In this document: piece by piece, positions 1 through 64,000 of the stretch
Layout: every line of letters begins with the position of its first letter
Numbering within the stretch: the first letter of the stretch is position 1
DNA from: Fidelibacterota bacterium
GTDB taxonomy: Bacteria; Fidelibacterota; Marinisomatia; SCGC-AAA003-L08; TS1B11
Direction: 5' to 3'
NCBI GenBank assembly: GCA_004124875.1
Contig: SCKJ01000007.1
Coordinates: forward strand, 1-64,000
Length of the DNA stretch: 64,000 nucleotides
Notes under the pieces: model-generated
Told to the model about the DNA's origin: nothing
Database searches by the model: none
What the model saw: the letters and a program-made list of their open reading frames with translations, nothing else
Translations under genes and position numbers: made by a program

Positions 1-2
1 TG

Positions 3-461
3 GCCTGGAAGCTCTTTGATACGATGAATGCCCAAGATGTGCAGCAGACCCTCGACATGGCCATCGCCAAGTCGGGCGTGGACCAGATCCGGGTCAAGCA
101 CCGGCCGAGGCTGCTCTCAGACAACGGCCCTTGTTATCTGTCGAAGGAACTTAAATCGTATCTGCAGGAACGCGAGATGGAGCATACCCGGGGAGCGCCC
201 TACCATCCTCAGACCCAGGGGAAGATCGAGCGTTATCATCGCACGATGAAGAATGTGGTGAAGCTCGATCATTACTACCTGCCCCGTGAACTGAAAGAAG
301 CCATTGGCAGGTTCGTCACGCATTACAACAACGGCCGGCTGCATGATTCCCTCGATAACGTCACGCCGGCAGATGTCTATTATGGAAGAAAGGAGGAGAT
401 CGTCGCTCAGAGAATGATCACCAATAAAAAAGGCTCCCGCAGAGGAAGCGTTATAACCTGA
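3..461 (+). CDS. IS3-family transposase (OrfB), 5'-truncated by the window edge
   Basis: This is the C-terminal half of an integrase-core (rve, DDE) transposase. The frame is open from base 3, so the gene starts outside the window. The second catalytic Asp lies in LSDNGP and the catalytic Glu in the QTQGKIERYH stretch, spaced as in IS3/IS2-type OrfB proteins. The frame ends at 461 with an atypical tail. If one A is added to the A6 run at 426-431, the frame continues as RKRYNLKPQ to a TGA at 491-493, which is the usual basic end of this family. A one-base loss or transcript slippage is therefore likely. No terminal inverted repeat was identified on the right side. The element may be inactive. 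Confidence 0.85.
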   Translation, partial: AWKLFDTMNAQDVQQTLDMAIAKSGVDQIRVKHRPRLLSDNGPCYLSKELKSYLQEREMEHTRGAPYHPQTQGKIERYHRTMKNVVKLDHYYLPRELKEAIGRFVTHYNNGRLHDSLDNVTPADVYYGRKEEIVAQRMITNKKGSRRGSVIT

Positions 462-510
462 AACCACAGCGCCAAGAGGTCGCTGTACCATGAATAGGTT
501 ACCCAGAAAG

Positions 511-560
511 TCTCTCTTAACTTTAGTCTCAATCTACCCGAAAGGCTCTGACGACGTACA
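511..560 (-). repeat. dispersed repeat B, copy B1 (partial)
   Basis: This matches the reverse complement of the repeat at 10655-10745: a GTCTCTTA-like start, TTTAGTCTCA, and the end CTCTGACGACGTACA. It directly abuts the tail of the FG-GAP gene. Function is unknown. Confidence 0.6.
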
Positions 561-573
561 GTGGTGACTTTCT

Positions 574-3500
574 CTACTTCAGCAGCACCATCTTGATGGA
601 ATTAGTGTACTCAAGCGTTACCAGTCGGGCGATGTAGATACCTGATGGGACTCTCTTTCCACTTGCGTTCCTGCCATTCCACTGAATCTGATGGTAACCC
701 GGCTCCATGTGGCTGTCCACCAGACTAGCTACCTCGCGAGCCAGGAGGTCATAGACGATCAGAGAGACATCGCTGGCATGGGGTAGCTCATATCGAATGG
801 TAGACACTGAGTTAAAGGGGTTGGGATAGTTCTGAAAAATATTAAATATCTTGGCTATTTTGGGACTATCTCGAACATCCAGGGCTAAAAGCTGGTCATA
901 ATGGTAAAAGATGTTTGTAGAGCCACCGGTCTCGGCTACAAAATGAAGGACACCGGAATCTAGCGCATACGCTTCGATGCCCTCCATCTCAGGACCCGGT
1001 GGAACGATGATAACCGGTGTAGCCGTTCCAGTTGCAATGTCCACCTCATATACATAATCCCCATTGTCACAAGCGAGGTAGAGAAAATCTCCTAGAAAAG
1101 CGCCACCCTGAACACGAGAGAGTGTGGTATCAAGTTGAACCTCATCTATGAGAGCAAAGTTTTGGTTTGGGTCATAGACGAATAATTTATTGACACCATC
1201 AAATTCTGATGAGTAGAAAAAGCCGGTTCGAGGGTCCACCGCAACCCAGGGGATATGAGATTGAGGCACCAGCGCATAGTCTCCAGTGAAGATTAAGCTG
1301 GCTGTGTCAAATAGGGCAATGATCGGCTTGACATAGGAGCTATCCTCAATAGGTGCATAAAGTTTGCCCTCAAAATAGGCAATATCGCCGATATGATCGT
1401 AGCCTTGATCCTGAAGGAATTGCGGGATTGGATTTTGAGAACCATCTTTTTCAATAAACATGTCAAAATTCGCATCGGTTTTAAAAAGTCCTCCCTTGGA
1501 GGAGAAATACCAAAATACCCCATCGGTAGCCACCCCTTGCGAAAAACGCCCATCGACCTGATCTTTACTTTTTTCAAGCCAGCCGTCGGCAAAGACTAAG
1601 GGCAGAACTAACTGGATTGAAAAACTGTCGCTCCAGAAGTCAAAGACCTCGCTGGCAATGGATATGTCGAATAGGATGTCGTGATCACCTGCGCAATTCT
1701 CATTGACGTCTACTATATAATCGCCAGCTGTGGTGACGGTCGCCCCGGGGCCAATGTCTCCATAACTGTTTTGACCTTCCACCCTAATTTCAGTTATGCA
1801 CGTATCGAGTGTAGATATGTCTGCGGTGATTGCTGTTGCAGTAGCCGTTGGGCCGTTGTTCCTGAGCGAAAGTTTTAAGAACGGACTGTCCCCGGGGTTT
1901 GGTAAAGTGTTGAACAGCGTGTAAGATTCTAATACCACCGGGCCGATAGTTGTAAATGTGCCCACGTTATTGAGCTCGAAGCTGACCGTGTGTGAATCGA
2001 CGTAACTGACATGAAGATCGACAAAGTAAATTCGCTCGTCGACAGGCGGGACCGCCCAGGCATTCCCGAAGCGGCTGTCACCTGCTTCACCGTCGTGGTG
2101 AGCGCCGTCATCAAAGAGGGGCAAAGTATCGAGCGGAGCCTGGTCGGGCGCCTCTATCTCGGCGAAGAGACTAAGGTTCGCCGGCCCCGCCACCGTAGCT
2201 CTCACCACCACCGAATCCATGCCGGACACAGCATACGCCGGAGAGACGGAGACTCCCTCCACGTCTACAGGAGAAGTGTATCCATAATACAGATATGCCG
2301 AACCTGAAAAATTTCCATTATCATCATCCGCCCCAGCTCCCACGACAGCGTAGTCGCCGGAGATGGAAACTGAACTTCCAAACTCATCACCTGCCGCTCC
2401 ATCAGAAGAAAGTATTTTTACCTTCTGTGCCCAGCTTGTGCCGGAGCGTTTGAACAGATAAGCCGAACCTGAAAGATTTCCATTATCATCATCCGCCCAT
2501 GCTCCCACGATGGCGTAGTCGCCGGAGATGGAGACTGATCCTCCAAAAAAATCAAATACTGCTCCATCGGAAGGGAGTAGCTTCGCCTCCTGCGCCCAGC
2601 TGGTGCCGGAACGTTTGAACAGATAAGCCGAACCTGAACAACCTCCATTGTCGCTATCGCATGTTGCTCCCACGACGGCGTAGTCGCCGGAGATGGAGAC
2701 TGAACTTCCAAACTCATCACCTGCCGCTCCATCGAAAGGAAGTAGTTTCGCCTCCTGCGCCCAGCTGGTGCCGGAGCGTTTGAACAGATAAGCCGAACCT
2801 GAAAGATTTCCATTATCATCATCCGCCCAAGCTCCCACGACGGCGTAGTCGCCGGAGATGGAAACTGAACTTCCAAACTCATCACCTGCTGCTCCATCGG
2901 AAGGAAGTAATTTTGCCTCCTCTGCCCAGCTTGTGCCGGAGCGTTTGAACAGATAAGCCGAACCTGAAAGATTTCCATTATCATCATCCGCACAAGCTCC
3001 CACGATGGCGTAGTCGCCGGAGATGGAGACTGAACTTCCAAAAAAATCAAATGCTGCACCATCGGAAGGAAGTAATTTTGCCTCCTCCACCCAGCTTGTG
3101 CCGGAGCGTTTGAACAGATAAGCCGAACCTGAACAACCTCCATTATCACTATTGCATGTAGCCCCCACGATGGCATAGTCGCCGAAGATGGAGACTGACT
3201 TTCCGAAACCATCACCTGCCGCTCCATCAGAGGCATGTAACTTTGCTTCCTGCGTCCAGCTCGTGCCGTTGCGTTTGAACACGTAAGCCGAACCTGAACC
3301 ATCGCCATTATCATCATCCCCATGGGTTCCCACGACGGCGTAGTCGCCGGATATGGAAACTGAACTTCCAAACTCATCAAAGTCTGCTCCATCAGCCGCC
3401 TTTATTTTGAATTCATCGAATTGTGCGTAAACCGGCTGGGAAATAGCCAATAAAGCCGTCGCACAAATCGTCAGGGTTGGTGGTAGTATCTTCTTAGGGA

Positions 3501-3603
3501 TAATATTCTCCCATTGTTTCTGCAGTGGCGGTGCTTGAGCTCGGTAATGAAAGCAGAGCGTCTGGAGTGATGGGGCATCGTGGTAAGGCCGTGTTAATGC
3601 CAA
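574..3603 (-). CDS. Secreted FG-GAP-repeat protein with T9SS/FlgD-like C-terminal domain
   Basis: This is a large predicted secreted protein (about 1009 aa). Residues 30-60 hold a basic stretch (IIPKK), a hydrophobic segment and an A-Q cleavage-like end, so a signal peptide is likely. The sequence before it looks non-coding, and the true start may be a non-ATG codon near 3513. Residues 69-451 are seven near-identical 55-aa repeats (FGSSVSISGDYAVVGA, DDDNGN, GTSW) of the FG-GAP/beta-propeller type, with Ca-binding-like DDDNG loops. The middle contains CARDB-like and propeller-like segments. The last 90 residues (YPNPFN, GRNASGKRVPSGIY, KMVLLK) form a FlgD-like T9SS sorting domain. It is probably exported and surface-bound; the ligand is unknown. 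Confidence 0.85.
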   Translation of the reverse strand: MALTRPYHDAPSLQTLCFHYRAQAPPLQKQWENIIPKKILPPTLTICATALLAISQPVYAQFDEFKIKAADGADFDEFGSSVSISGDYAVVGTHGDDDNGDGSGSAYVFKRNGTSWTQEAKLHASDGAAGDGFGKSVSIFGDYAIVGATCNSDNGGCSGSAYLFKRSGTSWVEEAKLLPSDGAAFDFFGSSVSISGDYAIVGACADDDNGNLSGSAYLFKRSGTSWAEEAKLLPSDGAAGDEFGSSVSISGDYAVVGAWADDDNGNLSGSAYLFKRSGTSWAQEAKLLPFDGAAGDEFGSSVSISGDYAVVGATCDSDNGGCSGSAYLFKRSGTSWAQEAKLLPSDGAVFDFFGGSVSISGDYAIVGAWADDDNGNLSGSAYLFKRSGTSWAQKVKILSSDGAAGDEFGSSVSISGDYAVVGAGADDDNGNFSGSAYLYYGYTSPVDVEGVSVSPAYAVSGMDSVVVRATVAGPANLSLFAEIEAPDQAPLDTLPLFDDGAHHDGEAGDSRFGNAWAVPPVDERIYFVDLHVSYVDSHTVSFELNNVGTFTTIGPVVLESYTLFNTLPNPGDSPFLKLSLRNNGPTATATAITADISTLDTCITEIRVEGQNSYGDIGPGATVTTAGDYIVDVNENCAGDHDILFDISIASEVFDFWSDSFSIQLVLPLVFADGWLEKSKDQVDGRFSQGVATDGVFWYFSSKGGLFKTDANFDMFIEKDGSQNPIPQFLQDQGYDHIGDIAYFEGKLYAPIEDSSYVKPIIALFDTASLIFTGDYALVPQSHIPWVAVDPRTGFFYSSEFDGVNKLFVYDPNQNFALIDEVQLDTTLSRVQGGAFLGDFLYLACDNGDYVYEVDIATGTATPVIIVPPGPEMEGIEAYALDSGVLHFVAETGGSTNIFYHYDQLLALDVRDSPKIAKIFNIFQNYPNPFNSVSTIRYELPHASDVSLIVYDLLAREVASLVDSHMEPGYHQIQWNGRNASGKRVPSGIYIARLVTLEYTNSIKMVLLK

Positions 3604-3780
3604 ATATATGCACGGCGTAACTGGAAATCAAAAGCCCCCACTGATCGCTAGGAGGGCCACTTGGTGGAGGCTGCTTGTTTGTGCCTGCCGATGCATTTCG
3701 GGTGTCCCTGGGCATGGTGGCGGTGCCACCCTGCCGCCAGTCAGATAGTCCGGCGACCTACCGATCGTTGGATAAGGGGC

Positions 3781-3845
3781 GTATCCGGCAGGTATCCGGT
3801 GAAACGACTTTTGTGGCGACTTTTCCCTACTTCAGCAGCAGGATC
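3781..3845 (-). repeat. module A, copy A1 (T9SS-tail remnant plus 11-bp-period GTATCCGG pair)
   Basis: Two GTATCCGG octamers start 11 bp apart at 3781-3799. Next to them is CTACTTCAGCAGCA, the reverse complement of a T9SS gene end. The module lies between the FG-GAP gene start and the end of the upstream peptidase pseudogene. Confidence 0.7.
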
Positions 3846-5010
3846 CTTCTCCATACTCAGGACAAGCCATGATGGACTTGGTGTACTGGGGCGTCACCAA
3901 GCGGGCGATGGGGATGCCGGAGGGGACAGCTCTGCCGGACGCATCCCTTCCGGTCCAGGTGACTTGGTGATATCCTGCCGGGAATGCTCCGTTGCTCAGG
4001 CTCTGCCGGTAGACGTTGGTGTGCCCGTCCCGCAAGGAGAGGTAGACCAGGTGATCCTTTCCATCTTCGTCGCGATACACCGTGGGCGCCATGTTGGACC
4101 CGGCACGGGTCAACAGCTCCGCGTCGGAACCGGGGAGCGTCTGCCGGGACCGGGCCGCGGCAGCTTTCTGCTTCAGCGACAGCCGCCAGCTCAGGATCAA
4201 CTCCCGGTACGGTTTGCCCGTCACCGCTGAAAGCGCGTCCTCGAATGAATCGTGGTGATAGATTTCCTCCATGACCTGGCGTATGCGATCAGAGCCGTAG
4301 GTTTCCTCGAAATAGCGCAAGAACGCCTGGCCTTCCTTATAGAGCAGGAATCCCGCCGCCATAAGGGACAGGCTTTCCAAGGGCAGGAGATGGTCGTGCA
4401 GGAGGGCGTCACGGATCACCATCTCGGCCTCTGTGTCCCAGCCGGTGGACCACCACTCCGCCATCCCCTCAATGAACCATAGGGGTGGCAGCCGCGGATC
4501 CAACACGCCGCCCAGCTTGGCCATGGCGTTGATCTTCGAGTACATGAATACATGCACCAGTTCATGGCGGATCACATGCCGGAAGTCGTACATCGAGCCG
4601 TTGTTGGGCAGCACCACCCGTCCCTTCACAAACTCGAAGAAGCCCCCCACCCCCTCCGGGATCATGAACGGGGCCGTGTTGGTCTGCTGGAAATGCAAAT
4701 GGTTGCTGTAGATAACGAGCGGCACCAGCCGGTGAAGCGTATGATTGAACTTCTGCTCCAGCTCGTCAAAGGCCTCCTCAGCCCAGAATCCGGCCGCCCG
4801 TGCCAAGTCCTCCTCCTCCGGATAGTAAAATAGTTGGAAGTGGGGCGTGGTCAACACTTGCCAGTCGAACTGTTCGTACTGAATCTAGTTACGGCCGAAG
4901 TAGAACTGGCCTTGGGCCGCACCCAGCAGGAGCAGCATCAGTCCCACCAGCATGAAGGGGTGGGGGCCCACCAGTGGCGGATGGGAAATACCGGTTGGCA
5001 GGCTCCTCAT
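3832..5010 (-). pseudogene. Peptidase MA-like/PD40 secreted protein, disrupted
   Basis: Reading from ATG 5010, a signal peptide (MRSLPTG, then a Leu-rich core ending GAAQGQ) leads to FYFGRN and then an in-frame TAG (near 4887), where the family normally carries Lys. The frame then stays open as IQYEQFDWQVLTTPHF and onward. The body has the gluzincin motif HELVH with a downstream EGMAEWW, and the start of a TolB/PD40 repeat (GSNMAPTVYRDEDGKDHLVY). After one such repeat the sequence switches abruptly to a T9SS-like tail (GYHQVTWTGRDASGRAVPSG) and an out-of-family end. Full-length relatives are far longer. Both the stop and the truncated fusion argue for a dead or chimeric gene. The longest single frame is 3832-4857. 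Confidence 0.8.
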
Positions 5011-5427
5011 CTCAGTGTGTCCCTGTGGCGGCGCATGCATGAAAGGTAGACACTTGCCGATATGAAGTCCATACCTGCCGGAAAAACTGGCGGCCCAGTG
5101 ACCCATGAAAGTTCGGCAGAGGACGCGGGGCCAGCCGTCCGTTGGCCTCCGGATGAATTCTTGTAAGGCCTCCCTGTATGCCGTCAAAGCCAGGTGAGTT
5201 GCATGGGTCTAATACTAATAGACATATTTTGTGTCTCAATGATTTAGCTAACGCCTCTATTGAAGTGTTCTTTGATTGATCTTATCATGCCTGACCAAAA
5301 TAATCTAACTATGCAAGTCAGCCAATTCTAACGGACCGGCCCCCCGGCCTTCGCGATCAAGCCCCGAATTTCTCGTTGAAATCATCGCTCGTCCTGGGCA
5401 CGGACGGGACATTTGATCCCGCACATC
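5011..5427. other. Intergenic stretch with no recognisable gene; contains repeat B copy B2
   Basis: I see no coding signal with family features. Bases 5199-5262 resemble a diverged repeat B (gggtctaatactaatagac, then a gtgtctcaatgatttagctaacgcct-like continuation). Confidence 0.5.
5199..5262 (+). repeat. dispersed repeat B, copy B2 (diverged)
   Basis: It shares the order GTGAG, GGGTCTAA-ACTAA-AGAC, GTGT, TTAGCTAACGCCT with copies at 10655 and 15541. Confidence 0.5.
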
Positions 5428-5575
5428 CTCGACGAAGAATTAGTCAGCGTATCCGCCCCGTATCCGCTGGGGAGGTAGTTCAGGCATGAAAAGCGGGCTT
5501 GCCTACTTCAGCAGCACCATCTTGATGGACTTGGTGTACTCGGGTGTCACAAGCCGGGTGATGTAGATACCGACA
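5428..5575 (-). repeat. module A, copy A2
   Basis: It contains TTAGTCAGC, the tandem GTATCCGC pair at 5449-5467 (period 11), the TTCAGGC..GAAA..GCGGGC segment, and a long T9SS-tail remnant (CTACTTCAGCAGCACCATCT and on to 5575) whose reverse complement would read ..TRLVTPEYTKSIKMVLLK. No gene precedes that tail, so it is a fossil gene end. It sits upstream of the peptidase pseudogene. Confidence 0.75.
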
Positions 5576-5578
5576 AGG

Positions 5579-5668
5579 ACGTTACAAGTATTGCGTCAGC
5601 TAAACCTTGGAAACACGAAATGAGTCTCTTAGTTTTAGACTCAAGTACCTCACATTGCTTTAACGATG
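5579..5668 (-). repeat. dispersed repeat B, copy B3
   Basis: The reverse complement closely matches B4 and B6 over about 80 bp. It overlaps the apparent 5' extension of the next plus-strand gene, which is one reason to start that gene at 5692. Confidence 0.7.
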
Positions 5669-5691
5669 TACCACAACAAGGAGGCTGGCCC

Positions 5692-6114
5692 ATGCCCATT
5701 ACCGATAGCGAAAAGACCCGTCGCAGAGCCCTGCTTAAAACCCACTATGACGTTGAAAACGACCACGACATGAATGGTATTATGGCGACCTTCGCCCCCA
5801 GCGCTGAGATGCTTTACAATCGCATCCCGTTCGCGGACCCGCAAAGCATTCGTCATGCGCACGACCTTCTCGGGTTTTCCAGCACGGACGGCGCCTTTAA
5901 AGATGTTCACAACTATATCGACGGCGAACATTTCACAGAGGACGAAATCATTGTCGAGGGACGCCTGTCCGGCAAGCATGTCGGTAAATTCCAAGGCATT
6001 GAAGCTACGGGCCGCAACGTCGAACTGCCGTTCGTTGCCTTTTATCACTTCGATAAGACCGACAAACTCATCTCCGAACGTGTGGTCATGAACCTCGGGG
6101 CGCTTGTCGCTTAG
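5692..6114 (+). CDS. SnoaL-like/NTF2-fold ester cyclase family protein
   Basis: A 140-aa protein of the SnoaL/NTF2-like type: an N-terminal helix (TRRRALLKTHYDVENDHDMNGIMATFAP), then DDP-like positioning (FADPQSIRHAHDLL), a central beta section, and a C-terminal strand pair with FVAFYHFDKTDKLISERV. Members are small alpha+beta barrels, including polyketide cyclases, isomerases and many of unknown substrate. I chose ATG 5692 because AAGGAGG lies at 5678-5684 with ideal spacing. The longer frame from 5620 runs through repeat B. It is monocistronic. The substrate cannot be inferred. Confidence 0.75.
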   Translation: MPITDSEKTRRRALLKTHYDVENDHDMNGIMATFAPSAEMLYNRIPFADPQSIRHAHDLLGFSSTDGAFKDVHNYIDGEHFTEDEIIVEGRLSGKHVGKFQGIEATGRNVELPFVAFYHFDKTDKLISERVVMNLGALVA

Positions 6115-6182
6115 CGGTAGTCAGTTGTCCGCTGGGCGCTGGCACGATATCGAAGTCCCTATCCCTTTGGTATGGTTCATAT

Positions 6183-6920
6183 TCAGGGAGATGCAGGAGC
6201 AACATTATCCTGCTGTTCGTCCTTTCCACCCTTAATCAGAAGCCACAGGGTAAGCGAAAATTCTGCGATGACAGCGGGTATAGCAACAAACACGAAGAAT
6301 AATACTTCGTTGTTGGCGTAGCTTGAAGAAAGAAAATTTCCAAAGCTATCGATTTGATACCCGACAGATGCAATTATCAACAGGATGCCCAAAAACGAGG
6401 GCATTAAGTCTGACTTCAAGATTAAATAACCAAGCCCAAAAATATGAAGGCCGAAAAATATAAATGAAACATGCATTCCAAAATCGTAAGCATTCAGATA
6501 TAGAATTGCTTGAGCCTGTAACTGACTTGGGTCAAAAGCAGTCATATAATTCGTACCATTATAAAGCTGCGTAATTGAAATCAGGTTTTCGAAGCGACCT
6601 GCAGAAATTGCCACAAACACCAGCCTGAACCACGCTGTAAGCAATGCGAGATTTTTGCTTACCGGCTTGAGAAAAACATATAGGGCCCATGCGATGACCA
6701 CATCAACCGTCATTAAAAATAGCCAAATGCCAGTAATCTTGCGAAATAGTAACTCGGAAGCCCGGATATTATTGGCTGCTGTGGACGCATCTCCTTCCAT
6801 AATTATACTCGCTAGAGCAAAATCACTCCCGAAAAAACTCAAAATGAAAACGCTTAGATAGCCAACCCCTGCGACGAGCGCAGCCTGGCGTAGTGAGATG
6901 TCGGCGATACGGTTTATCAT
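6183..6920 (-). CDS. DUF4386-type integral membrane protein
   Basis: 245 aa with about six hydrophobic segments. The ISLRQAALVAGVGYL start, an N-proximal AANNIRASELLFR loop, and a later FGLHIFGLGYLILKSDLMPSFLGILLIIASVGYQID segment match the DUF4386 family, whose function is unknown. A strong AGGAGAG precedes ATG 6920. It lies 19 bp downstream of the MDR reductase gene on the same strand, so the two are probably co-transcribed. This pairing of DUF4386 with a reductase suggests a stress or detoxification role, but that is only inference. Confidence 0.75.
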   Translation of the reverse strand: MINRIADISLRQAALVAGVGYLSVFILSFFGSDFALASIIMEGDASTAANNIRASELLFRKITGIWLFLMTVDVVIAWALYVFLKPVSKNLALLTAWFRLVFVAISAGRFENLISITQLYNGTNYMTAFDPSQLQAQAILYLNAYDFGMHVSFIFFGLHIFGLGYLILKSDLMPSFLGILLIIASVGYQIDSFGNFLSSSYANNEVLFFVFVAIPAVIAEFSLTLWLLIKGGKDEQQDNVAPASP

Positions 6921-6939
6921 TTCAATCTCTCCTAATTCG

Positions 6940-7926
6940 CTAGGCTTCGCTATTATGCGCCACCGTTATAACCACATTTCCCTTTTTGTGCCCCTTTTCA
7001 ACATACCTATGAGCCTCGGCAGTCTGTTCTAAAGGATAGCGTCTATCAATGACCGATTGTATCTTGCCCGTCTCAATCAGCTCTTTGAGGATCACCAGAT
7101 CTTTAATGATTTTCTTGGCTGGCCTCACATACGTGGCCTTGATAATGGCTTTTTTGCGGCCAAACATTGAAGTCCACAACATTGGGAAAATAGTTGCTGC
7201 CCCACCGGAATCAAGATAGACACCTTTTTGCTTTAACGAGCCTTTGGAATGTGAAAACGAGCTCTTGCCGAGCGTGTCAAAAATAATATCATAGGTAACA
7301 CCGTCTTTGGAAAAGTCCTCTTGAGTGTAATCAATGACCTTGTCAGCGCCTAGAGATTTCACCAAATCTATATTCGTGGTGCTGCATACGCCGGTCACTT
7401 CCGCCCCAAAGTACTTGGCAACCTGTACCGCAGCGGTACCTACCGATCCAGAAGCACCAATGATAAGGACTTCTTGTCCGCTCTCAATCGTTCCCTTATC
7501 CCTAAAAAAATGCAGTGCTGTTAATCCGCCTTCAACGACAGCGACAGATTCCTCATAAGTTCTATTGGCAGGTTTAATAACCAGTGCCGCCTCTTCAGGC
7601 AGAGATATGAACTCAGCATAAGCACCGAAGCCGAGCCCCGCGTGTCCAAAAATTTGATCGCCGACTCTAAATAATGTTACATCTTTGCCAACGGCTTCAA
7701 TTTCCCCGGCCAGCTCAATCCCTAGAATGTTTTTTTTGGGTTTTGTGAGGCCAGTGAAGAGTCTGGCAAAAAATGGTTCACCTTTTCGACCAGCGAGACC
7801 TGATGTTGTTGCTGTTGCTGCGTAAACCTTAATGAGTACTTCATTATCTTTAGGAACAGGTTTTTCTACCTCTTGGAGCTGAAGAACTTCCGGTGGCCCG
7901 TATTTTGTGCATACAATGGCTTTCAT
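6940..7926 (-). CDS. NAD(P)H-dependent quinone oxidoreductase-like MDR reductase
   Basis: 328 aa, the usual length for a zinc-independent medium-chain dehydrogenase/reductase. The N-terminal GroES-like domain (GPPEVLQLQEVEKPVPKDNEVLIKV) is followed by a Rossmann domain with a nucleotide motif VLIIGASGSVGTAAVQVAKYFGA and the LGADKVIDYTQEDF element. The structural and catalytic zinc cysteines are absent, as in quinone/enoyl reductases. AGGAA sits before ATG 7926. It is the first gene of a two-gene unit with the DUF4386 protein. It likely reduces quinones or enones with NADPH; the true substrate is unknown. Confidence 0.85.
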   Translation of the reverse strand: MKAIVCTKYGPPEVLQLQEVEKPVPKDNEVLIKVYAATATTSGLAGRKGEPFFARLFTGLTKPKKNILGIELAGEIEAVGKDVTLFRVGDQIFGHAGLGFGAYAEFISLPEEAALVIKPANRTYEESVAVVEGGLTALHFFRDKGTIESGQEVLIIGASGSVGTAAVQVAKYFGAEVTGVCSTTNIDLVKSLGADKVIDYTQEDFSKDGVTYDIIFDTLGKSSFSHSKGSLKQKGVYLDSGGAATIFPMLWTSMFGRKKAIIKATYVRPAKKIIKDLVILKELIETGKIQSVIDRRYPLEQTAEAHRYVEKGHKKGNVVITVAHNSEA

Positions 7927-8154
7927 AAGTATTCCTACAAGGTTGCTTTGATTCGGTCATTTTCAGTAGAATATACTACAATACGTCCTGCATGATTGCG
8001 AAACCTACCGGTCTGGGCGGTGAGCTGCAGATCCCGGGCCGCCCTGCAGATGAAGATGGGCGGCCGGACGGCTGGAGAGCTCTGCTCGGGTGCGGGCGAG
8101 GTGGCCGCGATGCCGGGCTCCGGCAGAGCTGAAGTGGGCGCACCGGGCCGATAA
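7927..8154. other. Intergenic, G+C-rich right part, no feature recognised
   Basis: The left 60 bases probably carry the promoter of the MDR gene (A+T-rich, aatatactacaat). The rest is G+C-rich with no gene or terminator that I can support. Confidence 0.4.
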
Positions 8155-8451
8155 CTAGCCGCCGCCGTGCCGCTTCATGGCTTCATCCGGATCCTTGATG
8201 GCCTCTTGTAGATCCTTGAAGGTGGGGGTGATGAGTTTCACGATTTTGGCCTTGGCCCGGTAGGCCGGTGGCAGCACCCCCCGGGCCGTCGCTCTGTCAT
8301 CCAGTTCCACGATCATCCACGCCTTGTGCTCGCCGTCCTCGCAGCCGTAGTCGGCGTGGGCCGTAAAGTGGGAGCCGCTCTCCATAAAAATCTTCATGGC
8401 CATAGCGCAGTCCTCTGGCTCGTGGGGTACCTCGATCAGGAATCTTTCCAT
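8155..8451 (-). CDS. Conserved small protein of unknown function (98 aa)
   Basis: The protein begins MERFLIEVPHEPEDCAMAMK and carries a hallmark HADYGCEDGEHKAWMIVEL block, then a VLPPAYRAKAKIVKL stretch. It looks like a ferredoxin-like alpha+beta fold. I recognise it as a widespread hypothetical family without known function. The start at 8451 follows AAAGGTC. The longer frame to 8682 runs into module A and the leader-like remnant, so I do not accept it. The Cys and two His in the hallmark could bind a metal; this is speculation. Confidence 0.65.
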   Translation of the reverse strand: MERFLIEVPHEPEDCAMAMKIFMESGSHFTAHADYGCEDGEHKAWMIVELDDRATARGVLPPAYRAKAKIVKLITPTFKDLQEAIKDPDEAMKRHGGG

Positions 8452-8509
8452 GGCATGACCTTTCGCTGGTGATGTGTGACGTTGCTGGGGGGTGAGCCCG
8501 GCACCAATG

Positions 8510-8590
8510 TTACGGGCGGCAGCGGCGGTAGTCCATAGGCGCGCTGCGGAACTCCTCAATGAAGGCCGGTCGTCTGGACTGATCTGCCAT
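8510..8590 (-). other. Degenerate copy of the cyclase leader peptide ORF
   Basis: A 26-codon frame starts MADQSRRPAFIEEFRS. This parallels the MEQQSGLSAFIEELRR leader found before the cyclase gene at 22314 and the N-terminus of the TPR protein at 20060. The cyclase that would follow is absent here, so this is a residue of a duplicated module. Confidence 0.5.
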
Positions 8591-8640
8591 CGTAATCTGT
8601 TGGAGGACCGAGGGAATGTAAGGCGTATTTGGAGGGATAG

Positions 8641-8800
8641 CAAAGGCAGGCAGGTTAAAAATATGGCCCTGAATGGGCACACACTGGATTGCTGATCCAG
8701 CGCAGCTCCGACGGAGGATTAGTCAGCGTATCCGGTGCGTATCCGGGAAACGATGTTGGTGATGACTTTTAACTACTTCAGTCGTACCTTCTAAATGGAT
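8641..8800 (-). repeat. module A, copy A3
   Basis: It contains GCAAAGGCAGGCAGGTT, ATATGGCCCTGA, the hairpin CTGGAT/ATCCAG (8684-8700), TTAGTCAGC and the GTATCCGG pair (8728-8746, period 11). A decayed T9SS tail (CTACTTCAGTCGTACCTTCT) follows. Confidence 0.75.
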
Positions 8801-8888
8801 TTGAAGCTATTGATTCGACCCAAAAAAAACCAGCTTAGAACTCGGCCTAACTTCTGGGGAGAGGGTCGATTATGTCGCGGGGCGGTCG

Positions 8889-9383
8889 TTGGCGATAGTG
8901 ACGGGCGCCACTCAATTCAGTCCTGACGGCAACTACAGGTACTGGTTGTCCAGAGAGTGGGCGGTACCAGCTGATTCTTGTGCGTTCATAATGCTCAATC
9001 CTTCCACAGCAACAAGTGAAAAAGATGATCCGACTATTCGGCGCTGTGTCAGATTTGCTCAGGGCTGGGGATTTGGGAAACTGTATGTAGCAAATCTGTT
9101 TGCGTTCTGTGCATCAGAGCCCCACGACTTAAAACTGGCGGTTGATCCTATTGGACCAGATAATGACGAATTCATCTTAGCAGTGATAGGCCGGTGCAGA
9201 CTAACCATAGCCGCTTGGGGCATAAACGGCGTGTATATGAATCGGCATAACCGGGTTTTGCAGATTATCTCATCAGTGGGAGGTCATTTGTGGCATCTAG
9301 GACTAAGCAATGCTGGACACCCTAAGCACCCATTGTATCTGCCCGCAGATGTTCAGCCTATTAAATGGCGGGTAGATCTTTGA
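8889..9383 (+). CDS. DUF1643 family protein
   Basis: 164 aa, typical length for DUF1643. Diagnostic pieces are FSPDGNYRYWLSREW, FIMLNPSTATSEKDDPTIRRC and RFAQGWGFGKLYVANLFAF, with a final WHLGLSNAGHPKHPLYLP. The function is unknown; the family is scattered across bacteria and often mobile. The start is TTG 8889 or GTG 8898; ATG 8872 is out of frame. Its isolated position beside module A3 and its plus strand suggest insertion. Confidence 0.85.
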   Translation: MAIVTGATQFSPDGNYRYWLSREWAVPADSCAFIMLNPSTATSEKDDPTIRRCVRFAQGWGFGKLYVANLFAFCASEPHDLKLAVDPIGPDNDEFILAVIGRCRLTIAAWGINGVYMNRHNRVLQIISSVGGHLWHLGLSNAGHPKHPLYLPADVQPIKWRVDL

Positions 9384-9602
9384 ATTGATTGTGGTGCCGG
9401 CGGCTCGACGGTATTATGGCCGTCCGCGCCTTTGGGGTATGGACCCTGACCAGCGGTTTGGTTCAAGGCACCGAATGGGCCGTGGCACAATGTTTTAGTA
9501 CTCAGGAATTTTATAATTCTTACAGACGTGCCAATATTCGGACAATAGAATTAGCCCGGCTTGATCTGAGGGTCACATTCTTATTATTTGAAAAGGCAGT
9601 GA
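9384..9602. other. Intergenic, no feature recognised
   Basis: A 96-codon plus frame crosses this stretch, but it overlaps the DUF309 gene on the other strand and shows no family features. I see nothing else. Confidence 0.4.
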
Positions 9603-10034
9603 TCATTTTGCTTCCAGTAATGACCCCTTTCCATCTCGTTCGATTTGATACCCAGATAGCTCACCAGGCTTATTCTTAGATGATCGAATTGCTGAAACTA
9701 AGCCAGTGAGATCGATGCCTAAAAATTGTTTATTATAGATCGCTAATTTATCTTTAGCCTTAATTAAATTCCCAGTTGCTCCTTTTAACTTACCGAGCGT
9801 CAAAGAATGTAGACCAGCTGCGAACTGTATTAAACCACGAATTATGATTTCCGCGTCGTCACTGGGACTATCAGTCATCTCTCGCCAAACATTTTCCCAC
9901 GCCTCGTGCGCTTCATAATAGTGCTGTTTGTTAAAAAGCGCAACGCCCCTGGCGAATTCAACCTCCTGATTTTGTGAGAGGTGCGGTTCAGATAATCGAC
10001 CTAGCTCAGATCTCTTCCGTTTACGTGGTGACAT
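9603..10034 (-). CDS. DUF309 domain protein
   Basis: About 143 aa. The signature is FARGVALFNKQHYYEAHEAWENVWRE followed by IIRGLIQFAAGLHSLTLGKLKGA, which matches DUF309, a small all-helical family of unknown function with conserved His/Glu residues (EAHE, E..W) that look metal-binding. I prefer Met 10034 (MSPRKRKR) to 10052 because the basic start resembles relatives. It is a single gene flanked by divergent or unrelated genes. Confidence 0.85.
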   Translation of the reverse strand: MSPRKRKRSELGRLSEPHLSQNQEVEFARGVALFNKQHYYEAHEAWENVWREMTDSPSDDAEIIIRGLIQFAAGLHSLTLGKLKGATGNLIKAKDKLAIYNKQFLGIDLTGLVSAIRSSKNKPGELSGYQIERDGKGSLLEAK

Positions 10035-10220
10035 GCCAAAGGACGCAATCAATTACTGATTTGGGGTCTAGGCTATTTCGGAGGATAGGAGTGATTTGAT
10101 GATTATAAACGCTAGCTAACCGAACCTACCATTTAGTGATGTAAAGCCAACAATAAGGCAACAGACAACCGCCTGTTCCTTCTTGCCCCTATCAGATGTA
10201 GTTGCTTGATGGCCAAGGTA

Positions 10221-10583
10221 CTAAAAAGTAATCACTCGATCCACATCCACTGTTAATTGCGCTACTTCTTTCGGAGTAATCCACCTCGAATTTAACCACT
10301 CCAGGTCTTCATCCAAGACCCCCCGGGCCTTGCCGCACGCGCCTCAGGTGTAAATAGGTACATTGTTGTCCAATGCGCTCTGAATCAAATCTTTAAGTGG
10401 GGGAATACCCACAGGAATGACACTATCGGATACCACCTTCCTCGCCAACACGCTCGCATCGCCTGCAAGTATCACCTCCGGGTCGTGTCCCGCCTCTATT
10501 GAACCTTTAGCCAGCAAAAATGCCAAACCTGCTCGCGTGGGATCCTCCGAGCCGTGAGTTGATATTATCAAGATTCGCGCCAT
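10221..10583 (-). CDS. DsrE-like sulfur-relay family protein, candidate selenoprotein (in-frame TGA)
   Basis: Full-length reading gives 120 residues. The first 79 (MARILIISTHGSEDPTRAG ... NNVPIYT) match DsrE/YchN-like proteins. The next codon, 10344-10346, is TGA. The frame then continues without a stop for 40 codons (GACGKARGV, WITPKEVAQLTVDVDRVITF) to TAG at 10221-10223. The family normally has a C-x-x-C-containing CGAC.KARG motif here, so TGA falls on the first Cys. Thirty bases after TGA, the transcript can form a hairpin with perfect 6-bp stem GGUCUU/AAGACC and loop GGAUG. This fits the bacterial SECIS pattern (G at the loop start, suitable distance). The alternative is a fresh nonsense mutation. 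An AGGGGGTG Shine-Dalgarno precedes ATG 10583. No Sec machinery lies in the window. Confidence 0.75.
10296..10320 (-). promoter_or_regulatory. SECIS-like stem-loop downstream of the DsrE TGA
   Basis: On the transcribed strand the order is 23 nt after UGA, then GGUCUU, loop GGAUG, AAGACC. One more G-U pair can extend the stem. Such a hairpin inside the coding region immediately after UGA is how bacteria recode selenocysteine. Confidence 0.5.
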
Positions 10584-10654
10584 GTCAAAACACCCCCTGT
10601 CTTTGATTGATCTTCCATCAAATTACCTTATTTTATTAATTTGTTACCCCCGCC

Positions 10655-10745
10655 TGTACGTCGTCAGAGCAATGTGAGCTGCTCAGGTCTAAAACTAAGA
10701 GACCCATTGCGTGTTTCCAAGGCTTAGCTGGCGCCTGGATTGCTT
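10655..10745 (+). repeat. dispersed repeat B, copy B4 (reference copy)
   Basis: It begins TGTACGTCGTCAGAGCAATG and continues through GGTCTAAAACTAAGAGAC, GTGTTTCCAAGG, CTTAGCTGGCGCCT. Near-identical stretches occur at 5579 (inverted), 15541 and partly at 511, 5199 and 14243. It lies between the DsrE-like and SDR genes; no gene is in it. Confidence 0.75.
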
Positions 10746-10846
10746 TCTGTTTTCACTGTACCTCCAACCAGCATCAGGCATATGCCCATGCACGTGATTT
10801 TGGAATACATAAACACCTCCTTCTTTATCCTCAGAAGATAACGAAC

Positions 10847-11581
10847 CTATATGCCCCACCCGCCACTCACGTGAATATTGGCACCCGTGATGTAGCTGGC
10901 CTCCTCAGAGAGCAGAAAGCGGACGATCGATGTCGCATCCTGGGTGCTGCCCACATATCCCGCAGGGATCTTCTTAGCCATGGATTCTAGTTCTTCTTTG
11001 GGCGCACTGCCCGAGTCGACAAACCCTGGCGATATGGCGTTGACAGTGATTCCGTCGCCCGCTAACAACCGAGCCAATGACCGCGTGAGTATGAGCACGC
11101 CGACCTTGGCGATATAGTGCGCCGTTAAGTACGGTTGGGCCACCTGCTGATCCGCTTTGGCCATACTAAAATTGATAATACGCCCCCATTTGCGCGCTCT
11201 CATGCCTGGAGCCACGACTCGACTAAGGTAGAACACCGGATGCAGGTTATTATCAAACATCGAATGCCAACCTTCTAAGCTTTCATTCAGAAGATTGATG
11301 CGGTGATAGGGTCCGGCACAGTTGATCAGGGCATCGATCTGTCCCCACTTCTGCTCCACCTGGCCCGCGAACTCCTCAGCGGCCTCAGGGTCGGATACAT
11401 CGCACCGCACGGCCAGCCCGTCACCGCCCTGCTGTTGGATCTCCTCTTGGGTCGCTTGACCCTCCTCTGCGCTGGTACGATAACATATGGCCACAGACCA
11501 ACCATCTTCAGCCAGAGCCAGGGCAAGGGTACGTCCAATGCCGCGCGCGCCGCCTGTGATCAAGGCTACTCGTTTGCTCAT
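10847..11581 (-). CDS. Short-chain dehydrogenase/reductase (FabG-like)
   Basis: 244 aa, a classical SDR. The nucleotide motif is TGGARGIGR near residue 9, with the NxG element in INCAGPYH. The catalytic Ser region is INFSMAKADQQ and the YxxxK is HYIAKVG. The C-terminus (SYITGANIHVSGGWGI) is typical of 3-oxoacyl-ACP reductase-like members. AAGGAG precedes ATG 11581. It is monocistronic. FabG function cannot be claimed, because many SDRs outside fab operons act on other ketones or sugars. Confidence 0.85.
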   Translation of the reverse strand: MSKRVALITGGARGIGRTLALALAEDGWSVAICYRTSAEEGQATQEEIQQQGGDGLAVRCDVSDPEAAEEFAGQVEQKWGQIDALINCAGPYHRINLLNESLEGWHSMFDNNLHPVFYLSRVVAPGMRARKWGRIINFSMAKADQQVAQPYLTAHYIAKVGVLILTRSLARLLAGDGITVNAISPGFVDSGSAPKEELESMAKKIPAGYVGSTQDATSIVRFLLSEEASYITGANIHVSGGWGI

Positions 11582-11847
11582 TATTTACTCCTTTCGATTC
11601 TTAGGAAGATAATTCTCTCCTTACACTATATGCGATAGCACGGGTCCCATTTGGTGTGGTCAATTATAGTTGCTTGAGATGGCAGCCTATTGAGAGTTAG
11701 CGGTCCGCACGCTAGAGTTTTTGCTCCCTGGACATTATGGATTTGCATGGGTGCGACGCCAGGGCTATGGCCAGGTCATGTGAAAATCGGGTGCGGCTCA
11801 GAAAAATTGGGCCGTCCGCTGAATGAGTAGTTCGGATACAGCTTCTC
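11582..11847. other. Intergenic, no feature recognised
   Basis: The left part is probably the promoter region of the SDR gene. No repeat A or B copy is present and no ORF has family features. Confidence 0.4.
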
Positions 11848-12378
11848 TTATCTTCCTATCTCATCAGCGACCACCGGGACGAAGCTTCGTATGGTCACTC
11901 GAGTTTCAGTGCCCGACCGAGGCTGCTCATCCTGCCAGATCGGTCCCAACACAATGCGTCGGGGAAATGCAGGGTCTCCGCTCATGACTATCCGGATGTC
12001 TCTGCGACCGCTTCCAAGCAGCTCATCTCGCACCAGGTCGAAAAGCCCTGGCGCGGTAAACGGATAAGCCTGTTCCTCGCGGAGTTTCAAGGGATCATCC
12101 CAGCGCCTCTGATCCGAGTTCCAATACATCACAATTGCCCCGGTGATCTGGCCTTGAGACACAGTGATCTCATTCCGCCGGCGTTCACCCTGCCCCTCTA
12201 CCTCAGCAACAATCCTGTAGCTCAGGACAGGATTGGCCTGCCACCGAGCCTTAGCATCATTTACCATCTGCAGAGAGGCCGGTTCTAACCTCCCGCCACA
12301 GCCAGTCAATATGCTAGCCGTCAATAAGCCCAAGATCAGCGCGTTCCAGCAAGTATGTCCGTGAAAGCTTCTTCTCAT
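11848..12378 (-). CDS. Putative lipoprotein, DUF6174-like
   Basis: Reading from Met 12378, a basic start (MRRSFHGH) leads into a hydrophobic stretch and the lipobox LTGC, so it is predicted to be lipid-anchored. The mature part has ARWQANPVLSYRIVAEVEGQGERR and later RRIVLGPIWQDE, which resembles the DUF6174 family of small periplasmic proteins with unknown role. An upstream in-frame ATG at 12426 is possible but would bury the signal peptide. It lies downstream of a decayed cyclase start and module A4, so its transcription may start there. Confidence 0.7.
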   Translation of the reverse strand: MRRSFHGHTCWNALILGLLTASILTGCGGRLEPASLQMVNDAKARWQANPVLSYRIVAEVEGQGERRRNEITVSQGQITGAIVMYWNSDQRRWDDPLKLREEQAYPFTAPGLFDLVRDELLGSGRRDIRIVMSGDPAFPRRIVLGPIWQDEQPRSGTETRVTIRSFVPVVADEIGR

Positions 12379-12460
12379 TCTACAGTAGGGCTTCGATAAT
12401 AACTCTCCAGAGACTTCTGGTCGCATGGAGAACAGCGGCGATGGGCGGCCTAATTATGAT

Positions 12461-12613
12461 TTAGATACCTGTCTTCAGGTGGGAAATATCGGACTTACCA
12501 GTCGTTGTTAGGCCTCGAATAATTTCAGCGCTTGCGCTTCTTCTTAGTTTAGACCATATACCACCCATGTCGGTGAACATGATGGCGACGAGTTTCCGGA
12601 TGGGGTCAGACAT
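12461..12613 (-). pseudogene. 5' remnant of a class III nucleotide cyclase gene
   Basis: The frame begins MSDPIRKLVAIMFTDM, matching the start of the cyclases at 18239 (MSESKRKLAAIMFTDL) and 22314 (MPDSKRRLAAIMFTDI). After FTDM it diverges into unrelated residues and stops after 50 codons. The rest of the cyclase is missing. It sits 5 nt downstream of a leader-like ORF, exactly as in the intact copy. Confidence 0.75.
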
Positions 12614-12618
12614 GGAAG

Positions 12619-12693
12619 TCATTCCGACACTCGAAAATCCCGCGGGCGGCGGAGCTCCCCAATGAAGGCTGAGAGTGTTGACTGCTGTGCCAT
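12619..12693 (-). other. Leader-like ORF (24 codons) before the cyclase remnant
   Basis: It reads MAQQSTLSAFIGELRRPRDF and a few more residues, then TGA. Length (24 aa) and the 5-nt gap to the next ATG are identical to the leader at 22320-22394. Confidence 0.6.
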
Positions 12694-12910
12694 TATAGTT
12701 TAGTGATTAGCCGACGGAATGTAATAGATAGATGCGTGGAAAGCAAAAGGCTGGCGGGTCATAAATATGGCCCTAGCTGCGCATCCACTGGACTGGCAAT
12801 CCAGAACATCACCGCCGGAAGACTTGAAACCGTATCCGCTCTGTATCCGGCTGGGAGGCTATTTCAAGCCTGAAAGGCGGACTTTCCCTACTTCAGCAGC
12901 CTCATCTTGC
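12640..12910 (-). repeat. module A, copy A4
   Basis: It contains the leader start region, TTAGCCGACGGAATGTAATAG, ATATGGCCCTAG, the hairpin CTGGA..TCCAG, the GTATCCGC/GTATCCGG pair at 12832-12850 (period 11), GAAAGGCGGAC and a T9SS-tail remnant CTACTTCAGCAGC. The tail continues like the end of the gene at 22798 (CTTGCCTGTGAGGGTGCGGC). Confidence 0.75.
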
Positions 12911-13084
12911 CTGTGAGGGTGCGGCTGGCTGCCGCTGGGCCTTGGATAAATCATCTCGCGGTTCCTGTGTAACGGCTCCGAGCCTTGAAGCATCATAAGT
13001 CATGTCTCGCTGACAGCCCGCGCAGTGCGTTAGAAAGCGTTGTAATTTTCTCCGTATATAAAACACCCTTCTCTGTAAGGTAAT

Positions 13085-14224
13085 ATGATGAAACCAATCG
13101 TGAATCCTGATGATTTTCCGGGTGCCCAACATAGTACATATTTAAACGCTGCGAACGTTGCTCTGATGTATAAAGGCGCCGAAGAGGCTATAGCTGATTG
13201 GCAAAAAGATGTTGCGGAAAATGGTAGTATGAATTTTGATGAATTTGCCGAAGCGGGCGTTTTCGATGAATTACATGTTGTAGCTGCTCGCCTGTTAAAC
13301 GCCTCGCCTGATGACATAGCTGTGGGTTCAAGTGCGACGGAACTGCTTAGTTCGTTGGCTTGGGCAGTTGCACCGGCTCGAGATAAGAATGTTGTCAGCA
13401 CAGATATTGTATTCCCCAGCACAATTTATCCTTGGCAACGCGTGGCAAATTTCACCGGCTGTGAAATTAGATTCGCTCAGGGAGAAAATAGTTATGCGAA
13501 TCCAGATGCGATTATCCAACTGATTGATAAGAACACGAAGGTCGTCTGCATTTCACATGTTGAATACCTTGGTGGCCAGCGTTTTGATTTGGCGAGATTA
13601 GGAGCAGCGGCCCACGAGCGTGGTGCTTTATTCGTCGTAGATGCAACGCAATCTGCAGGTGCGATACCGATAGATGCTCCCGGCTATGCGATAGATGCGC
13701 TGGTTTGCGGGGGATACAAGTGGCTTTGTGGTCCGTTTGGCGCAGCTATCATGTACCTTGACCCTGAATTGCACACTGCGTTAGAACCAGGCTTGGTTGG
13801 ATTTCGGAGTCACGCAGATATGTGGGATCTTCGGGCGGATAGAATTGAATATCCGAAAACGGCAAAACGATTTGAGTATAGTACGATGGCATTTGGATGC
13901 GCACTTGGTTTAAGGCGCTCCATAGAATATCTTTTGAATATTGGTATAGAACGTATTTTTAAATATAATAAATACTTATCTGATGAGTTGATCCAGGGAC
14001 TGCATGACCGGGATGTAGATATTACTTCGCCCTTAAATGAGGCAGAGCGAACATCCATAGTCACGGCACGTTTTCAGGGGCAAGATTCGCTGAAAATTGC
14101 CCAGCAACTTAAGGCTGCTCGAGTGGCAGTGTCCTGCAGGCAAGATATCATCAGATTCTCGCCACATGTTTACAATAACATAACTGACATAGAGCGGGCT
14201 TTGGAATGCATTGATGATATTTAA
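13085..14224 (+). CDS. PLP-dependent class V aminotransferase family protein
   Basis: 379 aa, close to the length of cysteine desulfurase/selenocysteine lyase and isopenicillin N epimerase-like enzymes. HVEYLGGQRFDLARLG, then VVDATQSAGAIPIDA (the Asp that contacts PLP and a Gln), then CGGYKWLCGPFG (Schiff-base Lys) are clear. The C-terminal domain ends with the substrate-binding R..PHVYN element (IIRFSPHVYNNITDIERAL). The Cys loop of true desulfurases is not obvious, so an epimerase, lyase or transaminase role is open. It is the only plus-strand gene in its area and more A+T-rich, suggesting separate acquisition. The start 13085 or 13088 follows TAAGG. Confidence 0.8.
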   Translation: MMKPIVNPDDFPGAQHSTYLNAANVALMYKGAEEAIADWQKDVAENGSMNFDEFAEAGVFDELHVVAARLLNASPDDIAVGSSATELLSSLAWAVAPARDKNVVSTDIVFPSTIYPWQRVANFTGCEIRFAQGENSYANPDAIIQLIDKNTKVVCISHVEYLGGQRFDLARLGAAAHERGALFVVDATQSAGAIPIDAPGYAIDALVCGGYKWLCGPFGAAIMYLDPELHTALEPGLVGFRSHADMWDLRADRIEYPKTAKRFEYSTMAFGCALGLRRSIEYLLNIGIERIFKYNKYLSDELIQGLHDRDVDITSPLNEAERTSIVTARFQGQDSLKIAQQLKAARVAVSCRQDIIRFSPHVYNNITDIERALECIDDI

Positions 14225-14242
14225 ATGGCCCAGTCACACCAG

Positions 14243-14270
14243 TGTACGTCGTCAGAGCAATGTGAGTCAG
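14243..14270 (+). repeat. dispersed repeat B, copy B5 (truncated)
   Basis: The first 27 bases of repeat B (TGTACGTCGTCAGAGCAATG, TGAG) occur right after the aminotransferase stop. Confidence 0.6.
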
Positions 14271-14339
14271 CCTGATGTTATGAATCTGCCCCCCCTGCCT
14301 CCGCTCTCAACCTCCGCATTGATCGTTGAATAATTTGCT

Positions 14340-14475
14340 CTGGATGGGCACGCACTGGATTGACGGTCCAGCATTCTCTCGACGCAAGGCTCGGCAGCGT
14401 ATCCGGTATGTATCCGGTTGGGGGCTATTTCAGGCCTGAAAGGCGGGCCTGCCTACTTCGACAGCACCATATCGA
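14340..14475 (-). repeat. module A, copy A5
   Basis: It contains GGGCACGCACTGGATT with TCCAGCA (hairpin), the GTATCCGG pair at 14399-14417 (period 11), CTATTTCAGGCCTGAAAGGC and a T9SS-tail remnant CTACTTCGACAGCACCAT. It is the one copy with no intact minus-strand gene directly downstream; the aminotransferase occupies that place. Confidence 0.75.
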
Positions 14476-14495
14476 GGCATCGACATCGGCACAGC

Positions 14496-15368
14496 TTACC
14501 TCTTCTTCAGATACCGCATCGTCAGATTCATTACCTGGTTAATGTTTTCCAGCTGATAGGTGTATCTTGATGATTTGACCTGTTTCCTGTTCTCATTGAA
14601 ATATTTGCCGCTCAGGTTGCTTACTTCATCCGATGTGGCGAGATAGGTATATGTTTCAGCCATCTCTTCTGGCGATAAGGCAGATCTGCTTTTCAAAGAG
14701 TACAGACGTTTCATCATGGGCGAGAGGTTTGGGTATTTGTTGATATCAACCTTGACGGCAGGTACGCGGATGCAATTCGCAGTGATGCTGGTGTCGCTTA
14801 GTTTTTCAGCAAGCCAATAGGTATAGATGACCTGCGCTCTTTTGGATTGATAATAAGCGTTGGTTACCCTGAACCTCTTCTTCCGAAATTCAGGATCATT
14901 TAGATTAACCTTTAAGCCCGGCTTTGCGATGAGTCCTTTTGAGGCGATAGTAATGACGCGGCCTTGATCGCTATTTTTCAACGGATCCAATAGCAGATCT
15001 GTAAGGAGAACGGGGCCCAAATGATTGGTTGCCCAGATACTTTCAACACCTTCACTTGTGTATTGAACCTGCTTTTGGGTGATATCAAAAATGGCAGCAT
15101 TATGAATCAGAACGTCGAGAGTATCATGTTTCTCTCGGAAGCTCTGGGCGAGCTTCTGGATGGATTCCTGTAGCGACAGGTCTACTATCATTAATTCTAT
15201 ACTATCACTATCACTTTTTTTCTTGATTTCCTGGAGCGCGACTTCTGCTCTTTCTTGACTTCTACACGCTATAATAACTTGGTAGCCCTGCTGGGCTATT
15301 CGGATGGCAGCAGCCTTGCCAATACCGGAATTGGCACCAGTAATCACGCAAACTTTTTTATCCATCAT
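14496..15368 (-). CDS. Short-chain dehydrogenase, retinol dehydrogenase-like
   Basis: About 290 aa from MMDKKV. The TGANSGIGKAAA motif, HNAA (NAG-like), a Ser region (VITIASKG) and YYQSKRAQVIYTYWLAEKL (YxxxK) mark an extended-length SDR resembling eukaryotic retinol dehydrogenases or bacterial WW-oxidoreductase-like enzymes. The segment before Met 15368 (MSKRFYSPTHRVT) is probably upstream sequence. Module A6 and repeat B6 lie upstream. Substrate is unknown. The C-terminal helix rich in Lys/Arg may associate with membrane. Confidence 0.8.
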   Translation of the reverse strand: MMDKKVCVITGANSGIGKAAAIRIAQQGYQVIIACRSQERAEVALQEIKKKSDSDSIELMIVDLSLQESIQKLAQSFREKHDTLDVLIHNAAIFDITQKQVQYTSEGVESIWATNHLGPVLLTDLLLDPLKNSDQGRVITIASKGLIAKPGLKVNLNDPEFRKKRFRVTNAYYQSKRAQVIYTYWLAEKLSDTSITANCIRVPAVKVDINKYPNLSPMMKRLYSLKSRSALSPEEMAETYTYLATSDEVSNLSGKYFNENRKQVKSSRYTYQLENINQVMNLTMRYLKKR

Positions 15369-15499
15369 TGTCACCCTGTGTGTAGGACTATAGAACCTTT
15401 TGGACATATGGGGCTAAAAAACTATGAGATACATTCCACGACTCCAAGGTTTAATAACACCTCATCCCAAAACCATCGAAATTTTGCTAGCGACAACGC

Positions 15500-15540
15500 C
15501 CCCTACCTGAGCAGCACCATCTTGATGGACTTGGTGAACT
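15500..15540 (-). repeat. T9SS-tail remnant fused to repeat B
   Basis: CTACCTGAGCAGCACCATCT and GATGGACTTGGTGAACT is a module A tail (gene-end fossil). It is cut directly by the start of repeat B at 15541, which suggests B inserted or recombined here. Confidence 0.6.
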
Positions 15541-15632
15541 TGTACGTCGTCAGAGCAATGTGAGCTACTTGGGTCTAAGACTAAGAGACACATTCTGTGT
15601 TTCCAAGGTTTATCTGACGCCTCACCTGAAGC
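15541..15632 (+). repeat. dispersed repeat B, copy B6
   Basis: It is near-identical to B4 for about 80 bp (TGTACGTCGTCAGAGCAATG at the left end, GTTTATCTGACGCCT at the right). Confidence 0.75.
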
Positions 15633-15669
15633 GTCCCCAGAAGGATCTTCTCTCAGAACGTTTTGCCTT

Positions 15670-15810
15670 CCATGGGCACTGGATGATCAGTCCAGCACTT
15701 CCCCGACGGCAGGCTAGCAAGCGTATCCGCTATGTATCCGGTTGAGCGGCTATTTCAGGCTTGAAAGGCGGGCTACTTCAGCAGCACCATCCTGAGGGAC
15801 TTGGGGTAGG
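15670..15810 (-). repeat. module A, copy A6
   Basis: It contains the hairpin CTGGATGATCAGTCCAG, the GTATCCGC/GTATCCGG pair at 15723-15741 (period 11), TATTTCAGGCTTGAAAGGCG and the tail CTACTTCAGCAGCACCATCC. Confidence 0.75.
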
Positions 15811-15890
15811 CTGGTTTATTCAATACGCTGCCACCTGGAAGACTCTCCGGCGGGGAAGCCCGGCGATGAAGGTGGCGAGAGGTAAGGGCA

Positions 15891-18239
15891 TTAGAGGCCA
15901 CCGCCGTACTTTTGTTCGATCCGGCTGAAGCCAGGCTGTTGCGTCAGCGCCGCCCAGCGGGGGTCAAGTAAGAGCTCTTTAAAAGAGAGATCGCCGGGCA
16001 ATGTCAGTAACCGGTCCACAGTCTCAATGGCGGCTTCGTAGTCCTCGGTAATCGTCTGGATCATGGCCAGATCAAGGAGCCGCAAATAGCCTCGCCAGGC
16101 CTCCCTGGTTACGGGCAGCTCTGCGACTCCTCGCCGCCCTGCCTCCAGCGCCTTTTCCCTCTCACCCAGTCCGGCCCAGGCCAGTCCCAGGGCGCTGTAA
16201 TAGCGGGCATCATCATAGGAGCGGGGTTGGCTCTCTTCAAGCCAGGCGCGGGCTGAATCGAACTGGGCTTTGGCCAATGCTGTATCCCCCATCAGGTGGT
16301 ACATCTGGCCGGCCAGAAATGACTTTGGAATAATAAAAAACTGAACATCGATGACTTCAATGGGCATGCTCCGCAACAGGGCCAAGGCTTGGTCATTCTG
16401 CCCATCGAACATCTCCAGCAACACGCTGATGTATGTTAACCACGGATTACCTTTCAGGCTGGCCTGGGCCTGTGCAGCTGCCAGCATCTCACGAGACCTG
16501 GCAGTGTTCCCGTCCCAGCGATAAAGAATGCCGGCCGCTATATAATAGGTTCTCCATTGGTCGGGCGCCATTGAGATCGCCTTGTCGAGACTGGCCATGG
16601 CCTCCGGGTAGGCCCTGTTTAACCCATAGGTTATGCCCATGTTGAGAAGTATAGTTGTATTCAGCGGGTCAAACGAAGCAGCACGCCGCCAATGCATTGC
16701 CGATTCCTCCATTTTTCCTTGCCGGCGCAGGACAGTCGCATAGCCTTCAGTAACATCGGGATTATTGGGCCAGACCGCCCGGATATTGTCAAATTCCTTC
16801 AGTGCGCCATCATAATCCAGGTAACATTGATACAGATACATCCCTTTTGCATAAAGCACAATAGGATCGTCCGGCGCAAGCCGCTCCGCCTGGCTCAGGG
16901 CCTCTCGTGCCAGTAAAATCCTCTCCGCACTATGATCGAAGTGGAACCAGTACATGGATGCATGCATGCTGGCCTGGCCAGCATAGGCCTGGGCATAGGT
17001 GGAGTCCAGCGCCGCCGCCTTGGTATACATGCTGAGGGCGTTCTCAAAACTTTGCTTGGTGTAACCCCTCTCCGCGCTGCGATCACCCAACAAGACATAA
17101 TTGTAGGCCTCGGGATTGACTATCCGGGACTCCGCCAGACGGGCCTCGACTTCAGGCGACAGCGTCAGGTTAATCTCGTTGGCGATGGCCCTGGCAACGT
17201 CACGGTGGAGGCTCAAGATATCCTCCAGTCTGCGATCATATTCACTGGCCCACAGGTGGAGGTCGGTGCGTCCATCGATCAGCTGAGCAGTGATGCGGAC
17301 CATACCGCCAGCCTTGAGCACCGAGCCCTCCACAATCGCATCCACACCCAGTTCGGCGGCTATCTCCGGCACACTTTTATCCGAGTTTTTGTAGCGCATT
17401 GCTGAAGTGCGGGAAATCACCTTCAGTCTGGAGAATCTTGTGAGCTGACTGGTCAATGCTTCGTGCATGCCGTCTACGAAATAGTCCTGGTCAGGATCGC
17501 CCATCAAGTTTTCCAGGGGCAGCACAGCAATGGATCGAATCTCTCCAGATGGGTCAATGCCACGCCACGGCCCCCAGAATGCGAAGGCCACCACTACCAC
17601 GGCAATGGCAACGATTGCGGCATTATCTTTTACTCGGTCCCGCAAGGCCGCAGGTCCAATTTTCGCAATGAGCGAAGGATACCCTGTGGCAGGCGCGGAA
17701 CCCCTTGCCCCCGCCTCCCAGGGTAATACAATTTTGTAGACGGTCACCTGTTCAACGATCCCCTTGAGCTTGCGCTCGCCTAGGCGTTGCAGTCCTCCGG
17801 GGGTCTTGTTGCGCACCTGGTGGGCCACGTCCTCGGACATACATATGCCCCCCGGTTCTGCCAAGGGTTCAATCCGGGAGGCGATGTTTACAGCATCACC
17901 CAAAACATCATCGCCATCCATCACCACATCGCCAATGTGCAGGCCGATGCGCAGCAGGATGCGCCGCTCAGGGGCAGCCGAAGAATTATGCTCAACCAGC
18001 ATCTTCTGAATATCGATGGCGCACCGGGCCGCTTCCACCGCACTGCCAAACTCCACCAGGAAGGCGTCGCCGATAGTCTTGATTTCGGTGCCGTTGTGCC
18101 GGGTAAACAGGGGGCGCAACAACCGGCGGTGCTCCTCCAGCAGCTCCAGGGCGAGGGCCTCGTTCTTCTGAGACAAGGCGCTGTAGCCCACCAGGTCAGT
18201 GAACATAATGGCTGCGAGTTTGCGCTTCGATTCACTCAT
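15891..18239 (-). CDS. Class III adenylate/guanylate cyclase with TolB-like and TPR domains
   Basis: 782 aa. Residues 1-175 are a class III cyclase catalytic domain: metal Asp in MFTDLVGYS, substrate Lys and second Asp in IKTIGDAFLVEF, LRIGLHIGDV and VLGDAVNIASRIEPLA. A transmembrane helix lies near 208-228 (AAIVAIAVVVVAFAFW). It is followed by a TolB-N/FlgO-like domain (IRSIAVLPLENLMGDPDQDYFVDGMHEALTSQL) and TPR repeats to the end. The cyclase should be cytoplasmic and the rest periplasmic or membrane-linked. It probably makes cAMP or cGMP in response to an input sensed by the TPR part. The gene begins inside the leader ORF at 18232-18312, so translation is likely coupled. It is a paralogue of 20380-22314. 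Confidence 0.85.
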   Translation of the reverse strand: MSESKRKLAAIMFTDLVGYSALSQKNEALALELLEEHRRLLRPLFTRHNGTEIKTIGDAFLVEFGSAVEAARCAIDIQKMLVEHNSSAAPERRILLRIGLHIGDVVMDGDDVLGDAVNIASRIEPLAEPGGICMSEDVAHQVRNKTPGGLQRLGERKLKGIVEQVTVYKIVLPWEAGARGSAPATGYPSLIAKIGPAALRDRVKDNAAIVAIAVVVVAFAFWGPWRGIDPSGEIRSIAVLPLENLMGDPDQDYFVDGMHEALTSQLTRFSRLKVISRTSAMRYKNSDKSVPEIAAELGVDAIVEGSVLKAGGMVRITAQLIDGRTDLHLWASEYDRRLEDILSLHRDVARAIANEINLTLSPEVEARLAESRIVNPEAYNYVLLGDRSAERGYTKQSFENALSMYTKAAALDSTYAQAYAGQASMHASMYWFHFDHSAERILLAREALSQAERLAPDDPIVLYAKGMYLYQCYLDYDGALKEFDNIRAVWPNNPDVTEGYATVLRRQGKMEESAMHWRRAASFDPLNTTILLNMGITYGLNRAYPEAMASLDKAISMAPDQWRTYYIAAGILYRWDGNTARSREMLAAAQAQASLKGNPWLTYISVLLEMFDGQNDQALALLRSMPIEVIDVQFFIIPKSFLAGQMYHLMGDTALAKAQFDSARAWLEESQPRSYDDARYYSALGLAWAGLGEREKALEAGRRGVAELPVTREAWRGYLRLLDLAMIQTITEDYEAAIETVDRLLTLPGDLSFKELLLDPRWAALTQQPGFSRIEQKYGGGL

Positions 18240-18312
18240 GGGGATGATTCGCCATCCGGAAGACCCGCCGGCGGCGGAGCTCTGCGAAGAAGTTGGAGAC
18301 GGGCGATGGCAT
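18232..18312 (-). CDS. Leader peptide ORF upstream of the cyclase
   Basis: A 26-aa frame reads MPSPVSNFFAELRRRRVFRM and six more residues. Its stop overlaps the cyclase start (ATGAGTGA). It matches the N-terminus of the TPR protein starting at 20060, ending where that protein enters its membrane helix. It may be a vestige or a coupling leader. The ATG overlaps the stop codon of the upstream gene. Confidence 0.5.
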   Translation of the reverse strand: MPSPVSNFFAELRRRRVFRMANHPHE

Positions 18313-20060
18313 CAGTTGGCCACCCCGTATCTTTGTAGCAATGCCTCGAACCGAGGGTCTGCGGAGAGCGAATCGCTAAGCCATGCGTAGGGGATACTCA
18401 GTAAGGCCCTAGGATCGGGCAGATTATCGGCATAGGCGTCGATAAACTCAAAGGCCCTGTCCATCTCGCCTAATGCTGCTAAAACAAGCGCACTTACGAG
18501 TCTACTATCATCAATACCCAGTAGGCTTGTTCCACCAGCAGGAGTGGTTGGCAAGAGGTTTAACGCTGCCTGCTTATCGCCGCCCAAGGTATGAATTGCC
18601 GCCAGATTCACTCTGTATAGCAATGAATCCCTGGGTGTGCGCCGTGGAAATCGAGAGAGTAGCTCTTTGGCCTGCTCCCCGTTTCCGGCGAAGGCGTGGG
18701 CGATAATGAGCTCGAAGATGTTTGCGCTGAACTGGGGATCGATTTTCCAAATTTCATCCCATTCACTAAATGCTTTCCCGGTTTGCCGCCGGGCAGCGAA
18801 ATTAGCTACCCTATTGCTTCGGATGATTGCAGAACGGGGATCAAGCGCCACTGCCCGGTTAAGATTTTCCTCCGCACCAGATAGGTTTCCCTGGAAAAAC
18901 AGGGCCATGCCATACCAATGGTATGCGGTAGCATAATTGGGGTCGAGGGCAATGGCTTTCTGATAATAGGGCTCGGCTTCCGTTAACAAATCGGTCACAA
19001 ATCCCAAGGCAACGTATGGCTGGGCCAATCCAGGCTCAAGGGAGATGGCATTTTGGGCAGCTTGGCGGGTCATTGTGGCGGCGATGTCGGCACCCATCTC
19101 CATATAGGGAGGCGCAAGCGCATAGGCCTCGGCCAGAGCAGACCAAGCCAGGGCGCTGGTGGAGTCATAGGCAATAGCTGCCTTGAAATGTGTGATGGCA
19201 GCCGAGAGTGACTCGCCGGTTCGCTTGTTCCATAGAGACCTGCCGCGAACATATTCATCTAAGGCCCGGGGATCGATTTTCTTGGTGGTCGTGGGCGCAT
19301 AGGTAACGCCCCCTTGCAGGGTAGCCGCCACCTGCTCGGTAATGGCCCGGGCCACTTCGCTGTGCAGCGCAAAGATGTCCACCAGATCGCGGTCAAAGTT
19401 GTCCGACCACAGATGCTTGTCGGTGCGGGCATCAATGAGCTGGACGGTTATACGCACACGTTCCCCAGCCCGCAAGACAGAGCCCTCGACGATGGCATCT
19501 ACACCTAGCTCTTGGACGATCCGGGCCGTGGGAATATTTTTGCCACCATAGAACATGGCCGAGTTCCTGGAAATCACCGTGAGCCCCTGGACCTTGGAGA
19601 GCTCGCTGGTCAGAATATCGTGCATTCCGTCGACGAAAAATTGCTGATCCGGGTCATTGCTGAGGTTGTCCAATGGTAGCACGACCAAGGATCGAATCGC
19701 TCCATTGGTGCCATCCCCGCCCCACTTTCCCCAAATCCCGAAGGCGACGGCCGCGATAGTCACCGCGATGAGCGCACGGTTGCTGGTGCCCGGTTTCCCT
19801 GTAGATCGCCCTTCAGTCCGCACGATCCCCTCAGGGGTGATGTCGAATATCCAGGCCAACCCCACAGCGATGGGGAACCCTACCAATAGCAGAATGATGA
19901 TGAGGCTGCCGATCCATTCGGGTATGTGCAATGGCTCGAAAATGCTGTCAATGATCTGAAACATTACGAAGGCAATGCCGCCATAGAAGGCAGCTACCCG
20001 GAAGACCCTGCGCCTGCGGAGCTCAGCGATGAAGGCCGATAGTCCTGATTGCTGTTCCAT
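18312..20060 (-). CDS. Membrane TolB-like/TPR protein related to the cyclases, without cyclase domain
   Basis: 582 aa from MEQQSGLSAF. The N-terminus (FIAELRRRRVFRVAAFYGGIAF) starts a two-helix membrane anchor (FVMFQIIDSIFEPLHIPEW, then SLIIILLLVGFPIAVGLAW), a common front module in proteobacterial TPR/cyclase-family proteins. A third helix lies near 100. The TolB-N/FlgO-like domain (RSLVVLPLDNLSNDPDQQFFVDGMHDIL) and TPRs follow, with close similarity to the cyclase at 15891. No catalytic cyclase motif is present, so it is likely a non-enzymatic sensor or scaffold. The extension to 20174 is repeat module sequence. It overlaps the next leader ATG. Confidence 0.8.
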   Translation of the reverse strand: MEQQSGLSAFIAELRRRRVFRVAAFYGGIAFVMFQIIDSIFEPLHIPEWIGSLIIILLLVGFPIAVGLAWIFDITPEGIVRTEGRSTGKPGTSNRALIAVTIAAVAFGIWGKWGGDGTNGAIRSLVVLPLDNLSNDPDQQFFVDGMHDILTSELSKVQGLTVISRNSAMFYGGKNIPTARIVQELGVDAIVEGSVLRAGERVRITVQLIDARTDKHLWSDNFDRDLVDIFALHSEVARAITEQVAATLQGGVTYAPTTTKKIDPRALDEYVRGRSLWNKRTGESLSAAITHFKAAIAYDSTSALAWSALAEAYALAPPYMEMGADIAATMTRQAAQNAISLEPGLAQPYVALGFVTDLLTEAEPYYQKAIALDPNYATAYHWYGMALFFQGNLSGAEENLNRAVALDPRSAIIRSNRVANFAARRQTGKAFSEWDEIWKIDPQFSANIFELIIAHAFAGNGEQAKELLSRFPRRTPRDSLLYRVNLAAIHTLGGDKQAALNLLPTTPAGGTSLLGIDDSRLVSALVLAALGEMDRAFEFIDAYADNLPDPRALLSIPYAWLSDSLSADPRFEALLQRYGVAN

Positions 20061-20300
20061 TTTGTACTGGCGATTAGCCGACGAAATGTAATAGATAGTG
20101 GCGGGAATAGCAAAAGGCTGGCAGGTAATAAATATGGCCCTGGCTGGACACGCACTGGATATTTTGTCCAGCACCTCCTCGACGGAAAATTAGTCAACGT
20201 ATCCGGTATGTATCCGGTTGGCAGACTATTTCAAGCCTGAAAGGCGGGTTTCCCTACTTCAGCAGCACCATCTTGATTGACTTGGTGTTCTCTGAGGTGA
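20061..20300 (-). repeat. module A, copy A7 (best preserved)
   Basis: Full order in plus coordinates: TTAGCCGACGAAATGTAATAG, GCAAAAGGCTGGCAGGT, ATATGGCCCTGG, hairpin CTGGATATTTTGTCCAG (20155-20171), TTAGTCAACG, the GTATCCGG pair at 20199-20217 (period 11), CTATTTCAAGCCTGAAAGGC, and tail CTACTTCAGCAGCACCATCT. It lies upstream of the TPR gene; the tail has no gene body. Confidence 0.8.
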
Positions 20301-20379
20301 CCAATCCGCCAGCGCATTCCATGCTGACCATCAATGCCGATGGCACACCTCTTGATGCGGGTCGGCAGCGGCTGCGCAG

Positions 20380-22314
20380 TTAAAATACGACCGGTTTCAG
20401 GCCAAGCTCCTTGAGTATCGCCTTGAATCGGGGGTGGTCCCTCACAGGTTCGTTTATCAAACCAAGACTGATGAATGGCATAGACGGATTGCGCTCTGCC
20501 ATACCTTTCTCTAGCCAGTCGAGGGCTTTTTCATAATCCCCTAATCCAAGATAGGCAACGCCCACAAAAAAGCCCCACGTCTGACCTTGGGCCGCGCCCG
20601 CCTCCAAGACATTAATGATAGCCATCGCTTCGTCTTTTTTGCCGGCGAGACCCAGAGCATGAGCGTGCATCATCTGAGCCGACGGAAGGTCTGCCAGTGC
20701 CCGAGCCCGCTCATGGAATGGCAGTGATTCTTCCAACCGACCCGTGAGGGCCAGCAGGATGGCCAGAAAATGATGCGAAAAATGAAAATTAGGCGCCGCC
20801 AAAACGGTCTCTTTCAGTTCAGCAATGCCTTCCTCAACATGGCCCATCCAGGCCAGAAAGAATCCGTGGTAGGTTCTGACCATCTCCGAGAGAGGATCAA
20901 GCTCCAGGGCAGCATCCAGGCGGCGCCTGCCTGACTCAAACTTTTGCAGCAATATGTGGCACTGCCCATAGTTTAGCAGTACCGGCGGCGAATTAATCTT
21001 CAGGTTAACAGCCTTCTCAAATTCGCGCTCAGCCAAGTCCCAATCCCACTCATAATATAACGCGATCGACGCCAAGGCACCGTGCCCTTCAGCCAGATCG
21101 GGATCAATTTCAAGTGCCTGTTGGGCCGCTTTTTTTGCCGTGGGTATGGCCTCATTTGCATTGGCTAGACCGTACAACGCCAAATGAACATACACTTCTG
21201 CAAGATTGGCATGCGCAGCGGCATACTGGGGATCAATTTTCAAGGCCTGCTGGTAGAAATCTATGGCAGCCAGCATGCCTTCCGGCGTCTGTTTATACCA
21301 TTCAAAATTTCCTTTCAGCCAAAGAGTATAGGCTTCCATGTTGTCGGTAGCTTGCTTGACCAACTGTGTCTTGTGGCTTCCGGTCAGGCGTACTTTCAGG
21401 CTCTCTACAACAGTACGGGCGATCTCGTCCTGGATGGCAAATACATCCTCCAGTTCCCGGTCATATTTTTCGGACCAGAGATGATAACCGTCGGCCACGT
21501 TGATCAGCTGTGCGGTAATCCGAATCCGGTTGCCCGCCTTGCGCACGCTGCCCTCCAGCACTTTGCCCACGTTGAGCCGCTGTCCAATCTCCCGGATATC
21601 GATGGTTTGCCCTTTAAATACGAATGCAGAGGTGCGGGCCACGACCTTCAGTCCCGCGACCTTCGCAAGGGCGTCAATCAGCTCTTCGGTCATGCCGTCG
21701 CAGAAGTACTCATTCTCCGCATCGGCGCTCATGTTCACGAACGGCAAAACAGCGATTGAGGGCTTCTCCCCATCGGGCCTCTGTTCCTCGGCGGGCGCTG
21801 GGTGCTTCCCTTGGCCCGGAAGGAGCAAAGCGTATACGCTGATCGGCCGGGAAATGCCCTTCAGATTTTTCTGCCCGAGAGGTCGGGTTTGTATATCAAC
21901 CTGGTTTCGGATATCGTCAAACACACGTTCAGATATGCAGATGCCGCCGGGGTCCGCGAGCGGCTCAAGGCGGGAAGCAATATTGACGCCGTCACCAAAG
22001 ACGTCCGCATCCTTGAATACCACATCGCCGATGTGGATGCCGATGCGCAAAGTCAGCGTCTGATCATCTACCAGGGAAGCCTGAATTTCCAGAGCACATT
22101 GCACTGCTTCCACAGCGCTAGTAAAAGCAGAGAGCGTACCATCACCGATTTCTTTTAGCCACTCTCCATTGGCGCTCTCGATGATGGGCTTCAGAATCTC
22201 CCGGTTGCGATCCAGCACGTTCAAGGCCAACTGTTCGTCCCGGCCCATCAGGGCAGTGTAGCCCACGATGTCGGTGAACATGATGGCCGCGAGTCTGCGC
22301 TTAGAATCTGGCAT
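20380..22314 (-). CDS. Class III adenylate/guanylate cyclase with TolB-like and TPR domains
   Basis: 644 aa. The cyclase domain (residues 1-165) has MFTDIVGYTALM, EWLKEIGDGTLSAF (Lys and Asp), LRIGIHIGDV and VFGDGVNIASRLEPLADPGG. No clear transmembrane helix follows the short linker, unlike its paralogue at 15891, so this one looks soluble. A TolB-N/FlgO-like domain (PSIAVLPFVNMSADAENEYFCDGMTEEL, EDVFAIQDEIARTVVESL) and several TPRs follow. Likely product is a cyclic nucleotide. The leader ORF ends 5 nt before ATG 22314, and module A8 lies upstream. Confidence 0.85.
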   Translation of the reverse strand: MPDSKRRLAAIMFTDIVGYTALMGRDEQLALNVLDRNREILKPIIESANGEWLKEIGDGTLSAFTSAVEAVQCALEIQASLVDDQTLTLRIGIHIGDVVFKDADVFGDGVNIASRLEPLADPGGICISERVFDDIRNQVDIQTRPLGQKNLKGISRPISVYALLLPGQGKHPAPAEEQRPDGEKPSIAVLPFVNMSADAENEYFCDGMTEELIDALAKVAGLKVVARTSAFVFKGQTIDIREIGQRLNVGKVLEGSVRKAGNRIRITAQLINVADGYHLWSEKYDRELEDVFAIQDEIARTVVESLKVRLTGSHKTQLVKQATDNMEAYTLWLKGNFEWYKQTPEGMLAAIDFYQQALKIDPQYAAAHANLAEVYVHLALYGLANANEAIPTAKKAAQQALEIDPDLAEGHGALASIALYYEWDWDLAEREFEKAVNLKINSPPVLLNYGQCHILLQKFESGRRRLDAALELDPLSEMVRTYHGFFLAWMGHVEEGIAELKETVLAAPNFHFSHHFLAILLALTGRLEESLPFHERARALADLPSAQMMHAHALGLAGKKDEAMAIINVLEAGAAQGQTWGFFVGVAYLGLGDYEKALDWLEKGMAERNPSMPFISLGLINEPVRDHPRFKAILKELGLKPVVF

Positions 22315-22317
22315 GGA

Positions 22318-22550
22318 GCCTATCCCGCCACGCGGAAGACCCTCCGGCGGCGGAGCTCTTCGATGAAGGCCGATAGTCCTGATTGCTGTTCCATTTTGTA
22401 CTGGTGATTAGCCGACGGAATGTAATAGATGGCGGCGAGGATAGCAAAGGCAGGCAGGTTATAAATATGGCCTTGGCTGGCCACGCACTGGACGATCGAT
22501 CCAGCACATAACCGACGGGGGATTAGTCAGCGTATCCGTCCCATATCCGG
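22318..22550 (-). repeat. module A, copy A8 (no T9SS tail)
   Basis: It includes the leader region, TTAGCCGACGGAATGTAATAG, GCAAAGGCAGGCAGGTT, ATATGGCCTTGGC, the hairpin CTGGACGATCGATCCAG, TTAGTCAGC and the GTATCCGT/ATATCCGG pair at 22532-22550 (period 11). It lacks the tail; the tRNA-Leu terminator follows instead. Confidence 0.75.
22320..22394 (-). CDS. Leader peptide ORF upstream of the cyclase
   Basis: A 24-aa frame, MEQQSGLSAFIEELRRRRVF and RVAG, stops with TAG 5 nt before the cyclase ATG. It is nearly identical to the N-terminus of the TPR protein starting at 20060, and has the same length and spacing as the copy at 12619-12693. Confidence 0.55.
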   Translation of the reverse strand: MEQQSGLSAFIEELRRRRVFRVAG

Positions 22551-22616
22551 TAATCGGTGCGGTTATGTACGGTTATTTACGGCAATCTGCAGATTTGTGG
22601 GTGTTCGGACTGATAA

Positions 22617-22638
22617 AGAAAAAGCCCCCGTAGGGGCA
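22617..22638 (-). terminator. Rho-independent terminator of tRNA-Leu
   Basis: On the minus strand the order is GCCCC, TACG loop, GGGGC, then TTTTTCTTT. It starts about 14 bases after the tRNA 3' end. Confidence 0.85.
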
Positions 22639-22651
22639 GTTTCTCCTCGAG

Positions 22652-22735
22652 TGCCGCGGAGAAGACTCGAACTTCCACGTCCAGATGGACACTGGATCCT
22701 AAATCCAGCGCGTCTACCAGTTCCGCCACCGCGGC
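22652..22735 (-). tRNA. tRNA-Leu (anticodon UAG)
   Basis: 84 nt class II tRNA. The acceptor is GCCGCGG paired with CCGCGGC and discriminator A. The anticodon arm is CTGGA-TTTAGGA-TCCAG with anticodon TAG at 22701-22699. A long variable arm (TGTCC..GGACG) is followed by the T loop GTTCGAGTC. CCA is not encoded. It reads CUA codons. Confidence 0.95.
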
Positions 22736-22797
22736 GCTTCGGTGATGTTTTCCGCCAGCTAGTTTAACCTGCGCCTCAGGCTGAAAACAGCTCGACC

Positions 22798-25700
22798 CTA
22801 TGGCATCAGGATCATCTTGCGGGTGAGGGTGCGGCCGTCCGCGCGCAGCTGCAAAAACAGCAACCCGCTGGCCACTTTCTGCCTGGCGTCATTGCGGCCA
22901 TCCCACACGACAAGATGGTAACCTGCCCCGGTCAGACCATCGTGTAATGCCGCGACCTGCCGGCCGAGCAGATTGTAGACGCCCAGGTGAACCTCAGTCT
23001 CTACAGGCAGACCAAATCGCACTGTCGTCGAATCGCGAAACGGGTTCGGCATGTTCTGATCCAATACCGCTTCATCGGGCAGATCAACCACGACCGGTCG
23101 CGGCCGGTCCCGCAGGGGGACTCTGTCGATAATGGTAACGCCTTTGTTCTCACCCCAATAGCCCCTGCCCAACACAAATACGGCCTCGCTGGAGGGCAAA
23201 CTCTCCCGGCCGGTCTTGCGGCTCCAGCCCTGAAAGATCATGCGCTCCGGGCTCCTCTGCCGGGAGTTCCACGATGGATCGGCATCCATCCCGGGCCGGG
23301 CCATGATGGATGCCGTGCCGTCCTGCCCCACTCGACCGGCCCCTGCCACAAACAGACCCTCATCGCCGGGGATCGCGCGCAGCAGGGCGATCTCGTCGCC
23401 GGCCTCCAGGAATGCCCCACTTATGGTCGCCTCGCGAATCGTAACAAAATGGGTCTGCCCCCCTACAGGCGGCGGCGCCTTAAAGTGCGAAGGACCTTGC
23501 CTGGGCGGCGTCAGGTGCACCAGGGAAGGCACGCCCTGGGAATAAATTGCCGCCCCGTCGCAATCTATGGCCGTTATGTCGCTCACTGGCAGCAACAGGG
23601 TCGTGTCGCGATGGGCCACCACTTTCTGCGTGAAAATGAGCTCGGCAACGGCTCTGCCGGTTGTCGAATCCGGCGCCCCCGAATGGCCGGGCAGTGACGT
23701 ATTCATGATGTTCAACTTTATAACGCCTTCAGCGGCAGAGTAATCGACCATGGCCGAAGGCCACCCCTCACTGGACCGCACACGGATCAGCTCAAGCAGA
23801 TCATCAGCATACCCAACGTTAAGCGAAAGCGAGCAGACCGGGCGCGCCGCAGCCAGAAGAATCGGCACCACCACCAGCCTCGATGGCGCCACAGACAGTT
23901 CGGCCCCGCCCACAAACAGTTCTATCGCGCCCACAGATATGGCCCCCGCCATCCCTGGCAAATGATGGGAGACCCCTCCTGCAGCAGCTACTTCCAGACC
24001 CGTCACCTCGATTTCGCGATCACCTGGCTCGGCCGACGCCGCTACCCTGAACGCAATGGTCATCACCGGCCCGTTGCCGGGAGCAATGACCTCATGGGAG
24101 GGCGAGGAGACGACGAGACGCCATGTTTGAGCCGTCAACGGCTGCAGATGCATGACGGTCCCCGCTGGCAGCCGGCCCACCGCCGTCGCGCCCGATAGCG
24201 TTATGTCGTTGTCGGACAGATGAAGGGTCAATTGCATGGCGGCAACCGGGCGATCATTCTCCAGGTATAGGGCCAGTTCTCCAGCCGAGCCGGGGGCAAC
24301 GGGTTGGCCCGATCCTATGCGGAACGTGGCTATGGGGGGTTGCCACGGGGAAATAACGCCGCCAGACCCAACGCCCGGCAGCATCTCGCCCTCCGCGTCC
24401 AATAGCATGATGCGGCTCACCTCCACCGGTCCCACCCTGCGGCGCTCGGTCGGCTCGCTCACCGTCAGCGTGACGATTCTGCCGCTGCCGGGCAGCAGGG
24501 TCTGCTTCGAGGTGGCACGGCCTGAGACCCGTAGCGCTCCCGGACCCAGACTGTCCAGGGCGATCGTCCAATCAGGGGGCACGCGCCGATTGAGGGTAGC
24601 GGTCAAGCGCGCCAGGGTGAGGGGCTGGAGACCTCGCAGGACAAAACCGAAGGAGGAGATGGGCAGGTCATTGGTCATGGCCAGGGGCAGCTGCAGCGGT
24701 TCGCCCAAATGCCAGGGCGTTTCCACAACGCGGACTTCCACCGGCAGCAGAAACCGTGCGTCGCTCCATGTGGTCGGCGCGGACACGTAGTCACTGTCAT
24801 AGACAGCGGCGACACGGTACCGGTAGCGCTGTCCCGAAACGGCTGCGGAATCGATGGCGCTGTAGCGCAAGACGCCACCGCGCCGCGGAACGTTCAGCCA
24901 CCCCTCTGCAGGCTCGCCGCCGCTTGACCTGTAAATCCTGAAGCCGGTGAGCGCGGGACGGGTAGACAGCTTGCCCGGTGCGTCCCAGCCGACGACAATG
25001 TCGCCGCCGGACGTGTAATCGATAGTCACGGCTGATGGGGAGTCCAGGTGTCCCGGGTAGATGGAGATGCGTCCCGCCGTTTTCGATCCGGCCACCACGC
25101 CACGCCCATTTCGTGACAGGAGCGTCACATCACCCATTAACAGGTCAACTTCCTGCCCGGCAGCATCAGTGGATATGGCCCAATCGAGCGACACGGTAGT
25201 GGCGCGGTCCGCTGCCTGTGTGCCGCCTGCCACCCAGGTCAGGCGGTAGGTAGCCGAACCGTCCGGCTGCGACGGCGGACTGTAGGCCACGCTGTCCACC
25301 TCTAATCCAAGCCCGGCGTAGGTACCGGCAAGGCTGATGACGTTAGGGTCCATGATGATGTCAATAATGACCTGAGCAAGAGGGTAGGGGCTGTCGATGT
25401 GCAGGTCCACCGACACCGTGTCTCCGGCATCACCTAGGGCTGCGCCGATGGTTATGCTGGCCACCGGGCCGATCGTAATGGTGGCGCCTCTGGTCCGCAC
25501 CGGCAGCTCCTTGCCGGCCTGATCGGACAGAGTCGCAATCTTGAGATCCAACTTGCCATAGCCTGCAAAGGAAGCATCGGCTGGCCCACGAAACATGAGC
25601 AGGGCCACAGGTCCGCTGCCGGTCACAAGGTTCCGGCCCGCGGGATCGAACATGACGAAAGCTGTCTCTTCCCGGCTGCCCGAGGAGGCGCGCTGGATGC

Positions 25701-25956
25701 GCCAGCCGTCCGTCCGCTGAGTGGTTAGCACGGTGTCCAGAGTCAAGCCTATGTCAAATATCCGGATGGAAAAGCGGATGCCACTGATGACTGAGCCGGG
25801 ATTGTCAACGCTCAAGGGAACGGGAAAATAGCCGCTTGAGGCCGTGAATGCGAGGGAGGGCAGGGATAGTTCAACCGGGGACTGCGCGCCGCTGCCAAGC
25901 GCGAGCCCCAGGGCGGCAATACTGACCAACCGCCGCGCACCGGCGGCCATCATCAC
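22798..25956 (-). CDS. Large secreted cohesin-like/FnIII protein with T9SS sorting domain
   Basis: 1052 aa. A signal peptide (MMMAAGARRLVSIAALGLAL, cleavage after GSGAQ) is followed by repeated cohesin-like beta-sandwich blocks near residues 27-160, 165-300, 545-680 and 685-820 (for example MQLTLHLSDNDITLSGA, VMTIAFRVAA). A fibronectin-III-like block lies near 305-405 (GWDAPGKLSTRPALTGFRIY). The C-terminus has the linker DQNMPNPFRDSTTVRFGLP and a FlgD-like fold (GYHLVVWDGRNDARQKVASG, RTLTRKMILMP), typical of T9SS cargo. It is probably a surface adhesin or scaffold. Its ATG overlaps the stop of the trans-sulfuration gene by 4 nt. Confidence 0.85.
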   Translation of the reverse strand: MMMAAGARRLVSIAALGLALGSGAQSPVELSLPSLAFTASSGYFPVPLSVDNPGSVISGIRFSIRIFDIGLTLDTVLTTQRTDGWRIQRASSGSREETAFVMFDPAGRNLVTGSGPVALLMFRGPADASFAGYGKLDLKIATLSDQAGKELPVRTRGATITIGPVASITIGAALGDAGDTVSVDLHIDSPYPLAQVIIDIIMDPNVISLAGTYAGLGLEVDSVAYSPPSQPDGSATYRLTWVAGGTQAADRATTVSLDWAISTDAAGQEVDLLMGDVTLLSRNGRGVVAGSKTAGRISIYPGHLDSPSAVTIDYTSGGDIVVGWDAPGKLSTRPALTGFRIYRSSGGEPAEGWLNVPRRGGVLRYSAIDSAAVSGQRYRYRVAAVYDSDYVSAPTTWSDARFLLPVEVRVVETPWHLGEPLQLPLAMTNDLPISSFGFVLRGLQPLTLARLTATLNRRVPPDWTIALDSLGPGALRVSGRATSKQTLLPGSGRIVTLTVSEPTERRRVGPVEVSRIMLLDAEGEMLPGVGSGGVISPWQPPIATFRIGSGQPVAPGSAGELALYLENDRPVAAMQLTLHLSDNDITLSGATAVGRLPAGTVMHLQPLTAQTWRLVVSSPSHEVIAPGNGPVMTIAFRVAASAEPGDREIEVTGLEVAAAGGVSHHLPGMAGAISVGAIELFVGGAELSVAPSRLVVVPILLAAARPVCSLSLNVGYADDLLELIRVRSSEGWPSAMVDYSAAEGVIKLNIMNTSLPGHSGAPDSTTGRAVAELIFTQKVVAHRDTTLLLPVSDITAIDCDGAAIYSQGVPSLVHLTPPRQGPSHFKAPPPVGGQTHFVTIREATISGAFLEAGDEIALLRAIPGDEGLFVAGAGRVGQDGTASIMARPGMDADPSWNSRQRSPERMIFQGWSRKTGRESLPSSEAVFVLGRGYWGENKGVTIIDRVPLRDRPRPVVVDLPDEAVLDQNMPNPFRDSTTVRFGLPVETEVHLGVYNLLGRQVAALHDGLTGAGYHLVVWDGRNDARQKVASGLLFLQLRADGRTLTRKMILMP

Positions 25957-27131
25957 TTCAGGCCGGAGAGCGCCTGATCAAGGTCGGCCTCCAGGTCCCG
26001 GACATCTTCAATGCCGACCGATAACCTCACCAGTCCATCCGTCAGGCCGAACGACTCGCGCTTCTGTCTGGGAACGGAGCCGTGCGTCATGGTCGCCGGA
26101 TGGTTCACAAGGCTTTCGACCCCGCCAAGACTTTCGGCCAGGGTAAACACTTTTACGCCGCGTGCGAAGCGTCGCGCATTGTCCAGCGATCCGGTCTCAA
26201 TGCTGATTATGCCGCCATACGCCGGACGGCCATCGGGGCTGGTCTGCTGGCGCGTTGCCAAGGCATGCTGCGGGTGGCTCTCCAGTCCCGGATAGAACAC
26301 CTGTTTTACCTCTTGCCTGTCGACCAGAAAACCGGCCAGCCTCAGCGCGTTGGCGTTGTGGCGTTCCATCCGCACACCGAGCGTTTTGAGAGACCGCGAC
26401 GTGAGCCAGCAGTCGAATGGTGAAGGCACGGCGCCCAGCGACTTCTGCGTAAACGCCAAGTCATCGGCCAACTCCTCATTGGAGGTGACCACAATCCCGC
26501 CGATGATATCGCTGTGGCCCGCGAGATACTTTGTGATGCTGTGGTAAACGACATCGATGCCGTGTTCCAGCGGCCGCTGAAAGTATGGTGACATAAACGT
26601 GTTATCGACAATGCTGAGCAGATTTCGCTCGCGGGCAATCTGGGCCACGCCTGCAAGATCAGTGATGGACATCATGGGATTGGAGGGTGTCTCTATCAGG
26701 ATCGCCACAGTGCTCGAAGTGATCGCGCCACGGACGTTATCGAGCCGGGTCGTGTCGATCCAGCTGCAGCCGATGCCAAACCTGTCGAATACCTGAGTGA
26801 GCGCGCGATAAGTGCCGCCGTAAACGTTCTCCGACAGCACCAGGTGGTCACCCGATTTAAAACGGGTAACGATGGCGCTGAAAGCCGCCATGCCCGATGC
26901 AAAGGCCACGCCGCGCGAGGCGCTTTCAAGCGACGCGATGGTCGCCTCCAGATTCTGGCGCGTCGGGTTGGCGGCACGGGAGTAGTCGTAGCCTTTGTGG
27001 ACGCCAAAGTCCTCCTGCGCAAATGTGCTGGTCAGGTAAATGGGCGGGACGACGGCGCCGGTGGCAGGGTCGGGCTCCTGCCCCACATGCATGGCCCTGG
27101 TGTCAAAGCGGTGGTCTATTTTCCGTGGCAT
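25953..27131 (-). CDS. Cys/Met metabolism PLP enzyme (cystathionine gamma-synthase/lyase family)
   Basis: 392 aa. Clear trans-sulfuration family traits are YSRAANPTRQNLEATIASLE, SGMAAFSAI, ENVYGGTYRALTQVF, the SIVDNTFMSPYFQRPLEHG Asp, and YHSITKYLAGHSDIIGG with the PLP Lys. The C-terminal block (LAESLGGVESLVNHPATMTH) carries the substrate Arg/Ser region. It may synthesise or split cystathionine; the specific reaction cannot be told from sequence. The gene overlaps secA by 16 nt and the next gene by 4 nt, so the three are translated as one unit, an uncommon combination. Confidence 0.9.
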   Translation of the reverse strand: MPRKIDHRFDTRAMHVGQEPDPATGAVVPPIYLTSTFAQEDFGVHKGYDYSRAANPTRQNLEATIASLESASRGVAFASGMAAFSAIVTRFKSGDHLVLSENVYGGTYRALTQVFDRFGIGCSWIDTTRLDNVRGAITSSTVAILIETPSNPMMSITDLAGVAQIARERNLLSIVDNTFMSPYFQRPLEHGIDVVYHSITKYLAGHSDIIGGIVVTSNEELADDLAFTQKSLGAVPSPFDCWLTSRSLKTLGVRMERHNANALRLAGFLVDRQEVKQVFYPGLESHPQHALATRQQTSPDGRPAYGGIISIETGSLDNARRFARGVKVFTLAESLGGVESLVNHPATMTHGSVPRQKRESFGLTDGLVRLSVGIEDVRDLEADLDQALSGLK

Positions 27132-30100
27132 TTTTTGTACTTCTTACCGCTGCCACAGGGACACGGATCGTTGCGTCCCACTTTTTCGCCCACCTGTACC
27201 GGCCGCCGCTGCGCTGGGGCCACGGCGCCCCCCATCGGTCCGGGCAGGATGCCTGGGGCAACTCCAGCCGGGGCGGCCTGCTGCGGCATCGCCTGCTGGG
27301 GTTGAGGCGCAAACCCCAAATTGGAGGTCTCCTCATGGGAGGTGCGCAGTTGCCGGGCCATGCGCTGGGCGCGCAGCTGCGTATCATCCAGTCCGGAAAT
27401 CCTTACCCTGAACAACCGGCTGAGCGTGTCCGAATTTATGTCGTCCAGCATTTCGACAAACATATCGAAGGCTTCCGCCTTATACTCGAGCAACGGATTT
27501 TTCTGGCCGTAGGCACGTAGATTGATGCCCTCCCGCAAATGATCAAGATTAGCCAGATGCTGCTGCCACTTTTCATCAATGGTCCGTAGCATGACGTAAC
27601 GTTCAAACCGGGAGAAGGCCTCGGGGTCCGCAAGGGAGCGCTTCAGGTGGTAGTGGTCCATGGCCTGCGACAATACGGCTGCTTTCAAGTCGTCATTTTC
27701 AAGGTGGCCATTGCCATCGAACTCCAGATCCACCAGTAGAGCCGTGCCAATCTCCCGTTTCAGCAGTTCGGGATCGGCCTGCATATCTCCGTTGTCCGGC
27801 GTCGCGTCTATCTTGGACTCGATAAATTCTTCGAGGGTCTTCTCGATTTCGCCCACCAGATCGGTCCCTTTGAGGGCATAATTGCGGCGGTCATAAATGA
27901 TTTCGCGCTGCTGGTTCATCACATCATCATACTCGAGCAGATGTTTGCGCATGCCGAAATTGCGGGCCTCCACCCGCTTCTGCGCCCGGGCGATCGATTT
28001 GGTAATCAGTCCGTGGGTCAGCACTTCTCCCTCCTCCACGCCCATCCTGTCCATCAGCTTGATAATGCGGTCGCTGCTGAACAGCCGCATCAGGTCATCT
28101 TCCAGGCTGAGGAAAAAGACGGAACTGCCGGCATCCCCCTGCCGGCCTGATCGTCCCCGCAGCTGCAGATCGATACGCCGCGACTCATGGCGTTCGGTGC
28201 CGATTATGTGCAGTCCGCCGGCCTTGGCGACTCCTGCTCCCAACTTGATATCGGTGCCCCGGCCAGCCATGTTGGTGGCGATGGTCACGGCGCTCTTCTG
28301 TCCTGCAAGGACGACAATCTCCGCTTCCCGCTGATGCTGCTTGGCATTGAGCACGTTGTGCGGAATCTTGCGCCGTTTAAGCATGCGCGACAAGGTTTCC
28401 GAAACCTCCACTGAAACCGTGCCCACCAGCGAGGGTTGGCCCTTTTTATACTTGTCCTCAATTTCGTCCAGGATGGCGTTATACTTTTCCCGCTTGGTTT
28501 TAAACACCATGTCATCTTCATCTTTGCGGACAACGGCGACATGCGTGGGTATCACGGTGACTTCCATCTTGTAAATCTGGGCAAACTCAGACGCCTCCGT
28601 TTCGGCGGTACCGGTCATGCCGGACAATTTTTCATACATGCGGAAGTAGTTCTGAATCGTAACCGTGGCAACGGTCTGCGTCTCCTTTTCGATGACGACG
28701 CGCTCCTTGGCCTCCAGGGCTTGGTGCAGGCCATCGCTATAGCGGCGGCCGGGCAGCACGCGGCCGGTAAACTCGTCCACAATGAGCACTTTCCCGTCCT
28801 GCACCACATATTCCACATCTTTTTCAAACAGGGTATAGCCCCTGAGCAGCTGGCTGATGTGGTGGATGGTGTTGCTGCGCTCAGCGTGGAGGTCCTGTAT
28901 CTCTTCCTTTTTCTTCAGCCGCTCCTCATCCGACAGGGAACTGTCCGCTTCCAGTGTGTGGAACGCTTCCCCAATGTCGGGGATGATAAACGCTTCGAGG
29001 TCATCTGGGGCGATAAACTGCCGGCCCATGTCGGTCAAGTCGATGATGTGGCTCTTTTCATCGACAAAGAAGTAAAGCTGCTCGTCAATCTCCGTCAGTT
29101 TTTTGTCCCGCATGTAGTCGTTCTCGACGGAGCGGACCGCCGCCTTTACCCCCGTTTCCTGATACATCTTCATCAGTTTTCTATTTTTGGGCATCCCCCG
29201 GCTGGCAATGAGGAGTTGTGTCGCTGCGGCATATTCTTCCTCCTTCCACTGGGCCTCGGCCTCCGCCACCAGGCGGTTTACCAGATTCGTCTGCTGCCGC
29301 ACAAGTTTTTCGACGCTCGGTTTTAGTTCATCGTAAGTGGTATCAATGGGAGTATCGACCTGGCCGGAGATGATCAATGGGGTCCTGGCCTCGTCAATGA
29401 GCACAGAATCGACCTCATCCACAATGGCGAACATGTGGCCGCGCTGGACCTGATCCTCCGGGGTCACCGACATGTTGTCGCGCAGGTAGTCGAAACCAAA
29501 CTCGTTGTTGGTGCCGTAGGTGATATCGCAGGCGTATTGTTCCCGCCGCTCTGCGGGACTCATGGAGTTGAGAATGCAGCCCACACTCAGGCCCAGGCTC
29601 CGGTAGACCTGACCCATCCACTGGCTATCACGTTGGGCCAGATAATCATTCACGGTAATCAGGTGCACACCACGTCCGGTTAACGAGTTAAGGACCATTG
29701 GCATGGTGGCCACCAGCGTCTTACCCTCACCCGTTTTCATCTCGGCAATGCGCCCCTTGTGCAGCACTATGCCCCCCATCAACTGCACATCAAACGGCAC
29801 CATGTTCCAGATCATCTCCTGGCTTAAAATTTTTAATTCGGATCCCAACAGACGGCGGCAGGCATCCTTTACGATGGCAAACACTTCGGTAAGGCGGCTT
29901 TCCAGGACCGCCTGCTCAGCCTCCTGGAGCATATCATCGAGCTCCTCGCTCTCCAGCGCGATCTCCCGGGCAGCGTCTCGGGCGTCTGTTATTTCCTGCC
30001 GGATCTCGCCCAACCGGGCAATGAGATCATCATCACTCTTGCTTTCCAGCGTGGCGAATATGGCATTGATTTCCTCGACCTGCGGACCGAAGCCGCGGAT

Positions 30101-30148
30101 GTCACGCTCCGATTTTGTGCCGCCAAACAGTTTGGTAAGAATGTTCAT
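27116..30148 (-). CDS. secA: Preprotein translocase ATPase SecA
   Basis: 1010 aa. It drives proteins through SecYEG. It has Walker A MKTGEGKTLVATMP, Walker B IVDEVDSVLIDEART, AERSNTIHHIS in the preprotein-binding region, MAGRGTDI, and QLRGRSGRQGDAGSS (motif VI). The C-terminus has a Pro/Gln-rich linker and a zinc-binding SEC-C end (CPCGSGKKYKKCHGK). The internal insertion near residues 290-370 (about 80 aa, WKEEEYAAATQLL) is common in FCB-group SecAs. It starts at ATG 30148, 9 nt after nusB. It works with the secD-secF pair at 58955-61744. Confidence 0.98.
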   Translation of the reverse strand: MNILTKLFGGTKSERDIRGFGPQVEEINAIFATLESKSDDDLIARLGEIRQEITDARDAAREIALESEELDDMLQEAEQAVLESRLTEVFAIVKDACRRLLGSELKILSQEMIWNMVPFDVQLMGGIVLHKGRIAEMKTGEGKTLVATMPMVLNSLTGRGVHLITVNDYLAQRDSQWMGQVYRSLGLSVGCILNSMSPAERREQYACDITYGTNNEFGFDYLRDNMSVTPEDQVQRGHMFAIVDEVDSVLIDEARTPLIISGQVDTPIDTTYDELKPSVEKLVRQQTNLVNRLVAEAEAQWKEEEYAAATQLLIASRGMPKNRKLMKMYQETGVKAAVRSVENDYMRDKKLTEIDEQLYFFVDEKSHIIDLTDMGRQFIAPDDLEAFIIPDIGEAFHTLEADSSLSDEERLKKKEEIQDLHAERSNTIHHISQLLRGYTLFEKDVEYVVQDGKVLIVDEFTGRVLPGRRYSDGLHQALEAKERVVIEKETQTVATVTIQNYFRMYEKLSGMTGTAETEASEFAQIYKMEVTVIPTHVAVVRKDEDDMVFKTKREKYNAILDEIEDKYKKGQPSLVGTVSVEVSETLSRMLKRRKIPHNVLNAKQHQREAEIVVLAGQKSAVTIATNMAGRGTDIKLGAGVAKAGGLHIIGTERHESRRIDLQLRGRSGRQGDAGSSVFFLSLEDDLMRLFSSDRIIKLMDRMGVEEGEVLTHGLITKSIARAQKRVEARNFGMRKHLLEYDDVMNQQREIIYDRRNYALKGTDLVGEIEKTLEEFIESKIDATPDNGDMQADPELLKREIGTALLVDLEFDGNGHLENDDLKAAVLSQAMDHYHLKRSLADPEAFSRFERYVMLRTIDEKWQQHLANLDHLREGINLRAYGQKNPLLEYKAEAFDMFVEMLDDINSDTLSRLFRVRISGLDDTQLRAQRMARQLRTSHEETSNLGFAPQPQQAMPQQAAPAGVAPGILPGPMGGAVAPAQRRPVQVGEKVGRNDPCPCGSGKKYKKCHGK

Positions 30149-30157
30149 GCCGCCTGC

Positions 30158-30571
30158 CTACGTTTCACCGGGGCCTTTAAAAGTGCCATTGAGGATGTCG
30201 TGATATACTGCATCGAGGATTCCGTTGACAAATCCGGGGCTCTCTTGAGTGGAGTAGATTTTGGCGATTTCGATAGCCTCGCTGATACTCACCTTTTCCG
30301 GAACGTCGTCCATACTAACCATTTCCGTGAGGGCAAGTTCCAGGATTAGTTTGTCGAGGAATGTGACCCTTGAGAGCTCCCAGTTCAGCAGCTTGTCGAT
30401 GATCACGCCATCGGCCCACTCCGCCAGTCTGATGGTCTCCTTCAGCAGCTTCAAGCCGTAGTCCTTCGCCTCTTCCAGCGGTGGATCATTCAGTTCACTT
30501 GCGGCAAAATTCAAGGCTGCCGCAGCTGTGCCACCGCCAATGCGGTATCCGTACAACCCACATAGAGCCAA
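30158..30571 (-). CDS. nusB: Transcription antitermination factor NusB
   Basis: 137 aa from the TTG at 30571. NusB binds boxA RNA with S10 during rRNA transcription. LCGLYGYRIGGG, then TFLDKLILELALTEM, VSISEAIEIAKIYSTQESPGFVNGILD (the conserved C-terminal core) support it. In-frame codons upstream (RRRARQLAL) encode the usual Arg-rich N-terminal helix, but there is no ATG, GTG or TTG before the stop of the upstream gene. The true start may be a rare codon such as the ATC near 30595, or the protein is slightly shortened. It lies between the dehydrogenase and secA. Confidence 0.9.
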   Translation of the reverse strand: MALCGLYGYRIGGGTAAAALNFAASELNDPPLEEAKDYGLKLLKETIRLAEWADGVIIDKLLNWELSRVTFLDKLILELALTEMVSMDDVPEKVSISEAIEIAKIYSTQESPGFVNGILDAVYHDILNGTFKGPGET

Positions 30572-30607
30572 TTGACGGGCTCTGCGCCTGATTTTCCTGG
30601 AGATAAC

Positions 30608-31711
30608 CTACCGTCCCTGCCGTGGCCGTGACGGCGTTGAAGCGAACGATGTTTTCAGTTGCGCCATTCTTCGGATGCGATCTTCAGCCAGCCGGTCGGA
30701 GGCCTCATTGGCCGGAATATCCTCATCCCTGGATAGTTTGAAAATCGCCATCAGCGTTTCGTGGATGCCCTCGGCCTGCTTAAAGGCTCGTTCGCGGTTA
30801 TACCCTTCCAGCTCATTGGCCACGTTAATCAGTCCGCCGGCGTTAATGGCATAGTCCGGGGCATACAGTATATCCCTTTTAAGCAGATCTGCGCCGTGCC
30901 TGGATTTGGCCAGCTGATTGTTGGCAGCACCGGCAACAATCGGGGCCTTGATCCGGGGAATCGTATCATCGTTCAAGGATGCCCCCATGGCACAGGGAGC
31001 GAAAATATCCACATCGAGCTCATAAATGGCCTCCCCATCAACTTGCTTGGCGCCAAACTCTTTTTCCGCGCGGGTCACCGCTTCCGCGTTCACATCGGTG
31101 ACGAACAGTTGCGCCCCTGCGCCGTTAAGATATCTGCACAGGTTATAACCCACATGGCCAACGCCCTGAATGGCGACCTTTCTCCCGTTGAAATCATCGC
31201 TCCCGAATTTTGTGGACAAGGCCGCTTTCATACCGACAAACACGCCAAACGCCGTTACCGGAGAGGGATCCCCTGAGCCTCCCAGCGCCTTTGAAATACC
31301 GGTGACATGCCGTGTCTCGTTGCGCACCCACTCCATATCTTTCACAGTGGTATTCATATCTTCTGCCGTGATATAGCGGCCCCCCAGGCCGTCCACGTAG
31401 CGGCCAAACGCCCTGAACAGAAACTCGTGTTTGTCGGTCTCCGGATTGCCGATGATCACGGCCTTGCCACCCCCCAGGTTGAGTCCGGCAATGGAGGCCT
31501 TGTAGGTCATGCCTCGAGCCAGGCGTAAAACATCGGTGAGCGCTTCCTCGTCGGTAGCATAGTCATAAAACCGGCAGCCCCCCAGGCTGGGACCCAGAGT
31601 CGTATCATGAATGGCGATGATCGCTTTCAGACCAATATCGGGCTGATTGCAGAACACCACCTCCTCATGGTTACGGCGCCCCATCATGCTGAATACATCC
31701 ATACCTGTCAT
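30608..31711 (-). CDS. Leucine/Glu/Phe/Val dehydrogenase family enzyme
   Basis: 367 aa. The catalytic Lys region is GLNLGGGKAVIIG and the NAD-binding Rossmann motif is VAIQGVGHVGYNLCRYL. DTTLGPSLGGCRFYDY and TAEDMNTTVKDMEWV match leucine dehydrogenases, which oxidatively deaminate branched-chain amino acids. Its start overlaps the stop of acyl-CoA dehydrogenase (ATGA). With the thiolase, hydroxyacyl-CoA and acyl-CoA dehydrogenase genes nearby, this suggests a branched-chain amino-acid or fatty-acid catabolic unit. Confidence 0.88.
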   Translation of the reverse strand: MTGMDVFSMMGRRNHEEVVFCNQPDIGLKAIIAIHDTTLGPSLGGCRFYDYATDEEALTDVLRLARGMTYKASIAGLNLGGGKAVIIGNPETDKHEFLFRAFGRYVDGLGGRYITAEDMNTTVKDMEWVRNETRHVTGISKALGGSGDPSPVTAFGVFVGMKAALSTKFGSDDFNGRKVAIQGVGHVGYNLCRYLNGAGAQLFVTDVNAEAVTRAEKEFGAKQVDGEAIYELDVDIFAPCAMGASLNDDTIPRIKAPIVAGAANNQLAKSRHGADLLKRDILYAPDYAINAGGLINVANELEGYNRERAFKQAEGIHETLMAIFKLSRDEDIPANEASDRLAEDRIRRMAQLKTSFASTPSRPRQGR

Positions 31712-32853
31712 CCTTTTTGCATTAATGAGCGGGCAATGACCACTCTCTGGACTTCGGACGTGCCCTCATAAATTTGCGTTATTTTCGCGTCGCGCATCAA
31801 CCGCTCGACCCCGGTCTCCCGCATATAGCCGTAACCCCCATGAATCTGTACGCACTGGGTCGCGGCAGCCATGGCCGTCTCCGACGCCTTGAGTTTGGCC
31901 ATTGCAGCGGCAGGTCCATAAATTTTGCCTGCGTCCTTTAAGCAAGCTGCGTGCCAATTTAATAGCCGCGCAGCCTGTGTGTCGGTAGCCATGTCGGCCA
32001 ACTTGAACTGAATGGCCTGGAAGTCGCCAATCGGTTTGCCAAACTGCTGGCGCTGCGCGGCGTACTGTACAGAGCGGTCCAAAGCCGCCTGCGCGATGCC
32101 GACCGCCTGGGCCGCAATGCCTATGCGCCCGCCATCAAGCACCGTCATGGCAATTTTAAACCCGTCTCCCTCGGCCCCCACACGGTTGGCTACCGGCACT
32201 GGAACTTCATCGAAATATAGTTCGGTCGTGTCGGAAGCGCGAATGCCCAACTTGTCCTCCAGCTTGCCCACGGTAAATCCGTCCAGCCCCTTGTCGACGA
32301 TGAAGCAGGAGATGCCACTGTGGCCCGCATCAGGATCGGTCACTGCCATGAGCATCACCACATCGCTGTGTTTGCCGTTGGATACCCAATTCTTGATACC
32401 GGTGATGCGGTAGAGGTCGCCATCGCGCCGGGCGCGGCACTTCAAGTTTGACGCATCCGATCCGGCATGCGGTTCCGACAGCGAAAAGGCCCCGAGCTTG
32501 ACGCCGGTCGCGAGAGGTTCGAGATATTGCTCCTTCTGGGCCTGGGAGCCGAACTTGTCCAGCAGTCCGCACACCAGAGAATTATTGACGCTTACGACAA
32601 CAGCCGTAGAGGCGTCCGCCTTGGCAATTTCTTCCACAGCAATGGCATAGCTGACCGTGTCCATCCCCGCCCCGCCCCATTCCTGGGGCGTCATGATGCC
32701 CAATATGCCCATCTGACCCAGCAGTTTTACCGCCTCCGCCGGCCAGGTTTTGGTTTCGTCGCGCTCAATGGCGCCCGGAGCCAGCTCAGCTGCGGCAAAC
32801 TCGCGAACGGTCTGCTGCAATATTTTCTGTGTATCGGTTAATTCGAAGTTCAT
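31708..32853 (-). CDS. Acyl-CoA dehydrogenase
   Basis: 381 aa from MNFELTDTQK. FAD enzymes of this family introduce the alpha-beta double bond. FSLSEPHAGSDASNL and the ITGIKNWVSNGKHSDV motif mark the substrate and FAD region, and IYEGTSEVQR holds the catalytic Glu. Length and motifs fit the short-chain/butyryl type. The longer frame to 32928 adds REP-like sequence. It is adjacent to the leucine dehydrogenase, which it overlaps by 4 nt. Confidence 0.93.
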   Translation of the reverse strand: MNFELTDTQKILQQTVREFAAAELAPGAIERDETKTWPAEAVKLLGQMGILGIMTPQEWGGAGMDTVSYAIAVEEIAKADASTAVVVSVNNSLVCGLLDKFGSQAQKEQYLEPLATGVKLGAFSLSEPHAGSDASNLKCRARRDGDLYRITGIKNWVSNGKHSDVVMLMAVTDPDAGHSGISCFIVDKGLDGFTVGKLEDKLGIRASDTTELYFDEVPVPVANRVGAEGDGFKIAMTVLDGGRIGIAAQAVGIAQAALDRSVQYAAQRQQFGKPIGDFQAIQFKLADMATDTQAARLLNWHAACLKDAGKIYGPAAAMAKLKASETAMAAATQCVQIHGGYGYMRETGVERLMRDAKITQIYEGTSEVQRVVIARSLMQKG

Positions 32854-32880
32854 TTTTTCTTTTCCATCATCGTGGGCAAC

Positions 32881-32946
32881 TCGTGGCGATCTTCCCCCAA
32901 GCATGCCATGGGATTGCCACGGCTCCATGCGGAGCCTCGCAATGAC
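32881..32946 (-). repeat. REP-like element, left copy
   Basis: The reverse complement reads GTCATTGCGA, then hairpin GGCTCC-GCAT-GGAGCC, then a GGCAATCC-containing segment. It mirrors the copy at 33304-33370 across the GIY-YIG fragment. Confidence 0.75.
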
Positions 32947-32971
32947 AAGTCAGTAGAAAAATTATACGATA

Positions 32972-33271
32972 TCAATATTCCATGATCCTGTCGCTCAAAT
33001 CTTGCCACTCCGGATTGTCCGCATTAATCAGTTCATCCTTCTTTCTGCGAGTACCTTTTTTAATCTGCTTTTCTCTGGTAATAGCGTCATTGATATATTT
33101 AAACGCTTCAACGTAAACCAACTTATTAAGGCTATAACGTGAAGTAAATGACTTGACATTGGCTTGAGTTTTGTGCTACATGATGCGCCGCGCCAAGGAG
33201 TTGGTCACTCCGGTATAGAGCACTGTATTGTACTGATTTGTCATCATATAAACACAATACTGCCTAGACAT
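32972..33271 (-). pseudogene. GIY-YIG nuclease family protein, disrupted
   Basis: The frame from ATG 33269-33271 reads MSRQYCVYMMTNQYNTVLYT and GVTNSLARRIM, then an in-frame TAG (33176-33178) exactly where relatives have Glu (E-H-K). It continues HKTQANVKSFTSRYSLNKLV, YVEAFKYINDAITREKQIKK to a normal end (NPEWQDLSDRIMEY) at TGA 32972. This is a complete small URI-type GIY-YIG protein of 99 codons with one nonsense change. GIY-YIG proteins are DNA-cleaving and often sit within small mobile units. Inverted REP-like hairpins flank it. Confidence 0.85.
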
Positions 33272-33303
33272 TTGCTTTCTCAAATCGAACCCTCAATTTC
33301 CCC

Positions 33304-33370
33304 GTCATTGCGATCCCGAAACTTCGGGAGGGGCGATCTTTGCCCCGGCCCCATAGAGATTGCCACCCTG
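33304..33370 (+). repeat. REP-like element, right copy
   Basis: GTCATTGCGA is followed by hairpin TCCCGAA-AC-TTCGGGA (33314-33329) and GAGATTGCCACCC. It is in the opposite orientation to the left copy at 32881. Confidence 0.75.
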
Positions 33371-33420
33371 CGACAAGCTCAGGGCAGTCTGTTGCCAGCT
33401 GGGAGACTCGCGAAGACGAG

Positions 33421-34278
33421 TCAAGGGTAAGCATAAAAGCCGCTACCTGTCTTTTTCCCCAACCGGCCATCCGCCACCATTTTCCCAAGCAGTGGACTGG
33501 GCGCGTACTTGTCATCTTTCAGGTCCCGGTGCAGCACCTGCATAATAGCGAGGCACGTATCGAGCCCGATGAGGTCCGCCAACTTCAGCGGTCCCATGGG
33601 GTGCGACATGCCCAGCACCATAATTTCGTCAATGGCCTCGGCCTGCGCGACGCCGGTATCGAGGCAGATGATGGCCTCGTTGATCATGGGCATCAACAGA
33701 CGGTTGGCTACAAATCCAGGGGCGTCATTGACCGTCACCGGCGTCTTGCCCATCGCCCTGGCCAGCGCAGCCACCGTGTTGCGCGTCTCGGCGGAGGTTT
33801 CACTGCCCAGGATCACCTCCACCAGGTCCATGACCGGCACCGGGTTCATAAAGTGCATACCGATGACCTCGCTGGCCCTACCGGTGACTGCGGCCAACGA
33901 GGCAATGGATATGGATGAAGTGTTGGACGCCAGAATGACGCCAGCGCTGCAGATGCGGTCAAGATCGGCGAAAATCTTCCGCTTCAGTCCGGGATTTTCC
34001 GTGGCAGCCTCAATGGCCAGATCGACTGGCGCGGCGGCCTCGAGAGATGTTGCTGTGGAGATGGCCTCGAGGGCGCGATCCGCTTCATCCTGCCCCAGGG
34101 TCCCCTTTTTCACCTGACGGGCCATATTAGCGGCAATGGTATCCAGGGCTTGCCCAAGCCGCGTATCGTCCAGGTCGATAAGCACAACCTGCCTGTGGGA
34201 CAGTGCCAGCACATGCGCGATGCCGTTTCCCATCGTTCCAGCGCCGATAACTGCAATGGTCTCTATGTTATGGGCCAT
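33421..34278 (-). CDS. 3-hydroxybutyryl-CoA (3-hydroxyacyl-CoA) dehydrogenase
   Basis: 285 aa. The NAD motif IAVIGAGTMGNGIAHV is at the N-terminus, SSISIASLA and GMHFMNPVPVMDLVEVI carry the active-site His region, and APGFVANRLLMPMINEAI plus the PMGPLKLADLIGLD block mark the C-terminal substrate domain. This is the usual Hbd-type enzyme of beta-oxidation or butyrate/PHB pathways. The gene is about 100 nt downstream of thiolase, probably in the same unit. Confidence 0.93.
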   Translation of the reverse strand: MAHNIETIAVIGAGTMGNGIAHVLALSHRQVVLIDLDDTRLGQALDTIAANMARQVKKGTLGQDEADRALEAISTATSLEAAAPVDLAIEAATENPGLKRKIFADLDRICSAGVILASNTSSISIASLAAVTGRASEVIGMHFMNPVPVMDLVEVILGSETSAETRNTVAALARAMGKTPVTVNDAPGFVANRLLMPMINEAIICLDTGVAQAEAIDEIMVLGMSHPMGPLKLADLIGLDTCLAIMQVLHRDLKDDKYAPSPLLGKMVADGRLGKKTGSGFYAYP

Positions 34279-34375
34279 CTATATCATCTCAATGAGCTTA
34301 TCCTCAAGCGGCGCAATTTAAGGCCACGGGAATTCAAATGCTGGCGTCATCCCGCCCGTATTTCAGGGACAGCCC

Positions 34376-35566
34376 CTACGGTCTTTCGACAATGATGGCC
34401 GCCGCCTCGCCGCCGCCAATGCAGATGGCCGCCATTCCACGATGGACATCGTGTTGCTCCATAACACCCAGCAAGGTCACCAGTATGCGCGCCCCGGAAG
34501 CGCCAATGGGATGCCCGAGGGCCACGGCCCCACCGTGGACATTGACTTTCTGTGGATCGAGTTTGAGCTCATCAATGGCGGCCAACGCCACGACTGCAAA
34601 GGCTTCGTTGATTTCGAACAGATCAATATCGGCAAGGGCCAGGCCGGTTTTTTCAAGGACCTTGGCGATGGCTTTTGCCGGAGCCGTCGTAAACCATTCC
34701 GGGGCATGGGCTCCCGAGGCGTGGCCCACAATTCTGGCCACCGGGGACACGCTCAGCGCCTTGGCCTTGGTTGCCGACATGACCGCCACCGCCGCCGCGC
34801 CATCATTGATACCGCTGGCATTGGCCGCTGTCACCGTGCCCTCTTTGTCAAAGGCCGGGCGCAAGCCGGGGAGCTTCTCGAAATTGACTTTGGCGGGATC
34901 CTCATCCTTGTCAAACAGGATCGGGTCTCCCTTGCGCCGGGACAGTTCCACGGCCACGATCTCCCTGGCGAAAGCGCCACTCTCCTGGGCCGCTATGGCC
35001 CGCCGGTATGACTCGGCCGCAAACTCGTCCTGGGCTGCCCTGCTAAATCCCTTTTCCCTGGCGCACAGGTCGCCGCAACTGCCCATATGCGTGTCGTTAT
35101 AAACGTCCCACAGCCCATCGTGGATCATTCCGTCAACGATCTCCTTATGGCCTATTTTCAGTCCCTCGCGCGCGCCGGTAAGATAGTAGGGAACGTTGCT
35201 CATGGCCTCCATTCCGCCGGCAATAATGACCTCCGCATCACCAGCCCGAATCGCCTGGTCGGCGAGCATGACGGCTTTTAGTCCCGATCCGCAAACCTTG
35301 TTGACGGTGAACGTCTCGACGGTGTTGGGGAGTCCCGCGAACAGGGCAGCCTGACGGGCCGGCGCCTGTCCCACGCCCGCGGTAAGGACATTGCCCATGA
35401 TGACTTCTTCCACCTGGCCGGGCTCAAGGCCGCTGCGCTGAATGGCCGCTTTCACGACCACAGCTCCAATACGGGTTGCCGGCATACCGGCCAGACCACC
35501 GCCAAAGGAACCGATGGCCGTGCGGGCAAAGGAGGTGATCACTGCTTCCGGATTTGGCATGTCCAA
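34376..35566 (-). CDS. Acetyl-CoA C-acyltransferase (thiolase)
   Basis: 396 aa. Catalytic Cys in TVNKVCGSGLKAVMLA, catalytic His in GGAVALGHPIGASGARI and second Cys near AAICIGGGEAAA are present, with the loop EINEAFA. It may cleave 3-ketoacyl-CoA or condense acetyl-CoA. Its partners hbd and acd suggest beta-oxidation. Gene starts 12 nt after the PhoH gene on the same strand (ATG 35566). Confidence 0.93.
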   Translation of the reverse strand: MDMPNPEAVITSFARTAIGSFGGGLAGMPATRIGAVVVKAAIQRSGLEPGQVEEVIMGNVLTAGVGQAPARQAALFAGLPNTVETFTVNKVCGSGLKAVMLADQAIRAGDAEVIIAGGMEAMSNVPYYLTGAREGLKIGHKEIVDGMIHDGLWDVYNDTHMGSCGDLCAREKGFSRAAQDEFAAESYRRAIAAQESGAFAREIVAVELSRRKGDPILFDKDEDPAKVNFEKLPGLRPAFDKEGTVTAANASGINDGAAAVAVMSATKAKALSVSPVARIVGHASGAHAPEWFTTAPAKAIAKVLEKTGLALADIDLFEINEAFAVVALAAIDELKLDPQKVNVHGGAVALGHPIGASGARILVTLLGVMEQHDVHRGMAAICIGGGEAAAIIVERP

Positions 35567-35578
35567 CCCCTGAAATTT

Positions 35579-36556
35579 TTACTGCGAGGTGTGCGAATCA
35601 TGTTGTGAGCCGCCTGGGCGGTCGCCATTATCCTGGTAGGCTTTAAGGATATCCTTGACCAAACGGTGGCGCATCACATCCTGCGCCGTGAGCGGACAAA
35701 AGGCGATGCCGTCAATCCCGCGCAGAATTTCTATCGCCTCAATCAGCCCCGACGATTGGTTGTGGGGCAGGTCAATCTGCGTGATATCACCTGTAATAAT
35801 GGAACGCGAGTTGGCGCCGAGGCGAGTGAGAAACATTTTCATTTGCAGCGCGGTGGCGTTCTGCGCCTCATCTAAAATAACGTAGGCGCTGGAGAGGGTG
35901 CGCCCCCGCATGTAGGCCAGCGGCGCAATCTCGATGATGCGCTGGCTCAGGTAGGAGCGCAGCTTTTCGGCCGGTAACATGGCGTCGAGAGCATCGTAAA
36001 GCGGGGTCAGGTAGGGGTCGACTTTCTCCTTCAAATCGCCGGGCAGGAAACCGAGGTTTTCGCCAGCTTCAACGGCGGGCCGGGTAAGGATGATACGGTC
36101 GACCTGCTTGGCTTTGAGGGCGGCAATGGCCATGGCCACGGCAAGGTAGGTCTTTCCGGTGCCGGCGGGACCCACGGCGAAAACGATATCGTGATCCACC
36201 GCGGCCTCACAAAAATTGCGCTGCCCGGCCGACCGGGGTCCCACTTCACCGCGATGGCTGTAAAGCACCACGATTTTGCCGGGATCGATTTCGACCGGTT
36301 CGCCTTCGCCGACCACCTGAGCCAGGGTCTTGACATCATCGAGCGAAAGTGCGCCATTGCGGTTGATGGAGATAATCATCTCGCCGAGCACCTGCGCCAC
36401 GCGCTGCACCGCCCTCTGTTTACCTTCAATAATTATGGCGCCGCCCCTGGCGACGAGGGTCGTGTCAAAGGATTCGCTCAGCATTTGTAAGTGCTGGTCG
36501 TTGATGCCCAGCAAAAGCAACGGCTCCGTGTCGTGGATATCGAATGTTTGCTTCAT
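35579..36556 (-). CDS. PhoH family ATPase
   Basis: 325 aa. An N-terminal KH-like segment (AIIIEGKQRAVQRVAQVL) precedes the PhoH ATPase domain: FAVGPAGTGKTYLAVAMAI (Walker A), IILTRPAVEAGENLGFLPGDLKEKVDPY and VILDEAQNATALQMKMFLTRLG (Walker B). The family is conserved and has been linked to phosphate starvation, RNA metabolism and ribosome maturation (YbeZ). It lies downstream of aspS on the same strand. Confidence 0.93.
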   Translation of the reverse strand: MKQTFDIHDTEPLLLLGINDQHLQMLSESFDTTLVARGGAIIIEGKQRAVQRVAQVLGEMIISINRNGALSLDDVKTLAQVVGEGEPVEIDPGKIVVLYSHRGEVGPRSAGQRNFCEAAVDHDIVFAVGPAGTGKTYLAVAMAIAALKAKQVDRIILTRPAVEAGENLGFLPGDLKEKVDPYLTPLYDALDAMLPAEKLRSYLSQRIIEIAPLAYMRGRTLSSAYVILDEAQNATALQMKMFLTRLGANSRSIITGDITQIDLPHNQSSGLIEAIEILRGIDGIAFCPLTAQDVMRHRLVKDILKAYQDNGDRPGGSQHDSHTSQ

Positions 36557-36691
36557 TCAGCGCTGGGTGGAAAGCTGAGAATGCGCCTGGCGCGATGGAG
36601 TCGGAAGACGCAGGGGGCCGGAAATGGCATCATGGTTTGTCACGGCTTAAGATACCTATTCAGGACTGGAATGTCAAACAGCCAGGCGAGG

Positions 36692-38470
36692 TCAGGCTTT
36701 GCCGCCGGTTCTGAGGGCAATGCCGAGTTCCCGCAGCTGTTCATCGGAGACATTTGCGGGCGCTCCATCCATGAGCGAACTGGCGCTGGTCGTTTTGGGG
36801 AAGGCAATGACGTCGCGTATCTGCCGGGTGCCGACCAACAGCATGACCAGCCGGTCGAACCCCAAGGCGATGCCGCCATGCGGGGGCGCGCCGTACCTGA
36901 GCGCCTTAAGCAGGAATCCGAACTTGGCCTCGGCCTCCGCGCTGCCAATGCCCAGCAGGTCGAACACTTGTTGCTGCACCTCGCGGGAGTGAATCCGTAT
37001 AGAGCCCCCGGCCACCTCGTAGCCGTTGATCACCACATCGTAGCCCCGGCTGCGGATATTTTTGGCCTCGGGGGTGCCAAGCAGCGCCAAGTCTTCCTCA
37101 TTGGGGGCGGTGAACGGGTGATGGACGGCCACATGGCGGCGGGCCTCGGCGTCGTACTCCACCAGGGGAAAATCGGTCACCCACAGCGGCCTTAAGTCGC
37201 CTTCGGGGATCAGCCCTTCCCGGGCGGCAAGCTCGACCCGCAAGGCGCCCAGCGCCGGCAGCGCCACCTTGGTCTCATCGCCCACCATAAAGATCAGATC
37301 GCCTTCGCCAGCGCCAAGGTCGTTGATGATGTCGGCCTGAGTGTCCCCAGAAAAGAATTTGGATATGCCTCCTTCCAAGGCGTCACTGGTGACCTTCATC
37401 CAGGCCAGACCTTTGGCCTTATGGTACTGCTTGATCCAGGCGGTGAGCTCATCAATCATTTTCCGGCTGTAAGCCGCGCCGCCAGGGACCACCAGCCCCT
37501 TGACCCGGCCGCCACCATCCAGCACCGACTTGAACGCATTAAAGTCCGATTTTTGGACATGGCTAGCCAGCTCCTGCAGTTCCAGGCCGAAGCGCAAATC
37601 GGGCCGGTCGCTGCCAAAACGCTCCATGGCCTCGGCGTATGTCAGGCGGGGAAACGGGTCCGGCAGTGAGGCGCCGAGGAACTCCTGAAACAGCCGCCGC
37701 AGCAGCCCCTCGACCACCGCATAAATGTCCTCCTCATCGACAAACGACATTTCCACGTCGATCTGCGTGAACTCAGGCTGGCGGTCGGCCCGCAGGTCTT
37801 CGTCCCGGAAACATTTGACGATCTGGAAATAACGGTCGTAGCCGGCGATCATCAGCAACTGCTTGTAAATCTGTGGCGACTGCGGCAGGGCATAAAAGCG
37901 CCCCTGATGAATGCGGCTGGGCACCAGGTAGTCGCGCGCCCCTTCCGGTGTGCTTTTCATCAGCACCGGCGTTTCCACTTCGATAAAATCGAGATCGTGA
38001 AAGTACTGCCGCACGCTTTGATACGCCTTGCTGCGGGTCATCATGTTCGACTGCAGCTCATCGGTGCGCAGCTCCAGGTAGCGGTAGGTGAGGCGCAGCT
38101 CCTCGCTGGCGCTGTCCCGGTCGGTAATGACGAACGGCGTCGTTTCCGCCGGGGAAAGCACCCGCAACTCACGGCACTGCACGTCGATGGCGCCCGTGGG
38201 CAGGTTAGCGTTGACCATTTCATCGGGCCGCGCCACTACGTCGCCGTCCACCGTTACCACATCCTCGCTGCCCAAACTTTTGGCGGCGGCAAAGGCGTCA
38301 GCATTCACCGATTCGTCGAAGATAATCTGCGTCTTGCCGTAACGGTCGCGCAGGTCGATAAAGATGAGGCCGCCATGATCGCGCCGGGCATGGACCCAGC
38401 CGCTTAAGGTGACGGGGGTGGAGACGTCCTCACTGCGCAGCTGGCCGCAGGTGTGGGTGCGGTATTTCAT
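36692..38470 (-). CDS. aspS: Aspartyl-tRNA synthetase
   Basis: 592 aa, the bacterial length including the GAD insertion domain. The N-terminal OB fold has GWVHARRDHGGLIFIDLRDRYG, motif 2 lies in FQIVKCFRDEDLRADRQPEFTQIDVEMSF, and motif 3 in GIALGFDRLVMLLVG. It charges tRNA-Asp (or also tRNA-Asn). Its ATG is 38470. It is downstream of the TIR gene on the minus strand but separated by about 180 nt. Confidence 0.98.
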   Translation of the reverse strand: MKYRTHTCGQLRSEDVSTPVTLSGWVHARRDHGGLIFIDLRDRYGKTQIIFDESVNADAFAAAKSLGSEDVVTVDGDVVARPDEMVNANLPTGAIDVQCRELRVLSPAETTPFVITDRDSASEELRLTYRYLELRTDELQSNMMTRSKAYQSVRQYFHDLDFIEVETPVLMKSTPEGARDYLVPSRIHQGRFYALPQSPQIYKQLLMIAGYDRYFQIVKCFRDEDLRADRQPEFTQIDVEMSFVDEEDIYAVVEGLLRRLFQEFLGASLPDPFPRLTYAEAMERFGSDRPDLRFGLELQELASHVQKSDFNAFKSVLDGGGRVKGLVVPGGAAYSRKMIDELTAWIKQYHKAKGLAWMKVTSDALEGGISKFFSGDTQADIINDLGAGEGDLIFMVGDETKVALPALGALRVELAAREGLIPEGDLRPLWVTDFPLVEYDAEARRHVAVHHPFTAPNEEDLALLGTPEAKNIRSRGYDVVINGYEVAGGSIRIHSREVQQQVFDLLGIGSAEAEAKFGFLLKALRYGAPPHGGIALGFDRLVMLLVGTRQIRDVIAFPKTTSASSLMDGAPANVSDEQLRELGIALRTGGKA

Positions 38471-38652
38471 GGGGAGAAGTTAGGCTGAAGAAGGAGCAGT
38501 TGGCAGTGGCAGTAGCGGAAGAGAAGTCGTCAGTGATCAGTTATCAGTCCGCCATCTGGCGGATCAGTTGCCAGAGATCGGAGAAGGTGAAGTGCCAGGG
38601 CGATCTGTCATGCTGAGGCCCTCGAAGTATGGCAGGGGCGGCGGACAGGGAA
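38471..38652. other. Intergenic, simple-repeat-like, no gene
   Basis: It contains cagttggcagtggcagtagc-type short repeats, also found upstream of secD near 58705-58760, plus sequence with no coding signal. Confidence 0.4.
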
Positions 38653-39912
38653 TCAGACTGTGTTTCCTACTTTTCTCTCCAGAACCTGAGTTAGATATGC
38701 ATCTATTTCTGATTCTTCAACGACTTGCCGATCTTTTAATATCTTGTGCAATTCCTGCTCACTTTTCCCAATCAGAACGGGTGTTATAGTTCGTCCAGAT
38801 ATCCACATTGCACCCAGCTCTATCCAAACCCAGGGCTTCCGTTCACTACGCGGCGTAAAAATGAGTGTGAACTCCCGAGAATCCTTTATGGCCTGCATAA
38901 TAGTCTTTTCCCATACATCACCATACTTTATTGCCGACTTCGACTTATCCAGAAACGGGATCAAACCTATTTCCTTTGCCCGAGAATAGACGACTTTGGC
39001 AATTTCAATATCTTCAGACGCGTAGCTGATGAATAGATCATATTTATACGGTGTTTCACTTCCTATCAGTAATGAATCCTGAGCTGAAGCCCCGATTATT
39101 TCCAAGTATTTTTTATCTTGGTCAGCATTATATACCTGATCTCTCTTTATTGAATACGATCCAGAATCAATGACATCATGGAAGCCAATAAATTCGTCTC
39201 CGACCCAAATCTTTCCGCTTTTCTCTTCAGGGTCTCGATTAATAACACCCAAGTGGTTCTCATTGGATAACAATGTGTATATTAGCAGCCAATCATCATC
39301 TGCTAATCCCGTCAATTTTGTAACCTGATTCCACATGATAAAGTCGGTGTCAGGACTCTTGATAATTAATTCAGCGATCTGCCTCATTGCAGATAAGAAA
39401 TCTTGCAAATTGTGTCGCGCTTCTTGTGGAACGCATACAGAAAGTCCCTTAACCGTAAGAGTACAAAAGGCATCCTTTGTGGTCGGATGCCAAACTCTCA
39501 TAAAATCGTTTCTCTCAAGATTCAATAAAATAGTATGGATGTCATTGAATTTGAGATGTTTTATAAGGACTTCTGTTTTCGTGGGCCATTTTCTGTTTTG
39601 GGTGTACCACTCAATTAAAAATTCTAAAACATAGCGGTGAGCTGCACTGCTTACTTCATGGAGCCTTTTTATATCAATGTGAATTTGATGCTGACTAACA
39701 TTTTCAAGAGTTATTTCTCCATAGAACAAGATACCAAGAACGGAATTATTTCGTTCTACCCTAAGGACTACCTCAGCAGTTTCGGGAGACCGATCAACAC
39801 TACACGTCCCAACATAACTATTCTGGGTGACAGCATTTTGGAGTGCCTTATAAAATTTCGGGTATGTGGCAGATAATGTTGGGGTACCGGTATATGCGTC
39901 AACCAATTCCAT
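38653..39912 (-). CDS. Stand-alone TIR-domain protein, candidate NAD-consuming defence effector
   Basis: 419 aa. The last 140 residues form a TIR_2-type domain (YKYDLFISYASEDIEIAKVV, LIPFLDKSKSAIKYGDVW, FTLIFTPRSERKPWVWIELGAMW). The Glu in WIELGA is the position of the catalytic Glu of TIR NADases. The first 280 residues lack recognised motifs but have winged-helix-like segments (LEFLIEWYTQNRKWPTKTEV, then CTLTVKGL). No partner gene (Thoeris ThsA-like, cGAS-like) is adjacent. It is A+T-richer than the flanking aspS and atp genes and follows the atp terminator at 39920-39949, suggesting insertion into this core block. Confidence 0.8.
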   Translation of the reverse strand: MELVDAYTGTPTLSATYPKFYKALQNAVTQNSYVGTCSVDRSPETAEVVLRVERNNSVLGILFYGEITLENVSQHQIHIDIKRLHEVSSAAHRYVLEFLIEWYTQNRKWPTKTEVLIKHLKFNDIHTILLNLERNDFMRVWHPTTKDAFCTLTVKGLSVCVPQEARHNLQDFLSAMRQIAELIIKSPDTDFIMWNQVTKLTGLADDDWLLIYTLLSNENHLGVINRDPEEKSGKIWVGDEFIGFHDVIDSGSYSIKRDQVYNADQDKKYLEIIGASAQDSLLIGSETPYKYDLFISYASEDIEIAKVVYSRAKEIGLIPFLDKSKSAIKYGDVWEKTIMQAIKDSREFTLIFTPRSERKPWVWIELGAMWISGRTITPVLIGKSEQELHKILKDRQVVEESEIDAYLTQVLERKVGNTV

Positions 39913-39919
39913 TAGATAT

Positions 39920-39949
39920 AAAAACGCCCATGAATTGGAAGCGCGGGCG
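39920..39949 (-). terminator. Putative terminator of the atp operon
   Basis: Minus-strand CGCCC (39949-39945) can pair with GGGCG (39929-39925) across a 15-nt loop, followed by TTTTT. It lies 37 nt after the atpC stop and just before the TIR start. The loop is long, so strength is uncertain. Confidence 0.5.
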
Positions 39950-39985
39950 CAATAACTAAATTATTGATCAGCATCCTAATTTGAG

Positions 39986-40387
39986 CTACCCTCTCCCCGC
40001 CACATTCAGCCGGTTGACGGCGCGCGCCAGGGCGGACTCGGCGCGGGCGGCATCGACATCGGTTTTCTGCTTCAGGCGGCTTCTGGCCCTCTCGGAAGCG
40101 GCTTTCGCCCGGGCGGCGTCGATGGAATGGGACTCCTCAGCCGATTCCACCAGCAACTGCACAGACTGCCCCTGGATGTCGGCGTAACCGGGACCGATAG
40201 CGTAGTAACGGTTGCGGCCCCCCGACACCACTTTCACTTCGCCCACGTTCAGGGCTGCCATCATGCGCGTGTGCCGCGCCTCGACGCCGAACAGTCCGTC
40301 CCGGCCCGAGGCCCGCAGGTACTCCACCTGACCGCAGTCGATGACCTCTAGCGGGGTGACAATTTCCAGCTGGAAAGTGGCGGCCAT
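39986..40387 (-). CDS. atpC: ATP synthase F1 subunit epsilon
   Basis: 133 aa. The N-terminal beta barrel (QLEIVTPLEVIDCGQVEYLRA, GYADIQGQSVQLLVESAEE) and C-terminal helical Ala/Arg region (AARAKAASERARSRLKQKTD) match the epsilon subunit of the central stalk. It is the last gene of the atp operon, 5 nt after atpD. Confidence 0.95.
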   Translation of the reverse strand: MAATFQLEIVTPLEVIDCGQVEYLRASGRDGLFGVEARHTRMMAALNVGEVKVVSGGRNRYYAIGPGYADIQGQSVQLLVESAEESHSIDAARAKAASERARSRLKQKTDVDAARAESALARAVNRLNVAGRG

Positions 40388-40392
40388 GTTCC

Positions 40393-42676
<2,284 letters not shown>

Positions 42677-42688
42677 GGTTCGCTTGCT

Positions 42689-44218
42689 TCAAGCGGCAAA
42701 GGTTTTGACAAAGTCGGCGGCGGCGGTTTTAAGCGCCGTGGCGGTGTCATCGTCCAATGCCCCGGTTTCGCTCACAGCGGCCAGCTGCTCCGCGTTGTTG
42801 GCCCGCAAATATTCGAGGTACTCACTTTCAAACTGGCGAATATCTTTAAGCGGCAGATCATCAAGATAGCCCTCAATGGTGGCATGGATGATGGCCACCT
42901 GTTCCGCCACCGGCACCGGTTTGTACTGGTCCTGCTTAAGGATTTCACGCAGCCGTTCACCGCGGGTCAACTGCTGTTGGGTCACCTTGTCCAGATCAGA
43001 CCCAAACTTTGCGAACGCCTCCAGCTCCCTGAACTGGGCCAGCTCCAGCCGCAACGAACCGGCGACTTTGCGCATCGCCTTGATCTGCGCATTGCCCCCC
43101 ACGCGGGAGACGGAGATGCCGGGACTCACGGCCGGGCGGATGCCGGAGTTGAACAGATTGGTCTCCAGAAATATCTGACCATCGGTAATCGAAATCACAT
43201 TGGTGGGGATATAGGCCGCCACATCGCCCGCCTGCGTTTCGATGATGGGCAGCGCCGTAAGCGAACCACCGCCAAGCTCATCACTCACTTTGGCCGAACG
43301 CTCCAGCAAACGGCTATGCAGGTAGAAAATGTCACCGGGATAGGCTTCACGCCCGGGGGGCCTGCGCAACAGCAGCGACATCTGCCGGTAGGCGGTGGCA
43401 TGCTTGCTCAGATCGTCGTAAATCACCAGGGCGTGCATGCCGTTATCACGGAAATATTCACCCAGCGCGGCACCGGCATAGGGAGCGATAAACTGCAAGG
43501 GAGCCGGCTCTGAGGCGCTGGCGGCCACCACGATGGTGTAGTCCATGGCGCCCGTCTTTTCCAGCTCGGCCACGGCCGTAGCCACCGTGGAGGCTTTTTG
43601 CCCTATGGCCACGTAAATGCAGTAGACCGGACTATCGGTGTTGTGGGTATCCTTCTGGTTAATGATGGTGTCCAGCGCAATAGCGGTCTTGCCGGTCTGG
43701 CGGTCGCCAATAATCAGCTCACGCTGACCCCTGCCGATGGGCACCATGCTGTCAATGGCCTTGATCCCCGTTTGCAGCGGTTCTTTCACCGGCTGCCGGA
43801 AGATGACGCCTGGCGCCTTGCGCTCGATGGGCACCGTTTGGCCGGTCTTGATCTCCCCGCGGCCATCAATGGCCTGGCCCAGAGGATTGATGACCCGGCC
43901 CAACGGTTCCATGCCAACGCCAATCTCAACCACCCGGCCAGTGCGCCGGGCCGTGTCGCCCTCTTTAATGGCATGCCCTGCGCCAAACAGCACCAGGCCG
44001 ACATTATGCTCCTCCAGATTGAGGGCCATGCCAAACACGCCATGGGGCAGCTCCACGAGCTCACCGGCCATGACGTTGTCCAGGCCATGCACGCGCGCAA
44101 CACCATCGCCAACTGAAATGACCTCGCCAACTTCGGCGACATCAAGATCGATCTTTAAAGCGTCGAGCTGTTCCTTCAGCAGAGCAGAAATTTTGCTTGA
44201 ATCTATTTCAACCGACAT
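42689..44218 (-). CDS. atpA: ATP synthase F1 subunit alpha
   Basis: 509 aa. Walker [49 protein letters not shown] and [23 protein letters not shown] are diagnostic. Non-catalytic nucleotide-binding subunit of F1. It follows atpH. Confidence 0.98.
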
Positions 44219-44264
44219 AGGGCCGTTGACTCCAATCAGGTAGTGTTGTTAGCAACAATCTTGT

Positions 44265-44798
44265 TCAGGCCAGCCCTCGGCGGACCAATTCCAAGCGCCG
44301 GGCCACGGTGCCGTCGACCAGCGTATTGCCCAGCCGCAGTTTGACGCCTCCCAGCACGGCCGGATCGACTGTGCCGGTGACCCGCACTTTGCGCCCGGTC
44401 TTTTTCTCCAGGGAGGCGCCCATCTCACTGATCTGTAATGCGGGCAGCTCCGCAGCTGAAGTCACCGACAGGGTGAGCACGGTCGACTGCGAGGCAGCTT
44501 GCCGCAGGACGGCCTCGAGGACGGTGTGCAGCTGCGCTCCGTTATGGTCACGCAGCAGATGCGCCAGCAGTTCGTACTCCAGCGGTCCTAGATTCTCTCC
44601 AAAGGCATTTCTGAGCGCCTGCATTTTGATTTCAGGGTCCACCCGGCGGGTCACCATCAGGTGCCGGAACGTCCGGTCCTTGCGGAACAGGCCCTGCAGG
44701 AGCTCGGCGCGGGACACCAGCTCTTCCGTAGACTCGGTCTGCCCGGCAACTTCTAACAGCGCCCGGGACAGTTTCTTCACTTGCCCCGCAGAAATCAT
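44265..44798 (-). CDS. atpH: ATP synthase F1 subunit delta
   Basis: 177 aa. The N-terminal helical domain and C-terminal GRKVRVTGTVDPAVLGGVKLRLGNTLVDGTVARRLE block (residues about 130-170) fit the OSCP/delta family. It overlaps atpF by one base at 44798. Confidence 0.95.
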   Translation of the reverse strand: MISAGQVKKLSRALLEVAGQTESTEELVSRAELLQGLFRKDRTFRHLMVTRRVDPEIKMQALRNAFGENLGPLEYELLAHLLRDHNGAQLHTVLEAVLRQAASQSTVLTLSVTSAAELPALQISEMGASLEKKTGRKVRVTGTVDPAVLGGVKLRLGNTLVDGTVARRLELVRRGLA

Positions 44799-45292
44799 TA
44801 CGCCTCACCGATCTGGCCGAGGCTTTCCTCAGCGAGCTTTTTATTGTCAGCCGAGGTAACGCTGCGTTCCAGTACTTTGCCGGCAATCGTCAGCGACAGG
44901 TCGACTACAGTGGCCCGTACTTCTGCCAGCGCCTTCCGCTTTTCGGCTTCTATCTGCTCACGGGCCTTGGAGACAATGCTCTCCGCCTGTGCCTGCGCCG
45001 CCGATTCTATTTCGCTGCGCAGTTTCTCGCCAGCGGCCCGGGCTACGGACAGAACCTGCTGAGCCTCCTGGCGGCCGGCCTGCAGCTGCTCCTCATAGCG
45101 CGCACTCATGGCCGCTGTCTCCTCACGCGCCTTTTCTGCGGCTGAGAGCGCTTCGGCTATCGACTGCTGCCGCCGCACCAGCGCCGCGACCATCGGCTTC
45201 CACGCTTTTGTGGCCAGGATAAACAGCACAATCAGAAACGTCGTCCACGTCCAGAAGATGAGGCCTGTATCTAAACTAATCAGCTTATCCAT
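44798..45292 (-). CDS. atpF: ATP synthase Fo subunit b
   Basis: 164 aa. One N-terminal transmembrane helix (GLIFWTWTTFLIVLFILATKAWKPM) is followed by a long Ala/Glu/Arg-rich helix, the peripheral stalk (ALSAAEKAREETAAMSARYE). Confidence 0.95.
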   Translation of the reverse strand: MDKLISLDTGLIFWTWTTFLIVLFILATKAWKPMVAALVRRQQSIAEALSAAEKAREETAAMSARYEEQLQAGRQEAQQVLSVARAAGEKLRSEIESAAQAQAESIVSKAREQIEAEKRKALAEVRATVVDLSLTIAGKVLERSVTSADNKKLAEESLGQIGEA

Positions 45293-45338
45293 ATTGGATC
45301 CCTGGGGCCAGCGCCCCGCTTAAAATGACTCAAAAGGC

Positions 45339-45656
45339 CTACAGCAACACAATGAGCAGGCAGACCACCAGGGCGATAATCGCCACGCCTTCGAGCAGGA
45401 ACAGGGGCAGATTAACCGCCGCCCGAATGTCGGCTGCCGCCTCAGGTTGACGGGCCGTGCTTTCAGCGGCCGCAGCGGCAAAGCGCCCAATACCCGAGGC
45501 TGCGCCCATCACGACCAAGCCCGCGCCGATGGCTGCGCCAAACTTCGCCAGGCCCATAACGGGCGCCGCCATGGCTGTCTCATCAGCGCCAAAAGCGGCT
45601 GAAACCGACAGGCCCGCAAAGACCGTAAAAAATAAGATGATGCGATTCATTCTCAT
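45339..45656 (-). CDS. atpE: ATP synthase Fo subunit c with N-terminal signal-like extension
   Basis: 105 aa from ATG 45656 (AGGA nearby); the apparent longer frame to 45857 is shadow. A hydrophobic N-terminus (NRIILFFTVFAGLSVSAAFGA, AD) looks like a cleavable signal, as seen in some FCB-group c subunits. Two hairpin helices follow: GAAIGAGLVVMGAASGIGRF and LPLFLLEGVAIIALVVCLL. The ion-binding Glu is in LLEGVAII. The Na+ motif residues (Gln in helix 1, ES/ET in helix 2) are not obvious, so proton coupling is likelier. Confidence 0.93.
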   Translation of the reverse strand: MRMNRIILFFTVFAGLSVSAAFGADETAMAAPVMGLAKFGAAIGAGLVVMGAASGIGRFAAAAAESTARQPEAAADIRAAVNLPLFLLEGVAIIALVVCLLIVLL

Positions 45657-45721
45657 GAGTAGATAGTCCTCACTTGTTAGGATACGTTTACAGTCAAGGT
45701 CCAGAAATTCAACCGGCCGGC

Positions 45722-46525
45722 TCAGTGTTCGGGATGAATGGCCGCGCCGATAAAGACGGCGGACAACAGGGTAAACACGTAAGCCTGCACCAGTGCAACA
45801 ATGATTTCCAGAAAAGAGATGCCCACGTTCAGCGCCACCGACCCGATGCCGATCCACGGATTGGCCAGCAGGAATATGGGCGCCAGGATCGCCAACATGG
45901 CGATGTGGCCCGCCGTCATGTTCGCGGCCAGCCGCATAGTGAGCGCAAACGGCCTGACGAACATGCCCAGTATTTCAATGGGGATCAGGATGAACAGCAC
46001 GGGCCACGGCATGCCGGGAGGCGCCATATTGCGCCAGTGCCCGATGAAGCCGTGTTCGCGGCTACCGGCAAAGATGATGGCAAAGAACGTGACGATGGCC
46101 AGAGCTGCCGTGACGTTGAAATTACCGGTGGCAGTTCCGCTCCCCGGAATCAGATCAAAAATGGGGATCATCCCCAATATATTAGCGGTAAAAATCAGGG
46201 TGAAAAACGTCAGCAGAAACGGCGTCCAGCGAGCGGCATGGGCAGCGCCAAGGTTAGGTGTGGCAATATCTTTGTAAATAAATTCGACCACTGCCTCGAG
46301 GAAATTGCTGAAGCCGCGGGGCACTGGATTCAGCTCGTGCCGGTACTGCCTGGACCCCACCAGGAAGCCGGTAATAACCACCACTCCGGCGATCCACAGC
46401 ATGATCACGTGTTTGGTGATGGAAATGTCAAAGCCAAAAATAAACAGCGGGAATAGAACATCACTGTTGGCCACATGGTGAATGATCACCTGGCCGATAT
46501 CTTCGCTATGATCCTGCAATGTCAC
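45722..46525 (-). CDS. atpB: ATP synthase Fo subunit a
   Basis: 267 aa with five or more transmembrane helices. Functional Arg lies in FVRPFALTMRLAANMTAGHIAMLAI, and the C-terminus has LVQAYVFTLLSAVFIGAAIHPEH. It is downstream of the AtpI-like gene. Confidence 0.96.
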   Translation of the reverse strand: MTLQDHSEDIGQVIIHHVANSDVLFPLFIFGFDISITKHVIMLWIAGVVVITGFLVGSRQYRHELNPVPRGFSNFLEAVVEFIYKDIATPNLGAAHAARWTPFLLTFFTLIFTANILGMIPIFDLIPGSGTATGNFNVTAALAIVTFFAIIFAGSREHGFIGHWRNMAPPGMPWPVLFILIPIEILGMFVRPFALTMRLAANMTAGHIAMLAILAPIFLLANPWIGIGSVALNVGISFLEIIVALVQAYVFTLLSAVFIGAAIHPEH

Positions 46526-46543
46526 TTCTGAAAAGTTCTCCGT

Positions 46544-46933
46544 CTATGCTTTGCCACGAGCGCCGTTGATGCCGGTGAGTTGCCTCTGGTACATGGCGGC
46601 TTCCAGAAGGTGCCAGGCCAGAAAGTTTATCAGCAGGGCCGTTGTGAAAACGGCAGGTGGCCATTTGAGGGCCGCAATGGCAGTGGCGGTCCATACGCCG
46701 ATTACGATCACCTTGACGAAAAAGTTCACCAGCATCTGCTTATCGTATCTGCGCGCATCGAATCGGCCAGCCCGGTCGATGACCAGCACCATGCTGCTCC
46801 ACGACACGAGGGCGGGGACCCCACCGCTGCCCAATATGACCAACGCAACCGCAGGTCCGGCCAGCAGCAGTGCCATGAGTGACGCCAGCAACAGCAGACC
46901 CATGAAAACGGCGGCCCAAAGGTGGTGGCTCAA
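46544..46933 (-). CDS. Small membrane protein in atp operon, AtpI-like
   Basis: 129 aa with four predicted transmembrane helices (residues 8-30, 35-55, 70-90, 95-115). It sits between atpZ and atpB, where an AtpI-type assembly factor usually lies. Sequence identity to known AtpI is weak (RYDKQMLVNFFVKVIVIGVW). It overlaps atpZ by 4 nt. Likely role is assembly of the c ring or Mg2+ supply; this is inference from position. Confidence 0.65.
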   Translation of the reverse strand: MSHHLWAAVFMGLLLLASLMALLLAGPAVALVILGSGGVPALVSWSSMVLVIDRAGRFDARRYDKQMLVNFFVKVIVIGVWTATAIAALKWPPAVFTTALLINFLAWHLLEAAMYQRQLTGINGARGKA

Positions 46934-47178
46934 ACATCACCTCCGGGGGGAAACATCGCTCGCCACAAATCGTAAAATCCGACGGTCAGACCGATCAGCA
47001 GTCCGGCCAGCAGCAGATACGGGGCGGTATCGAATTTGCCGTCAAGCAAGTAGCCGATCAGACCGAGGCCGAGGACTGCGCCCGCCATCGTCTGCGCCGC
47101 CACCAGAGATTTTCTGTCAGGATTAGATTGACGCGCCACAATGGTCACCGGCGGGCTCACGAAAGTTGGCCGCGCCAA
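46930..47178 (-). CDS. atpZ: AtpZ/AtpI-family small protein of the ATP synthase operon
   Basis: 82 aa with two transmembrane helices (AGAVLGLGLIGYLLDGKF and YLLLAGLLIGLTVGFYDLWR), the AtpZ pattern that helps c-ring assembly or ion transport. The first codon is TTG 47178; GTG codons downstream are alternatives. It is the first gene of the atp operon. Confidence 0.75.
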   Translation of the reverse strand: MARPTFVSPPVTIVARQSNPDRKSLVAAQTMAGAVLGLGLIGYLLDGKFDTAPYLLLAGLLIGLTVGFYDLWRAMFPPGGDV

Positions 47179-47189
47179 AATTGCACGAT

Positions 47190-47627
47190 TCAGGTCGCGT
47201 CCTCAGTTTCTTTTTCATCATGGGCCGGGCTTCTGCCGTGACTGTTGGTGGAGCTGTGCATACTGTCCTTGGTGATCTTGGCGCCTTTCATCTTGCACTT
47301 GCCGGTGAATTGGGCGCCTTCCTCGATGACGAGAATGTCCACCTTGACTTCACCCACGACCCGGGCCGATCCGCCCAGAGTCGCCTTGCCCGACACCGTC
47401 AGGCTGCCTTCCAGCTCGCCATCAATGACGGCCTCTTTGGCCGTCACCGACCCTCTGATCAATGAATCCTGAGCTGTGCGCACAAGACCTTCGGCCTTCA
47501 CATCTCCGATGACGGTTCCGTAAATGATCGCAGCGCCACTCACAATCAGATTGCCGCGCAATTCAGTATTGGGACCGACAATGGTGTTGGTCTGACCGTG
47601 GTTGATATTGCTATTATCTTTAGCCAT
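47190..47627 (-). CDS. Bactofilin (polymer-forming cytoskeletal protein)
   Basis: 145 aa. The central beta-helix of short repeats (NTELRGNLIVSGAAIIYGTV, DGELEGSLTVSGKATLGG, VGEVKVDILVIEEGAQFTGK) is characteristic. Bactofilins polymerise at the membrane and localise cell-wall enzymes. It overlaps the M23 peptidase gene by 8 nt, an association known in many bacteria where bactofilin and an M23 peptidase shape the cell. Confidence 0.93.
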   Translation of the reverse strand: MAKDNSNINHGQTNTIVGPNTELRGNLIVSGAAIIYGTVIGDVKAEGLVRTAQDSLIRGSVTAKEAVIDGELEGSLTVSGKATLGGSARVVGEVKVDILVIEEGAQFTGKCKMKGAKITKDSMHSSTNSHGRSPAHDEKETEDAT

Positions 47628-48441
47628 TGCTATTGATCGAAATATCCTGCCGGCGGTAAAGGTCCATCAGCGTGCGAGGATCAATCGATTTTCCCTCTTT
47701 CCAAATTTCAAAGTGCAAATGAGGCCCCTGGCTGATGCCGGTGTTGCCCACCTGGGCAATAGCCTCGCCCCTCGCCACCCTCTCACGGGCGGACACAAGA
47801 TTAATTTTGTTGTGGCCATAGACGGTAAAATATTCATCACCGTGGCTCAGAATGACCATGTACCCCAGATCCTCCGTCCACTGCGAAAAGACCACCAGGC
47901 CGGATGCCGCTGCCTGGATGATGTCACCGGTGACGGCGGCAATATCGAGGCCCGAGTGATTGGATTGCAGATCAATATCCCGCAGCATCAGACCGCGGGT
48001 CACAAATCCGTTGACGGGCGGCAACGTCGGCACATTGTCAAGGAAGTTGATATACTGATGATCGATCACCATACCACCTTCCCGGCTGTCAAGGCTTGCA
48101 GGGTTGACCCCGCCCTCGTACTCGAAGCGGAAAGATTGCAACAGGGCCTGCACAATATCGGGCGCCAGCAGTCCAAATTGGTCAGCGTTGAGCACCGTTC
48201 GCCGCACTGAATTGCGATAGAGCCGCAGCTGCTGGTTCTCCCGCAGGAGCTCATCATACTCGCTGAGCCGATAGAGCGACACCGCGAGGACCGCCAGCAG
48301 GATAACGATGGCCCCTAGGCCCCCTGCCGCGCCGAAAATCAACGACTTGCCCCTGACCACGAAACTGCGGGTCCACCCGCCGTCACTGGACATGATGACC
48401 AAGTCGTATTTCCGCTGCAGACGACTGTTCAAATAGCCCAT
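47620..48441 (-). CDS. M23 family metallopeptidase (LytM-like)
   Basis: 273 aa. A basic N-terminus and transmembrane helix (AAGGLGAIVILLAVLAVSLY) are followed by a short coiled segment and the M23 domain: NHSGLDIAAVTGDII, ILSHGDEYFTVYGHN and QGPHLHFEIWKEGKSIDP (HxH zinc ligands). Predicted inner-membrane peptidoglycan endopeptidase acting in the periplasm. It is paired with the bactofilin. Confidence 0.92.
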   Translation of the reverse strand: MGYLNSRLQRKYDLVIMSSDGGWTRSFVVRGKSLIFGAAGGLGAIVILLAVLAVSLYRLSEYDELLRENQQLRLYRNSVRRTVLNADQFGLLAPDIVQALLQSFRFEYEGGVNPASLDSREGGMVIDHQYINFLDNVPTLPPVNGFVTRGLMLRDIDLQSNHSGLDIAAVTGDIIQAAASGLVVFSQWTEDLGYMVILSHGDEYFTVYGHNKINLVSARERVARGEAIAQVGNTGISQGPHLHFEIWKEGKSIDPRTLMDLYRRQDISINSNG

Positions 48442-48501
48442 AAGTTTAGCCCGAAATAAATTTGACAGTCAACCGTTAAGCCTTGACCTATTGACAAATG
48501 G

Positions 48502-49413
48502 TTAACCGGCATTCTGATCACCATCATCCATAATAATATCAAGTATGCGCTCCAGATCATCCTGCGAGTAGTAAGCGATTTCAATCGTCCCGGAGTCCTG
48601 GTCTTTGGGCTTAATCCGCACCTTCGTGCTGAGGAGAGTGAGCAGTTCGACTTCCACATGGTTTAAAAAGGAGGTCTTGGGAATAGCCGGCGCAGATCCG
48701 CTGCCACCGGCATCCGGCACACGCTCTTTTTTCGGCGTCTGTCCGCTTAAAGCCTGCACTTCCGCTTCAGTCTGCCTGACGCTCAGTTCAAGCCGGATAA
48801 TATTTTTCCACAATTTTTGCATCAGCGCCGGCTGGGACAGAGCAAGCAGCGAGCGCGCATGCCCCATGCTGATCTTGCCTTCGCGCAGACTGGCTTTTAT
48901 TTCATCCGGTAGTTTGAGAATACGCAAAAAATTGGCCACGGCCGGGCGGCTCATGCCGACGCGCTTGGCGATCTCCTCCTGTTTCAGATCGAATTTGCTG
49001 TGCAACAATGCAAAAGCCTCAGCCTGTTCCAGCGGATTCAAATCTTCCCGCTGGATATTCTCAATGAGGGCAATCTCCACCAAATCGACATCGGTCTCGA
49101 CGCTGAGAATATAGACCGGCACTTCACTGAGGCCGGCAGCCCTGGCCGCCCGCAGACGGCGCTCCCCGGCAATGAGATCGAACCGGCCATTTACTCCGGA
49201 CCTGACCGAAAGGGGTTGCAGCACTCCCTTGGCTTTGATGGATCGGGATAGCTCGTTGAGCTCGACTGTGCTGAAATCTTTCCGGGGCTGAAAGGGGTTG
49301 GGGTCAATCAAATCCACTGAAACCTTCAGTTGGGCGCCCTCGCTGCCCGGCTCCGGGGTCTCCGCGGCGGGAATCAGCGCCCCCAATCCTCTGCCCAGTC
49401 TCGTTTTATCCAT
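48502..49413 (-). CDS. parB: Chromosome partitioning protein ParB
   Basis: 303 aa. [12 protein letters not shown] is the ParA-contacting N-terminus. The CTPase/ParB core has [12 protein letters not shown] and [16 protein letters not shown], and the helix-turn-helix is [20 protein letters not shown]. It binds parS; I found no clear parS site here. It overlaps parA by 8 nt. Confidence 0.97.
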
Positions 49414-50179
49414 TTCTCGCGAGCACTTCGCTGACTAAAGACATGTAGTTCTGGGAGCCAATGGATTGGACATCGTAGAGGATAATCGGTTTGCCGTAAC
49501 TGGGCGACTCACTCAGCCGGACATTTCTCTGGATCGCCGTCTCGTAAACTTTATCGCCGAAGTAGGCCCGCACTTCCTCCGCCACCTGCCGCGACAGATT
49601 CAGCCGACTGTCAAACATGGTGATGAGGACCCCCTCAATTTCCAGGTCCGTGTTCAATTGTCTCTGGATCAGACGGATGGTGTTGAGCAGCTGCGAAAGT
49701 CCCTCCATGGCATAGTATTCGCACTGGATGGGGATCAGCACGGAATCGGCTGCGGTGAGACCGTTGACCGTCAGCAGCCCGAGCGATGGCGGGCAGTCGA
49801 TTAAAACGTAGTCATACTTTCCGTCGAGATTGGCGAGAGCCTTTTTCAGTAAATATTCCCGCGATAGCATACCAACCATTTCAACTTCTGCGCCGACGAG
49901 CTGCCGTGATGAAGGGAGAATTTCGAGATGCTCCAACGCCGTGCTGATGATGGCTTCTGCAGGCTCCCGATTATGAGACAGAATGTCGTATATGGAGAGC
50001 TTCGTTTTGTCGATCTCGATGCCCACTCCGCTGGTGGCGTTCGCCTGTGGATCGATATCGATAAGCAGTGTCGGCACCTCGCTCGCTGCCAGTCCGGCGG
50101 CAAGGTTTACGGCGGTGGTGGTCTTGCCAACGCCACCTTTTTGGTTGGCTATCGCTATAATTTTTGTCTTTTTCGACAT
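49406..50179 (-). CDS. parA: Chromosome partitioning ATPase ParA
   Basis: 257 aa. It has the deviant Walker [16 protein letters not shown], the [15 protein letters not shown] motif, and the [13 protein letters not shown] and [17 protein letters not shown] blocks. Length fits the chromosomal Soj type. It is the first gene of a unit running through parB and the M23/bactofilin genes towards the atp operon. Confidence 0.97.
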
Positions 50180-50423
50180 TTGTACCGGTCTGGTTCTGAT
50201 TGGCCCAACGAGCTACATCCGCCCCGTGGTCCCCCGTGGACAGAACAGCTGATAGCACCGCTTTTCGTGCGGACCTAGGCAATCCGCCTACTACTCAGGA
50301 AGCCCTTGCTCCCTGATTTGGGCGGTCTCTAAATTACTCTGCAATAGCCCCGACATGCTACTCCTGTAACGTCCGGAGATTTTGGAAAAAGGGACGGCTG
50401 CGGGGAAAACAGGAACGGAATAA
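50180..50423. other. Divergent intergenic region between parA and an ACT-domain gene
   Basis: It must hold the promoters for both directions. A short GTCCCCCGTGGAC-like symmetry near 50232 is not a parS site. Nothing else is seen. Confidence 0.4.
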
Positions 50424-50870
50424 ATGAACAAATCTATTCCAACAGATCACATATACAGTTTGGTCCGCGGCAGACTCGGTCCGGACGCCACGACTGAAAT
50501 GATTGAATCGGTGAGCCGCAAAGTGGCATCGCTGCTGGCAAAGGGGGTCTCTGATGAAGCGCCGGACCACGAGGCGTCCGGAACTTCGGCCACACAGCTG
50601 CTGCTCACCGCCACGGGCTGGGATGCGCCAGGAACGGCCTCAGGACTGGTGGCACGGCTGGAGTCGTACGGTTGCCAGGTGCTGGGCAGCGACCGGGCTT
50701 CCACCGATGGATATTTCAGTCTGCTGGTCAGCCTTGATATGGCCGATTGCACGTTATCCCGCACTGAACTTGCAGCAGCTCTTAAAGCGGCCGGTGAAGC
50801 CGATGGACTTGAAGTGGCCTTGATAAGCGTCCCCCCCGGACGGACGGATCAATCTGGCGGGGTACAATAA
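50424..50870 (+). CDS. Predicted ACT-domain protein
   Basis: 148 aa. The C-terminal half (ATGWDAPGTASGLVARLESYG, CQVLGSDRASTDGYFSLLVS, GLEVALISVP) resembles the UPF0237/ACT-type fold that binds amino acids, with GxD..G start and dYFSLLV strand. The N-terminal 55 residues (PTDHIYSLVRGRLGPDATTEMIESVSRKVASLL) are helical and unrecognised. It ends 3 nt before the start of the threonine dehydrogenase gene, so the two are likely translationally coupled. An ACT domain next to threonine catabolism could sense an amino acid; this is inference. Confidence 0.6.
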   Translation: MNKSIPTDHIYSLVRGRLGPDATTEMIESVSRKVASLLAKGVSDEAPDHEASGTSATQLLLTATGWDAPGTASGLVARLESYGCQVLGSDRASTDGYFSLLVSLDMADCTLSRTELAAALKAAGEADGLEVALISVPPGRTDQSGGVQ

Positions 50871-50873
50871 CCG

Positions 50874-51884
50874 GTGCGCAAACCGGCAATCCTCGTCACC
50901 GGCGCTAATGGCGAAATGGGCCACGGCCTGATCCGGGCGCTGAGCCAATCGGGAGGTCAACCGATTGTAGGTCTCGATATCCAGGAAGCTGATGCGGGAC
51001 TGAAACCGGCCCTGACTGAGTCCATCATCGGCAACATCCTCGACCAAAATGTGCTCGACAGCATCAACAGCCGGTACGAGATCTCCGCGATCTACCATCT
51101 GGCAGCTCTGCTCAGCACACGGGCCGAATTTTCGCCGCAAATCGCTCATCAGGTTAACGTCGACGGCACCCTTAATCTGCTCAGTCTGGCCGTAGACCAG
51201 GCACGGAGCCACGGCCGGGCGGTCAAATTTTTCTTCCCCAGCTCCATCGCCGTGTACGGCATACCTGATGGCATATCCAAGAGTGAAATTGGCGCCATAT
51301 CGGAGGATCAGTACCTCTTCCCTCAAACCATGTACGGATGCAACAAACGGTACTGTGAGCTGCTGGGCGTCTACCACGCCAGGCACTACCAGCGACTGGC
51401 CGCGGATGCCGGTACTTTCAGGGTCGACTTTCGGGCCATCCGCTTTCCGGGGCTCATCAGCGCCGTGACCCAGCCGGCGGGCGGCACTTCAGATTACGCC
51501 TCGGAGATGATCCATGCCGCCGCTGAGGGCAGACCGTACGACTGCTTTGTCCGCGAGGAGACCGCCATGCCGTTCATGACCATGCCCGATGCCATCCGGG
51601 CCATTACGGAGTTGATGGATGCGCCAGCGGATGAAGTTGACCAGCGCATTTACAACATCCGTGCGTTCAACCCTACCGCCGCCGATCTGAAGAGGGCCGT
51701 CGAGCGCCATTTCCCCGGCGCCGTCGTCAATTTTGACGTCGACCCCAACCGGCAAGCCATCGTGGACAGCTGGCCCTCCGATGTTGATCAGTCGGCCGCC
51801 CAGCGCGACTGGCAGTGGAAACCGGGCGACGACTTTGACTCCGCTTTCGTCCGCTATCTGGTGCCGGCTATTAAGGCCCATTAA
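50874..51884 (+). CDS. Threonine 3-dehydrogenase (NAD-epimerase-type SDR)
   Basis: 336 aa from GTG 50874. The extended-SDR motif ILVTGANGEMGHGLIRAL and the catalytic Y-x-x-x-K (MYGCNKRYCELL) are followed by FRAIRFPGLISAVT and the PYDCFVREETAMPFMTMPD block found in this threonine dehydrogenase class. It makes 2-amino-3-ketobutyrate, which kbl then cleaves. kbl is 665 nt away, separated by a toxin-antitoxin pair. The family also contains other epimerases, but context supports threonine. Confidence 0.85.
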   Translation: MRKPAILVTGANGEMGHGLIRALSQSGGQPIVGLDIQEADAGLKPALTESIIGNILDQNVLDSINSRYEISAIYHLAALLSTRAEFSPQIAHQVNVDGTLNLLSLAVDQARSHGRAVKFFFPSSIAVYGIPDGISKSEIGAISEDQYLFPQTMYGCNKRYCELLGVYHARHYQRLAADAGTFRVDFRAIRFPGLISAVTQPAGGTSDYASEMIHAAAEGRPYDCFVREETAMPFMTMPDAIRAITELMDAPADEVDQRIYNIRAFNPTAADLKRAVERHFPGAVVNFDVDPNRQAIVDSWPSDVDQSAAQRDWQWKPGDDFDSAFVRYLVPAIKAH

Positions 51885-51940
51885 TAAGCTTTAATGACGA
51901 TTGGAAGAGAGAAGTTGATTTAGCCGCTGAGCCAGTTTAA

Positions 51941-51978
51941 TTTGTACAAAATGGTTTAAATGTACTTTTTGTACGAAT
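51941..51978 (+). promoter_or_regulatory. Putative operator/promoter of the Phd-RelE pair
   Basis: It contains TTTGTACAAAA and GTACTTTTTGTAC, giving three GTAC sites with symmetrical T/A flanks just before the antitoxin gene. Phd-type antitoxins repress their own promoter through such palindromes. Confidence 0.55.
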
Positions 51979-51990
51979 AGGTGAAATGAA

Positions 51991-52236
51991 ATGACCACAC
52001 TAACAGCCAGCAAACTTCGTACGCGACTGGCGGACACTCTCAACCGTGTCGCTTACGGTGGCGAAAGGATTCTTCTTCAGCGACGCGGCAAGGACATTGC
52101 GGCCATCATATCCACTGATGACCTGGAGCTGTTGGAAAAACTTGAGGAACAGGCGGATCTTCGCGCAATCCAGGCAGCCTTGAAGGAACCCGGAACTGCC
52201 GATTGGGACCAAGTAAAAGGGAATTTAGGCCTTTAA
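51991..52236 (+). CDS. Phd/YefM-family antitoxin
   Basis: 81 aa. The TLTASKLRTRLADTLNRVAYGGERILLQRRGKDIAAIISTDD run (Phd/YefM N-terminal DNA-binding fold) is clear, with an acidic tail. AGGTG lies at 51979. It should bind and neutralise the RelE-like toxin and repress the operon. The unit sits between tdh and kbl. Confidence 0.88.
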   Translation: MTTLTASKLRTRLADTLNRVAYGGERILLQRRGKDIAAIISTDDLELLEKLEEQADLRAIQAALKEPGTADWDQVKGNLGL

Positions 52237-52246
52237 GCCGCTAGCA

Positions 52247-52507
52247 CTCTATCGCGTCGGAATCAAACCTGCGGCCGTGAAGGACTTGAAGCGGATTGCT
52301 CACTCGACGGTTCAACGTGTCGGAAGGAAAATATCTTCTCTGGCGGCGGAGCCGCGGCCTCCAGGCGCTGTCAATCTTAAATTAGCTCAACATGTCTGGC
52401 GTTTGCGCGTCGGCGATTACCGCGTCCTGTATACGATTGATGACGATTTGCTTCTGGTGACAGTAGCCCGAGTCCGCCACCGAAGAGACATTTATCGCCA
52501 ACTGTAA
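52247..52507 (+). CDS. RelE/ParE-type toxin, start codon doubtful
   Basis: The RelE core is clear: YRVGIKPAAVKDLKRIAHST, VQRVGRKISSLAAEPRPPG, HVWRLRVGDYRVLYTIDDD, VARVRHRRDIYRQL. The first strand lies in frame from CTC 52247, but no ATG, GTG or TTG precedes it. GTG 52277 would delete this strand (76 aa product). The toxin may thus be weakened, or start at a non-standard codon. It follows the antitoxin stop by a few bases, and RelE toxins cleave mRNA on the ribosome. Confidence 0.8.
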   Translation, partial: LYRVGIKPAAVKDLKRIAHSTVQRVGRKISSLAAEPRPPGAVNLKLAQHVWRLRVGDYRVLYTIDDDLLLVTVARVRHRRDIYRQL

Positions 52508-52549
52508 TCCCATGTCGTGCTCAGGAAATCTGAGAAAAGGACACCCCCC

Positions 52550-53743
52550 ATGGACACACTGACCCCTCGCCTCACAGCCGAACTCGCAGCTATCCGCGAC
52601 GCCGGCCTCCACAAGCAGGAGCGCATCATTACATCGCCACAGAGCGCCACCATCGCAGTTGGCGGCAGGAAGGTGCTCAACTTTTGCGCCAACAACTATC
52701 TGGGTCTGTCCAACCATCCGGCGCTGATCAAAGCGGCCAGCGAGGGCCTTCAGCGGTGGGGGCTGGGCCTCTCCTCGGTGCGTTTTATCTGCGGCACCCA
52801 GGAAATTCATAAGCAGCTCGAAAGCAAAATCGCCGCCTTTCTGCAGACCGACGACGCCATATTATACGGCAGCTGCTTCGATGCCAACGGCGGCCTGTTC
52901 GAAACCCTGCTGGGACCCGACGACGCCATCATCTCCGATGCCCTCAACCACGCCTCCATCATTGATGGCATCCGGCTGTGCAAGGCGGCGCGCTACCGTT
53001 ATCGTCATGGCGACATGGGTGACCTCGAGACGCAGCTGCGCGAGAGTGCCGCTGCCCGGACACGGCTCATCGCCACCGACGGCGTGTTCTCCATGGACGG
53101 GGATGTGGCCCAGCTGGACGTGATCTGTGACCTGGCGCAGAAGTACGACGCGCTGGTGATGGTGGACGACTCCCACGCCACCGGCTTTTTCGGGCCGACG
53201 GGCAGAGGCTCAGTGGAGCATCGCGGCGTCATGGGGCGGGTCGATATGATCACCTCCACGATGGGCAAGGCGCTGGGCGGCGCCTCAGGCGGCTTCACGG
53301 CGGCCCGGCAGCCTATCGTCGATCTGTTGCGGCAAAGGTCGCGGCCCTACCTGTTTTCCAATTCAGTGCCGCCGGCCATTGTCAGCGCCGCCATCGCCTG
53401 TATCGATATGTTGGCCGGCAGCACCGGGCTGCGCGACCGCCTGGCGGAAAGCACCGCCTATTTCCGCAGCGCCATGAGCGACGCCGGATTCGACATCACG
53501 CCCGGTGAGCACCCTATCGTGCCGATTATGCTGGGCGAAGCCAGGCTGGCCCAGGAAATGGCCGCCGCCCTGCTGGATGAAGGCATCTATGTCGTCGGCT
53601 TCTCCTACCCGGTGGTGCCCAAGGGCGAGGCCCGCATCCGGGTGCAGATTTCCGCGGCCCACAGTAAGGAGCAGCTCGACCAGGCCATTGCCGCCTTTAC
53701 CAAGGTGGGCAAGGCGATGGGGGTGGGGGGAAGTTTGCACTAA
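52550..53743 (+). CDS. kbl: Glycine C-acetyltransferase (2-amino-3-ketobutyrate CoA ligase)
   Basis: 397 aa from MDTLTPRL (GAAAAGGA upstream). ALPHA-oxoamine synthase family: [50 protein letters not shown], and the PLP Lys in [15 protein letters not shown]. It cleaves 2-amino-3-ketobutyrate to glycine and acetyl-CoA, completing threonine breakdown with the dehydrogenase at 50874. The C-terminus ([11 protein letters not shown]) ends in an unusual Gly-rich tail; copies of this 3' end recur at 54287, 55363 and 55509. Confidence 0.95.
53678..53743 (+). repeat. kbl 3'-end repeat, native copy K0
   Basis: GACCAGGCCATTGCCGCCTT followed by TACCAAGGTGGG (53678-53709) is repeated with one change at 54287-54318 and, over a shorter stretch, at 55509-55534. 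Confidence 0.85.
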
Positions 53744-53767
53744 TTATAAAGAAAGACTAAATTAGGC

Positions 53768-54028
53768 ATGCCAACAATTTTACTGGTAAATGGTTGGAGA
53801 TTTTTCTTCTATTCGAACGAGGGCAGCGAACCCATTCATATCCACTGCCAAAAAGGTGACCGGGAAGCAAAATTTTGGCTTGATAGTGAAGAATTTGAAG
53901 TGACTGAGGCATATGGATATCAGCTCTCCCCAAGGGATCGGCGGCAGATCAAAAAAATCATTTTTGAGTATTTCGAGTATATCGAAAATGAATGGGAAAA
54001 GTTTCAAAAGATGAGGAACCCAGGATGA
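53768..54028 (+). CDS. DUF4160 domain protein
   Basis: 86 aa. The signature is GWRFFFYSNEGSEPIHIHCQ, then AKFWL and a C-terminal I..FEYFEYIENEWEKF helix. DUF4160 is a small metal-binding-like (HxHxxC) family usually paired with a DUF2442 gene, as here, a pairing often listed as toxin-antitoxin-like. Overlaps the next gene by 4 nt. Confidence 0.85.
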   Translation: MPTILLVNGWRFFFYSNEGSEPIHIHCQKGDREAKFWLDSEEFEVTEAYGYQLSPRDRRQIKKIIFEYFEYIENEWEKFQKMRNPG

Positions 54029-54270
54029 GCAAAGCGCACATCGTAGAGAATCTGATGATCACTGATGATGAACTGATATTAAAGGTTGATGGCAAGGACC
54101 TGAGTCTAGCCTTGGCCACAGCCTCGCCAAAATTGGCGGCTGCCTCAGAATTAGAGCGATCCACGTATAAAATTTCCCCTGCCGGCTATGGCATCCATTG
54201 GCCCTTAATCGACGAAGATTTATCCATTGACGGCCTGTTACTTGCCACGGAAATCGCCGCACAACCTTAG
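54025..54270 (+). CDS. DUF2442 domain protein
   Basis: 81 aa from ATG 54025 (ATGA overlap). The core is DELILKVDGKDLSLALA, SPAGYGIHWPLIDEDLSIDGLL, typical of DUF2442. It partners the DUF4160 gene. Function is unproven. Confidence 0.85.
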   Translation: MSKAHIVENLMITDDELILKVDGKDLSLALATASPKLAAASELERSTYKISPAGYGIHWPLIDEDLSIDGLLLATEIAAQP

Positions 54271-54286
54271 GCCGCAAGTGCGGTTT

Positions 54287-54345
54287 GACCAGGCCATCGC
54301 CGCCTTTACCAAGGTGGGACGACGGATTGGAGAATTGGGGTAGCT
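54287..54345 (+). repeat. kbl 3'-end repeat, copy K1
   Basis: GACCAGGCCATCGCCGCCTT and TACCAAGGTGGG differ from native kbl by one base. The frame would end [19 protein letters not shown] with TAG, closer to typical kbl ends than the native one. Confidence 0.85.
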
Positions 54346-54346
54346 T

Positions 54347-55339
54347 ATGATTACTGTGCCGACATTATTCATATTAGGAGCTGGGGCGAGCGCGCCATAT
54401 GGGTACCCAACCAGCTTTGGGCTTTGGGAATTTATTGTTGGTAACTATCCAAATGATTCGCATATCCCGCCGGGATACCAACATCCTTTCAAACATTTTT
54501 ACTCTACATATCTCAATGGTCGTATCGAAATCGCTGCTGACAGAGAGCCACTAATCGAGAAACTAGAATTATTCCATGAAACTTTTTTTCATGCGGACCC
54601 ATCAATTGACCGATTCATTTCCCGAAATAAAAAGTTTGAAAAATTGGGAAAGAAGGCAATACTTACCATGCTGTTTCATGCTGAACAATTCAGTGCCTTG
54701 CCTGAAACCATGGCAAATAGAGAAAGTGACTGGATAATCTATTTAATGCAAAAAATGACTACAAAAATTGTAGTACAAGACGATTTTTCAAGATTCAAAG
54801 AAAATGATGTCTCCTTCATAACGTTTAATTATGACCGTTCGCTTGAACACCTATCTTACAATTTTCTGTCAAATTCGTTCAGCGAACTCCCCACGGCAGA
54901 CATCGTTGAGGCAGTAGAAAGCCTAGAGATCTTGCACGTCAATGGGATACTCGCACCCCTTGATTGGCAGAATATCAAGGGTGTAAAACAGCCATATAGA
55001 AAATCACTGAAGACGGTAGATATCGATTCTCATGTGAATAATATTCAAATCATTTTTGATAGTCGACAGGATGATACTACCACGGAAATTGAAAGAAAAA
55101 TTAAATCTGCAGAAAACATATACTTTTTAGGGTTTGGTTATGCAGACGAGAATATGAAACAGTTGGGATTCCCAGAAATATTAGAGGCGCACCAAACAAT
55201 TTATGGAACCGCAAAGGGTCTAACATCAACTCAAATCGCCCAAGTAAAGCGGCAATATTTCACCAAACGAGATTTTCGCGAACCGCATTTATATACACTA
55301 AATTGCTTAGAAGTGCTTGAGAATCAGATTTTACGATAG
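54347..55339 (+). CDS. SIR2-like domain protein, candidate NAD-consuming defence gene
   Basis: 330 aa. The N-terminus has the NAD-binding motif TLFILGAGASAPYGYPT. A middle block ITFNYDRSLEHL (FNYD) and EILHVNGIL (HVNG, the catalytic His region), then YFLGFGYADENM, match SIR2-like/SIR2_2 domains used in anti-phage systems (for example ThsA- or DSR-like). No second domain is evident; residues 60-140 are a helical insertion. It is distinctly A+T-rich compared with kbl and the VOC gene. It begins immediately after kbl-tail copy K1 and ends before K2, so it looks like an inserted cassette. Confidence 0.82.
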   Translation: MITVPTLFILGAGASAPYGYPTSFGLWEFIVGNYPNDSHIPPGYQHPFKHFYSTYLNGRIEIAADREPLIEKLELFHETFFHADPSIDRFISRNKKFEKLGKKAILTMLFHAEQFSALPETMANRESDWIIYLMQKMTTKIVVQDDFSRFKENDVSFITFNYDRSLEHLSYNFLSNSFSELPTADIVEAVESLEILHVNGILAPLDWQNIKGVKQPYRKSLKTVDIDSHVNNIQIIFDSRQDDTTTEIERKIKSAENIYFLGFGYADENMKQLGFPEILEAHQTIYGTAKGLTSTQIAQVKRQYFTKRDFREPHLYTLNCLEVLENQILR

Positions 55340-55362
55340 CCAATATCATATTTATCGTTTGT

Positions 55363-55403
55363 ATCGCCGGATTCGCTGAGGTAGGCAGACAGTTTTGGGT
55401 AGT
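55363..55403 (+). repeat. kbl 3'-end repeat, degenerate copy K2
   Basis: ATCGCCGGATTCGCTGAGGT and AGGCAGACAG line up with copy K1; it would read IAGFAEVGRQFW. Confidence 0.45.
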
Positions 55404-55423
55404 AAATTGAGGTCGCCACCAAC

Positions 55424-55505
55424 TCCACACTCACCCCCACCCTGCGTGATGCCCCCTCTCTCCGGAGAGAGGGGGAGTCTGGCGCAGCCGACTGGGGTGA
55501 GTGGA
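55424..55505. repeat. Palindromic MITE/REP-like element with perfect 24-bp palindrome
   Basis: Outer ends CACTCACCCC and GGGGTGAGTGG are inverted. The centre at 55452-55475 is a perfect palindrome (CCCCCTCTCTCC then GGAGAGAGGGGG). It sits between kbl-tail copies K2 and K3. Confidence 0.75.
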
Positions 55506-55508
55506 ATC

Positions 55509-55560
55509 GCCATCGCTGCCTTTACCAAGGTGGGGCGGACGTTTGGAGTGTTAAATTTGA
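55509..55560 (+). repeat. kbl 3'-end repeat, copy K3
   Basis: GCCATCGCTGCCTTTACCAA and GGTGGGG recur. The frame would read [16 protein letters not shown], close to typical kbl ends. Confidence 0.8.
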
Positions 55561-55605
55561 ATGATCAGTTTCAGGCCACGGATACCAGTGCAGGAGAACG
55601 ATATA

Positions 55606-55992
55606 ATGACTGATACACAGCCCAAGGGACTTTCAACCATCGGCCAGATCGCCGTGACGGTGAAAAATCTCGATAGCGCCATTGAGTTTTACCGCGACAG
55701 CCTCGGCATGGCGCTGCAGTTCCAGGTGCCGGGGATGGCCTTCTTCGACTGCGACGGTGTGCGGCTGATGCTCAGCCTGGCGGAATCGCCGGAGTTCGAC
55801 CATCCCGCATCCATCATCTACTTTAAGGTGGACGATATTGCCGCCCAGCATGCGGCCATGACGGATAAGGACGTAAAGTTTGTCGCGCCACCCCACCTTA
55901 CCGCCGACATGGGCAGCTACGAGCTGTGGATGGCCTTCTTCAATGACCTCGACGGCAACACCCTGGCGCTGATGAGTGAAGTGCCAAAATAA
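55606..55992 (+). CDS. VOC (glyoxalase/bleomycin resistance) family protein
   Basis: 128 aa from ATG 55606 (AGGAGA upstream). IGQIAVTVKNLDSAIEFYRDSLGM and GMAFFDCDGVRLMLSL, then FKVDDIAAQHAAM and MAFFNDLDGNTLALMSEVP show the paired beta-alpha-beta-beta-beta units of VOC enzymes. Substrate is unknown. It directly follows the kbl-tail cassette region. Confidence 0.9.
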   Translation: MTDTQPKGLSTIGQIAVTVKNLDSAIEFYRDSLGMALQFQVPGMAFFDCDGVRLMLSLAESPEFDHPASIIYFKVDDIAAQHAAMTDKDVKFVAPPHLTADMGSYELWMAFFNDLDGNTLALMSEVPK

Positions 55993-56054
55993 TGGGCGGC
56001 AAACCTGCCGAAAAATCGGGCGAAGCGATGGCCGCCGTGATGTTCCCGTATCTC

Positions 56055-56083
56055 TTGACATACCGCCCGTTATCGCGTACGCT
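56055..56083 (+). promoter_or_regulatory. Sigma70-like promoter giving a possibly leaderless antitoxin mRNA
   Basis: TTGACA (56055-56060), a 17-bp spacer and TACGCT (56078-56083) precede ATG 56089 by only 6 nt, so transcription would start at or near the start codon. Confidence 0.45.
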
Positions 56084-56088
56084 ATGCT

Positions 56089-56325
56089 ATGAAATCGATC
56101 AGCGCCACAAAAGCCCGGGAACGCCTCTACCGCCTGATGGACGAAACCGCCGAATTCCACGAGCCGGTTCTGGTGACCGGCAAAGGGAGCAATGCCGTCC
56201 TTCTGGGGGAGGATGACTGGCACGCCATACAGGAGACACTCTATCTGCTGTCCATCCCGGGCATGCGGGCATCTATTCGTGAGGGTCTTGACACCCCTCT
56301 TGAGGAGACCGAGCCGGAACCGTAG
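56089..56325 (+). CDS. YefM/Phd-type antitoxin, orphan
   Basis: 78 aa. SISATKARERLYRLMDETAE, FHEPVLVTGKGSNAVLLGED and WHAIQETLYLLSIPGMRASI are canonical YefM. YefM genes normally precede yoeB, but no YoeB toxin follows; the next frame is an unrelated lipoprotein. It may be an orphan antitoxin protecting against YoeB-like toxins, or a relic. Confidence 0.9.
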   Translation: MKSISATKARERLYRLMDETAEFHEPVLVTGKGSNAVLLGEDDWHAIQETLYLLSIPGMRASIREGLDTPLEETEPEP

Positions 56326-56341
56326 CACTGCGACAGATTCC

Positions 56342-57124
56342 ATGCCAAATTCCGGCATGACACCCCCGCACCCATTGAATCGCGCCACCCTGCTGCTGCC
56401 CCTGCTGCTGGCGACCATCGGCTGCGCAGGAGAGCTCTCCGACCCCGAGAAGCAGGCCATCGCTATCCTGGGGCGCGCCCACGACCTGATGGGGGGCCAG
56501 GCGCTCATCGACAGCATCCATACCCTGCAGGTCACTGCGGCTTCAACAGACCCCCGGGGGCCGTTCGTGACCCATATTGCCAGCCGCGCCAACGGTGATC
56601 TGACCATTCGGCAGGTCTACCCCAAGTGGGGCCAACGCCGGGGCGGCATGATCGGCAACCGCTACTGGCGGCAGGAACCGGGCGGTGAAATCGAACCGCT
56701 CAACTGGCAGCTGGCGTATAACATGCGGCTTCTCGATTTTCACCGGCTGGTGATCAACATGGACCAGCGCTTCAGCCGCCTCAAGGCCGAGGAGGAATCC
56801 GTTGAGTTCTTTGGCGTCCCCTCGCTTAAAGTCGTCATGCGGGATGGACGGGGTCTGCCGGCCGCGGCCTATTTCAGCAAGTCGATTGGACTGCCGCTGG
56901 GTATCGAATTTGCCGATGCCGCGGATCCTGATAGCGAACCGCTGGTGGTGAAGTTCGGCATTTGGCAAAATGTGGGCAACGTGATTCTATTCAAGCAGGC
57001 CATTCTACAGGAGAACGATTACACCTACCAGTATAACTATACCAATATCCGCATCAACGGGAACATTGACGCGCTCCTGATCCACCCCGATTCCGTGTGG
57101 GCGCCTCCCGATACTGCCCGCTGA
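56342..57124 (+). CDS. Predicted lipoprotein of unknown function
   Basis: 260 aa from ATG 56342. A leader ending LLLATIGC (lipobox) points to lipid anchoring after Cys. The mature part has an RAHDLMGGQALIDSIHTLQVTA motif, which resembles the N-terminus of outer-membrane lipoprotein-sorting-like or LolA-like proteins, and a C-terminus with QNVGNVILFKQAIL (LolA/RseB-like). Unidentified in detail. It begins 17 nt after the antitoxin stop. Confidence 0.65.
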   Translation: MPNSGMTPPHPLNRATLLLPLLLATIGCAGELSDPEKQAIAILGRAHDLMGGQALIDSIHTLQVTAASTDPRGPFVTHIASRANGDLTIRQVYPKWGQRRGGMIGNRYWRQEPGGEIEPLNWQLAYNMRLLDFHRLVINMDQRFSRLKAEEESVEFFGVPSLKVVMRDGRGLPAAAYFSKSIGLPLGIEFADAADPDSEPLVVKFGIWQNVGNVILFKQAILQENDYTYQYNYTNIRINGNIDALLIHPDSVWAPPDTAR

Positions 57125-57244
57125 TCGATTGCGGCCTATTCGCGCTGGAACTGATCCCTAGTCGGGTGATACCGGCCAGGCGGCCGTCTCCCTGGCGGCG
57201 GGCATACAGCCCGCGACCGATCCCGGTCCGGCGATAGTGGGGAC

Positions 57245-58645
57245 CTAGCTGGCCCCTTCCATGGCCGGCTCTATGGGTGGCTCGGCAATCAAGCTGGAAG
57301 GCATCGACCTGAAAGTCATCAGCAGCCAGGTCACACCTACCGCAGCGCCGCCAACCATCGACACAGCCATGGATATCCAGACAAACTCAAGGGGCCGGTG
57401 CTGCACGAATGTGAAGTAGGCCGCCAGCGGTCCACCAATCGCCATCACCCTTAGCACAGTCACAACCAGAAACGGCAGCCCCTTGCCCATGCCCTGCAAT
57501 ACGCGGGCGCTGATAATGCCAATGGGCGCAATGGGGAACGCCAGGGCGTTGATCCGCAGATAGGACACACCGTAAGCCAGTATTTCGGCGTTCGGCTTGA
57601 ATATGGTCAGCACCAGCGGCGCTAAGGGAATGATGATGGCGGCGAACACCAGACCGTAAATCACCGCCCGGCTCATGGTATACCCAACTATTTTCTTGAT
57701 TTCATCCGTGGCCCCGGCGCCGTGAAACATAGCTACCAGGGTCACGCAACCGGTGGACAGGGCAATGAGCGGTAAAAAGTAGACCATTTCAATGCGACTG
57801 GCGACCTGGTAAGCAGCCACGGCATGATCCGAAAAACTGGCCAGAATCTTGTTGTAGACAGCAGCGCCGGTAGCCATGACCATAAAAGAGAACGAGGCCG
57901 GCAAACCAATTTTAAAGATGGACAGCATGATGATGCTGCTAAACTTGAACGCGCGCAAGTTGAAACTGACATAGCTGGTCCGCCTGATCATGATCAAATA
58001 GATGAAGATCACAAACACGATCGCCTGACTGACCGTAGTGGCGATGGCCGCGCCGCGAACGCCCTGGTCCAAACCAAAGATAAATATGGGATCGAGGATG
58101 ATGTTGAGCACCATGCCCACGCCCAGAATCGTCATGGGCCGGACGGTGTCCCCTTCGCCCGTGAGGATTCCACGGAAAAATCCTGACAGCACCGAGAACG
58201 GCAGTCCGATAGCCACCACCTGGAGGTAACGCCACGACAGCTCGTTAACCGCTCCGGTTGCCCCCAGCATTTCCAGCATGGGGCGGCCGTAAAGCAGTCC
58301 TACGACCATGAGTATGCCCCCAAGGACCACGCCAAGGACGAGGGCATGATCGGCAATGTTGTCGGCTCTGGACTTGTCCCGCCCCCCAATGGCCTGGGCC
58401 AGCACCGCCGTGACGCCACTGGAGAGGCCCATCACCGTGCCGTAGGCGAAAAATACCAACGGCAAATTATAGGCCAGGGCGGCCACGGCATCAGCGCCCA
58501 CCCGGCCGACAAACACCATGTCGACCACGGAGTAGAGCGTGTGGATCATCATCCCGCCGAAGACCGGCAGCGACAATTTCCACAGCGCTTTCCTGGGATC
58601 CGATCTGAATTGATCGAGGCGCGATTCAGCAGCAGCAGCATTCAT
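57245..58645 (-). CDS. MATE family efflux transporter
   Basis: About 466 aa from MNAAAAESRL (or 479 from 58684), with 12 predicted transmembrane helices. LWKLSLPVFGGMMIHTLYSVVDMVFVGRVGADAVAAL and later VRGAAIATTVSQAIVF fit NorM/DinF-like multidrug and toxin exporters. Substrate is unknown. It is divergent from the following SecD. Confidence 0.9.
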   Translation of the reverse strand: MNAAAAESRLDQFRSDPRKALWKLSLPVFGGMMIHTLYSVVDMVFVGRVGADAVAALAYNLPLVFFAYGTVMGLSSGVTAVLAQAIGGRDKSRADNIADHALVLGVVLGGILMVVGLLYGRPMLEMLGATGAVNELSWRYLQVVAIGLPFSVLSGFFRGILTGEGDTVRPMTILGVGMVLNIILDPIFIFGLDQGVRGAAIATTVSQAIVFVIFIYLIMIRRTSYVSFNLRAFKFSSIIMLSIFKIGLPASFSFMVMATGAAVYNKILASFSDHAVAAYQVASRIEMVYFLPLIALSTGCVTLVAMFHGAGATDEIKKIVGYTMSRAVIYGLVFAAIIIPLAPLVLTIFKPNAEILAYGVSYLRINALAFPIAPIGIISARVLQGMGKGLPFLVVTVLRVMAIGGPLAAYFTFVQHRPLEFVWISMAVSMVGGAAVGVTWLLMTFRSMPSSLIAEPPIEPAMEGAS

Positions 58646-58684
58646 CGCGCCGAATTTAACCCCCGTGAACTTTCCCTGTGGCAT

Positions 58685-58954
58685 TATAATGGGGGCGGGG
58701 AGCGTGAGTCAGCGGCAGTGGCAGTAGCGGGGGGCCGTGGCCTTAGCAGTAGCCGTTGGCAGAAGTCATGGGAACCGCCAAGCTGACCCTGTCACTGGTA
58801 AGCGCGGCACAGATTTGACCATGCGGTGACTGCTCCATGTGCGGGATTCAAGTTGTTACCCCTTTCACGCCGGATTAACTTTTGCGCTGTTGTTCCGTCC
58901 GCGATGGCTGGAAACTCATGGGTCCTTATATTTTCACCGAAACTATTATATGAC
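58685..58954. other. Intergenic region upstream of secD
   Basis: It holds a TATAAT-like box at 58685-58690 and short GGCAGTGGCAGTAGC-type repeats shared with 38500-38530. No gene is seen. Confidence 0.4.
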
Positions 58955-60847
58955 ATGCTGAAAAGACCGCTACCTCGCTTTGCCATTATCGCCATCGTTG
59001 TGCTATGGGTCGTCATTGCCTTGCTGCCCACCTGGGAGTATCGCAACTTGAGCGAAGAGGAGAAAGAAACCCGCCGGGTGGCCGGGACGCTGGCGGAACT
59101 GGAGCACTCGATTATCAATCTGGGGCTCGACCTGCAGGGCGGCATTCACCTCGTCCTGGAAGTGGACATCCCGACCCTGTTGCGGACGCTGGCCGAGAAC
59201 AAGGATGACCGGCTTGAGCAGGTGATTTCCGAAACGGCTGCGTGGGTGGCAGATACCGAAGGCGATTTCTTCAACCTGTTTGCGGCGAAAATTGAGGAGC
59301 ACAACCTGCGCCTGATCCGGTATTATTCCGCCTATGGCACAAAAATTCCCGAAATAATCGCGGCCCTGGAAGCGGAGTCCGATGACGCCGTCAACCGCTC
59401 ACTGGAAATTATCCGCAACCGGGTGGATGAGTTTGGCGTTTCCGAGCCAACCATTCAAAAGGCCGGGGGGCGGAGAATTATCGTCGAGTTGGCCGGTATC
59501 AAGGATCCCCAGCAGGCCCGCAATCTCATCCAGAGCACCGCTCTCCTCGAGTTCAACATCTTGCAGGACCTTGCCGTCACCCGCGATGTCCTCTTTGCGC
59601 TTGATGAGGTGCTCAAATCAGCGGGCCAGCCGGCGGAGGAAACCGTGGCGGCCAAGGCGGAGGAGGGGCCTGCGAAGGATGCAATTACCGGAGGCCTGGA
59701 GTCGGTGCTTGGATCTACCCGGGACCGCGCCATTATCGAGGATGATTCAGAAGGTGACGGCATACCTGCAGGCGTTCTCGCTGAAAGGCCTTTTTCGGGT
59801 TATGTCCATGTGCACGGCAACAACCTGATTGTCGAGGCGCGCTATCGCTATGCCGTGGAGGCGCTGCTGGGCCGGGAAGATGTGCAGGCCGCCATACCTA
59901 CTGACGGCGCTTTCCTGTGGGGCAACCGCACCGAGGAACTGCCCGTCGAGTTCGGCGTGCGAAATTTCCACTCCCTCTATTACCTCTACCGCGAGCCTGG
60001 GCTTACCGGGGGCGTGATAACCGAGGCCCGGGCCAACATCGGAGGTCTCGGATCGAATGCGGCCAACCAGCCTGTCGTCAATCTGACCATGAACAACGAA
60101 GGGTCGCAAATCTGGGCCCGCCTGACGGGCGCGAATATCGGTCGCCGGGTTGCGCTGGTGCTGGATAAAAAAGTTCATATGGCCCCCGAAATTCGCGGCA
60201 AAATCGCCGGCGGATCGACCGTCATCGAGGGCCTCGAGAGCATGGAGGAGGCCAAACTCATCGCCATCGTGCTGCGGGCCGGCTCCCTGCCGGCGCCCGT
60301 GGAAATCATTCTCCAGCGCTCCATCGGCCCCAGCCTGGGGCAAGATTCCATCGCCAGTGGCTTCAGGGCGGCACTCATCGGCGGCCTGCTGGTGGTGGCT
60401 TTCATCGTGTTCTATTACAAAGGCAGCGGGCTCATTGCTACGACGGCCCTGATATTCAACATTTTTATCGTCCTGGCGGCACTGGCGTCGTTAAGCGCCA
60501 CCCTGACGCTGCCGGGCATTGCCGGGCTTATCCTTACCGTCGGCATGGCCGTAGATGCCAATGTGCTCATATTTGAGCGTATTCGCGAAGAGCTTGATAA
60601 AGGCAAATCGGTGCGGGCAGCCATTGATGCGGGCTATGCCCGGGCGACCGTCACCATTATTGACGCCAACGTCACCACGATCCTGGCGGCGCTTGTGCTG
60701 TTTCAGTTTGGCAGCGGGCCGATCAAGGGCTTTGCCATCACGTTATTCTGGGGCATAACGGCCTCCATGTTCACCGCTATCTTCGTGACCCGTACTATTT
60801 TTATGGCGTTTACCCAGCGTCCAACTGTAAAAACCATCAGCATTTAA
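58955..60847 (+). CDS. secD: Protein translocase subunit SecD
   Basis: 630 aa from MLKRPLPRF. It assists protein export by pulling on secreted chains using the proton gradient. The first helix is IIAIVVLWVVIALLPTW, the P1 domain begins LGLDLQGGIHLVLEVD, and RNRVDEFGVSEPTIQKAGGRRI and the C-terminal AVDANVLIFERIREE block (RND-type membrane domain) follow. The apparent earlier start at 58826 is non-coding. Overlaps none; secF starts 4 nt after. Confidence 0.97.
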   Translation: MLKRPLPRFAIIAIVVLWVVIALLPTWEYRNLSEEEKETRRVAGTLAELEHSIINLGLDLQGGIHLVLEVDIPTLLRTLAENKDDRLEQVISETAAWVADTEGDFFNLFAAKIEEHNLRLIRYYSAYGTKIPEIIAALEAESDDAVNRSLEIIRNRVDEFGVSEPTIQKAGGRRIIVELAGIKDPQQARNLIQSTALLEFNILQDLAVTRDVLFALDEVLKSAGQPAEETVAAKAEEGPAKDAITGGLESVLGSTRDRAIIEDDSEGDGIPAGVLAERPFSGYVHVHGNNLIVEARYRYAVEALLGREDVQAAIPTDGAFLWGNRTEELPVEFGVRNFHSLYYLYREPGLTGGVITEARANIGGLGSNAANQPVVNLTMNNEGSQIWARLTGANIGRRVALVLDKKVHMAPEIRGKIAGGSTVIEGLESMEEAKLIAIVLRAGSLPAPVEIILQRSIGPSLGQDSIASGFRAALIGGLLVVAFIVFYYKGSGLIATTALIFNIFIVLAALASLSATLTLPGIAGLILTVGMAVDANVLIFERIREELDKGKSVRAAIDAGYARATVTIIDANVTTILAALVLFQFGSGPIKGFAITLFWGITASMFTAIFVTRTIFMAFTQRPTVKTISI

Positions 60848-60850
60848 CTT

Positions 60851-61744
60851 ATGAGACTTCTGCAAAATACATCCTTTGACTTCATGGGCAAGCGCAAAAT
60901 TGCCGCCATGTTTTCCGGTACCATCATTGCCGTGGGACTGCTGTCGCTCATCGTAAATGGGGGGCCGTTGCTGGGCATCGACTTTACCGGCGGCACCCTG
61001 GCGCAGCTGCGTTTTACCTCCAGCGTTGAAACCGGCGCTCTCCGCGAGACGCTCCTTGACGCCGGGTTCAGCAACCCCTCCATCCAGCGGTTTGGCGATG
61101 ACCACGAAATTCTGCTGCGGGTACCGGCCGATGAAGCGGGCGCGGGATTCGCCGAGCGCCTGCAGGAGGTCTTCGCCGGGCAGAGTTTTGAGATTCGACG
61201 ACTGGAGCAGATCGGTCCGAAAATCGGTGGCGAAATGCGCGGCAAGGCTCTTGCGGCCGTCTTTTATGCGCTGCTGGGCATCCTTTTGTACATCACCTTC
61301 CGGTTCGACCGGTACTACGCCGTGGGCGCCGTGGCCGCGCTGGCGCATGATGTGATCATCACACTTGGAATTTTCTCCCTGCTGAGACTCGAAATCGACT
61401 TGGCCATCGTGGCCGCTTTCCTCACTATCGTCGGCTACTCGCTCAACGACACCATCGTCGTGTTTGACCGCATCAGGGAAAATGCGCGAGCCGACAGGCG
61501 CGCTGATTTTACGGCAATGGTTAACCACTCCATCAACCAGACTCTGGGACGCACGATTATCACGTCCGTCACTACTTTCGTGGTCGTGCTGGTCCTCTAC
61601 CTTATCGGTGGGGAGGTCATCCGCTATTTCGCGTTTGCGCTCATGGTTGGGGTGGTGGTGGGCACGTACAGTTCCATCTATATCGCCAGCCCCATTATGG
61701 CCATCCTGGAAGCCAGAGCGCAGACCCGTGTCGCCAGCAAATAG
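60851..61744 (+). CDS. secF: Protein translocase subunit SecF
   Basis: 297 aa. DFTGGTLAQLRF in the periplasmic domain, then a six-helix membrane bundle with SLNDTIVVFDRIRENARA and TLGRTIITSVTTFVVV are typical. It pairs with SecD, and its membrane assembly is with SecYEG. Confidence 0.97.
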   Translation: MRLLQNTSFDFMGKRKIAAMFSGTIIAVGLLSLIVNGGPLLGIDFTGGTLAQLRFTSSVETGALRETLLDAGFSNPSIQRFGDDHEILLRVPADEAGAGFAERLQEVFAGQSFEIRRLEQIGPKIGGEMRGKALAAVFYALLGILLYITFRFDRYYAVGAVAALAHDVIITLGIFSLLRLEIDLAIVAAFLTIVGYSLNDTIVVFDRIRENARADRRADFTAMVNHSINQTLGRTIITSVTTFVVVLVLYLIGGEVIRYFAFALMVGVVVGTYSSIYIASPIMAILEARAQTRVASK

Positions 61745-61804
61745 CCCCCTTTCCCCCGTATCGCCTCCCGCCCCCTGCCTACTAAAAAAATCCGGTAAAC
61801 ATCC

Positions 61805-63061
61805 GTGCCGGTGACCGCGGTCATTGGCGGGCAGTGGGGCGATGAGGGCAAAGGCAAAATAGTCGATGCCCTGAGCTCCGGGGCCGATATTGTCGCCCGG
61901 TATCAGGGCGGGGCCAACGCTGGCCACACCGTAATCATCAACGATAAAACATTCATCCTGCACCAGATACCTTCCGGCATCCTGCACGAGAATGTGCGCT
62001 GCGTCCTCGGCCATGGCATGGTCATTGATCCTGTCTCGCTGATCGATGAAATCGATTCCCTGCACGGCAACGGCATCGACACCACGGGAAGAATTCTGCT
62101 GAGCACCCACGCCCACATTGTGACGCCACTGCACCGGGCCATGGACCGCGCCACGGGCCAGGTTATCGGCACGACCGGACGGGGCATTGGACTGGCGTAC
62201 AGCGACAAGGCCCGGCGGCTGGGAATCAGGGCCGTCGATCTGATCGACGCCGGCAGTCTGGGCGATTATATCCGGAAGCGGCTGAAGCTGGCCATCGATC
62301 AAGGTGAAATTACGGAGGCTGAGCTGCCCGCGCTAAAAGACGATATCGAACAATTTTTACACGCCTCAAACAAGCTGCTGGAATATCTGGCCGATACCGT
62401 TTCCGTCATGCTTGAGGCCATTGCCAGGGGCGACAGCATTCTCATCGAAGGGGCACAGGGAACCCTTCTCGATGTCGATCTGGGCACCTATCCCTATGTC
62501 ACTTCATCGTCGGCAAGCGCCTCGGGCATCGCCGCCGGGTTGGGCATACCGGCCCGCTCCGTCGACCGGCTTATCGGTATTTTCAAGGCCTACGCCACGC
62601 GTGTGGGGAACGGGCCTTTCCCTACCGAGCTGGAGGACCGGACCGGTGAGCAGTTGCAGAATTCAGGGGCCGAATTTGGCGCCACGACGGGCCGGCCGCG
62701 ACGATGCGGATGGTTTGATGCAGTGGCGGCCAGGTATGCCTGCCGGACCAACGGCATAGATGAGATTTACCTGAGCAAACTCGATGTCCTGGAAAAATTT
62801 GACTCACTTAAGATTTGCACCGGATACCGCTGGAACGGTGAAATGATTAACGACTTTTCGGCGGCGGTACACAAGCTCGACAAAATGGAACCGATTTATG
62901 AAGAGTTGCCTGGCTGGGGCGCGGGCGTTTCCCAACTGACCGATGCCAACGACCTGCCTGACCAGGCCAAAACTTATATCGCCCGCATAGAGGAGCTGCT
63001 CGAGGTCCCTGTGTCACACGTATCCATTGGGGCCGAACGAAGCCAAATTCTGAAACGATGA
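61805..63061 (+). CDS. purA: Adenylosuccinate synthetase
   Basis: 418 aa from GTG 61805. The GTP-binding GGQWGDEGKGKIVDAL, ARYQGGANAGHTVIINDK and VLGHGMVIDP, then EGAQGTLLDVDLGTYPYVTSS and the GRPRRCGWFDAV segment are diagnostic. It converts IMP and Asp to adenylosuccinate. The 61 nt after secF suggest possible co-transcription. Confidence 0.97.
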   Translation: MPVTAVIGGQWGDEGKGKIVDALSSGADIVARYQGGANAGHTVIINDKTFILHQIPSGILHENVRCVLGHGMVIDPVSLIDEIDSLHGNGIDTTGRILLSTHAHIVTPLHRAMDRATGQVIGTTGRGIGLAYSDKARRLGIRAVDLIDAGSLGDYIRKRLKLAIDQGEITEAELPALKDDIEQFLHASNKLLEYLADTVSVMLEAIARGDSILIEGAQGTLLDVDLGTYPYVTSSSASASGIAAGLGIPARSVDRLIGIFKAYATRVGNGPFPTELEDRTGEQLQNSGAEFGATTGRPRRCGWFDAVAARYACRTNGIDEIYLSKLDVLEKFDSLKICTGYRWNGEMINDFSAAVHKLDKMEPIYEELPGWGAGVSQLTDANDLPDQAKTYIARIEELLEVPVSHVSIGAERSQILKR

Positions 63062-63960
63062 CACAGCAGACCAAGGTGGCCCTGGTCTTCACCTTGATGT
63101 GCCTCATTTGGGGCTCCACTTTTGTGGCCTTGAAAGTCGGATTGCAGGAAACGCCGCCCCTGTTGGGCGTGGCCCTGCGGCACCTGATCGCGTTCGTGGT
63201 GCTCATGGCGGTGATCTGGCTGAAAGGCTATAATATCCCCAGGGACCGGCTGGCGATCAAGCAGTACGCGACTGTCGGCCTGCTCAACTTTGCGCTCAGC
63301 TACTCACTCACCTACAGCGGCACCCAGTTCATCTACAGCAATGTCTCTTCCCTCCTGTGGGCCTCCATTCCCATCACCACCGCTCTCGGCGCTCACTTTT
63401 TCCTGCCGCGAGAACGCCTCACCTGGCTCAAATCGGGCGGCATCCTGGTCGGTTTCATCGGTGTTCTGGTCATCTTTGCAGGGTACGGGTTCGGTGAAAG
63501 TCCCAATATTGCGTTAGGGATGGGTCTGGTGATGGCGGCGGTGCTGGCCGGCACTTGGCCCAATATCTACCTAAAACTCCACCCGGCCCAAGCCAATCCG
63601 GTGGTGCTTAGTGGCGTGGGAGCCGGCATGGGCGGCGTGGCCACCCTGGTGGCCAGTCTGCTGCTTGAGGGCCAGCGAAGTATGGCCTGGACCCCTCAAA
63701 ATATCGGCATTCTGCTCTACCTGGCCATTGTGGGCACGGTCATCGCCTGGGGAGCATTTTATTATCTGATTCAATATATGGAAGTGGTGAAACTGTCGTT
63801 CGTCGGTTTCATATCGCCCGTCATTGCCATGTTCATGGGTATGCTGGTGCTGGGGGAGTACCTTCCAGCCACCGTCTACATCGGCGCCGCATTGGTGCTG
63901 CTGGGCATATTTTTAAGCGATGCCCGGCGCTACCTGGCAATCCTGAAACCGACGCGTTGA
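63058..63960 (+). CDS. EamA/DMT family transporter
   Basis: 300 aa with ten predicted helices in two EamA halves. LMCLIWGSTFVALKVGLQETPPLL begins the first, and IAWGAFYYLIQYMEVVKLSFVGFISPVIAMFMG marks the second. A metabolite or drug exporter whose substrate is unknown. Overlaps the purA stop by 4 nt (ATGA), so it is translationally coupled. Confidence 0.9.
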   Translation: MTQQTKVALVFTLMCLIWGSTFVALKVGLQETPPLLGVALRHLIAFVVLMAVIWLKGYNIPRDRLAIKQYATVGLLNFALSYSLTYSGTQFIYSNVSSLLWASIPITTALGAHFFLPRERLTWLKSGGILVGFIGVLVIFAGYGFGESPNIALGMGLVMAAVLAGTWPNIYLKLHPAQANPVVLSGVGAGMGGVATLVASLLLEGQRSMAWTPQNIGILLYLAIVGTVIAWGAFYYLIQYMEVVKLSFVGFISPVIAMFMGMLVLGEYLPATVYIGAALVLLGIFLSDARRYLAILKPTR

Positions 63961-64000
63961 AAGGTTGATTCAGGTCCGTGCAAAAGTTTCATCTCAAAAG
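63961..64000. other. Right edge, 40 bases without a feature
   Basis: Nothing recognisable; the next gene would lie beyond the window. Confidence 0.5.

Follow-up and report, generated by a model that had tools for sequence, protein, structure and literature searches.

The question raised by this locus is whether a DsrE-like gene with an in-frame TGA, at the place of the first cysteine of a CxxC motif, is broken or is read through with selenocysteine (Sec). Our findings indicate that it very probably encodes a single-domain selenoprotein of the DsrE family, judging from its own sequence and those of its relatives.

Reading frame and family membership

Within the 64,000-nucleotide stretch analysed here (the window), a sequence-only reading had described an open frame of 79 codons, TGA, and 40 more codons to TAG, with no strand stated. 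Such a frame is present on the minus strand, from 10583 to 10221 (table 1): the reverse complement of 10221-10583 starts with ATG and runs through 79 sense codons, TGA as codon 80, 40 further sense codons and TAG. Read with Sec at TGA, the protein is MARILIISTHGSEDPTRAG...NNVPIYT-U-GAC-GKARGVLDEDLEW...DRVITF. Its motif is U80-G-A-C83, with TGA standing for the first Cys of CxxC as had also been proposed, and Cys forms occur at this position in homologues. The Pfam DsrE domain (PF02635) spans residues 3-120, across the TGA, with an E-value of 3.4e-14 and 53.4 bits against a cut-off of 22.7. At the place of the AGGGGG that lies upstream of the ATG, a close relative (genome G192) carries AGGAGGTG.

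Table 1. Features of the DsrE-like locus, in window coordinates
Feature	Position	Strand	Observation
DsrE-like selenoprotein gene (predicted)	10221..10583	-	120 residues, Sec at position 80, stop TAG; one TGA, otherwise open
UGA (Sec) codon 80, first position of the putative U-G-A-C redox motif	10344..10346	-	Same column TGA in 34 distinct homologous sequences, others Cys or Ser
Cys83 codon, putative resolving cysteine of UxxC	10335..10337	-	Cys in 34/34 distinct Sec sequences; Ser in 11/11 Ser forms
Shine-Dalgarno-like AGGGGG, upstream of ATG	10593..10598	-	Sequence inspection
Conserved candidate bacterial SECIS hairpin CAAGGCCC-GGG-GGGUCUUG	10314..10332	-	8 bp, 3-nt loop, loop 19 nt after UGA
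Hairpin of the sequence-only reading, GGUCUU-GGAUG-AAGACC	10304..10320	-	Overlaps and excludes the conserved hairpin; not conserved

DsrE-like selenoproteins are known in bacteria, as the sequence-only reading had correctly stated. UxxC members were described in 2005 from Sargasso Sea data (PMC1088965), another from Desulfovibrio vulgaris in 2006 (PMC1794560), and two, DsrE 1 and DsrE 2, in the GOS survey of 2008 (PMC2398784); a 2026 review treats the DsrE-like selenoprotein as predicted with high confidence and functionally uncharacterised (PMC13188914). The family reference is the D. vulgaris sequence WP_014524487.1. The window gene shares with this family the Pfam domain PF02635, the U-x-x-C motif and the predicted bacterial SECIS mechanism and comes from another lineage. 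Two neighbouring identities were considered and rejected. The TusD/DsrE subunit model TIGR03012 reaches only 12.2 bits against a cut-off of 89.25 and partner genes are missing, leaving a relationship only. YedF/FdhU, whose DsrE-like domain (TIGR03527) contains CGxC and has been linked to selenium metabolism (PMC5322559), carries an N-terminal SirA-like domain, whereas the window protein has a single DsrE domain and lacks a TIGR03527 match.

The gene stands alone between a DUF309 gene and a short-chain dehydrogenase, with no TusBCD/DsrEFH partner subunits beside it. No neighbourhood is conserved across the relatives' loci L021-L028, and with G192 it has only the DUF309 gene in common; gene context therefore points to no single pathway. 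Elsewhere in the window (574-3603, minus), the list of open reading frames, our only source here, shows a long protein whose FG-GAP-like repeats (FDxFGSSVSISGDYAVVGA...) are numerous and near-identical and whose C terminus has a FlgD-like motif.

Decoding of TGA in the host and in relatives

The sequence-only reading had noted that selA, selB, selC and selD are all missing from the window and had suggested a search of the remaining genome. All four are present elsewhere in the host assembly (3.02 Mb, 17 contigs, 94% complete), so that their absence from the window is immaterial. SelA (496 bits) and SelB (316 bits), both over their cut-offs, are encoded by adjoining genes; tRNA-Sec has the anticodon TCA (UCA in the tRNA); and selD (369 bits; L010, G000:C12:165488-166420, minus) has one in-frame TGA, in SGSGUACK, which we take to be the known Sec/Cys site equivalent to E. 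coli Cys17. A strong 9-bp hairpin follows the selD TGA, its loop 13 nt after UGA and thus closer than the usual rule. SelD is a second selenoprotein of the host genome; Sec decoding is present there and is used at least once more.

Alignment of homologues, another check that had been suggested, revealed TGA at the same site in several phyla and Cys elsewhere. In a scan of genome contigs, eight relatives with 43-80% protein identity all carry TGA at the same codon, in metagenome-assembled genomes (MAGs) labelled Deltaproteobacteria (Myxococcota), Betaproteobacteria, Armatimonadetes, Acidobacteria and Chloroflexi. This TGA is shared across at least five phyla, and its family-wide conservation far exceeds chance. 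In the extended set of distinct homologues, the codon-80 column is Sec in 34 sequences, Cys in 41 and Ser in 11. The Cys forms are nearly all CxxC. The Ser form reads SGMS, having lost both redox residues together, and forms one separate clade with support of 100/100 (L032, L089, L090, L093, L094, L098, L099, L103, L107, L116 and L117); this clade would represent a form devoid of thiol or selenol chemistry at the UxxC site. In the tree, the window gene falls in a clade of 24 rows, in our sample all Sec and with no Cys form inside it, whose base has modest support (94/73); the eight rows nearest to it are well supported (100/94). Two Sec rows (L063 and L067, with UIPC and UVPC) look like another subgroup and group with Cys forms. 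A further paralogue, of the CGPC type (L064, genome G463, minus strand), has TGA at a different conserved Cys, reading HGULQHVF where its relatives read GCLQHVF or GCLEHVF, possibly a second Sec site or a sequencing error.

Within the window's own phylum, a close TGA copy is found in 3 of 245 genomes, the window's included; one of the other two is 95% identical and from the same family, and the second carries a frameshift. One genome of the same genus is without this gene. The nearest genes to the window's are those of other phyla. In genome G070 (L031/L039), the motif of the TGA copy is U-T-A-C, and a frameshift falls between residues 53 and 56, either decay or an assembly error.

The TGA form is also associated with SelA. 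Across 61 genomes, SelA occurs in 32 of 33 with a TGA-bearing match versus 18 of the 28 whose match is a Cys or Ser form, the TGA column having been read directly in genomes giving loci and otherwise counted as one TGA inside the match. The association has the expected direction (Fisher p 0.0016), with a significance inflated by shared ancestry. A first set of TGA genomes had given SelA in 9 of 10, plus the window's own. The TGA genomes G249 and G690 lack a full SelA match, and their assemblies may be incomplete.

Downstream of the TGA, relaxed selection, which the sequence-only reading had held would count against recoding, is not seen. Between the window gene and its 95%-identical relative, the region after the TGA shows 5 synonymous changes over 28 sites and 1 non-synonymous over 92 (dN/dS 0.055), compared with a dN/dS of 0.26 before it, and is under purifying selection. 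R87, D115 and other residues are invariant in all 11 rows of a homologue alignment (A1).

That the TGA is a nonsense mutation in a decaying gene gains something from the frameshifted G070 copy, given that single copies can evidently decay, but it has a negligible probability and was rejected: the identical codon across phyla at 43-80% identity, co-occurrence with SelA, purifying selection downstream and synonymous constraint after the TGA (see below) all argue against it and, along with the host's Sec machinery, uphold the earlier claim of recoding. Equally negligible is reassignment of TGA to another amino acid, or its near-cognate suppression, for which we found no support: TGA ends 16 of the 45 long open frames in the window and is thus a normal stop codon there, which led us to reject a changed code; neither selA nor selB contains an internal TGA, and the single one in selD is the Sec codon that is expected there; and the codon-80 residue alternates with Cys in homologues.

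The hairpin downstream of the TGA

Bacterial SECIS elements have been modelled as a stem of 4-16 bp with a loop of 3-9 nt located 16-37 nt after UGA, G in the first two loop positions and an energy of at most -7.5 kcal/mol (PMC13188914). Two overlapping hairpins of the window gene, which exclude each other, come into question. The one described in the sequence-only reading, with a 6-bp stem GGUCUU/AAGACC and a GGAUG loop, is present and lies within the published spacing and loop rule; the conserved SECIS is, rather, the overlapping hairpin just upstream, CAAGGCCC-GGG-GGGUCUUG. The latter folds alone at -11.7 kcal/mol and, with a GGG loop of 3 nt, a stem of 8 bp and a spacing of 19 nt, agrees with the model. 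As in the E. coli fdhF-type element, the hairpin lies just after UGA and has G in the first two loop positions, following the rule in PMC13188914; it differs in its 3-nt loop, GGG here and GUG in most relatives, and in the near-invariance of its core stem, GCCC/GGGU, across phyla.

Conservation of this hairpin was assessed in an alignment of 32 relatives that leaves out L063 and L067, members of another subgroup whose stem fits poorly. With the T of TGA as position 0, the stem 14-21/25-32 keeps 86.3% of pair cells, against 79.6% in shuffled alignments (none of 500 as high), and its covariation score is 0.218 against 0.135 (1 of 500 as high), with a clear maximum at slide 0. Alignment columns 18 and 30 are G-C in 24 sequences and C-G in 7. 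Double-sided changes amount to 3 pairs, with 3.4 in shuffles, and thus show no excess; support for the hairpin therefore comes from its percentage of paired cells, from its covariation score and from synonymous codons that are frozen. These codons are striking: Ala86 is GCC in 32/32 Sec genes and Gly88 is GGG in 31/31, and each of the 31 that encode Ala-Arg-Gly has GCCCG(T/G)GGG (in RNA, GCCCG(U/G)GGG). In Cys and Ser genes, by comparison, every one of the four Ala codons occurs at the same site and Gly is mostly encoded by codons other than GGG, and synonymous identity in the same Sec genes averages 0.36 outside the SECIS stretch. Taken alone, the pairing would make a moderate case for the conserved hairpin; the codon evidence makes a strong one.

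It is very unlikely that GGUCUU-GGAUG-AAGACC is instead the working SECIS, or that the two hairpins form a switch. Its loop does lie at an acceptable 29 nt after UGA, and it is the minimum-energy choice in a 46-nt fold (7 bp in the fold, -9.0 kcal/mol). Yet it keeps only 55.7% of pair cells in the 32 relatives, equal to shuffles, and slid registers score as well or better, whereas the overlapping hairpin keeps its 86.3% and scores highest when unshifted; as the SECIS it was accordingly rejected as unconserved. When the published rules were applied to all TGA triplets in the window, 1.6% matched the stability of the conserved hairpin or bettered it, and 3.6% did so for GGUCUU-GGAUG-AAGACC, so that a hairpin by itself is insufficient evidence.

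Fold, possible role and significance

The fold is predicted to be DsrE/TusD/YchN-like. An AlphaFold model of the protein (pLDDT 96) retrieved YchN (1jx7) as its best Foldseek match (E 6e-8), followed by DsrE, TusD and other DsrE-family structures (with YchN, PDB 1jx7, 2hy5, 3mc3 and 2d1p). YchN, although the closest in structure, has no Sec, and its function is unsettled. A single-sequence search of solved structures gave no match, and a profile search gave the DsrE-like structure 3mc3, with residue 80 aligned with or beside a Cys; residue 80 also has a weak alignment to the part of the TusD model that surrounds its Cys. In DsrE, Cys78 carries a persulfide that is passed to DsrC (PMC3397948). 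In Allochromatium vinosum DsrE (from DsrEFH) and E. coli TusD (from TusBCD), which share the same fold, the place of Cys78 is aligned to or adjacent to Sec80. Sec80 would thus sit at or next to the persulfide-carrying position, and from these alignments and the DsrE persulfide we infer that Sec80 accepts the sulfur or makes the attack, with Cys83 as the resolving residue. Differences from these systems are plain: DsrEFH and TusBCD are heterohexamers with two partner subunits, and the window has a lone gene; its protein has Sec for Cys, plus a second Cys three residues on.

From these elements a course of events can be proposed. On reaching UGA at codon 80, the ribosome would meet the CAAGGCCC-GGG-GGGUCUUG hairpin just 3' of it, which would recruit SelB with Sec-tRNA(Sec), so that Sec would be inserted rather than translation stopped, giving a 120-residue protein with U-G-A-C. 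Sec80 may then attack, as a selenolate, a sulfane-sulfur or disulfide substrate, and the resulting Se-S bond would be resolved by Cys83 or handed to an acceptor. A sulfane-sulfur or disulfide relay via Sec80 and Cys83 seems the likeliest role. We regard a physiological function in sulfur transfer or persulfide handling as about evenly poised, the remainder falling mostly to a general thiol redox role.

The principal rival accepts the selenoprotein but has Sec serve general thiol-disulfide or peroxide redox chemistry, through a Sec80-Cys83 selenenylsulfide, or metal or metalloid binding, and not sulfane sulfur. It is a serious contender, if somewhat short of an even chance: UxxC is a classic redox motif, Cys83 is retained in all 34 distinct Sec sequences, and the fully Ser form lost both residues together. 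The closest folds, on the other hand, are of the sulfurtransferase type (DsrE, TusD and YchN), and in one relative, from an Armatimonadetes MAG (L025:2350-5611), the Sec-DsrE gene adjoins two genes that, by eye only, look like those of a flavoprotein resembling CoA-disulfide reductase and of an MBL-fold/rhodanese protein resembling persulfide dioxygenase, neighbours whose appearance suggests sulfane-sulfur metabolism. A more ambitious proposal, of a laterally spread Sec-dependent DsrE subfamily in five or more phyla, with a near-fixed SECIS core (GCCCGUGGGG) and a selenopersulfide (Se-S) relay in place of the Cys persulfide, can be offered only tentatively and is on balance doubtful. We know of no DsrE protein for which selenopersulfide sulfur-transfer chemistry has been shown.

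The window gene belongs to the already listed DsrE-like UxxC selenoproteins, and what is added is a sharper definition of the SECIS and a broad distribution across phyla. Selenoprotein genes are routinely shortened or overlooked by annotation, which would take this one for a pseudogene or for a fragment of 79 residues. The literature searched describes no biochemistry for the family. Sec, Cys and Ser forms side by side, with one frozen SECIS core, allow tests of the advantage that Sec gives at the sulfur-carrier site of DsrE and of the minimum sequence with which a bacterial SECIS can work across phyla. With few copies in its own phylum and its closest kin in other phyla, the gene also bears on the lateral transfer of selenoproteins.

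Follow-up and report, generated by a model that had tools for sequence, protein, structure and literature searches.

The window, by which we mean the whole 64,000-nucleotide stretch of a Fidelibacterota contig analyzed here, carries a SIR2-like gene (54347-55339; ATG start, 330 aa) behind the 3′ end of kbl (52517-53743). The latter encodes a 2-amino-3-ketobutyrate CoA ligase type aminotransferase that is 80% identical in the same genus; its listed start is a GTG, and an ATG at 52550 is possible. Apart from a hairpin repeat to which no strand is assigned, all features described from kbl to position 55992 lie on the plus strand. The tail of kbl occurs in three copies, as determined by repeat alignment. 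Copy 1 lies within kbl (53671-53709), copy 2 (54280-54332) leads to a stop codon that ends 3 bases ahead of the SIR2 ATG, and copy 3 (55509-55548, core 55509-55534) adjoins a VOC/glyoxalase-type gene (55606-55992; Pfam PF00903, E 6.9e-18). Copies 1 and 2 are identical at 35 of 39 bases (53671-53709 versus 54280-54318), and copy 3 resembles either of them less than they resemble each other. Ahead of copy 3 lie a doubtful, very degenerate further tail copy (55363-55416, alignment scores 9 and 14) and the hairpin repeat (55428-55503, fold z -4.2), which is scattered through the genome (15 matches with E of 0.001 or lower, a count that includes the repeat on both of its own strands). A degenerate pattern of the tail core matched three places in the window versus none in 100 dinucleotide shuffles. 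A 17-base half of the core, with two mismatches allowed, matched only the same three places in the 3.02-Mb genome; because the reversed half-core pattern also matched four places, this genome-wide search is no proof alone.

A two-gene cassette separates kbl from copy 2. Its first gene (53768-54028) encodes a DUF4160 protein of the DhiT toxin type (PF13711, E 5.7e-18; the NCBIfam DhiT model gives E 1.4e-4, far under its cut-off), and the second (53992-54270, possibly starting at the ATG at 54026) encodes a DUF2442 protein of the DhiA antitoxin type (PF10387, E 1.5e-12). The two genes overlap, and their domain pair and order are those of dhiTA (PMC8198452). Given this pair between kbl and copy 2, the SIR2-like gene constitutes a second cassette. 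The initial annotation had placed it directly between kbl-tail copies, which is accurate for the flanking copies 2 and 3, whereas kbl itself stands apart from copy 2 by the width of the DUF4160/DUF2442 insert. No integrase gene was found among the open reading frames of 52500-57500. Farther out, a PhdYefM/ParE-type pair (51991-52507) separates kbl from a threonine-dehydrogenase-like gene, and on the downstream side lies a PhdYefM antitoxin gene (56089-56325), with no toxin beside it by name.

The motifs first read from the SIR2-like product are all present, namely LGAGAS (10-15), FNYD (160-163), HVNG (197-200), and GFGYAD (262-267), and include the conserved residues N161, D163, H197, and G200. 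The gene is also as A+T-rich as had been claimed: at 38.8% GC, versus a mean of 55.5% (sd 5.3) over 191 windows of 990 bases, it marks the minimum, with none of the 191 lower. Compared with its 62% identical copy in another genus of the family, dN is 0.31, dS is saturated, and codon position 3 is the most changed, which points to purifying selection. Family libraries are nearly blind to the protein when it is searched as a single sequence. Pfam SIR2_2 reaches 13.7 bits (E 0.066), below the 24.5-bit cut-off, NCBIfam gives no match, and a PDB sequence search gave none either with the protein alone or with an 8-row profile; the PADLOC "SIR2" model matches it at E 8.5e-7. The same genome encodes a second SIR2_2 protein (G000:C17:139602-140042, open frame 409 aa), which scores above the Pfam cut-off.

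Through one scan of species genomes, 233 relatives were confirmed among 309 candidate stretches, and the best 80 of the 233 were retained; relatives occur in many other phyla. A further 16 relatives lie on viral contigs, and 14 plasmid records contain matches at 24 to 32% identity; a tblastn search for close phage relatives in 50,697 phage records gave no match. The resulting 88-row alignment combines 80 of the 96 loci from species genomes and viral contigs with 8 of 11 places in genomes of the phylum. Sixteen loci were left out: nine as duplicates or twins, three because their frame was broken or partial, two as short ends, and two because a script did not find the motif in them. The three phylum places outside the alignment are partial. 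PADLOC model PDLC04087 ("SIR2") matches 84 of the 88 members and Pfam SIR2_2 reaches E 0.001 in 32; the family has no NCBIfam or PHROGs matches save one spurious-looking hit, and our literature search found no paper on this solitary SIR2-like family. Seven members from viral contigs only (L143 and L146-L151) form a separate clade, with HPYG at the motif in six and RPYG in L151.

The distribution of these relatives is not that of a housekeeping gene. Within the phylum they occur in 9 of 245 genomes, the own genome counted; phyla are intermixed on the family tree, consistent with horizontal spread; and the SIR2 gene is A+T-richer than its flanks at 92 of 93 loci (near-duplicates included), with a median GC difference of 9 points. 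A routine metabolic or housekeeping function in this lineage is hardly credible: the gene's location in a metabolic cluster, with kbl and the threonine-dehydrogenase-like gene, would suit such a role, but the rarity within the phylum, the missing homologue at the kbl locus of a relative in the same genus, and the foreign base composition speak against it.

No partner gene recurs. In the 93 loci, near-duplicates included, the largest neighbour family was found in six. Among 140 immediate neighbours (of 141 selected proteins), no Pfam family occurred in more than three and no PADLOC family in more than two, the latter among the 25 listed of 334 matched families. Most neighbour families occur once, and many are housekeeping. 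In L062 and L074 the SIR2 gene follows a kdsB-type gene and precedes pyrG; argS is the next gene in L058, L065, L067, and L081; and L063 has glycine-cleavage genes. Some neighbours are defence-like, with TIR domains in 2/140 and DNA methylases in 2/140. The neighbourhood analysis proposed as a check on a defence role yielded no recurrent defence partner; the description of a one-gene cassette stands. Patchy occurrence, the lack of a recurring partner, and GC lower than in the flanks together establish a solitary, horizontally spread gene. At three Planctomycetota housekeeping junctions (L065, L079, and L074), other small solitary genes, for example of the PD-(D/E)XK_3 type, are stacked beside the SIR2 gene; one of the stacked small proteins is presumably a short helical-bundle-like protein.

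This company bears on a reading in which the gene is a selfish toxin-like gene, causing addiction or growth arrest and travelling with toxin-antitoxin cassettes, with no role against phages. The adjacent insert is indeed a DhiTA-type pair, PhdYefM/ParE/YoeB-type genes surround kbl in the own genome (G000), in a same-genus relative (G001), and in a member of another genus of the same family (G003), and some homologues adjoin PD-(D/E)XK_3 or small solitary genes. Since no antitoxin recurs beside the SIR2 gene in the 93 loci, we consider it unlikely.

The kbl end is a stacked insertion spot. In G003, the 62% identical homologue starts 4 bases past the kbl stop; on a second G003 contig, PhdYefM/YoeB-type and methyltransferase genes come after the same kbl end. 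The 3′ end of a MATE gene is common to the two contigs of this draft genome (C22 and C26; L036 and L037), with 172 of 194 columns identical, which makes them look like two strain versions of one kbl-MATE interval. In G001, the SIR2 homologue is missing from the kbl locus; the kbl end there carries another A+T-rich gene (L035:10726-11466, minus strand; 247 aa, no Pfam match), after which comes a second kbl tail, decayed and about 150 bases long. Remnants of the glyoxalase gene follow kbl or its insert in G001 (score 17 versus a shuffle maximum of 14; 300 shuffles in each case) and in the second G003 contig (18 versus 16), and perhaps also in the first G003 contig, a borderline case whose score of 18 equals the shuffle maximum. 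Twenty-nine kbl loci had sufficient sequence downstream for this comparison, and among them a clear second kbl tail is confined to G000 and G001; the 27 others, none of them from the same strain, have no clear second tail, and scars or different inserts are present at the loci of relatives.

Because the G003 homologue directly follows kbl and the window gene abuts copy 2, the junction between the kbl end and the SIR2 gene is older than the DhiTA-type insert. The close match between copies 1 and 2, together with the weaker copy 3, is the order expected if the SIR2 gene arrived first and the DhiTA pair second. We therefore favor a history, read from these alignments, in which a divergent, solitary SIR2_2-type gene would have been acquired horizontally and inserted at the kbl 3′ end, duplicating the kbl tail, and a DhiTA-type cassette would have entered later between kbl and the SIR2 gene, duplicating the tail again. 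The kbl end may then be read as a record of successive transposase-less insertions of selfish or defence genes.

Whether tail duplication extends beyond this locus was considered in two comparisons. In 600 cross-locus pairs, repeat scores had their 99% point at 13 and their maximum at 19; seven of 92 other SIR2 loci score above 13. Flanking repeats scoring at least 13 were found for 7 of 68 SIR2 genes versus 6 of 138 control genes; at least 16 was reached by 5 versus 5, and at least 25 by 1 versus 2. Flanking repeats were consequently rejected as a family hallmark, since control genes at the same loci score nearly as well. The tail of the upstream gene is repeated behind the SIR2 gene at 2 of 46 loci (L110 and L135) versus 0 of 135 controls (Fisher p about 0.06), L104 narrowly missing; the window was excluded from this test, its nearest upstream open reading frame being the DUF2442 gene. 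A tail duplication general to the SIR2-like family is thus suggestive only.

The tail copies might instead be attachment sites of an integrase-driven element rather than integrase-free target duplications. The repeats coincide exactly with the 3′ end of a gene, a place where some islands insert, and a kbl frame with a new C-terminus is restored by the inserts, in the manner of site-specific elements; neither insert has an integrase, the tail copy in G001 measures about 150 bases and ends elsewhere, and the tail duplicated in L110 belongs to a gene other than kbl. On these grounds, attachment sites are somewhat unlikely, and we retain integrase-free duplication as the preferred reading.

A structure model of the window protein built from the 88-row alignment (mean pLDDT 94.6, pTM 0.92) adopts the SIR2 fold, with a Rossmann domain and a small helical subdomain, and SIR2 proteins lead its matches among solved structures, in agreement with the identity initially assigned. 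Foldseek E-values are modest, the best being 3.2e-4. The VIA Z is 15.1 for the SIR2 protein of SIR2-HerA, 13.7 for ThsA, 13.4 for KomBC, 13.3 for SPARSA, and 13.1 for DSR2, and the best SIR2 defence matches range from 12.5 to 15.1 over 211-259 aligned residues. Structural comparison, which had been suggested as a check, therefore places anti-phage SIR2 NADases among the best matches. Ordinary sirtuins score below these five, at 12 to 13, so close behind that the order of SIR2 proteins by Z is soft. The initial annotation had also described residues 60-140 as an uncharacterised helical insertion. Their helicity is borne out by the model (helices 63-81, 87-93, 95-114, and 129-137); because alignments with known SIR2 chains extend over model residues 1-330, the region is most likely the SIR2-like small helical subdomain, judging from the model, and no unexplained insert.

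The NAD pocket is strictly conserved. N161, Y162, D163, G200, G262, N269, and E113 are present in all 88 aligned members and H197, D88, and W129 in 87; in the GAG nucleotide loop, G11 and G13 are found in 88 and A12 in 87. Position 199 is the exception. The catalytic His of the HG motif, which precedes the Gly, is Asn199 in the window protein. Of the 88 members, 64 have Tyr here, 21 have His, and one has Phe; the two with Asn are the window protein and its nearest relative, the G003 homologue. The loss of the catalytic His or Asn from homologues had been named in advance as evidence against a NADase; the Asn is kept in 88 of 88, whereas the aligned His is absent in 67. The NADase reading accordingly keeps its pocket motifs and fold, but lacks the His at the catalytic position in the window protein and most homologues. 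H146 of KomC falls on position 199 with the family profile (E 9.6e-5; single stretches i-Evalue 0.77 and 1.5) and again with a profile of the 21 His-199 members (E 0.03), so Asn199 would occupy KomC's catalytic-His position, a weak equivalence.

The consequence of this substitution can be read in two ways. Deposited structures include the engineered His-to-Asn active-site mutants KomC H146N and Sir2 H80N, and in SIRT1 the exchange of His for Tyr (H363Y) is reported to abolish activity. The human relative FAM118B uses His and Asn in the equivalent pocket (PMC12700824), and Nezha SIR2 needs both residues, N168 and H227 in V. cholerae (PMC11559045). The protein could be a pseudoenzyme or nucleotide sensor that holds NAD, ADP-ribose, or a signalling nucleotide in its pocket without cleaving it and acts by assembly or through a partner encoded elsewhere. 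The canonical His is gone in most members, the pocket is otherwise invariant in both groups, and the Asn mutants of KomC and Sir2 were used to trap bound nucleotide, as the structure titles indicate. Conversely, H197 could serve in its place, 21 members have the full His, and the switching between His and Tyr along the tree points to an activity common to both. We regard the pseudoenzyme as unlikely, though more probable than the selfish toxin.

Several observations refine this judgement. The tree requires at least 8 changes of state at position 199, 5 of them forced by well-supported branches, and pocket residues are as strictly kept in the Tyr-199 group as in the His-199 group, which together argue against simple decay. 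A covarying substitute for the lost His was looked for in the 88-row alignment, and no column was consistently gained in the Tyr group. With H197 retained almost throughout, a non-His residue at 199 does not establish loss of activity. Either H197, two residues upstream, performs the catalysis, or the pocket binds without cleaving; as His and Tyr members interconvert on the tree, catalysis by H197 is slightly ahead.

Considering the SIR2 fold and the spread of the family, the best single guess for this mobile SIR2-like gene at the kbl end is a one-gene abortive-infection effector, a reading we hold tentatively and with confidence just short of even. Its pocket would bind NAD or a derivative, and cleavage of NAD upon some trigger, with H197 (or the Tyr or Asn at 199) replacing the usual His, would stop the infected cell. 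An NAD-destroying anti-phage role is plausible, although the protein has neither a sensor domain nor a partner, and with the canonical His lost, a non-cleaving pocket protein and a selfish toxin remain its rivals. A broader proposal, that the solitary family performs NAD chemistry or NAD-derivative sensing by a re-tooled site (His to Tyr or Asn, with the upstream His substituting) and also moves as a transposase-less, tail-duplicating cassette at gene 3′ ends, is improbable as a whole. If the protein is active, a SIR2 NADase site can do without the very residue whose mutation universally serves as the "dead" control, and the 233 relatives would add a large group of one-gene effectors barely recognised by curated family libraries. 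If it is inactive, a conserved NAD-pocket sensor spreads like a defence gene.

Among known systems, the best structural match is the SIR2 protein of SIR2-HerA, or Nezha (8wld_R; Z 15.1, 3.6 A, 240 residues, Foldseek E 3.2e-4), from which the family differs in that no HerA-type gene recurs at the 93 loci, the window neighbours being DUF2442 and glyoxalase genes. The Nezha active site uses Asn and His (PMC11559045), whereas the family's His position is Tyr or Asn in most members. ThsA of Thoeris and DSR2 share the SIR2 fold (Z 13.7 and 13.1) but have extra domains in chains of 473 and about 950 residues, while the window protein consists of the SIR2 domain only. The SIR2-domain NADase KomC (8zsf, 9xvc; 264 aa) is the only significant sequence relative with a solved structure (profile E 9.6e-5) and has a similar fold (Z 12.5 to 13.4); unlike the window protein, it acts with partners, as the KomBC complexes in entry titles indicate, and its H146 aligns with Asn199. 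The KomABC (Kongming) layout, with KomA and KomB genes adjacent, is absent from the window, where the neighbours named by Pfam are of other kinds. AbiH (PF14253) matches 1 of 88 members at E 7.2e-4, and the other 87, including the window protein, miss E 0.001. FAM118A/B and the SIR2_2 subfamily likewise have a SIR2 domain lacking the zinc module, and FAM118B ranks among the top Foldseek hits (E 5.3e-4). FAM118 proteins share a conserved Asn and His (PMC12700824), but they keep the His (H206) and form a vertebrate clade.

With respect to the mode of insertion, the direct copies of the target at the kbl end agree with insertion with long target duplication. This process was reportedly described by Nobusato in 2000 for restriction-modification genes of Helicobacter pylori. 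It is known for restriction-modification genes, and defence- or toxin-type genes without a transposase are flanked by long, variable direct target repeats, as they are here (PMC3031569, PMC4978471). The present case differs in what is inserted, either a SIR2-like gene on its own or a DhiTA pair, and in its placement at the end of a gene.
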